This document shows positions 1 to 22,477 of a stretch of DNA of 22,477 bases, in pieces. Source of the DNA: a virus; the IMG/VR virus record IMGVR_UViG_3300023181_000376, positions 1 through 22,477 of that record. One strand, given 5' to 3'. Numbering within the stretch: the first letter of the stretch is position 1; each line of letters starts with the position of its first letter. Under the pieces are notes generated by a model. The model searched no databases. It had not been told where the DNA came from and worked only from the letters and a program-made list of their open reading frames with translations. The position numbers and the translations under genes are program-made.

Positions 1-1164
1 TTAAAGCTTGAGTGCGTGCTCAAGAATTCCAATCACGTCTGGCCCATCTTCATTAATCCACGTGCCGTAGTGCTTACGGATCATGTTTCCGTTGGTGTGC
101 CCCATCTGCTCGGCGATCCAGTCAATCGAAGCGACTCCACTGCTGAGCAACTGGCTCGCGTACGTATGCCGGCATTGGCCAGGTCCACGGTAGCGCACAC
201 CGGCATGCGCCAAATGGGTTTTAAAAAATCGGTCCCGGATGGTGAAATCACTGACATGTGGCTCCCCGCTCGATGTGTTCAAGAACACGAAATGCAGTTT
301 GTGTTGGCGCACAGTCCGATTATCCCGCTCAACGATGTCCACCGTATAAGGCTTACCACCCTTCGTCAGCGCCCTGAGCTTCTGTAAAGCGTCGAGCGCC
401 GGAGCCAGTAGGCGTACCCTTCTGTGCGACCGTCGGGTCTTGGTTACCCGGTATGCTCCACGGACCTTCGACCGGCGGAACGTCACCATACCCCCCTCAA
501 GGTCGATATCCTCCCAAGCCAAAGCAATGGTTTCAGAAACCCGCGAACCTGACCAAATCATGAACTGCACCATCAGCAGCTCATAGAGCCGACCGGTCGG
601 CGTTGCCAGGATTTGAGCAATCTCAGCACGGGTGAACGGGTCTGGTAGCGCCGGATCGGGAAGACGGACGTGTAAGCCTTCCGTTGGATCATGGGCCAGC
701 TTCTTTCGCGTTCGGTACAGTTTGAATACCTGGCGAACGTTACTGATAATGTCACGGATGGTTTTGTTATTGAGCCTGGCAGACAGCGTGGTCTGAATCC
801 ATTCCTGCAGATCCAGGTGATCAATCCGATCGATTTGCTCCCCTCCCCACCTCGGCCTGACATGTACCTCGGCCTTGTTCGCATATCCCCGAAAGGTCGT
901 TGCCGCGACGTTGTTCTTTTGGATATTCAGCCAAAGGTCCAGGTAGTGCCCGAAAGTGCTGTGGACCAGCTTGGGTGAATTGGGAAAGTGACGGGAATAG
1001 TCAAAAGTGCCCGCCTGTATTTCGTGGTCGATAATGTCGACCAGCCTTTGGGCGTGAGCCACGTTGGCTGGTGTGTTGCCGCCAGGTATCGATTCCCGAC
1101 ACTTGGCTCCCTCATAGTTGAAGTAAATCCGAACCGAATTACCCCGAGCCTCGACGCCGCTCAT
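1..1164 (-). CDS. int: Tyrosine recombinase (phage integrase)
   Basis: A 387-residue site-specific recombinase that would integrate and excise the phage genome. Visible parts are an N-terminal arm-type DNA-binding region (about residues 1-60), a SAM-like core-binding domain (about 65-155) and a C-terminal catalytic domain (about 175-387). Catalytic candidates are R208 in WSGSRVSE, K242, R332 in QCRHTYAS, H356 in MGHTN and the nucleophile Y366 in RKHYG. The usual box II H-x-x-R has Gly329 in place of the first His, a substitution position that also varies in related integrases. The ATG at 1164 is preceded by an AAGGA ribosome site. A rho-independent terminator upstream separates it from the early operon, so it probably has its own promoter in 1165-1212. 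The stop codon is the first base triplet of the window, so att is not seen. Confidence 0.96.
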   Translation of the reverse strand: MSGVEARGNSVRIYFNYEGAKCRESIPGGNTPANVAHAQRLVDIIDHEIQAGTFDYSRHFPNSPKLVHSTFGHYLDLWLNIQKNNVAATTFRGYANKAEVHVRPRWGGEQIDRIDHLDLQEWIQTTLSARLNNKTIRDIISNVRQVFKLYRTRKKLAHDPTEGLHVRLPDPALPDPFTRAEIAQILATPTGRLYELLMVQFMIWSGSRVSETIALAWEDIDLEGGMVTFRRSKVRGAYRVTKTRRSHRRVRLLAPALDALQKLRALTKGGKPYTVDIVERDNRTVRQHKLHFVFLNTSSGEPHVSDFTIRDRFFKTHLAHAGVRYRGPGQCRHTYASQLLSSGVASIDWIAEQMGHTNGNMIRKHYGTWINEDGPDVIGILEHALKL

Positions 1165-1188
1165 GTGAATCTGTCCTTACGCTGCAAA

Positions 1189-1204
1189 ACTGTATCGCGA
1201 CAGT
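1189..1204. promoter_or_regulatory. Inverted repeat in the integrase leader
   Basis: ACTGT and ACAGT arms are separated by six bases, lying 25 bases upstream of the integrase ATG and between the terminator and the gene. The position suits an operator for int, but the arms are only 5 bp, so chance is possible. No convincing -35/-10 pair was identified here. Confidence 0.3.
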
Positions 1205-1212
1205 GTGACGTT

Positions 1213-1241
1213 CAAAAAAAGAAAGGCCCGTTTCCGGGCCT
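1213..1241 (-). terminator. Rho-independent terminator of the early operon
   Basis: A perfect 7-bp GC-rich stem (AGGCCCG with CGGGCCT, loop of four) is followed on the minus strand by CTTTC and a run of seven T. It sits between the last small early gene (stop at 1276) and integrase (start at 1164), so it should stop early transcription before int. Confidence 0.85.
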
Positions 1242-1275
1242 AGTAATTGGTAACGCGAGTTCTAGTGGACTTGCG

Positions 1276-1431
1276 TTACTGCTTCTGACGTTGGGATCGC
1301 AGATGGGCGTTCATTTCCTGACGGCGCTTGCTGCATTTGCTGTGATTGCCTTGGGCTCTCCATTTACTGCACTGGTCGCACACGCTGGTGTAGTCAATGT
1401 TCCAAGGGAAGCGTCTTCCATTCTCAGCCAT
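1276..1431 (-). CDS. Small Cys/His protein, putative zinc-binding
   Basis: A 51-residue basic protein of unknown function. It has a C18-x2-C21-x8-H30-x2-C33 pattern that could bind one zinc ion, followed by a Lys/Arg/Gln-rich tail (residues 34-51), which would suit nucleic acid binding. The ATG at 1431 is chosen because it has an AAGGTGG ribosome site and overlaps the stop of the preceding gene by eight bases (ATGGCTGA), suggesting coupled translation. A longer in-frame version would run to 1500 but would overlap the upstream gene more deeply. It is the last gene before the terminator at 1213-1241. I recall similar short proteins near integrase in Pseudomonas prophages, but no function is known to me. 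Confidence 0.7.
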   Translation of the reverse strand: MAENGRRFPWNIDYTSVCDQCSKWRAQGNHSKCSKRRQEMNAHLRSQRQKQ

Positions 1432-1708
1432 TGGCCACCTTCCCCACCCACGCGCTGGAACTGATTGGTTTGGCCAGCAATTGCGCAACCATCGCGGCAT
1501 CGTTGGCGGTCAGATCGCCAAGCTGGTGCGCCATGGCTGTGAAGGCCTCAAGGCGGATCCGCGCATCGGGAGTTTTCTGGACCTGATATTCGAACAGAGC
1601 GGTGCCAACAATGCGGATTGCCTTAAGCCGGCGCTCCGGTGCCGCCGCTCGATGTTCATCTGTTGTGGTAGCCTTCATGTCGCTGCTGCCGGGGGTCATT
1701 GCGTTCAT
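1424..1708 (-). CDS. Hypothetical protein, early operon
   Basis: A 94-residue protein that I do not recognise. It is mostly helical in appearance, with an Ala-rich C-terminal half, no membrane segment and no cysteine cluster. The ATG at 1708 has an AGGAG ribosome site at a suitable distance; an alternative in-frame ATG lies at 1699. It overlaps the following 51-residue gene by eight bases and follows a 67-base gap containing a strong stem-loop (1731-1761). Its place in the minus-strand early operon is the only functional hint. Coding is supported by the ribosome site and the tight overlap, not by a known family. Confidence 0.65.
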   Translation of the reverse strand: MNAMTPGSSDMKATTTDEHRAAAPERRLKAIRIVGTALFEYQVQKTPDARIRLEAFTAMAHQLGDLTANDAAMVAQLLAKPISSSAWVGKVANG

Positions 1709-1730
1709 GGTACTGCTCCTGGTTGTGGTT

Positions 1731-1783
1731 GGTGTCGGGGAGGTACGAACTCCTCGACGCCCTTTCTTTCCGGCCCTAGCCGG
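1731..1783. other. Tandem stem-loops between two early genes
   Basis: Two hairpins lie between the 104-residue and 94-residue early genes. The larger pairs 1731-1742 with 1750-1761 (12 bp with two G-T wobbles, seven-base loop). The smaller pairs CCGGC 1770-1774 with GCCGG 1779-1783 and holds the stop codon of the upstream gene in its loop and arm. Neither has a T tract on the minus strand. They could act as processing or attenuation structures in the early transcript. Confidence 0.45.
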
Positions 1784-2090
1784 CGTTCGTTTCGGTCGAA
1801 GGTTTTCGCACCAGGTGAATCACCAGGTCCTCCAGATCGATGTTTTCGCTGTTTTCAGAACGCCACTCTAAAACCGCTCGAATGTGTTCCTGGCTACAAC
1901 TCATAACCAAAATCTCCCTCTCTCCTCGTGACGCTCGCACGTCCAAAATTCCCAGCAGACCTTCAACGGCATAAGCATCTGCGTGGACTATTGGCATCCC
2001 ATCGCTGGTCTCTTTGAGGCAAGCGATCAGAAAGGGAATAAAGTCTGAGGCGTCATCGGTACGGGATTCGGTAATCACTTCAACTTGCAT
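1776..2090 (-). CDS. Hypothetical protein, early operon
   Basis: A 104-residue acidic protein that I do not recognise. Its sequence alternates hydrophobic and charged segments, consistent with a small soluble alpha/beta protein, with no membrane segment or metal motif. The ATG at 2090 is preceded by a very good AAAGGAG ribosome site. It starts 12 bases after the stop of the helicase part of the primase gene and ends in a small hairpin, so it belongs to the early operon. Function unknown. Confidence 0.72.
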   Translation of the reverse strand: MQVEVITESRTDDASDFIPFLIACLKETSDGMPIVHADAYAVEGLLGILDVRASRGEREILVMSCSQEHIRAVLEWRSENSENIDLEDLVIHLVRKPSTETNAG

Positions 2091-2102
2091 CTGATCACTC
2101 CT

Positions 2103-3221
2103 TTAGGCCCTGAACTGCCAGCAGCTCACCGACTCGGCAGGTGGGTTTACCAAGTTGTGCTTGCGTTGGATGCTGTTGATGGCGCTGGACGTAGTTCGGT
2201 TGATATCAATCAACTTGTGCGAACGACAGTCGCGTAGCAGGTGACGCAGCGTGTTGAGGTCAGCCAGCTTCTGACGGTGCTCTGCGGCTGCTTTTGCGAA
2301 ATGATTGAGGTTGATAGCGATAACGTCAGATTTCTTGCTGTGGTTGACCACAGGATCCGTACTGAGCGACTCCAGGTAGTCATAGACCTGCCAGAACTCC
2401 ACGACCTCTGGCGGATCCATGACGATCGCAGACTGACGCTCATGCGCCATGGCAATAATTTCGAGGCGCGTGCTCTCGACCATCTCCGCAGTGATCGGCA
2501 GAACAAGGCTCAGGCAGTCCACCAGGGCAAGCATCATGCTATGGTTTTTGATGATTCGAGCCGATCCGAGCGTGCGCATGGAGCGCAAGTGCGCGCGGTG
2601 TTTCGGGTAGGCCTCGGAGAAACGAGTCATCACCTTTGGTTCCTGGCTGATTGCCTGAACCAAAAAGTTGCTAACTTCGTTCATTTCCATTTGATTCAGT
2701 GCATCCGCCGCAGCGCTGCTTTGGGGAGTGATCTTCGGCTTACGGAAATGCAGCTTCACGATCCTGCTGATGATGGCTTCATGGCCAGTCACGGGGGCGT
2801 TCTGGCTGATTACGATCGTCCCCCGAAACTCAGGCTCGTAGGTTTCGTTGGTGTTGTTCTTAACGCCACGTGTGCCAAGCAGGCCACCGCCGAAAAAATC
2901 CTTGAGTTCATCCCAGTCAAAAGACTTGGAGTTGGATGCATCGCTGCTGCGATCGCCCTCGATCAACACCACAGGCATGCCGGCGACCTGCCCCATCGAA
3001 CGGCTTCGCCCTGCGGGGGTACCTTTGGTTGGGTCGAACCCCTCGTACTTACGACCGAACAATTTCCACAGAAACATGATCAGCGTGGTCTTGCCGGCAT
3101 CAGGCTCGCCCGTTGCTTCCAGGAACGGAAAGCTCTCGTACTGATCGCGGATCTGCTCGGCAAACAACGATCCGAACCAAAACGTCAGAGCGACCAAACC
3201 CTTTCGCCAAAGCACAGCCAC
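2103..3221 (-). CDS. Helicase half of a frame-split phage primase-helicase
   Basis: The 372-codon frame carries an ATPase of the phage DNA primase/helicase type. It shows a Walker A motif (GEPDAGKTT, residues 38-46), a Walker B-like strand (VVLIEGD, 84-90) and a sensor-like strand TIVISQNA near residue 140. In P2-like Pseudomonas prophages I expect this to be the C-terminal half of one polypeptide of about 900 residues with an N-terminal Toprim primase; here the two frames total 912 residues. The listed GTG at 3221 is only the first possible start in the open frame and has no ribosome site, so independent translation looks weak. The frame is -1 relative to the Toprim frame. A single missing base in the GGG run at 3199-3201 (plus-strand CCC) would restore one reading frame, with the junction reading GER-GLVALTFW. 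It may be a real mutation, a sequence error or, less likely, recoding. Confidence 0.8.
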   Translation of the reverse strand: MAVLWRKGLVALTFWFGSLFAEQIRDQYESFPFLEATGEPDAGKTTLIMFLWKLFGRKYEGFDPTKGTPAGRSRSMGQVAGMPVVLIEGDRSSDASNSKSFDWDELKDFFGGGLLGTRGVKNNTNETYEPEFRGTIVISQNAPVTGHEAIISRIVKLHFRKPKITPQSSAAADALNQMEMNEVSNFLVQAISQEPKVMTRFSEAYPKHRAHLRSMRTLGSARIIKNHSMMLALVDCLSLVLPITAEMVESTRLEIIAMAHERQSAIVMDPPEVVEFWQVYDYLESLSTDPVVNHSKKSDVIAINLNHFAKAAAEHRQKLADLNTLRHLLRDCRSHKLIDINRTTSSAINSIQRKHNLVNPPAESVSCWQFRA

Positions 3222-4807
3222 AGGTTCGCCAACCAGTCGTCGCGGTACCCATCTTTGTTAGCTTTGGGGCTGATTTTTACGTTCTTGACCAGGCATTTCA
3301 CCCGGCGTTTGCCGAATTCAAAAAAGTCCTCTTTGTTGGCCTTGTAGATCACTCCGTTGTGGCTGGCAATGTCGTTGAAAATGTATGCGCCGTGGTCCTT
3401 GCTGTAGCCGATAAAGTCGACGGTTTCCACGGTCTTGATACCCTCGATCTGCTTCATTGAGATCTGATCGAGATGTTTCTGAGCCCCAAGCCAGATGGCA
3501 CTGGAGTAAAGCAACCGGGCCTTGAACTCGCTGCTGGACGAGAATTGTTTGAGCGTGAACGTGATTTTCTCGCTCGGCGCGTCACCTGGTGGATTGATAC
3601 GCACGTAGTACCAGGCCTCACCGGTTGATTCGCTGACTTGCTTGTACAGCGTCTCGAAGCTGCAGTTGGCCAGCAGCTTCAATGAGCACACGCTGTTCAG
3701 GGCTTTCTGCCGGGCGGACTTATCATCGAGCAGCTGGTCGTCGTGGTCCTCGCTGTTCAGCAACTGGCGTTGCTCTTCGTCAAGCTTGTGAAGGTCGAAC
3801 TTGGCCCAGTACAAGCGGTTGGCAAAGTCGAAGCTGAATTCAGAACCTTCTTCTTCCCAGGTGTAGATGAGCATCGCCTTTTCACGGGCTGATTTAGCCA
3901 GGAGCAAATCGCCCTGGTGACGCGCAGCCTCCAGATCACGCTGACGGCGGTGGACGCGCTTTGCCTCGTCGTCCTCGAACTGCCAGCGATGCTGATGCAG
4001 GTCGTTCCAGTCAACCTTGCGGCCAGCCTGCGGGATTAACGCTGCCTTGCAGGTGAACCCCATTTCAGTCGCCAAGTTCGCCCAACGTGCGGCGTAGGCG
4101 CAGGCCTCTGGCTCATTGTCAGGAGCCCATACCAACGTCGGAAGCGAGCCGCCGCGCAACTCAACCAATTTTTTCAGTGACTGTTCAGGGAAAGCGTTCG
4201 ACGACATAGCAGCCACTGCAGCGATACCGTTATGGAATAGCGCTATCGCGTCAAAGATGCCTTCGGTGATCCACAGCTCCTTCACCGTCAGTAAATCCAC
4301 GCTGGGCGGGCACCACCAGACACCCTTATAGCTTTCACCGGGCTTGAACCGAGCTTTCTTCTTGCCAAAGCGTTGAGGCTTATCGATCAGGCGTTCCCAG
4401 TAGCCCCCTTTCTCCAACGGGAAGCGGACGGTGGCGCTACCGGCATGAACATCTGCATCGTAGTAACTTTCCTGGGTGTACCAACCCGCAATTAGGTCGT
4501 GGCGAAACCCACGCCCAAACTCCAGATACGCACGGGCTGTCGCTGTCGGTTCATTGTTTGTGGCAGGCGCACGCTTGCTCCAGTCGTCGAAAAGATCGCT
4601 GTAGAGCTCCTTGACCGGCATCGTATGTCTGCACTTTTCGGGACGGCCGCAAACTACGGTCCATGGCTCGGAAAAGCGCGTATACAAGGTTTTTTGGTTG
4701 CAGTTCGGGCAGGTACCGCCTCGCATATAGTCGGTACCGGCGCGATGTTTCAGACCGTAGTCGTGCTCGAGGCGTTTAAGTACATCGTGGCGTAGATCGT
4801 CTCTCAT
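3185..4807 (-). CDS. Toprim primase half of a frame-split primase-helicase
   Basis: A 540-residue protein that would prime or help initiate phage DNA replication. The N-terminus has a zinc ribbon (C33-x2-C36 with C53-x5-C59), followed by a Toprim domain around residues 176-272, with the catalytic Glu182 in ITEGIFDAI, an Asp230 in WAPDNEPEA, and the DWNDL signature at 266-270. The last few residues (RVWSL) read past the point where the downstream helicase frame takes over, so the protein looks truncated before its ATPase half. The ATG at 4807 overlaps the stop of the upstream gene as ATGA, indicating coupling. The overlap with the helicase frame is 37 bases (3185-3221). No canonical slippery heptamer is present in the zero frame there. 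Confidence 0.88.
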   Translation of the reverse strand: MRDDLRHDVLKRLEHDYGLKHRAGTDYMRGGTCPNCNQKTLYTRFSEPWTVVCGRPEKCRHTMPVKELYSDLFDDWSKRAPATNNEPTATARAYLEFGRGFRHDLIAGWYTQESYYDADVHAGSATVRFPLEKGGYWERLIDKPQRFGKKKARFKPGESYKGVWWCPPSVDLLTVKELWITEGIFDAIALFHNGIAAVAAMSSNAFPEQSLKKLVELRGGSLPTLVWAPDNEPEACAYAARWANLATEMGFTCKAALIPQAGRKVDWNDLHQHRWQFEDDEAKRVHRRQRDLEAARHQGDLLLAKSAREKAMLIYTWEEEGSEFSFDFANRLYWAKFDLHKLDEEQRQLLNSEDHDDQLLDDKSARQKALNSVCSLKLLANCSFETLYKQVSESTGEAWYYVRINPPGDAPSEKITFTLKQFSSSSEFKARLLYSSAIWLGAQKHLDQISMKQIEGIKTVETVDFIGYSKDHGAYIFNDIASHNGVIYKANKEDFFEFGKRRVKCLVKNVKISPKANKDGYRDDWLANLWLCFGERVWSL

Positions 4808-5043
4808 GATTGCTTCACTGCGTTGAGGCTTTGGGACAGGGCTGCCATTAGGCGTTTTTGCGCGGCCATTACCGGTACATGGGCGAGAATTGCGCCGTGG
4901 CGCAGACCGTCCGCAACGAAGCGGAATTGGTCGGCATACCAGTATTCGTTGAGGCTCAAGCGGTACTGTTCACGCACGGCTGCCAGCAACGCTTCGGCCT
5001 CTGCCGGCGGCAGTTGGGTGGTGATAATTACGGCGTTTCCCAT
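4804..5043 (-). CDS. Hypothetical protein, early operon
   Basis: A 79-residue protein that I do not recognise. It begins MGNAVII and looks largely helical, with an Ala/Leu-rich body. I chose the ATG at 5043 because a GAGG ribosome site precedes it; a longer frame to 5100 adds a low-quality Pro/Trp-rich leader. It overlaps the Toprim gene by four bases (ATGA), so the two are translationally coupled and it may serve replication. There is a 72-base gap to the upstream gene with no obvious feature. Confidence 0.68.
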   Translation of the reverse strand: MGNAVIITTQLPPAEAEALLAAVREQYRLSLNEYWYADQFRFVADGLRHGAILAHVPVMAAQKRLMAALSQSLNAVKQS

Positions 5044-5115
5044 CGTGAAACCTCGAATTCGGGCGCAGCTCACCCAAACCCACGGGTGTGGGGCAGGCAA
5101 TGTGTAGGGTTGGTG

Positions 5116-5481
5116 TTACGAGTTGGCTAAGCGGTAACGCCCGTTGTCCGGTGCGTTGATGATGCGTTCGTAGATCAAGCTGACCGGGATTGCCCAGGCA
5201 TTACCAGTGGTTGGGTCGACGATGACCGAATGGGTCGTCGAACTATTGAGGACATCGAGGCGTTGGCGATCGCAGATTGCGTGCATGTCGCTGTAGGCCA
5301 GGTGCACCATCTTTTCTGCCATCTGCGTTAGCACGTCGTAGTCGGCCACCAAGTGTCGAACCGTTCGGGCGATCAACTGCTGGTCATTGCCAAGGTGTTC
5401 GCAGTGGTGACGCTCCAGAAACGTTAAAGCAGCGGCTTTCAACACGTCCTGATATTCCTGTACTGCAGGCGGGATATTCAT
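5116..5481 (-). CDS. Hypothetical protein, early operon
   Basis: A 121-residue soluble protein that I do not recognise. It has a helical N-terminal two thirds (residues 1-75) with several His residues and a C-terminal segment with a TTGNAWAIP stretch suggesting a small beta element. The ATG at 5481 overlaps the stop of the upstream YmfL-like gene by four bases, which supports the start despite a weak ribosome site. The position between the early regulator and the replication genes is the only clue to its role. Confidence 0.72.
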   Translation of the reverse strand: MNIPPAVQEYQDVLKAAALTFLERHHCEHLGNDQQLIARTVRHLVADYDVLTQMAEKMVHLAYSDMHAICDRQRLDVLNSSTTHSVIVDPTTGNAWAIPVSLIYERIINAPDNGRYRLANS

Positions 5482-5957
5482 TGGGCTGGCCCTGATTTAG
5501 CGCGGTAGAGATCAATGGCTGCGAGCACTTCGGCGTGGCGTGCGGCCATATGCAGGTTGTGTGCATTTAGGATGTGTTCTGCTTCCGCTTCGTTGATGCA
5601 GCCATCGGCCAGCGCCTTTGCAATTTCCTGATCGACGCAACCACGCTTTGCCGCGACCTGGACAGAGAGCGTGTACATCTCCACGGTGTCATTCGTTTCG
5701 GGATCCGGTACCGCAACGAACAGGCCGCCATACATCGACGCCACGTAATTGGGGAAATGCTGTGTGCCTGCTTCCTGCTCGAGCTGATACAACTGGATGT
5801 CGGTCAGCGGGCGGCTGTTGTTATTTTCGTACGCATGGTTATCGAACTTCTTCAACGCCAAACCGATGCGGGCTGCAGCGCATTCACGGCCGCCGGGGTA
5901 GCTGCAAATTATTGCGCTGACGACTTCGCGACGGGTCTTAAGAACTGGGCTTTTCAT
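5478..5957 (-). CDS. YmfL/CII-like phage regulatory protein
   Basis: A 159-residue protein resembling the YmfL family of putative phage regulators (related in position to CII). The recognisable core is TRREVVSAIICSYPGGREC, a helical region ending in LKKFDNHAYENN (around residue 45), then PLTDIQLYQLEQEAGT and a YVASMYGG segment (about 75-80), which together read as a winged or helix-turn-helix-like domain. The ATG at 5957 follows an AGGGAA ribosome site. An alternative start at 5987 (MARTS) would make a TAATG junction with the upstream gene but lacks a ribosome site. As the second gene of the early operon it is expected to influence early transcription or the lysis-lysogeny choice; this is inferred from family and location. 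Confidence 0.78.
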   Translation of the reverse strand: MKSPVLKTRREVVSAIICSYPGGRECAAARIGLALKKFDNHAYENNNSRPLTDIQLYQLEQEAGTQHFPNYVASMYGGLFVAVPDPETNDTVEMYTLSVQVAAKRGCVDQEIAKALADGCINEAEAEHILNAHNLHMAARHAEVLAAIDLYRAKSGPAQ

Positions 5958-5986
5958 GTTCTGCTTTTCCCTGCTAGTGCGTGCCA

Positions 5987-6199
5987 TTACTGTGCAATCA
6001 CGCCGTCTTTGATTCCCAACAACACGGCGGCTCGATGTGCCTCCCCGCGTCGACACTGGCTCTGGCCACTCAGCACTGCGTACACGGTGCTGGGATTCAA
6101 TTGGTGTTTCACAGCGAAGTCTTTCGCTGTCTGACCTTTTCGTTCCAAGGCTTCCCGCGCTTCGCGTCGGGCTTGCTCGCTGATGCTTGTGTTGTGCAT
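5987..6199 (-). CDS. BcepMu gp16-like small DNA-binding protein (Cro/Cox-like position)
   Basis: A 70-residue basic protein and the first gene of the minus-strand early operon. Residues 10-66 fit the BcepMu gp16 type family: an ALERKGQTAKDFAVKHQLN helix pair, a STVYAVLSG recognition-helix-like segment and the AAVLLGIKDG ending. Being the first gene opposite the repressor, it occupies the place of Cro or Cox in other temperate phages and may repress the repressor gene or direct excision. The ATG at 6199 gives a protein of family size; the same frame stays open to 6397 but that part is antisense to the repressor. The start codon lies within one of the ATGCAC repeats of the control region, so binding could also block its own start. 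Confidence 0.75.
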   Translation of the reverse strand: MHNTSISEQARREAREALERKGQTAKDFAVKHQLNPSTVYAVLSGQSQCRRGEAHRAAVLLGIKDGVIAQ

Positions 6200-6258
6200 A
6201 GTGCATTTCCGTGCAGTTTCATGTGGTGTGGAATGCACTTTGATGCACCGCGATGCAT
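6194..6258. promoter_or_regulatory. Phased repeat array: early operator region
   Basis: Three direct repeats of ATGCAY lie exactly 10 bp apart (6233-6238, 6243-6248, 6253-6258). In the opposite orientation, GTGCAT at 6201-6206 and GTGCAG at 6211-6216 are also 10 bp apart, and a further GTGCAT covers 6194-6199. The two sets face each other across an unrepeated 16-base centre. The region separates the divergent repressor and early genes, so it most likely holds the operators and overlapping promoters of the switch. Which protein binds is not shown by the sequence. Confidence 0.72.
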
Positions 6259-6267
6259 TTGTAAATG
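6240..6267 (+). promoter_or_regulatory. Candidate repressor promoter
   Basis: A TTGATG -35-like hexamer at 6240-6245 and a TAAATG -10-like hexamer at 6262-6267 are 16 bp apart and would start transcription about 10 bases before the repressor TTG codon. The elements overlap the second and third ATGCAY repeats, which would allow autoregulation. The -10 match is poor, so this is tentative. Confidence 0.33.
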
Positions 6268-6284
6268 ACCTCGGATGAAAAAAT

Positions 6285-6635
6285 TTGCATGACTCTAAAA
6301 TAATCGGTTCTCGTCTTGCCGAGGAACGTAAGCGATGTGGGATGACGCAAGAGCAGCTTGCAGATGCGTTGGGAGTGGTGAAACGTACCCAAGCCAATTA
6401 CGAGGGCGGCTCCAGCGATGCTACGGCGTCCTATCTCAGCAGAGCAGTAACGGAACTTAGTTTCGACGTTCTTTACATCCTTACGGGAGTGCGAACCACA
6501 TTGGCCATCGACTCTCTTAACGATGAAGAAGATGCGTTGGTGAAGAAATATCGCCGCATTCCTGAGGACGACCAGAAGACGATCCGTCGCTTTGTCGATG
6601 CCATTACGGTCATGGAGGCTCGGGGGCCGAATTAG
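6285..6635 (+). CDS. Xre-family phage repressor (C-type)
   Basis: A 116-residue transcription regulator with an N-terminal HTH_3 domain (about residues 6-65: GSRLAEERKRCGMTQEQLA, then GVVKRTQANYEGG as the recognition region), the common phage-repressor segment LSFDVLYILTGVR (about 57-70), and a helical tail (75-113) with YRRIPEDDQKTIRRFVDAI. There is no LexA-type peptidase domain, so it is a short P2-C-like repressor rather than a self-cleaving one. The frame opens just downstream of an in-frame TGA at 6276 and the only start that keeps the complete HTH is TTG at 6285; the next ATG is residue 20, inside the HTH. It is divergent from the early operon and is the likely immunity repressor acting on the ATGCAY array. 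Confidence 0.9.
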   Translation: MHDSKIIGSRLAEERKRCGMTQEQLADALGVVKRTQANYEGGSSDATASYLSRAVTELSFDVLYILTGVRTTLAIDSLNDEEDALVKKYRRIPEDDQKTIRRFVDAITVMEARGPN

Positions 6636-6734
6636 GCCGGGCCAAAATATAAGCACTGCGCATTTCCCCTCTATGCTGAATCCGGTAGCAGCCCGATAAC
6701 GTCGATTCATTCATGCACATATGGAGCAGTTCGC

Positions 6735-6932
6735 ATGTTGGATCGAGCAAAACTTCAAGACCATTACGACGAATCTGATGAATTTGATTACCAAGCACTC
6801 ACCGCTCTGGAACTGCGGTTAATCATGCTTTACCGGCGGATGTCTGATTCAGATCGACAGCGTGTAATAAGGATGTCGAAAGCCCTTTCTGAAGTCCCTG
6901 ACAGCTCGCGGATCGACAACGCCCACACATAA
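6735..6932 (+). CDS. Small protein resembling the repressor tail
   Basis: A 65-residue acidic protein with a good GGAG ribosome site before the ATG at 6735. Its middle (about residues 22-52, TALELRLIMLYRRMSDSDRQRVIR) resembles the C-terminal helical tail of the upstream repressor (DEEDALVKKYRRIPEDDQKTI): both have an acidic start, L-x3-YRR, an acidic turn, then R and a hydrophobic helix. There is no HTH. It starts 99 bases after the repressor on the same strand and may be co-transcribed with it. It could be an antirepressor-like or dimer-interfering partner, or a remnant of a duplicated repressor. This is my comparison by eye, not a search result. Confidence 0.6.
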   Translation: MLDRAKLQDHYDESDEFDYQALTALELRLIMLYRRMSDSDRQRVIRMSKALSEVPDSSRIDNAHT

Positions 6933-6954
6933 ATTCATATCGACGTCGCATCAG

Positions 6955-6977
6955 GCGCTGGCCCCAGTGGCTGGCGC
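6955..6977 (+). other. Stem-loop between convergent genes
   Basis: A 9-bp stem with two G-T wobbles (6955-6963 with 6969-6977, loop of five) lies between the convergent ends of the 65-residue gene and ogr. It pairs better as plus-strand RNA. There is no following T tract, so terminator function is only possible, not shown. Confidence 0.35.
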
Positions 6978-6988
6978 TCCCGCCCGCA

Positions 6989-7237
6989 TCATGCGGCCCC
7001 CAGTTGTTCAAACAGCTCCCGTTGCTGATTCCTGGACAAGTTCTTCAAACTGTCAAAAATGAGCCTGTCCATAGCTTGGGCCGATGGGCTGAGCGTGTGC
7101 GAAAACGTCAGGTTTGCCACCCACGTGTGCCCACACTTTGCGTCCAGGCACTGGCAATACAACTTGGCAAAGTCATTCGAAAGCTGATCCCTCGAAGCAA
7201 TCCGCCCTCTGTGTCCGCACTTACAGGTGATGCGCAT
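6989..7237 (-). CDS. ogr: Ogr/Delta-type zinc-finger late transcription activator
   Basis: An 82-residue protein of the Ogr/Delta family, which in P2 recruits RNA polymerase to late promoters. The zinc ligands are visible as C5-x-C7 and C30-x4-C35, with C28 as a further candidate. The family pattern is clear in KLYCQCLDAKCGHTWVANL followed by a SHTLSPSAQ segment. The ATG at 7237 has a strong GGGAGGGA ribosome site; a longer frame to 7270 adds only a short Trp/Gly-rich leader. The C-terminal helix (residues 55-82) extends past the zinc domain. It lies 67 bases downstream of portal on the same strand, so late transcription through terminase and portal could also express it. Confidence 0.93.
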   Translation of the reverse strand: MRITCKCGHRGRIASRDQLSNDFAKLYCQCLDAKCGHTWVANLTFSHTLSPSAQAMDRLIFDSLKNLSRNQQRELFEQLGAA

Positions 7238-7263
7238 TTGTGTCCCTCCCCAGGGCCAGCCAA

Positions 7264-7296
7264 TTGCCATTATTTTGCCATATTATGTAGTGGCAT
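7264..7296 (-). promoter_or_regulatory. AT-rich repeats upstream of ogr
   Basis: In the short gap between portal and ogr, TTGCCAT occurs twice 11 bp apart (7264-7270 and 7275-7281), and the second copy forms an inverted repeat with TGGCA at 7291-7295. The stretch is much richer in A and T than its surroundings, consistent with a promoter or operator for ogr. No confident -35/-10 pair can be named. Confidence 0.38.
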
Positions 7297-7304
7297 TCCC
7301 TACC

Positions 7305-8336
7305 CTAGACACCAGATGTAGCGTTTTCCCCTTCCGCAGTTGCTCCTCTCCAGGCGAATCGCCTGTCCTGCCGCAAGGTATCGTTCACTTGATTGAAAAG
7401 TTGACAGATCGGACGAATTTCGTTGCTGGTGTACACGCGATCGATCTTCTCGATATCGCCGAATCCGGCGCTGTTTTCCGGGATGATCCCGGCCAGTGCG
7501 GGGTTCATGCGCCAGGCGGCGATCACGTCGTTACGGGTAATGTTTTTGACCTTCTCCAGCTCGTCCTTGGCCTGGAAATCACCTACGGGAATGATCTGAA
7601 TGGCCTTCTCGGATCCGCCCGGAATGTTCACGAACATGGACCGGAAGTTGCCCACACCCTTGCTGGCCGTGATCTGGGCGCGCAGCTCGTCCTCGTCGTC
7701 CTCACTCAGGTTCGGATCGTTGGTGTAGAAGATGTAACCCGCGTGTGCGCCGTTGCTGTAGTAGCGCCGGCGGAACAGGGTCGCTGCCTCGTTGAGCAAC
7801 AGCGCCTGCATGCCGCCCAGGTAGTCCGGAACGCCATAAACGTTCTGTTCCACGTCATAGTTGAAAACGTGCTCAACCTCGTCCTGGTCGAATTCCTCTT
7901 CCCTGCCATCGTCCAGCAACCTGACGAAGCCGCCTGCGCGCTTGATCCGCATGTTGATAGCGGGCAAGTGCTCCATTTCGAGTACTTCGCCAAATGCATT
8001 GCGGTGGCGGTACAGGTACATTTCCCCGAACACCATGTAATCCAGTGCGGCGCAGCTCATCGTTCGCGTGGACACGCCCAGCGACGGGATGAACTCACGC
8101 AGCAGCAGGTTGCGCTTGAACCCTGGAATGGCCCCATGATGCGCGTTGGCTCGCAGCAGCTTGGCCAGGCCTTGGCGCGACACAGGGGGCGTGTACAGCC
8201 GACCGTCGTGACTGGCGAACACGCCCAGGTACTGCCCGATGTTGTCGGTCAGCACCTGTTCCGGCGCTCCGAATGAAAAGGCCCGCATCGGCCCTGGTGC
8301 CGGTTTGGCCGGCTGTTTTGGTTTGTGACGAGCCAT
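7305..8336 (-). CDS. Q: Portal protein (P2 gpQ-like)
   Basis: A 343-residue portal protein that forms the dodecameric vertex through which DNA enters and leaves the capsid; P2 gpQ is 344 residues. The family signature is visible throughout: AFSFGAPEQVL near the start, a long helical body including LDYMVFGEMYLYR, VYGVPDYLGGMQALLLNEAATLFRRRYYSNGAHAGYI and RMNPALAGIIPEN (about residues 285-300). The ATG at 8336 (MARHKPKQ) is chosen because it gives the family length; in-frame starts at 8399 and 8429 would lie within terminase. Its first 242 bases are overlapped in another frame by the unusual extension of the terminase gene. Confidence 0.95.
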   Translation of the reverse strand: MARHKPKQPAKPAPGPMRAFSFGAPEQVLTDNIGQYLGVFASHDGRLYTPPVSRQGLAKLLRANAHHGAIPGFKRNLLLREFIPSLGVSTRTMSCAALDYMVFGEMYLYRHRNAFGEVLEMEHLPAINMRIKRAGGFVRLLDDGREEEFDQDEVEHVFNYDVEQNVYGVPDYLGGMQALLLNEAATLFRRRYYSNGAHAGYIFYTNDPNLSEDDEDELRAQITASKGVGNFRSMFVNIPGGSEKAIQIIPVGDFQAKDELEKVKNITRNDVIAAWRMNPALAGIIPENSAGFGDIEKIDRVYTSNEIRPICQLFNQVNDTLRQDRRFAWRGATAEGENATSGV

Positions 8337-10158
8337 GGTTTGCTGATCCAGTGAGTGCGTAGCGGCTGCGCCGCTGCTTGTTGGTGTTGAGAGGTTCATT
8401 GGCCAGTGCATGCATGATTGCCCAGGCAATATCGGCGTGGCCGGTGGCGTCCGTGCGCGATGCGCTGTAGGTGATCTGTCCGCTACCTGTGGTGCCGCGC
8501 TTGATCGTCAGGAAGGCCTGCGCAACGTCGTTCCAGCCGGCGTCCCATTCGATGCGGCTGCCGACGATGGTGTCCTGTGCCTTGAGCACCAGGGTGTTCT
8601 TGGTCTCCAGGCTGTAGTGGATCGAGGTCGCACGCGGATAGAAATCGCGCACCAGGTCGAATACGCCGTAACCGATGCCTGTGGTGTCGATGCCGATGTG
8701 CTGGACGTTGAAGCGCTCCGTAAGTCGCTTGACCTGCTCGGCCTGGTACTTGAACGACTGACCCCGCCAGCTGTGCTTCTCGAGGATCCGGAACTTGCCT
8801 TCCGGCTCGAGCGGCGGCGCGATGACTACGCAGGTCGCGTCGTCCCGGGTTCGGCTGGGGTCGTAGCCGATCCAGACGGGGCTGTTGCCGAATGGGCGCG
8901 GGTCGTCGGGTTCGTAGTCGGTCCACAACGCCAGATCGGAATAGCAGCGCTCCAGGTCGGCCAGGGAAAACACGCTCTGGGTGCTGTCGATGAATTTGCA
9001 CATGAACAGCTGTTCAAAACGGTCGTCGTCGTACTCCAGGCGCAGCTGCTCGAGGTCGAACAGATCGCAGCCGCCGGCGATCGCATCCAGGATGGTGATG
9101 ACCTTGCGCCATTGTCCGTCCGGACATAGCGTGCCGGCGGCCATCTGTTTGTCGCTTGGCCACGGCTCTTTGGCGGTTTTCTTCTTGCTGTTACGGAATT
9201 TCTCGCCAGTCCAGAACGGGTACGCCTGGTGCGACACCGCGCTGGGTGTGGAAAAGTAGGTTTTGCGCCATTTCTTGTGGGTCGCCATGGCGCTGGCCAC
9301 GGTGTTCAGTTTCTCGAAATCGCGGATCCAGAAATATTCGTCGACGTAGACGTGGCCATGGTGGCCTTGGGCGGTGCTGCTGTTGGTGCTGAGAAAGCGC
9401 AGCTCGGCCCACGGCTTGCCGTCCTTGCTGAGCACGATCGGGTTGCCAGTCAACTCCAGGCCAAACCACTCCTGGGCAAACGAGATGATGTAGCTGCGGA
9501 AAATCTCCGACTGGGCGCGGCTGGCCGATAGGAAGATCTGGTTGTCGCCGGTCAATACCGCATCCATGAACGCTTCGCCCGCGAAGTAGTAGGTCAGGCC
9601 CACCTGGCGACTTTTCAGGATGTTGCGGATCCGCGCTGTCAGCGGGTTGATCTTTGCGGCGTACAGCTCTTTCTGGTAGCCGTACATTTTGCTGATGAAC
9701 TTGTCCAGGAAGTCGACTTCGGTCAGTTCGCTGACGTCGTTCTTTACCGCTTTCTGTTTCTTCGGGCCGCGTTTTTCACCCCGATTGCCTTTATCTCGTC
9801 GCTCGCCGCGCTGGTCGTCGCGACGGTAGCCACCGTCCTCAATCGGATCATTCGCCGGCACCGGTGCGGGTTTGGCGCATTGCTTGGCCAGGCGTTCGCG
9901 AACAGTCGTCAGGCGATCCAGCTCATCCAGTTCACCCTTGGTCAGCGAGTCGGCTTTTTCCAGGAGCAACGTGATCCGCCGACTGACAGCGGTCAGCGGT
10001 TCTTCATCCGACAGCATGTCGTCCCATTCACCCTGGCGGATCCAGTAGTAGACGATCCGGATGTTGGGCAGGGATAACTGCGCCTGAATTTCACGCGGCT
10101 TGCAGCGGCGTAAATAGAGGCGTTTGGCGGCTTCTTTAAGTTCGGGGGCGTATGGCAT
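8095..10158 (-). CDS. P: Large terminase, ATPase/nuclease subunit (P2 gpP-like), with C-terminal read-on
   Basis: The packaging motor subunit. It has an N-terminal HTH-like region (residues 1-60), a charged linker (about 100-140), an ATPase domain with a Walker A-like KSRQVGLT (182-189) and Walker B YVDE (271-274), and a C-terminal RNase H-like nuclease with acidic candidates D433 (IGYDPSRT), D491 (GIDTTGIG) and D576 (GHADIAWA). The protein should end near residue 604, just before the portal start, which would match the roughly 590 residues of P2 gpP. Instead the frame runs 83 codons further into portal. Those residues look like portal translated in the wrong frame. A TGA-to-TCA change at codon 605 would explain this. 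The ATG at 10158 has no clear ribosome site. Confidence 0.95.
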   Translation of the reverse strand: MPYAPELKEAAKRLYLRRCKPREIQAQLSLPNIRIVYYWIRQGEWDDMLSDEEPLTAVSRRITLLLEKADSLTKGELDELDRLTTVRERLAKQCAKPAPVPANDPIEDGGYRRDDQRGERRDKGNRGEKRGPKKQKAVKNDVSELTEVDFLDKFISKMYGYQKELYAAKINPLTARIRNILKSRQVGLTYYFAGEAFMDAVLTGDNQIFLSASRAQSEIFRSYIISFAQEWFGLELTGNPIVLSKDGKPWAELRFLSTNSSTAQGHHGHVYVDEYFWIRDFEKLNTVASAMATHKKWRKTYFSTPSAVSHQAYPFWTGEKFRNSKKKTAKEPWPSDKQMAAGTLCPDGQWRKVITILDAIAGGCDLFDLEQLRLEYDDDRFEQLFMCKFIDSTQSVFSLADLERCYSDLALWTDYEPDDPRPFGNSPVWIGYDPSRTRDDATCVVIAPPLEPEGKFRILEKHSWRGQSFKYQAEQVKRLTERFNVQHIGIDTTGIGYGVFDLVRDFYPRATSIHYSLETKNTLVLKAQDTIVGSRIEWDAGWNDVAQAFLTIKRGTTGSGQITYSASRTDATGHADIAWAIMHALANEPLNTNKQRRSRYALTGSANHGSSQTKTAGQTGTRADAGLFIRSAGTGADRQHRAVPGRVRQSRRSAVHAPCVAPRPGQAAASQRASWGHSRVQAQPAAA

Positions 10159-10320
10159 GGCCGCAGTCTATGCGGCGAAAACGCAGGAAACGCGGGGTTA
10201 AAATCCGGGTTCGTCCTATAACGCGGAAATAGGACCAGCGCAAAAGTGAATCAATTGTTGGAGGGGGGATTGCTCCCTATCTTGGCGGCTCAACTCACCG
10301 ATTGAGCGCAGTTAACGCCC
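10159..10320. promoter_or_regulatory. Divergent late promoter region
   Basis: A 162-base non-coding region separates terminase (minus) from scaffold (plus), as in P2 where two Ogr-dependent late promoters face outward. It contains a perfect inverted repeat (10213-10235), a TATCTT -10-like hexamer toward scaffold at 10278-10283, a CATAGA hexamer toward terminase at 10172-10167, and a hairpin GCTCAA/TTGAGC at 10288-10307 in the scaffold leader. No -35 hexamers are evident, in keeping with activator-dependent promoters. Confidence 0.65.
10213..10235. promoter_or_regulatory. Perfect 7-bp dyad, candidate late-activator box
   Basis: GTCCTAT and ATAGGAC flank a nine-base centre. The dyad centre (10224) is nearly equidistant (about 55-57 bp) from the two outward -10-like hexamers. 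Ogr of P2 binds dyads (TGT-N12-ACA) upstream of late promoters; this dyad is different in sequence but right in place. Binding by the ogr product at 6989-7237 is inference. Confidence 0.55.
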
Positions 10321-11241
10321 ATGCCCCGTTCCCTTGTTTCGTTCTGGAAACGTGTCGCCACCAGCGGCATTACCGCCGATGGTCGCGAGATCCTTCCCCA
10401 GGAACTGCGCGATATCGCTGAGACCTACAGCACGGCCAAGTACACGGCTGTGATCTGGTCCGAGCATGAACGCTGGCCAGGTTCCTACGGCACCGTCTTT
10501 GCGGTGCGCCTGGCGGAAGGCGTGGAAGGTCTGGAAGACGGCCAGGTTGCACTGGAAGCCCAGCTCAAACCCAACGACAAGCTGCTGGCCCTCAATGACC
10601 AGGGCGAGAAGCTGTTCACCAGCATCGAAATCACCCCCAACTTCGCAGGCAGCGGCAAGGCCTATCTGTCGGGTCTCGCTGTCACCGATTCGCCGGCCAG
10701 CCTCGGTACCCAGGAACTCTACTTCTCCCGCAAGACCGGCAAGCCTGTGCATTACGCCGCTGCCGTGCCTCTCGGCGCTCTCAAAGAGGACGAGCCACAA
10801 GGGGAAGCCGGAAAGCTGATGACCATGTTCACCAGCCTGTTCAAGCGTCTGGGCATTGAAGAAACGCCCAGCGAAACCAACCCGAAAACCCTCACAGAGA
10901 ACCCCCCAATGGATGAAACCACCGGCACAGCGCTCAAGGCGCTGCGCGATCAAATCCTGATCATCGTCGCAGGTCTGGACACCGTGATCGAAGCGGCTGC
11001 TGCCTCGGCCCCCGAGCCTGACGCCGCTCTGGTCGACGACGTACAGGCGGCGGTCGACGAAGTCGTGTCCACCGCTGAAACCGAGTTCAAGAGCAAAAAA
11101 GAGGCCAAAGGCAACCAGGCACTGGCCGCCAGCCTCTCCGCGCTGCAGAAGGAATTCAACGCCCTGAAGGACTCCACCACCGGCCGCAATCTGTCGAAGA
11201 CGACCGGTGCTGCTGACCTCAAAAAAGTACGGGTGCTCTGA
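10321..11241 (+). CDS. O: Capsid scaffolding protein with protease domain (P2 gpO-like)
   Basis: A 306-residue scaffold that directs procapsid assembly and cleaves itself and the capsid protein. The N-terminal serine protease domain (about residues 1-150) shows the expected residues D20 (TADGREI), H49 (WSEHERW) and Ser124 in VTDSPASLGT, in the order of the P2 gpO triad. The C-terminal part (about 200-306) is Ala/Glu/Lys-rich and helical, as expected for the scaffold region. The ATG at 10321 (MPRSLVSFWKR) matches family starts, though the ribosome site is weak. It is the first gene of the plus-strand late operon, preceded by a hairpin in its leader. Confidence 0.95.
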   Translation: MPRSLVSFWKRVATSGITADGREILPQELRDIAETYSTAKYTAVIWSEHERWPGSYGTVFAVRLAEGVEGLEDGQVALEAQLKPNDKLLALNDQGEKLFTSIEITPNFAGSGKAYLSGLAVTDSPASLGTQELYFSRKTGKPVHYAAAVPLGALKEDEPQGEAGKLMTMFTSLFKRLGIEETPSETNPKTLTENPPMDETTGTALKALRDQILIIVAGLDTVIEAAAASAPEPDAALVDDVQAAVDEVVSTAETEFKSKKEAKGNQALAASLSALQKEFNALKDSTTGRNLSKTTGAADLKKVRVL

Positions 11242-11242
11242 C

Positions 11243-12265
11243 ATGTCCCATTCTCTTAGCAATCACGGCGCGAAGATGTATGCGCAGCTGCAGTTGGCCA
11301 TCGCTGAAAGCTACGGCGTGGATCTGTCGCGCAAGATGTTCAGCGTAGAACCCACCATTGCCCAGGAACTGAACGAGGCGATCACCGCCAAGTCGGACTT
11401 CCTGCAGCGCATTAACGTCGTACCGGTAACCGAGATCAAGGGCCAGAAGGTGTTCCTGGGCGTTTCCGGCCCGGTCACTGGCCGCACCAACACCACGACC
11501 AAGGATCGCGTAGCCAAAGATGCCTCGGCGCTGGACTCCACCCTGTACGAGCTTTCGTCCACGGAATCGGACGTCGGCCTGCCTTACGCGAAAATCGACG
11601 CCTGGGCGAAATTCCCGGACTTCCACCAGCGCTATTCGGCCGCCGTGCAGAAGCAAATCGCTCTGGATCGCATCATGGTGGGCTTCCATGGCACCCACGC
11701 GGCCCCGGATACCAACATCGACGAATTTCCGATGCTGCAGGACGTGAACAAAGGCTGGCTGCAGATTGCTCGGGAGCAGATCCCGCAGCAGGTGCTCAAG
11801 GAAGGCAAGGTGGCTGGCAAGGTGACTCTGGGTGTTGGTGGCGATTACGCGAACCTCGACGCTCTGGTGCATGACACCAAGCAAATGGTGGACGAGCGCC
11901 TGCGTGATGGCGGCGACCTGGTCGCAATCATCGGCTCTGACCTGCTGGCAGCCGACAAGGCCAAGCTGTACGCCAAACAGGGCGACGTGCCCACCGAGAA
12001 AGAGCGCATCGAAGAAGCTCAAGTCATTGCGACCTATGGCGGCCTGCCAAGCTTCAGCGTGCCGTTCTTCCCTGTGAACGGGATCGTGGTCACCAGCTTC
12101 GACAACCTGTCGATCTATTTCCAGGACTCCAGCTGGCGCAAACAAACGGTCGACAACCCGAAACGCTCTCGCGTCGAAGATTTCAACAGCCGAAACGAAG
12201 GCTATGTGATCGAGCAGCTCGAGAAGTTCGCGATGACCGAAAACGTTGAAGTGGTGACCGCGTGA
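11243..12265 (+). CDS. N: Major capsid protein (P2 gpN-like)
   Basis: A 340-residue protein (P2 gpN is about 357) that builds the icosahedral head. Family features include an N-terminal helical segment that would be removed by the gpO protease (about residues 1-30), SDFLQRINVVPV (about 53-64), the QIALDRIMVGFHGTHAA segment and a C-terminal GLPSFSVPFFP beta region. The ATG at 11243 follows the scaffold stop by one base, so the two are coupled; an in-frame start at 11207 inside scaffold is rejected because family proteins begin near this methionine. Confidence 0.95.
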   Translation: MSHSLSNHGAKMYAQLQLAIAESYGVDLSRKMFSVEPTIAQELNEAITAKSDFLQRINVVPVTEIKGQKVFLGVSGPVTGRTNTTTKDRVAKDASALDSTLYELSSTESDVGLPYAKIDAWAKFPDFHQRYSAAVQKQIALDRIMVGFHGTHAAPDTNIDEFPMLQDVNKGWLQIAREQIPQQVLKEGKVAGKVTLGVGGDYANLDALVHDTKQMVDERLRDGGDLVAIIGSDLLAADKAKLYAKQGDVPTEKERIEEAQVIATYGGLPSFSVPFFPVNGIVVTSFDNLSIYFQDSSWRKQTVDNPKRSRVEDFNSRNEGYVIEQLEKFAMTENVEVVTA

Positions 12266-12987
12266 GCCTGGCACTGGCGCACAAGCGCCGCTTACTCGCT
12301 CTAGGGCCAGCGGCCGCCGTCGCCGGTGCCGTAGCGACCGTTTATTCGGCGGAAACCGCGCTCAACAGCCCAGCCAACGCCAAGAAGCACCTGCAGCTGA
12401 TGGTCGACGCGTTGAATGTCGATCTGGACCGTATCAGCGCGATCGACAGCCGTGAACTGCGTCAGCAACTCAAGCGCGACGAGCTGCTGCCCAAGTACCT
12501 GGATTATGTGCAGCGTTACCTCGATTCGAAATTGATTTTCCCGAACCCGGTAATGATGCAAGTCCTGGTCTGGCTGTTCGATACCGCGCAGTTCACCACC
12601 GGCTTGCAGCTCGCCCAGGTGGCCATGGCCCAAGAGCAGGAACTGCCGGAACGCTTCAAGCGCAACGTGCAGACCTTCGTCGCTGACGAGGTGATCGAGT
12701 GGGCGGAAACCGAATACAAGGCCGGTCGTACTCCAGAACCTTACGTCTCGGATCTGCTGCACCTGGTTGACGGCGAATGGCAGCTGTTTGAGCGCATTCC
12801 GGCTCGCTATCACAAGTTGCTGGGGATCATCGGCATCGATCTGGAGGACTGGCCGCAAGCCATTGCCCACTTCGAACGGGCGATCGAGTTGTACCCCGAA
12901 ATCGGGGTAGGCACTCGCCTCGACACCGCACGCAAAGCCTTGAAGAAGGCAGAGCTGGCCGCTGCAGACGAACCACCTACCGAATAA
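12262..12987 (+). CDS. M: Small terminase, endonuclease subunit (P2 gpM-like)
   Basis: A 241-residue protein (P2 gpM is about 247) that recognises and cuts cos with gpP. It begins with a basic N-terminus (AHKRRLLALG), as in the family, and has a long helical body including MQVLVWLFDTAQFTTGLQLAQVAM and LVDGEWQLFERIPARYHKLLGI. The GTG start at 12262 overlaps the capsid stop as GTGA, a coupled arrangement. It ends at 12987 and is followed by a 99-base gap with a large stem-loop before gene L, unusual in an operon that is otherwise tightly packed. Confidence 0.93.
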   Translation: MSLALAHKRRLLALGPAAAVAGAVATVYSAETALNSPANAKKHLQLMVDALNVDLDRISAIDSRELRQQLKRDELLPKYLDYVQRYLDSKLIFPNPVMMQVLVWLFDTAQFTTGLQLAQVAMAQEQELPERFKRNVQTFVADEVIEWAETEYKAGRTPEPYVSDLLHLVDGEWQLFERIPARYHKLLGIIGIDLEDWPQAIAHFERAIELYPEIGVGTRLDTARKALKKAELAAADEPPTE

Positions 12988-13001
12988 CCGACTACCCCCC
13001 C

Positions 13002-13067
13002 GGCGAGAAACTGTGGATGTGAGCCAAGCCACGTGTGGCCTTGACCCACTGAAACAGTTTCCTCGCC
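13002..13067 (+). other. Large intercistronic stem-loop between M and L
   Basis: The arm at 13002-13014 pairs with 13054-13067 over 13 bp, interrupted only by one bulged base. Inside is a second hairpin made by 13026-13032 and 13035-13042. The structure fills most of the 99-base gap between M and L. There is no T tract, so it is unlikely to be a simple terminator; an RNA processing or stability element, or a scar, are alternatives. Confidence 0.6.
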
Positions 13068-13086
13068 CCTATTCGAGCGCCCAGCG

Positions 13087-13548
13087 ATGAGCTTTTCAGG
13101 TAAACCCACCACCTTTGTGGACCAGGACATTGAGAACGACGGCTTTTGGCCGAACCTCTCCGTGGCTGAGTTCCAGAAAGGTTACCGCCTGCCGGCGGAA
13201 TACCTGGGCGAGATGCTGGCCGCTGATTTGATCACCGCCATGGTCGAGGCCAACACCGATCTGGCCAAGTGCAAAGCCCGTTGGCAGTCCTCTGGCGTCG
13301 TCAGCTTGGAAACGGCTGACCCTATGGTGCTGCCGGAACGCACATTTCAAGCAGCGACGTACAAGCGCGCCGTGTATTGCCGCGCCAAGGCCAGTCTGTT
13401 GACCCAGTTCGCCACCGTGACTCGCCGAGAAAGTGCCGAGAACACGGGCAAGGAATTGCCGGAACGGTCGGAAACCTTTCTCGCCTTCAGCCAGGCCGCT
13501 GTTCGCTCTTTGCAGGGACGTGGCCGCATCTCGGTAGCGCTGCTGTGA
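13087..13548 (+). CDS. L: Head completion/stabilisation protein (P2 gpL-like)
   Basis: A 153-residue protein (P2 gpL is about 169) that closes the filled head and joins head to tail. The recognisable core includes DGFWPNLSVAEFQKGYRLP near residues 18-36, the helical RAVYCRAKASLLTQF segment and a C-terminal SQAAVRSLQGRGRISVALL. The ATG at 13087 lies just after the intercistronic stem-loop. It overlaps the next gene by four bases (GTGA). In P2 the tail gene X and lysis genes follow L, but here R follows directly. Confidence 0.92.
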   Translation: MSFSGKPTTFVDQDIENDGFWPNLSVAEFQKGYRLPAEYLGEMLAADLITAMVEANTDLAKCKARWQSSGVVSLETADPMVLPERTFQAATYKRAVYCRAKASLLTQFATVTRRESAENTGKELPERSETFLAFSQAAVRSLQGRGRISVALL

Positions 13549-13988
13549 TCAAGCTGCAGGCTTTGACGGCCTACCTCATCGAACGCCAGCTGGTGGTCCC
13601 GGAACAGCTCGACAGCTGGACGGACCAGGTGCAGCTGGAGTTGATCTGGAAGGACGACGTCAAGGGCATGCACATGGGCGACATGAACTACAGCGCCACG
13701 ATCGTGCTGGAGCGCTTCGCCGATCACCCCGGGCGTCTGATGGCTCTGGTGGGCAGCTGGCTGGAGAACCACGACGAAGACCGCGACGGCCTGCCCGCGA
13801 CCGTGTTCGACATCACCATGCTCGATGACGACCTGGCCGACGTGGATATCAAGCTGCAGTTCAGCGAACCGCAGTACCTGGCCGAGGATCCCGCCGGCGA
13901 AATCACCGCGTTCAAAAAGACCTGGTCATTTATTCCCTTCGAACTGTGGGTCGCGGAAACCGGCGAGGTGAATGGCGATGGCGCGTAG
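13545..13988 (+). CDS. R: Tail completion protein (P2 gpR-like)
   Basis: A 147-residue protein (P2 gpR is about 155) that acts at the head-proximal end of the tail. Visible family features are the N-terminal helix LTAYLIERQLVVPEQLDSWTD, the YSATIVLERF strand and an acidic FDITMLDDDLADVDIKLQF region, ending with FIPFELWVAE. The GTG start at 13545 overlaps the L stop as GTGA; the same frame is open upstream to 13377 but that part is antisense-free shadow coding within L. The gene ends 17 bases inside the next one. Confidence 0.9.
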   Translation: MIKLQALTAYLIERQLVVPEQLDSWTDQVQLELIWKDDVKGMHMGDMNYSATIVLERFADHPGRLMALVGSWLENHDEDRDGLPATVFDITMLDDDLADVDIKLQFSEPQYLAEDPAGEITAFKKTWSFIPFELWVAETGEVNGDGA

Positions 13989-14658
13989 CACTTTCGCCCT
14001 CGACGTGCGCGGTTTGCTCGGCGCCGAAGAGCAGCTGGCCCTGCTCGAGCTGCCCCCGCAGTTGCGCCGGCGTCTGCTCAACAACGTGACCAAGCGTGTG
14101 CGCAGCCTCAGTCGCCAACGGATCCGCGAGCAGAAGAACCTGGATGGCTCGCCCTTCGCCCCCCGCAAGGGTACGGGCAAGGGCAAAAAGAAGATGGAAG
14201 CCGGTCTGGGCAAGCTCCTGGACGTTACCCGCCTCAGTGCCAACGAAGCCGAACTGGGCTGGCGCAACGCGCTGACCCGGTGGGTAGCCTCCCAGCAACA
14301 CAACGGGGTATCCGAACGGCGCACCGCCGCGCAGATGCGCCAGTGGAACAAGGTTCCCGAAGGCCTGGCTGCCACCGAAAAGCAGGCCAAGCGCTTGCGC
14401 CGGCTCGGTTTCAAGACGCGCCAGGCGGGTAAGAAAACCCTTTCGCGCCCGTCCGTGGCGTGGATCAAGGAGCACGTGAACTACGCCAAGGCGGGTCTGC
14501 TGATCCGCCTCCTGGACGACGAACAAACCGAGACATCGGGCGCGCAAAGCTGGGACATCACCCTGCCCAAACGTCAGTTCCTCGGCCCTGGCACCGAATC
14601 AGAAACCAGCGCGCTGGTGAACCTGGTGCTGCAACAAATCCTAAATTCACCCCGCTAG
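13972..14658 (+). CDS. S: Phage virion morphogenesis protein (P2 gpS-like tail completion)
   Basis: A 228-residue very basic protein of the gpS/virion morphogenesis family. Typical marks are LRRRLLNNVTKRVRSLSRQRIREQ and DGSPFAPRK (about residues 30-65), a central Arg/Lys-rich helical part and a C-terminal PKRQFLGPGTE motif. It is longer than P2 gpS (about 150 residues), the extra length lying in the middle (about residues 95-165). The ATG at 13972 has a GAGG ribosome site inside the end of R. A second in-frame ATG lies two codons later. Confidence 0.9.
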   Translation: MAMARSTFALDVRGLLGAEEQLALLELPPQLRRRLLNNVTKRVRSLSRQRIREQKNLDGSPFAPRKGTGKGKKKMEAGLGKLLDVTRLSANEAELGWRNALTRWVASQQHNGVSERRTAAQMRQWNKVPEGLAATEKQAKRLRRLGFKTRQAGKKTLSRPSVAWIKEHVNYAKAGLLIRLLDDEQTETSGAQSWDITLPKRQFLGPGTESETSALVNLVLQQILNSPR

Positions 14659-14669
14659 CGAGGCACTGC

Positions 14670-15788
14670 ATGGCACTCGGTAAAGTCAGCGTCAACAATC
14701 TCAATCTCAGCCAGGGTGCTGTGACTGCGATCGAACGCCACTTCCTTTTCATCGGCCCTGGTGCAAAAAGCATTGGTCAGCTGATCCCCCTCAACACTGA
14801 CAGCGATCTGGACGTGCTGCTGGGCATTCCAGCCAGCGACCTGAAAACCCAGATCACAGCCGCCCGCCTGAACGGTGGTGATCGTTGGGCCTGTGTGGCC
14901 GCGCCGCTTGCCGCCGATGGCAACTGGCAGGACGCGCTGACCGTTTCCCAGCAGCAGGGCCACTCGTTTGAAGCGGTCGTGATCACTACGCCGGTGAAAA
15001 CGAAGGACGAACTGTCGGCCATGCATGACGCGGCCATTGCCCTGGGCAACACCTACGGCCGCCGCGTTTTCATCCTGGCGGCGTCGGTTGGCATCACCGC
15101 TGCCGAACAGACGTGGGCCGAATACACCGCTGCCCAGAAAGCTCTGGTGCTCGGCCTGGCCGCGCCGCGTGTCTTGTGCGTGCCGCAGCTGCACGGCAAT
15201 GACCTGGGCGTGTTGGCCGGTCGCCTGGCCAATGCCGCCGTGAGTGTGGCGGACAGCCCGATGCGCGTGGCCACCGGTGCCGTACTCGGTCTCGGAACGG
15301 TCCCGGTCGACTCTGACAACGTGCCGCTGCCGTCCGCCGTGCGCGCCGAGCTGGACACCGCACGCTTCTCCGTGACCCAGACCTACACCGACTACCCGGG
15401 CGTGTACTGGGGCGACGGCAACATGCTCGACGTGCCGGCCAGTGACTTCCAGGTGGTCGAGTACCTGCGTATCGCCGACAAGGCCGCGCGCCTGGTGCGC
15501 CCGCTGCTGATCGCCCGTGTCGCAGATCGCCGCCTGAACAGCTCGGCCAACAGCATGGCCGTGAATATCAGCGCCCTGATGGCCCCGCTACGAGCGATGG
15601 CCAAGTCCACGACCTTTGCCGGCCAGGTGTTCCCGGGCGAGATCGAGCAGCCCAAGGACGGCGACATCGTCCTGACCTGGAAAAGCAAAACCGCTGTCGA
15701 GGCCTTCATCAAGGTCAAGCCCCTCAACTGTCCGAAAGACCTGACCGCGAACATCGCGCTGGACCTTTCGAACACCGAAACGGAGTAA
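14670..15788 (+). CDS. Tail sheath protein, DUF2586 family
   Basis: A 372-residue protein of the DUF2586 family, which takes the sheath position in many Pseudomonas P2-like prophages and is not close in sequence to P2 FI. It starts MALGKVSVNNLN, contains the alpha/beta core VVITTPVKTKDEL and RRVFILAA, a sheath-like DYPGVYWGDGNML segment (about residues 245-260), and a C-terminal domain ending in IALDLSNTETE that would contact the tube. The ATG at 14670 has a GAGG ribosome site eleven bases after the S stop. In-frame codons up to 14460 overlap S and are not used. The sheath role is established for the family by position next to the DUF2597 tube; I did not test it by structure. Confidence 0.88.
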   Translation: MALGKVSVNNLNLSQGAVTAIERHFLFIGPGAKSIGQLIPLNTDSDLDVLLGIPASDLKTQITAARLNGGDRWACVAAPLAADGNWQDALTVSQQQGHSFEAVVITTPVKTKDELSAMHDAAIALGNTYGRRVFILAASVGITAAEQTWAEYTAAQKALVLGLAAPRVLCVPQLHGNDLGVLAGRLANAAVSVADSPMRVATGAVLGLGTVPVDSDNVPLPSAVRAELDTARFSVTQTYTDYPGVYWGDGNMLDVPASDFQVVEYLRIADKAARLVRPLLIARVADRRLNSSANSMAVNISALMAPLRAMAKSTTFAGQVFPGEIEQPKDGDIVLTWKSKTAVEAFIKVKPLNCPKDLTANIALDLSNTETE

Positions 15789-15794
15789 CCCCGC

Positions 15795-16247
15795 ATGGCT
15801 GCAAAGATTGGTGGCAAGAACTTCGACGTGAACCTGGGCGATCTGCTCGTTCACGTCGAGACCGGCACCCTGGACATCACTGACAACTCCACCGTGGCGC
15901 AGACCAAGGGCGTGCCTAACGGCCACGTCGATGGCGATGTAGCCGCTGCAGGCGAACTGGAGCTGGACACCACCAACTTCAACTTGCTGATCGAGCAGGC
16001 CAAGACCGCCGGCAGTTTCCGCGAGCTGGAGCCGTTCGACATCGTGTTTTTCGCCAAGGCCGGCGACGAGGAACTGCGCATCGAGGCGTTCGGCTGCAAG
16101 GTCCGGATCTCCAGCCTGCTCAGCGTCGACCAGAAGGGTGGCGAGAAGAACAAGCACAAGGTGCCGTTCGATGTCACCAGTCCGGACTTCATCAAGATCA
16201 ACGGCGTGCCGTACCTGTCCGCTGCTGAAATCGAAGGCCTGACCTGA
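15795..16247 (+). CDS. Tail tube protein, DUF2597 family
   Basis: A 150-residue beta-rich protein that pairs with the DUF2586 sheath and should form the inner tail tube. Features include IGGKNFDVNLGDLLVHVE at the N-terminus, TLDITDNSTVAQTKGVPNG, and GELELDTTNFNLLIEQAK. The alternating strand pattern and length fit tube proteins of contractile tails. It starts six bases after the sheath gene and its stop overlaps the next start as TGATG. This is the last tail gene before the lysis cassette interrupts the tail operon. Confidence 0.87.
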   Translation: MAAKIGGKNFDVNLGDLLVHVETGTLDITDNSTVAQTKGVPNGHVDGDVAAAGELELDTTNFNLLIEQAKTAGSFRELEPFDIVFFAKAGDEELRIEAFGCKVRISSLLSVDQKGGEKNKHKVPFDVTSPDFIKINGVPYLSAAEIEGLT

Positions 16248-16459
16248 TGGTTTGCCCGTTCGATCGCGCCCAGGCGCTGGAGCAGCGTCAGCGTGACCAG
16301 GCTATTGCGGCTCAGCTCGCCAGTTCGCGCCCGACCGGGACAAGCCGCACCCACTGCGAGGACTGCGACAAACCGATTCCTGAAAAGCGCCAGGCGCTGG
16401 GCGGGATCCTGCGTTGCGTGCCCTGCCAGACGCTTGTTGAGCAAGGAAAACGCCGATGA
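16247..16459 (+). CDS. TraR/DksA-like zinc-finger protein
   Basis: A 70-residue protein with a four-cysteine zinc finger C37-x2-C40 ... C57-x2-C60, typical of the short TraR/DksA family proteins of phages. The N-terminal half (residues 5-25) is a helix rich in Gln/Arg, and the finger is followed by a short basic end. DksA and TraR bind the RNA polymerase secondary channel through acidic residues at a coiled-coil tip; this protein lacks most of the coiled coil, so its effect on polymerase is uncertain. It overlaps the tube stop by one base (TGATG) and the holin candidate by four, so it is expressed with the lysis genes. Confidence 0.88.
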   Translation: MVCPFDRAQALEQRQRDQAIAAQLASSRPTGTSRTHCEDCDKPIPEKRQALGGILRCVPCQTLVEQGKRR

Positions 16460-16782
16460 ACCCGACCGTGCAGCTACTGAACGACGTGAGCGACGACGTA
16501 ACGCGCCAGGGCCGTCTCGAACGTGAAGTGATGTTGATCGAGTACCGCGTAGGCGAACTGGAAAAACACCACGGCACCGTGCCGACCCGGGTTACCAAGC
16601 TCGAACAACAGTTCGAGCACATGTCCGGTCAACTGTCGCAGCTCAACGAAGGCCAGCAGAAGCTGACCAATGTGGTGGCTGCCATCGGTAGCAAAATTAC
16701 CTGGGCGTTGGCGGTGGCCAGCACCCTGTGGGCGATCCTGCAAATGTTTGGCCCGGCTCTGTTGCGGGTGCTCCTGCCATGA
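16456..16782 (+). CDS. Holin candidate: coiled coil plus C-terminal membrane segment
   Basis: A 108-residue protein with a heptad-like coiled-coil region (about residues 15-72, including VGELEKHHG and VTKLEQQFEHM) and one C-terminal hydrophobic segment (82-106) ending at the terminus. The architecture resembles XhlA-type lysis proteins. The context is decisive: it sits directly before the lysozyme and spanin genes, with ATGA overlaps on both sides. With a single membrane segment it could be a holin, a pinholin for the SAR-type lysozyme, or a holin partner; no second holin candidate is seen. I infer lysis function from position and topology. Confidence 0.72.
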   Translation: MNPTVQLLNDVSDDVTRQGRLEREVMLIEYRVGELEKHHGTVPTRVTKLEQQFEHMSGQLSQLNEGQQKLTNVVAAIGSKITWALAVASTLWAILQMFGPALLRVLLP

Positions 16783-17306
16783 ACCTGCGCGGCAAGATCG
16801 CCGCCGGCGGGCTGACGCTGTGCAGTTCCGCATTGGTGCTGTTCCTGGGCACCTGGGAAGGCAACGGCCAGAACACCGCGTATGCCGACAAACTGGCCCG
16901 GGGTCTGCCGACGGTCTGCAAGGGCATCACCCAACACACCAGCCCGTACCCAGTGGTGGTCGGTGACTACTGGTCCGATGTGCGCTGCGCCGAAGTCGAG
17001 CACCTGGTGATCGAGAAAGGGCAACTCGCCCTGGCTGACTGCCTGACCAACCAGGCGATCGGCCAGAACACCTTCGACGCCCTGACCAGCCATGGCCACA
17101 ACTTTGGCGTACCCACGACCTGCGCCAGTCGCGCCGTGGGCCTGATCAACGCGGGCCGCATTGCCGAGGGTTGCAAGGCCTTGGCCTGGGCGGCGGATGG
17201 CCGGACACCGGTCTGGTCCTACGTGACCGACGCTCGGGGCGGCAAGAAATTCGTTCCCGGATTGCACGCCAGGCGTCTGGCCGAAGCGAGGTTGTGCGCG
17301 CAATGA
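16779..17306 (+). CDS. Endolysin, GH24-type lysozyme with N-terminal signal anchor
   Basis: A 175-residue peptidoglycan hydrolase. The N-terminus has a weakly hydrophobic stretch rich in Ala/Gly/Ser (about residues 7-25), typical of SAR (signal-anchor-release) endolysins exported by the host Sec system. The catalytic Glu is likely E27 in WEGNG, followed by AYADKLARGLPTVCKG, which corresponds to the family AY-D...G-PT-C-G pattern, with D37 and T45 as the other active-site candidates. The spacing E27-D37-T45 is slightly longer than in P21-type lysozymes, so small loop insertions are present. Five Cys residues beyond the anchor may form disulfides that control activation. ATGA overlaps link it to both neighbours. 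Confidence 0.88.
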   Translation: MNLRGKIAAGGLTLCSSALVLFLGTWEGNGQNTAYADKLARGLPTVCKGITQHTSPYPVVVGDYWSDVRCAEVEHLVIEKGQLALADCLTNQAIGQNTFDALTSHGHNFGVPTTCASRAVGLINAGRIAEGCKALAWAADGRTPVWSYVTDARGGKKFVPGLHARRLAEARLCAQ

Positions 17307-17815
17307 CAATCCCACTGCCACGCCTTGCCCTGTTCGTGCTGCTGGCCAGCCTCGCGGCTTACATCCTGTTGGACTTCGTCGCTGACCAGCGTGACGACGC
17401 CCGGGGCGAGCGTGATGACGCGGTCAACGAGCTGGGCACCGTCACCACTGAACGGGATGGCCTGCTCAAAGCGGCGCAGATCGCCGGCGAAATGCTCGCC
17501 GCCCGCGACGCCAACGATCTCAAACACACCCTGGAGCTGAACGATGCGCTCGATCACAACAAGTCTCTGCAGCGCGATGTTGCTGCTCGCGATAAGCGGC
17601 TGCTCATCAAAGCCAGTTGCCCCACCGCCGCCGCAGTTCCTGGTGCCACCGGCACCAGCGGCGTGGCTGATGCTGGATCCGCCGAACTCGCAGCAGACGC
17701 TCGACCGGATTATTTCACCCTCCGAGACCAGCTCGCCCTAACCCGGCAGATGGTGCTCGGCCTGCAGGACTACATCCGCACGGTGGTGTTGCGAACGCCG
17801 CCGGCGAAACCCTGA
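17303..17815 (+). CDS. Rz: Rz-like i-spanin
   Basis: A 170-residue inner-membrane spanin subunit. A single N-terminal membrane segment (about residues 7-25) is followed by a long charged coiled coil (about 28-105, with repeated RDDA/ERD motifs), an Ala/Gly/Thr-rich linker and a C-terminal helix (140-165). Together with Rz1 it would fuse the inner and outer membranes at lysis. The ATG at 17303 overlaps the lysozyme stop as ATGA; the upstream part of the open frame is shadow. The Rz1 gene is entirely nested within it in another frame. Confidence 0.87.
   Translation: MTIPLPRLALFVLLASLAAYILLDFVADQRDDARGERDDAVNELGTVTTERDGLLKAAQIAGEMLAARDANDLKHTLELNDALDHNKSLQRDVAARDKRLLIKASCPTAAAVPGATGTSGVADAGSAELAADARPDYFTLRDQLALTRQMVLGLQDYIRTVVLRTPPAKP
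17544..17741 (+). CDS. Rz1: Rz1-like o-spanin lipoprotein, nested in Rz
   Basis: A 65-residue lipoprotein encoded wholly inside Rz in a different frame. It has a signal peptide (residues 1-18) with lipobox LAISGC, the Cys19 being lipidated, then a proline-rich segment (KPVAPPPPQFLVPPAPAA), the usual mark of Rz1 proteins. It would anchor in the outer membrane and bind the Rz periplasmic domain. The full nesting matches the embedded Rz/Rz1 arrangement known from lambda and P2 relatives. The lipobox, size, proline content and location make it convincing despite its length. Confidence 0.88.
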   Translation: MRSITTSLCSAMLLLAISGCSSKPVAPPPPQFLVPPAPAAWLMLDPPNSQQTLDRIISPSETSSP

Positions 17816-17851
17816 ATCCTTTTTTACCCCCAACCCCTACGGATACGACTC

Positions 17852-18142
17852 ATGAGCGAAGTAAACCGCGACATCACCCTGGAATTTGCTGATCAGGATT
17901 TCACCTTTCACCTGACGCCCCAGGACGTGACCAAGTACTTCAACAGCACCACGAACAACAACAAGGTGGCCCCGGCCAACAACCTGCTGATGACCACGGT
18001 CAAGCAGGACGAAAAAGCCAGCCTCAAGCCGTTTCTTGCTAACCCGGTCACCGTCATGGAACTGGCCGGCGCGCTGCTCGAGGAGTACTCGCCTGACATC
18101 GACGTCATCGTAAAAAAGTCCTCGAGCACGCTGAGCGCCTGA
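17852..18142 (+). CDS. Tail assembly chaperone, short form (E-like)
   Basis: A 96-residue chaperone that guides tail assembly around the tape measure protein. It starts MSEVNRDITLEF, with a beta-rich N-terminus, a helical middle and the segment VMELAGALLEEYSPDIDV before its end. Its position directly before the tape measure gene is typical. An A AAA AAG slippery heptamer lies eight codons before the stop, so some ribosomes should shift to -1 and make the longer form (to 18300). An ACGGA ribosome site precedes the ATG. In P2 the same role belongs to E and E+E'. Confidence 0.87.
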   Translation: MSEVNRDITLEFADQDFTFHLTPQDVTKYFNSTTNNNKVAPANNLLMTTVKQDEKASLKPFLANPVTVMELAGALLEEYSPDIDVIVKKSSSTLSA

Positions 18143-18300
18143 CCGAAGACGGACTGGGCCAGCTGCTGGCCCTGACCCACCGCTGGCTGCCTGGTACCGA
18201 ACCCACCATTGAGAACATGGGGGTGGCCAAGTGGCTGGAGGACGAACACTGGCGACGGATGGAAATCGCCGTCGCCAACGGCATCGCCCAAGCATTTTAA
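17852..18300 (+). CDS. Tail assembly chaperone, -1 frameshift long form (E+E'-like)
   Basis: The predicted 149-residue fusion made when ribosomes slip by -1 at 18112-18118. After the slip the frame reads on as KKVLEHAERLTEDGLG, QLLALTHRWLPGTEPT and a C-terminal GVAKWLEDEHWRRMEIAVAN segment, and stops at TAA 18298-18300, eleven bases before the tape measure start. This downstream frame has no start of its own near the junction and fills what would otherwise be a 170-base gap. It has sensible amphipathic helices, as in P2 E'. The ratio of the two forms is set by shift efficiency, which cannot be read from sequence. Confidence 0.85.
18112..18118 (+). promoter_or_regulatory. -1 ribosomal frameshift site (A AAA AAG)
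   Basis: In the zero frame the codons are GTA AAA AAG, giving the heptamer A AAA AAG, the most efficient slippery type in enteric bacteria. It lies 22 bases before the short-form stop. A GAGGAG element lies about 27-30 bases upstream, too far to be a strong stimulator, and I see no convincing downstream hairpin. Confidence 0.87.
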
Positions 18301-18311
18301 GGTTCTAATCC

Positions 18312-20408
18312 ATGGCTGACCGCAACGCCCGCTTGGCTTTCATCCTGAGTCTGACCGACAAGGTCAGCGCGCCCCTGGGCAAGGTGAAAACCAGCTTTGC
18401 CGACCTGGCCACCCAGGGCCAACAGACCATCATGAAGATGGGCACGGGCCTGGTTGGCATGGTGGGGGCGGGCGTGGCCATCTCCGAATCACTGGAACCG
18501 GCGCTGGAAATGAACCGCGCCCTAGGCGAAGTCCGTTCGCTGGGCGTGGCCGAAGATGCGTTATCAGCCTTGAACAAGAAGTCCCTGGAGTTTTCCGTGA
18601 ACTACGCGGCGAACGCCCGGGATTTTGTCGCCTCGGCCTACAGCATTTCGGGTGCGATCAAAGGCCTGACCGGCGACCAGCTGGCCAACTTCACCAACAC
18701 CAGCAACCTGCTGGCCAAGGCCACCAAGTCCGACGCCGAGACCATGGGCGCGTACCTGGGCACCATGTACAACCTGTTCAAAACCTCGGCTGACGCCATG
18801 GGCAAAACCGAATGGGTGGAGAAGCTTGGCGGGCAAACGGCGCTGGCGGTGAAGCTGTTCCGCACGGACGGCGCGCAACTCAAGGACGCCTTTAAGGAAG
18901 TCGGTGCGATCGCCACCGGTGCCGGCGTCGACATTGCCGAGCAGTTCGCGGTGATCGGTTCGCTGAGCAGCACCATGGAAGGCGGCGACGCCGGCGGCCG
19001 TTACAAGGCGTTCTTTGAAAACGCGGCCAATGGTGCGAAAACCTTGGGCGTAACGCTCACCGATCAACAAGGCAAGATGCTGCCGATCCTCGACGTCCTG
19101 GACAAGCTGCAGGGCAAATTGGGCGATCTGAACGGCGCGTCGGCCAGCGCAAAATTGCTGGCCGCATTCGGTGGCGAAGGTGCCCAGGTGATCGGCGCGC
19201 TGGCCAAGGACACTGACCGCCTGCGTAGCGGCATTGCAGAGCTGGGCCGGGTCCGGGGCCTGGAGAACGCCGAGAAGATGGCCAAGGCCATGGTGGATCC
19301 GTGGCAACAATTCGGTGCCGCCGTGCAGGCGCTGCGCATCGCCTTTGGCCAGGCGTTGATTCCTATGCTCGCGCCACTGATGGACAAGCTGGTGGGCATC
19401 GCCAGTACGTTGACCCGCTGGACCCAGCTGTTTCCGAACCTGACGCGCATGATTGCCATGATCACGCTGGGCTTCCTCGGCCTGGTGGTCGCGATCGGGG
19501 CGCTGACGGTGATCAGCAGTGTCATTGGCATGCTGTCGATGCTGGCCAGCCCGATCGCTTTGATCGTGATCGCCATTGCCGCCCTGGTGATTGGTGTCGG
19601 TATCGGGATTTTGTACTGGGATCGCCTGAAAGCCTCGTTCGGCAACACCGCCTGGTTCCAGGCGCTGGTGACCATGATCACGCCGGTCATCTTGCTGTTC
19701 CGCGTACTCGCCGCGCTGCTCAACGTGTTGTGGGTCGGCTTGCAGCAGGTGTTTGCGTTCGGCATGCAGGTCGTCGACTGGATCGGGCAGATGGTCGGCG
19801 TCACGGTGTCGGCGAACACGGTGTGGGACGCCTTCATCTGGGCACTGACCAATATTTCCCCGTTCGCGGTGATCGGCAAGGCCTTGAAAGGCCTGATCGA
19901 GCTGCTGAACAAGATCCCCGGGATCAACATCGACACGACCTTTGGCGACGTGCCCAAGCCGCCGGAGATCCCCGGCGTGGAAAGCCAGGTGCCAACGACG
20001 CCAGCCGTGGACCGTGCGCTGCAGGCGGCGCTGCCTGGGAACATGCCAGCGGTCACCCCGCAGGGCGCGGCTCTGTTGCAACGGCCGATGGCCCTCGCTT
20101 CGCCGCTGCCAGCCGTCACCCAACCCACCGTCAGCGCTGCGCCGCCGGTGCCGCCCCTGGTGCTGGCTGCCGCCAGAACCGAGCAGGCCGAAGAAACCCG
20201 CAAACGCCTGGCGGCGACCACGGCAAGCATTTCCCCCACGCGTCCGACGGCCGTGCCCCAGGGCGGATTACTGCGCAGCATCCAGAACACCACCAACCAG
20301 CAGACCCAGAACAAGGGCACGCATGTGGAGAACATGAATATCACCACCTCCAAGCAGATCACGCCGCTGGAAATCGAAAACATGATGAGCATGGCGGTGA
20401 GCGGATGA
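18312..20408 (+). CDS. Tape measure protein
   Basis: A 698-residue protein that sets tail length and is ejected with the DNA. The order of parts is a helical N-terminal region (1-375) with the TP901/TMP core around LGEVRSLGVAEDALSALNKKS and FRTDGAQLKDAFKEVGAIA, a hydrophobic region of two to three membrane-like helices (380-436), a second helical part (440-560), then a Pro/Ala/Thr-rich low-complexity region (about 570-665) and a short C-terminal tail with Asn/Gln-rich sequence. The ATG at 18312 has an AAGG ribosome site. It is the largest complete late gene, in the expected place after the chaperone pair, and overlaps the next gene as ATGA. Confidence 0.94.
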   Translation: MADRNARLAFILSLTDKVSAPLGKVKTSFADLATQGQQTIMKMGTGLVGMVGAGVAISESLEPALEMNRALGEVRSLGVAEDALSALNKKSLEFSVNYAANARDFVASAYSISGAIKGLTGDQLANFTNTSNLLAKATKSDAETMGAYLGTMYNLFKTSADAMGKTEWVEKLGGQTALAVKLFRTDGAQLKDAFKEVGAIATGAGVDIAEQFAVIGSLSSTMEGGDAGGRYKAFFENAANGAKTLGVTLTDQQGKMLPILDVLDKLQGKLGDLNGASASAKLLAAFGGEGAQVIGALAKDTDRLRSGIAELGRVRGLENAEKMAKAMVDPWQQFGAAVQALRIAFGQALIPMLAPLMDKLVGIASTLTRWTQLFPNLTRMIAMITLGFLGLVVAIGALTVISSVIGMLSMLASPIALIVIAIAALVIGVGIGILYWDRLKASFGNTAWFQALVTMITPVILLFRVLAALLNVLWVGLQQVFAFGMQVVDWIGQMVGVTVSANTVWDAFIWALTNISPFAVIGKALKGLIELLNKIPGINIDTTFGDVPKPPEIPGVESQVPTTPAVDRALQAALPGNMPAVTPQGAALLQRPMALASPLPAVTQPTVSAAPPVPPLVLAAARTEQAEETRKRLAATTASISPTRPTAVPQGGLLRSIQNTTNQQTQNKGTHVENMNITTSKQITPLEIENMMSMAVSG

Positions 20409-20719
20409 CGTACCTCGATCTGCTCATCACCGAAAACGATCTGGCGCTGGACCTGTCCCGTCAGCCGTTGCCGGTCGAGGACCGGGCCTGCATTGCCCAG
20501 GACATCGGCCACATGATCCGCGAAAGCGGCCTGCTGGTGACGCTGGTCGCCGAGCGCAACCGTCTGAAACAGCGCGACTGCATCCAGCAGCTGGAGCTGC
20601 TGGTGGAAGCCGACGTGCGCCTGGTACCGGGCACCGCAAAGATCACCGAGCTGGCGGCGGGTCAGTACCTGGTTACGGCCAAAACCCTGCAGTTCGGCAG
20701 TGTGGAGGTGACGTTGTGA
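20405..20719 (+). CDS. DUF2590 family baseplate-region protein
   Basis: A 104-residue protein of the DUF2590 family. It begins MTYLDLLITENDLALD and includes CIAQDIGHMIRESGLL and a C-terminal VRLVPGTAKITELAAGQ. It lies between tape measure and baseplate J, where P2-like phages may have a gp25-like (gpW) wedge protein. The pattern I-x-QDI, a helix, an ER turn, and a later VRLVPGT strand is compatible with the gp25 fold, but that is inference by eye. It overlaps both neighbours by four bases (ATGA, GTGA). Confidence 0.85.
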   Translation: MTYLDLLITENDLALDLSRQPLPVEDRACIAQDIGHMIRESGLLVTLVAERNRLKQRDCIQQLELLVEADVRLVPGTAKITELAAGQYLVTAKTLQFGSVEVTL

Positions 20720-21891
20720 GCGACGTCGACTTTAAACAGGCGCTGGCTGATTCAGGCGTTCCCACCACCGAAGCCGCGCTGCGTGCCGCGTGGGAAGCCG
20801 AAGTAATCGCCCAAGGCAGCAAGCTGGCCAACACCAGCGCGTATTCGCCGTTCTGGCGCGTGGTCACCGCCCTGGTCACCAAACCGGTGCTGTGGATCCT
20901 GACCTTTGTCAGTGACACCGTGTTGCCGAACTTCTTCGTCAAAACCGCAACGGGTTCCTGGCTGGACATGCTGGCCTGGGCGGTCAACGTCGAGCGCAAG
21001 GCCCCGACCAAGGCGATCGGCTCGCTGTTGTTCAGTCGAGCCACGACCGTGGGTTCGTTCGAGATCCCGATCGGCACCCGCGTGCAGTCGGCCGCGATCA
21101 ACGGCCACGTCTACGAACTGGTGACCATGGCCGCCGCCAGCTTTGCCGAAGGCGCCTCACAACTACAAATTCCGGCTATGGCGATCGAGGCCGGCAGCGG
21201 CTTTAACCTGGCCCCGGGTTATTACGCGGTTCTGCCCGTGCCGGTACCGGGCGTGGTCCAGGTGGTCAATCTCGACAGCTGGTTGGCCAGCCCGGGTTCG
21301 GACTCGGAGCTGGACGACGACTTGCGCCTGCGTGTGCGTAACCAATTCAGCGCGGTCAACCAGTGGCACACCGACGCGGTGTATCGCGCCCTGATCGCCG
21401 CGTTCCCAGGCGTGTCGGCCAATGGCGTGTATTTCGAGCACGGCGCACCGCGTGGCCCGGGCAGTGCGAACGCCTATGTGCTGTTCGAAGCGGACGTGCC
21501 GGCGGACACCTACCTGCAGCAGATCAACGCCCGGATCATGGACGAGGGCAACCATGGCCACGGCGATTCGATGTTGGTGATGGTCATGCCTGAAACCCAG
21601 CACGACGTCAGCCTGCAGGTGTGGCCGGTGGTTAATCTGACCGACGCGCAGCGCGCCACCTTGAAAGCCGACATCGCCCTGTTTATCCGCGCCGCGTTCC
21701 GCGAGAGCACCGGCAGCGACTACACCCCGACGCTGACCTGGCCGCAGTCGCGCTTTTCGTTCAGCCGGCTGATCGACGAGCTGCACGAGCAGTTTCCGCG
21801 CATCGAATCCATGAAGTTCGCGAACGACGACATCCTATCGGCTCTGGCCATCCCCCGGCTGCGGACGCTGCAGGTGACGTTCGATGATTAA
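20716..21891 (+). CDS. J: Baseplate assembly protein J
   Basis: A 391-residue baseplate wedge protein of the gpJ/gp47 family. Recognisable parts are the N-terminal helix, a beta-rich domain with IPIGTRVQSAAINGHVYEL (about residues 115-135), VPVPGVVQVVNLDSWLASPGSDSELDDDLRLRVRN (about 175-210), the helical QWHTDAVYRALIAAFPGVSA and a C-terminal FSFSRLIDELHEQFP part. The GTG at 20716 overlaps the DUF2590 stop as GTGA. It is longer than P2 gpJ (about 300 residues). It would connect the tube end with the tail fibres through gpI, the next gene. Confidence 0.94.
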   Translation: MSDVDFKQALADSGVPTTEAALRAAWEAEVIAQGSKLANTSAYSPFWRVVTALVTKPVLWILTFVSDTVLPNFFVKTATGSWLDMLAWAVNVERKAPTKAIGSLLFSRATTVGSFEIPIGTRVQSAAINGHVYELVTMAAASFAEGASQLQIPAMAIEAGSGFNLAPGYYAVLPVPVPGVVQVVNLDSWLASPGSDSELDDDLRLRVRNQFSAVNQWHTDAVYRALIAAFPGVSANGVYFEHGAPRGPGSANAYVLFEADVPADTYLQQINARIMDEGNHGHGDSMLVMVMPETQHDVSLQVWPVVNLTDAQRATLKADIALFIRAAFRESTGSDYTPTLTWPQSRFSFSRLIDELHEQFPRIESMKFANDDILSALAIPRLRTLQVTFDD

Positions 21892-22477
21892 GCTCGAGCT
21901 GCCGTTCTGGCTGGACGGCGAAGAGGTCACCAAGCTTAAGGCGACCGCCCAGTCCTGGTGGGAATCGGTGGAAGGCTGGCTGCGTTGGCCGCTGCTGCAG
22001 ATGGACCCCGAGACCTGCCACCTGACGATTCTGGATCTGCTCGCCTGGCAGCGCGACATCACCCGTTTTCGCGGCGAGTCCGAATCCCTTTACCGGCTGC
22101 GCGTGAAATACGCCTTTATCAATGCGGTGGACGCGGGATCCGTGGCGGGCTTCCAGCGGATCCTGCAACGCCTGGGCGTGGGTTATGTGCGGATCTCCGA
22201 GCGTATTCCCGAACAGGACTGGGACATCGTCCAGCTCCACCTGAGCGACGAGCAGCTGTCCGAAAACCCGGCCCTGCTGGACATGATCATTTTCCAGTAC
22301 GGGCGCACCTGCCGGCGTTATGAGTTCGTCACGACCACCGCCGTTGCGCTGACGATCGCGGCCTACGAGTTCGAGAACGACCACATGACCCTGGTCGCCA
22401 AATTCAGCAACACCCAGTCGGTCAGCCTGTTCCTGGGCTCCGTGGAATTCAACAACGACCAGATGACTCTGGTCACC
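21884..22477 (+). CDS. I: Tail protein I (P2 gpI-like), cut by the window edge
   Basis: At least 198 residues of a baseplate protein that continues past the right edge. The ATG at 21884 overlaps the J stop by eight bases. The N-terminus MIKLELPFWLDG and the segments LTILDLLAWQRDITRFRGE and SLYRLRVKYAFINAVDAGS (about residues 48-85) match the P2 gpI family, whose members are mostly about 180-200 residues. The visible end carries two near-repeats, EFENDHMTLVA (162-172) and EFNNDQMTLVT (188-198), suggesting a repeated C-terminal module that may run on into the next part. The reading frame is open to the last base. Confidence 0.88.
   Translation, partial: MIKLELPFWLDGEEVTKLKATAQSWWESVEGWLRWPLLQMDPETCHLTILDLLAWQRDITRFRGESESLYRLRVKYAFINAVDAGSVAGFQRILQRLGVGYVRISERIPEQDWDIVQLHLSDEQLSENPALLDMIIFQYGRTCRRYEFVTTTAVALTIAAYEFENDHMTLVAKFSNTQSVSLFLGSVEFNNDQMTLVT

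Follow-up and report, generated by a model that had tools for sequence, protein, structure and literature searches.

In operators of the 434 type, inverted half-sites stand about 10 bp apart and overlap the early promoter. The C repressor of phage P2 binds two 8-bp direct repeats that lie 22 bp apart (PMC4752584), and in phage 186 the sites of Apl are direct repeats 10-11 bp apart, found between the early promoters and at att (PMC7498355). In Cluster A mycobacteriophages, repressor and operators diverge together into immunity types (PMC6550527). Here we describe an array of TGCA sites in a P2-like phage that very probably serve as two-fold operators for its own C repressor; this predicted binding draws on comparison of sequences. 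The operators are ordinary in kind and unusually well resolved by the comparison.

The window, i.e. the whole stretch of DNA that was analysed, is a virus record of 22,477 bases. It is a Pseudomonas P2-like prophage, in which portal, large terminase, capsid and tail genes and an Ogr/Delta zinc finger are present and the early region runs leftward to a tyrosine integrase. Among annotated phages, UFJF_PfPro and the Citexvirus phages D14A, Dobby and Sirocco come closest. C, an Xre-type HTH protein of 116 aa with a TTG start (6285..6635, plus strand), faces the leftward gene of a 70-aa BcepMu gp16-like HTH protein in the Cox/Cro position (5987..6199, minus strand; phrog_925), and the array lies between the two. 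The third regulator is a YmfL/CII-like protein of 168 aa (5478..5984, minus strand; phrog_101; NF041471, 174.7 bits against a cut-off of 90). The gp16-like protein belongs to the BcepMu gp16 family by the NCBIfam model TIGR04111 (74.2 bits, cut-off 34). C scored above the cut-offs of PF13560 (28.6 bits, cut-off 27) and PF01381 (24.5 bits, cut-off 23), as an Xre/HTH_3-type phage repressor, and below that of the RstR repressor family (NCBIfam model NF041951, 42 bits against 80).

In the structural model of C (mean pLDDT 89), residues 33-41 form the recognition helix, which contains the segment K33-R-T-Q-A37-N-Y-E40. A Foldseek search of the PDB matched the model to P22 c2 with operator DNA, the 434 repressor domain, C.AhdI and SinR. 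The best E-value was 4e-4 and most matches were weaker, so that the fold class is supported and no specific relative is.

TGCA cores were found at 6202, 6212, 6234, 6244 and 6254, with spacings of 10, 22, 10 and 10 bp, and one more at 6195; the coordinates of the copies listed in the first-pass annotation are all right, as is its placing of an operator array between repressor and early genes. Sites 1 and 2 form a TGCA-N6-TGCA dyad, O1 (6244..6257), site 3 is an extra half-site 10 bp from site 2 (6234..6237), and sites 4 and 5 form a second TGCA-N6-TGCA dyad, O2 (6202..6215), in the gp16-like leader, at a distance of 42 bp (four helical turns) from O1. The window holds three TGCA-N6-TGCA pairs, all within the array, where 0.61 would be expected by chance in its whole length. 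Two or more such pairs occurred in none of 20,000 random 95-bp stretches generated with the dinucleotides of the window, and three pairs in one of 20,000 generated with local dinucleotides. The early promoter was missed by a consensus promoter scan and was then placed by its position in relatives: the putative -35, TTTACA (6260..6265, minus strand), stands where relatives have TTTACA or TTGACA, and the presumed -10, CAAAGT (6237..6242, minus strand; CATTCT, AATAAT or TAATCT in relatives), follows at a spacing of 17 bp that is fixed in relatives. O1 lies in this 17-bp spacer and site 3 overlaps the end of the -10.

The GTGCAT copy at 6194..6199 (plus strand) does lie over the start codon of the gp16-like gene, as had been noted, and it was also counted as an array member. 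That part was rejected: the copy is 7 bp and not 10 bp from its neighbour, it consists of the ATG and His2 codons, and since codon 2 is Pro in nearly all relatives it is an incidental, non-conserved coding feature outside the array. A TGCA that had been overlooked, O0 (6286..6289), arises where the TTG start codon of C meets its second codon.

TGCA reads alike on both strands, which makes TGCA-N6-TGCA a 10-bp direct repeat and a perfect inverted repeat simultaneously. The opposite orientation earlier ascribed to some of the copies thus cannot be read from them, and the window alone cannot separate stacked direct repeats from dyads. Since the window left three readings (two-fold sites, sites like those of P2 C, and sites like those of Apl), relatives were used to ask which protein the letters follow. 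The relatives were collected with the gp16-like protein as query, so that the choice of repressor was not biased, and comprised 80 close IMG/VR loci, 80 Citexvirus-like loci and 68 genome loci. Searching IMG/VR with C itself returned distant Xre proteins only, with no TGCA operator. In two loci with more distant Xre repressors (L005 and L006, helix RRTVIAWE), a two-fold GTGAAG..CTTCAC site precedes the repressor by about 48 bp, which suggests that the dyad rule extends further.

The 80 close relatives exhibit two array states, one with TGCA at all sites and one with GGCA-N6-TGCC at sites 1-2, TGCG at site 3, CGCA at site 4 and TGCA at site 5. In this close set the state matches the recognition helix of C, KRTQANYE being paired with TGCA and KRTQGNYE with GGCA-N6-TGCC, whereas gp16-like proteins from the two groups share up to 98.6% identity; in one pair of loci (L037 and L038) this protein differs at 1 of 70 residues and the arrays are different. 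Among 225 switches in all, a dyad was found on the same axis in the early-promoter spacer, with letters that depend on the C helix: TGCA..TGCA with KRTQAN[YW]E, KRT[LI]AGYE or KRTQAAYE, GGCA..TGCC with KRT[QL]GNYE, TTCAAC..GTTGAA with KT[ST]QFNYE, GTTCA..TGAAC with KTTQINYE, and TCCC..GGGA with KN[ST]Q[YLF][NA]YE. None of the 225 switches combines a given helix with the dyad of another class. The strict patterns are escaped by 21 loci, nearly all of which carry, in the same position, the dyad of their own class with point changes; four KN[ST]QLNYE loci have only a weak dyad. The comparison in relatives shows that the repeats are conserved and the 10-bp spacing is kept. The proposal of cooperative stacking with one site per turn, instead of two-fold operators, is not supported, as TGCA-N6-TGCA is itself two-fold and the same two positions are inverted in relatives (GGCA-N6-TGCC, TTCAAC-N4-GTTGAA, TCCC..GGGA).

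In 143 distinct sequences, with the -35 picked independently of any symmetry, the four base pairs that mirror one another at half-site distance were complementary in 91% of cases at the spacer axis, against a median of 24% for the remaining axes. The second-best axis (52%) lies between sites 2 and 3. O2 is present in 62 of 62 KRTQAN[YW]E relatives, and CGCA..TGCA takes its place in 42 of 42 KRTQGNYE relatives; one GGCA-class phage (L017) carries a TGCA-type O2, and no clear counterpart of O2 was found in the TTCAAC, GTTCA and TCCC classes. Site 3 is present in 61 of the 62 KRTQAN[YW]E relatives and in none of the 13 Sirocco-like KRT[LI]AGYE phages, ten of which keep both O1 and O2. That these phages usually keep both dyads without site 3 supports O1 and O2 as the core set. 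The TGCA of the C start codon is found in all 76 TGCA-class relatives, whether codon 2 is His or Gln, and is absent from the other classes. The TCAAC and TTCCC classes have a half-site of their own near the C start, in a matching place 31-32 bp from O1. Elsewhere in the TGCA-class loci TGCA pairs are not enriched over the GGCA-class loci, with 0.40 against 0.66 per 10 kb.

A DNA tree of 116 KR-class phages was built from their gp16-like and YmfL-like genes. For INDEPENDENCE, the operator changes between the TGCA and GGCA states 21 times on this tree, and residue 37 changes along with it (Ala or Gly) every time, all 116 phages being concordant; 16 independent pairs on supported branches give a sign test p = 3e-5. 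The class changes once on a tree of the C head with the recognition helix left out and six times on a tree of the C tail, which indicates that the C head and the operator travel as a cassette past constant neighbours. Residue 37 holds 2.12 of the 2.16 bits of operator class, the most among 54 aligned head columns, and residue 34 is fully determined by operator class. Residue 37 may thus carry the specificity for TGCA versus GGCA; we propose it as a causal candidate only, because TGCA and GGCA heads are also told apart by five further columns. Since the letters follow the C helix while the gp16-like protein stays nearly constant, we infer that C is the reader. Of the three readers that had been suggested the 116-residue repressor therefore holds, and the gp16-like and YmfL-like proteins are unlikely main readers, being nearly constant while the array is rewritten.

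The assignment of the array to C is thus based on conservation, a shared dyad axis, complete co-variation with the C helix and independence from the gp16-like and YmfL-like genes; the half-sites are inverted about 10 bp apart and their letters co-vary with the recognition helix, as in a two-fold operator. C would bind as a dimer, each recognition helix reading one TGCA, so that two half-sites 10 bp apart would be filled jointly as one operator. O1, between the -35 and the -10, would block the early promoter when bound by C. O2, on the same face of the DNA, may be bound cooperatively with O1. Site 3 and the half-site in the C start codon would be accessory, probably for tighter repression and self-regulation. 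Because site 3 shares half-site 2 with O1, separate dimers cannot fill all three half-sites in a row.

A truly helically phased direct repeat does exist in the region. The gp16-like leader of relatives with KN or KT repressors (L093-L240) carries TCACACGAAATCACACGAA, a 10-bp direct repeat. Across 68 distinct sequences most of its positions exceed 90% conservation, irrespective of the type of repressor. Its first unit, R1 (CACATGAAA; 6217..6225, minus strand), is conserved by the gp16-like start in nearly all relatives. The second unit, R2 (TGCACGGAA; 6207..6215, minus strand), reads CACACGAA in other classes and is overprinted here by O2; what adjoins the gp16-like gene as CACACGAAAT in relatives with other repressors is thus left as a remnant in the window. 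The reader of TCACACGAAATCACACGAA is probably the gp16-like protein.

This repeat, together with the Apl sites of phage 186, is what favours the gp16-like protein, in the Cox/Apl position, as binding the TGCA copies head to tail, one per turn, like the Apl/Cox/Xis excisionases. However, the gp16-like protein remains almost unchanged when the TGCA array gives way to another, and the constant element is CACACGAAA and not TGCA; an excisionase-type reading of the array was rejected on this ground and is very unlikely to hold. The CACACGAAA repeat itself remains a candidate array of the Apl/Cox type. An excisionase role of the gp16-like protein finds no support, since no tandem CACACGAA was found beside the integrase, on its downstream side, in 73 loci (the window record has no att of its own) and since the protein is modelled as a four-helix HTH, not a winged one (mean pLDDT 77). 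A modest chance is left for a mixed use, in which C reads O1 whereas O2 mainly serves the gp16-like protein (R1/R2) in competition with C. It fits the overlap of sites 4 and 5 with R2, but site 4 is TGCA in 62 of 62 TGCA-class relatives, CGCA in 42 of 42 GGCA-class relatives and CACA in nearly all others, and these differences by class indicate that the repressor class shapes site 4.

P2 C also offers a precedent, two 8-bp direct repeats 22 bp apart (PMC4752584), for C binding as a dimer to direct repeats about two turns apart, which here would be sites 3 and 4, and TGCA cannot show its orientation. Nevertheless, in the classes whose half-sites are oriented, the pair that is kept from class to class stands in inverted order at a spacing of 10-11 bp, the KRT[LI]AGYE phages lack site 3, and no P2 C chain was among the PDB sequence matches of C at E-values up to 0.1. 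By this comparison of sequences C does not group with the P2 C family or with its style of repeats, and such binding is highly improbable. That chance or coding constraint produced the array without regulatory meaning could be argued from the copies at 6194 and in the C start codon, which overlap coding sequence; for the five main sites it is refuted by the chance tests and by conservation with a turnover tied to the C helix, and its probability is negligible.

The two-fold operators of C thus resemble those of the lambdoid Xre repressors 434 and P22 c2 in the short HTH fold, in inverted half-sites about one turn apart and in an operator over the early promoter. They differ in the self-complementary half-site TGCA, in the lack of a LexA-like tail in C and in the extra half-site in the C start codon. 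P2 C is similarly short and lies beside the early promoter in a P2-like phage, but it uses direct repeats 22 bp apart whereas the relatives of C use inverted half-sites 10-11 bp apart. The systems of 186 Apl and P2 Cox share with this locus a small early protein opposite the repressor and 10-bp direct repeats between the genes (here CACACGAAA), and are set apart from it by the TGCA array that does not follow the gp16-like protein, by the lack of a repeat found at att and by the four-helix, not winged, fold. Cluster A mycobacteriophages have many asymmetric stoperators throughout the genome, in contrast to the compact switch and fixed dyad axis found here.

The 225 switches share one architecture and a nearly constant neighbour protein, and have at least five operator types that change with the repressor helix. 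Such a comparison allows prediction of which prophages share immunity, provides a natural test bed for specificity change in short repressors, and illustrates how self-complementary half-sites can make a two-fold operator resemble a helically phased direct repeat. It is quite possible, if a little short of an even chance, that immunity type in these Pseudomonas P2-like phages is set mainly by helix positions 34 (Arg, Asn or Thr) and 37 (Ala, Gly, Tyr/Leu, Phe or Ile), and that head and operators, including the half-site in the repressor start codon and the one overprinted on the repeats of the second regulator, are exchanged as one cassette; specificity would then be readable from sequence.

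Several further features of the window were observed. UFJF_PfPro has the replication gene as a single ORF of 903 aa; in the window a frame change at 3185-3221 breaks it into two overlapping ORFs, reflecting either a pseudogene or a sequencing error. The terminase ORF overlaps the portal ORF by more than 300 bases in another frame (8095-8429), and the assigned end of the terminase gene may be wrong. Two different-looking integrases were found among relatives with the same switch (window 1-1164; L002, L004, L174 and L176), one of the window type and one of the PfPro/Sirocco type, the latter preceded by a small gene (DUF4224 in Sirocco), and integration modules therefore seem to be exchanged apart from the switch.
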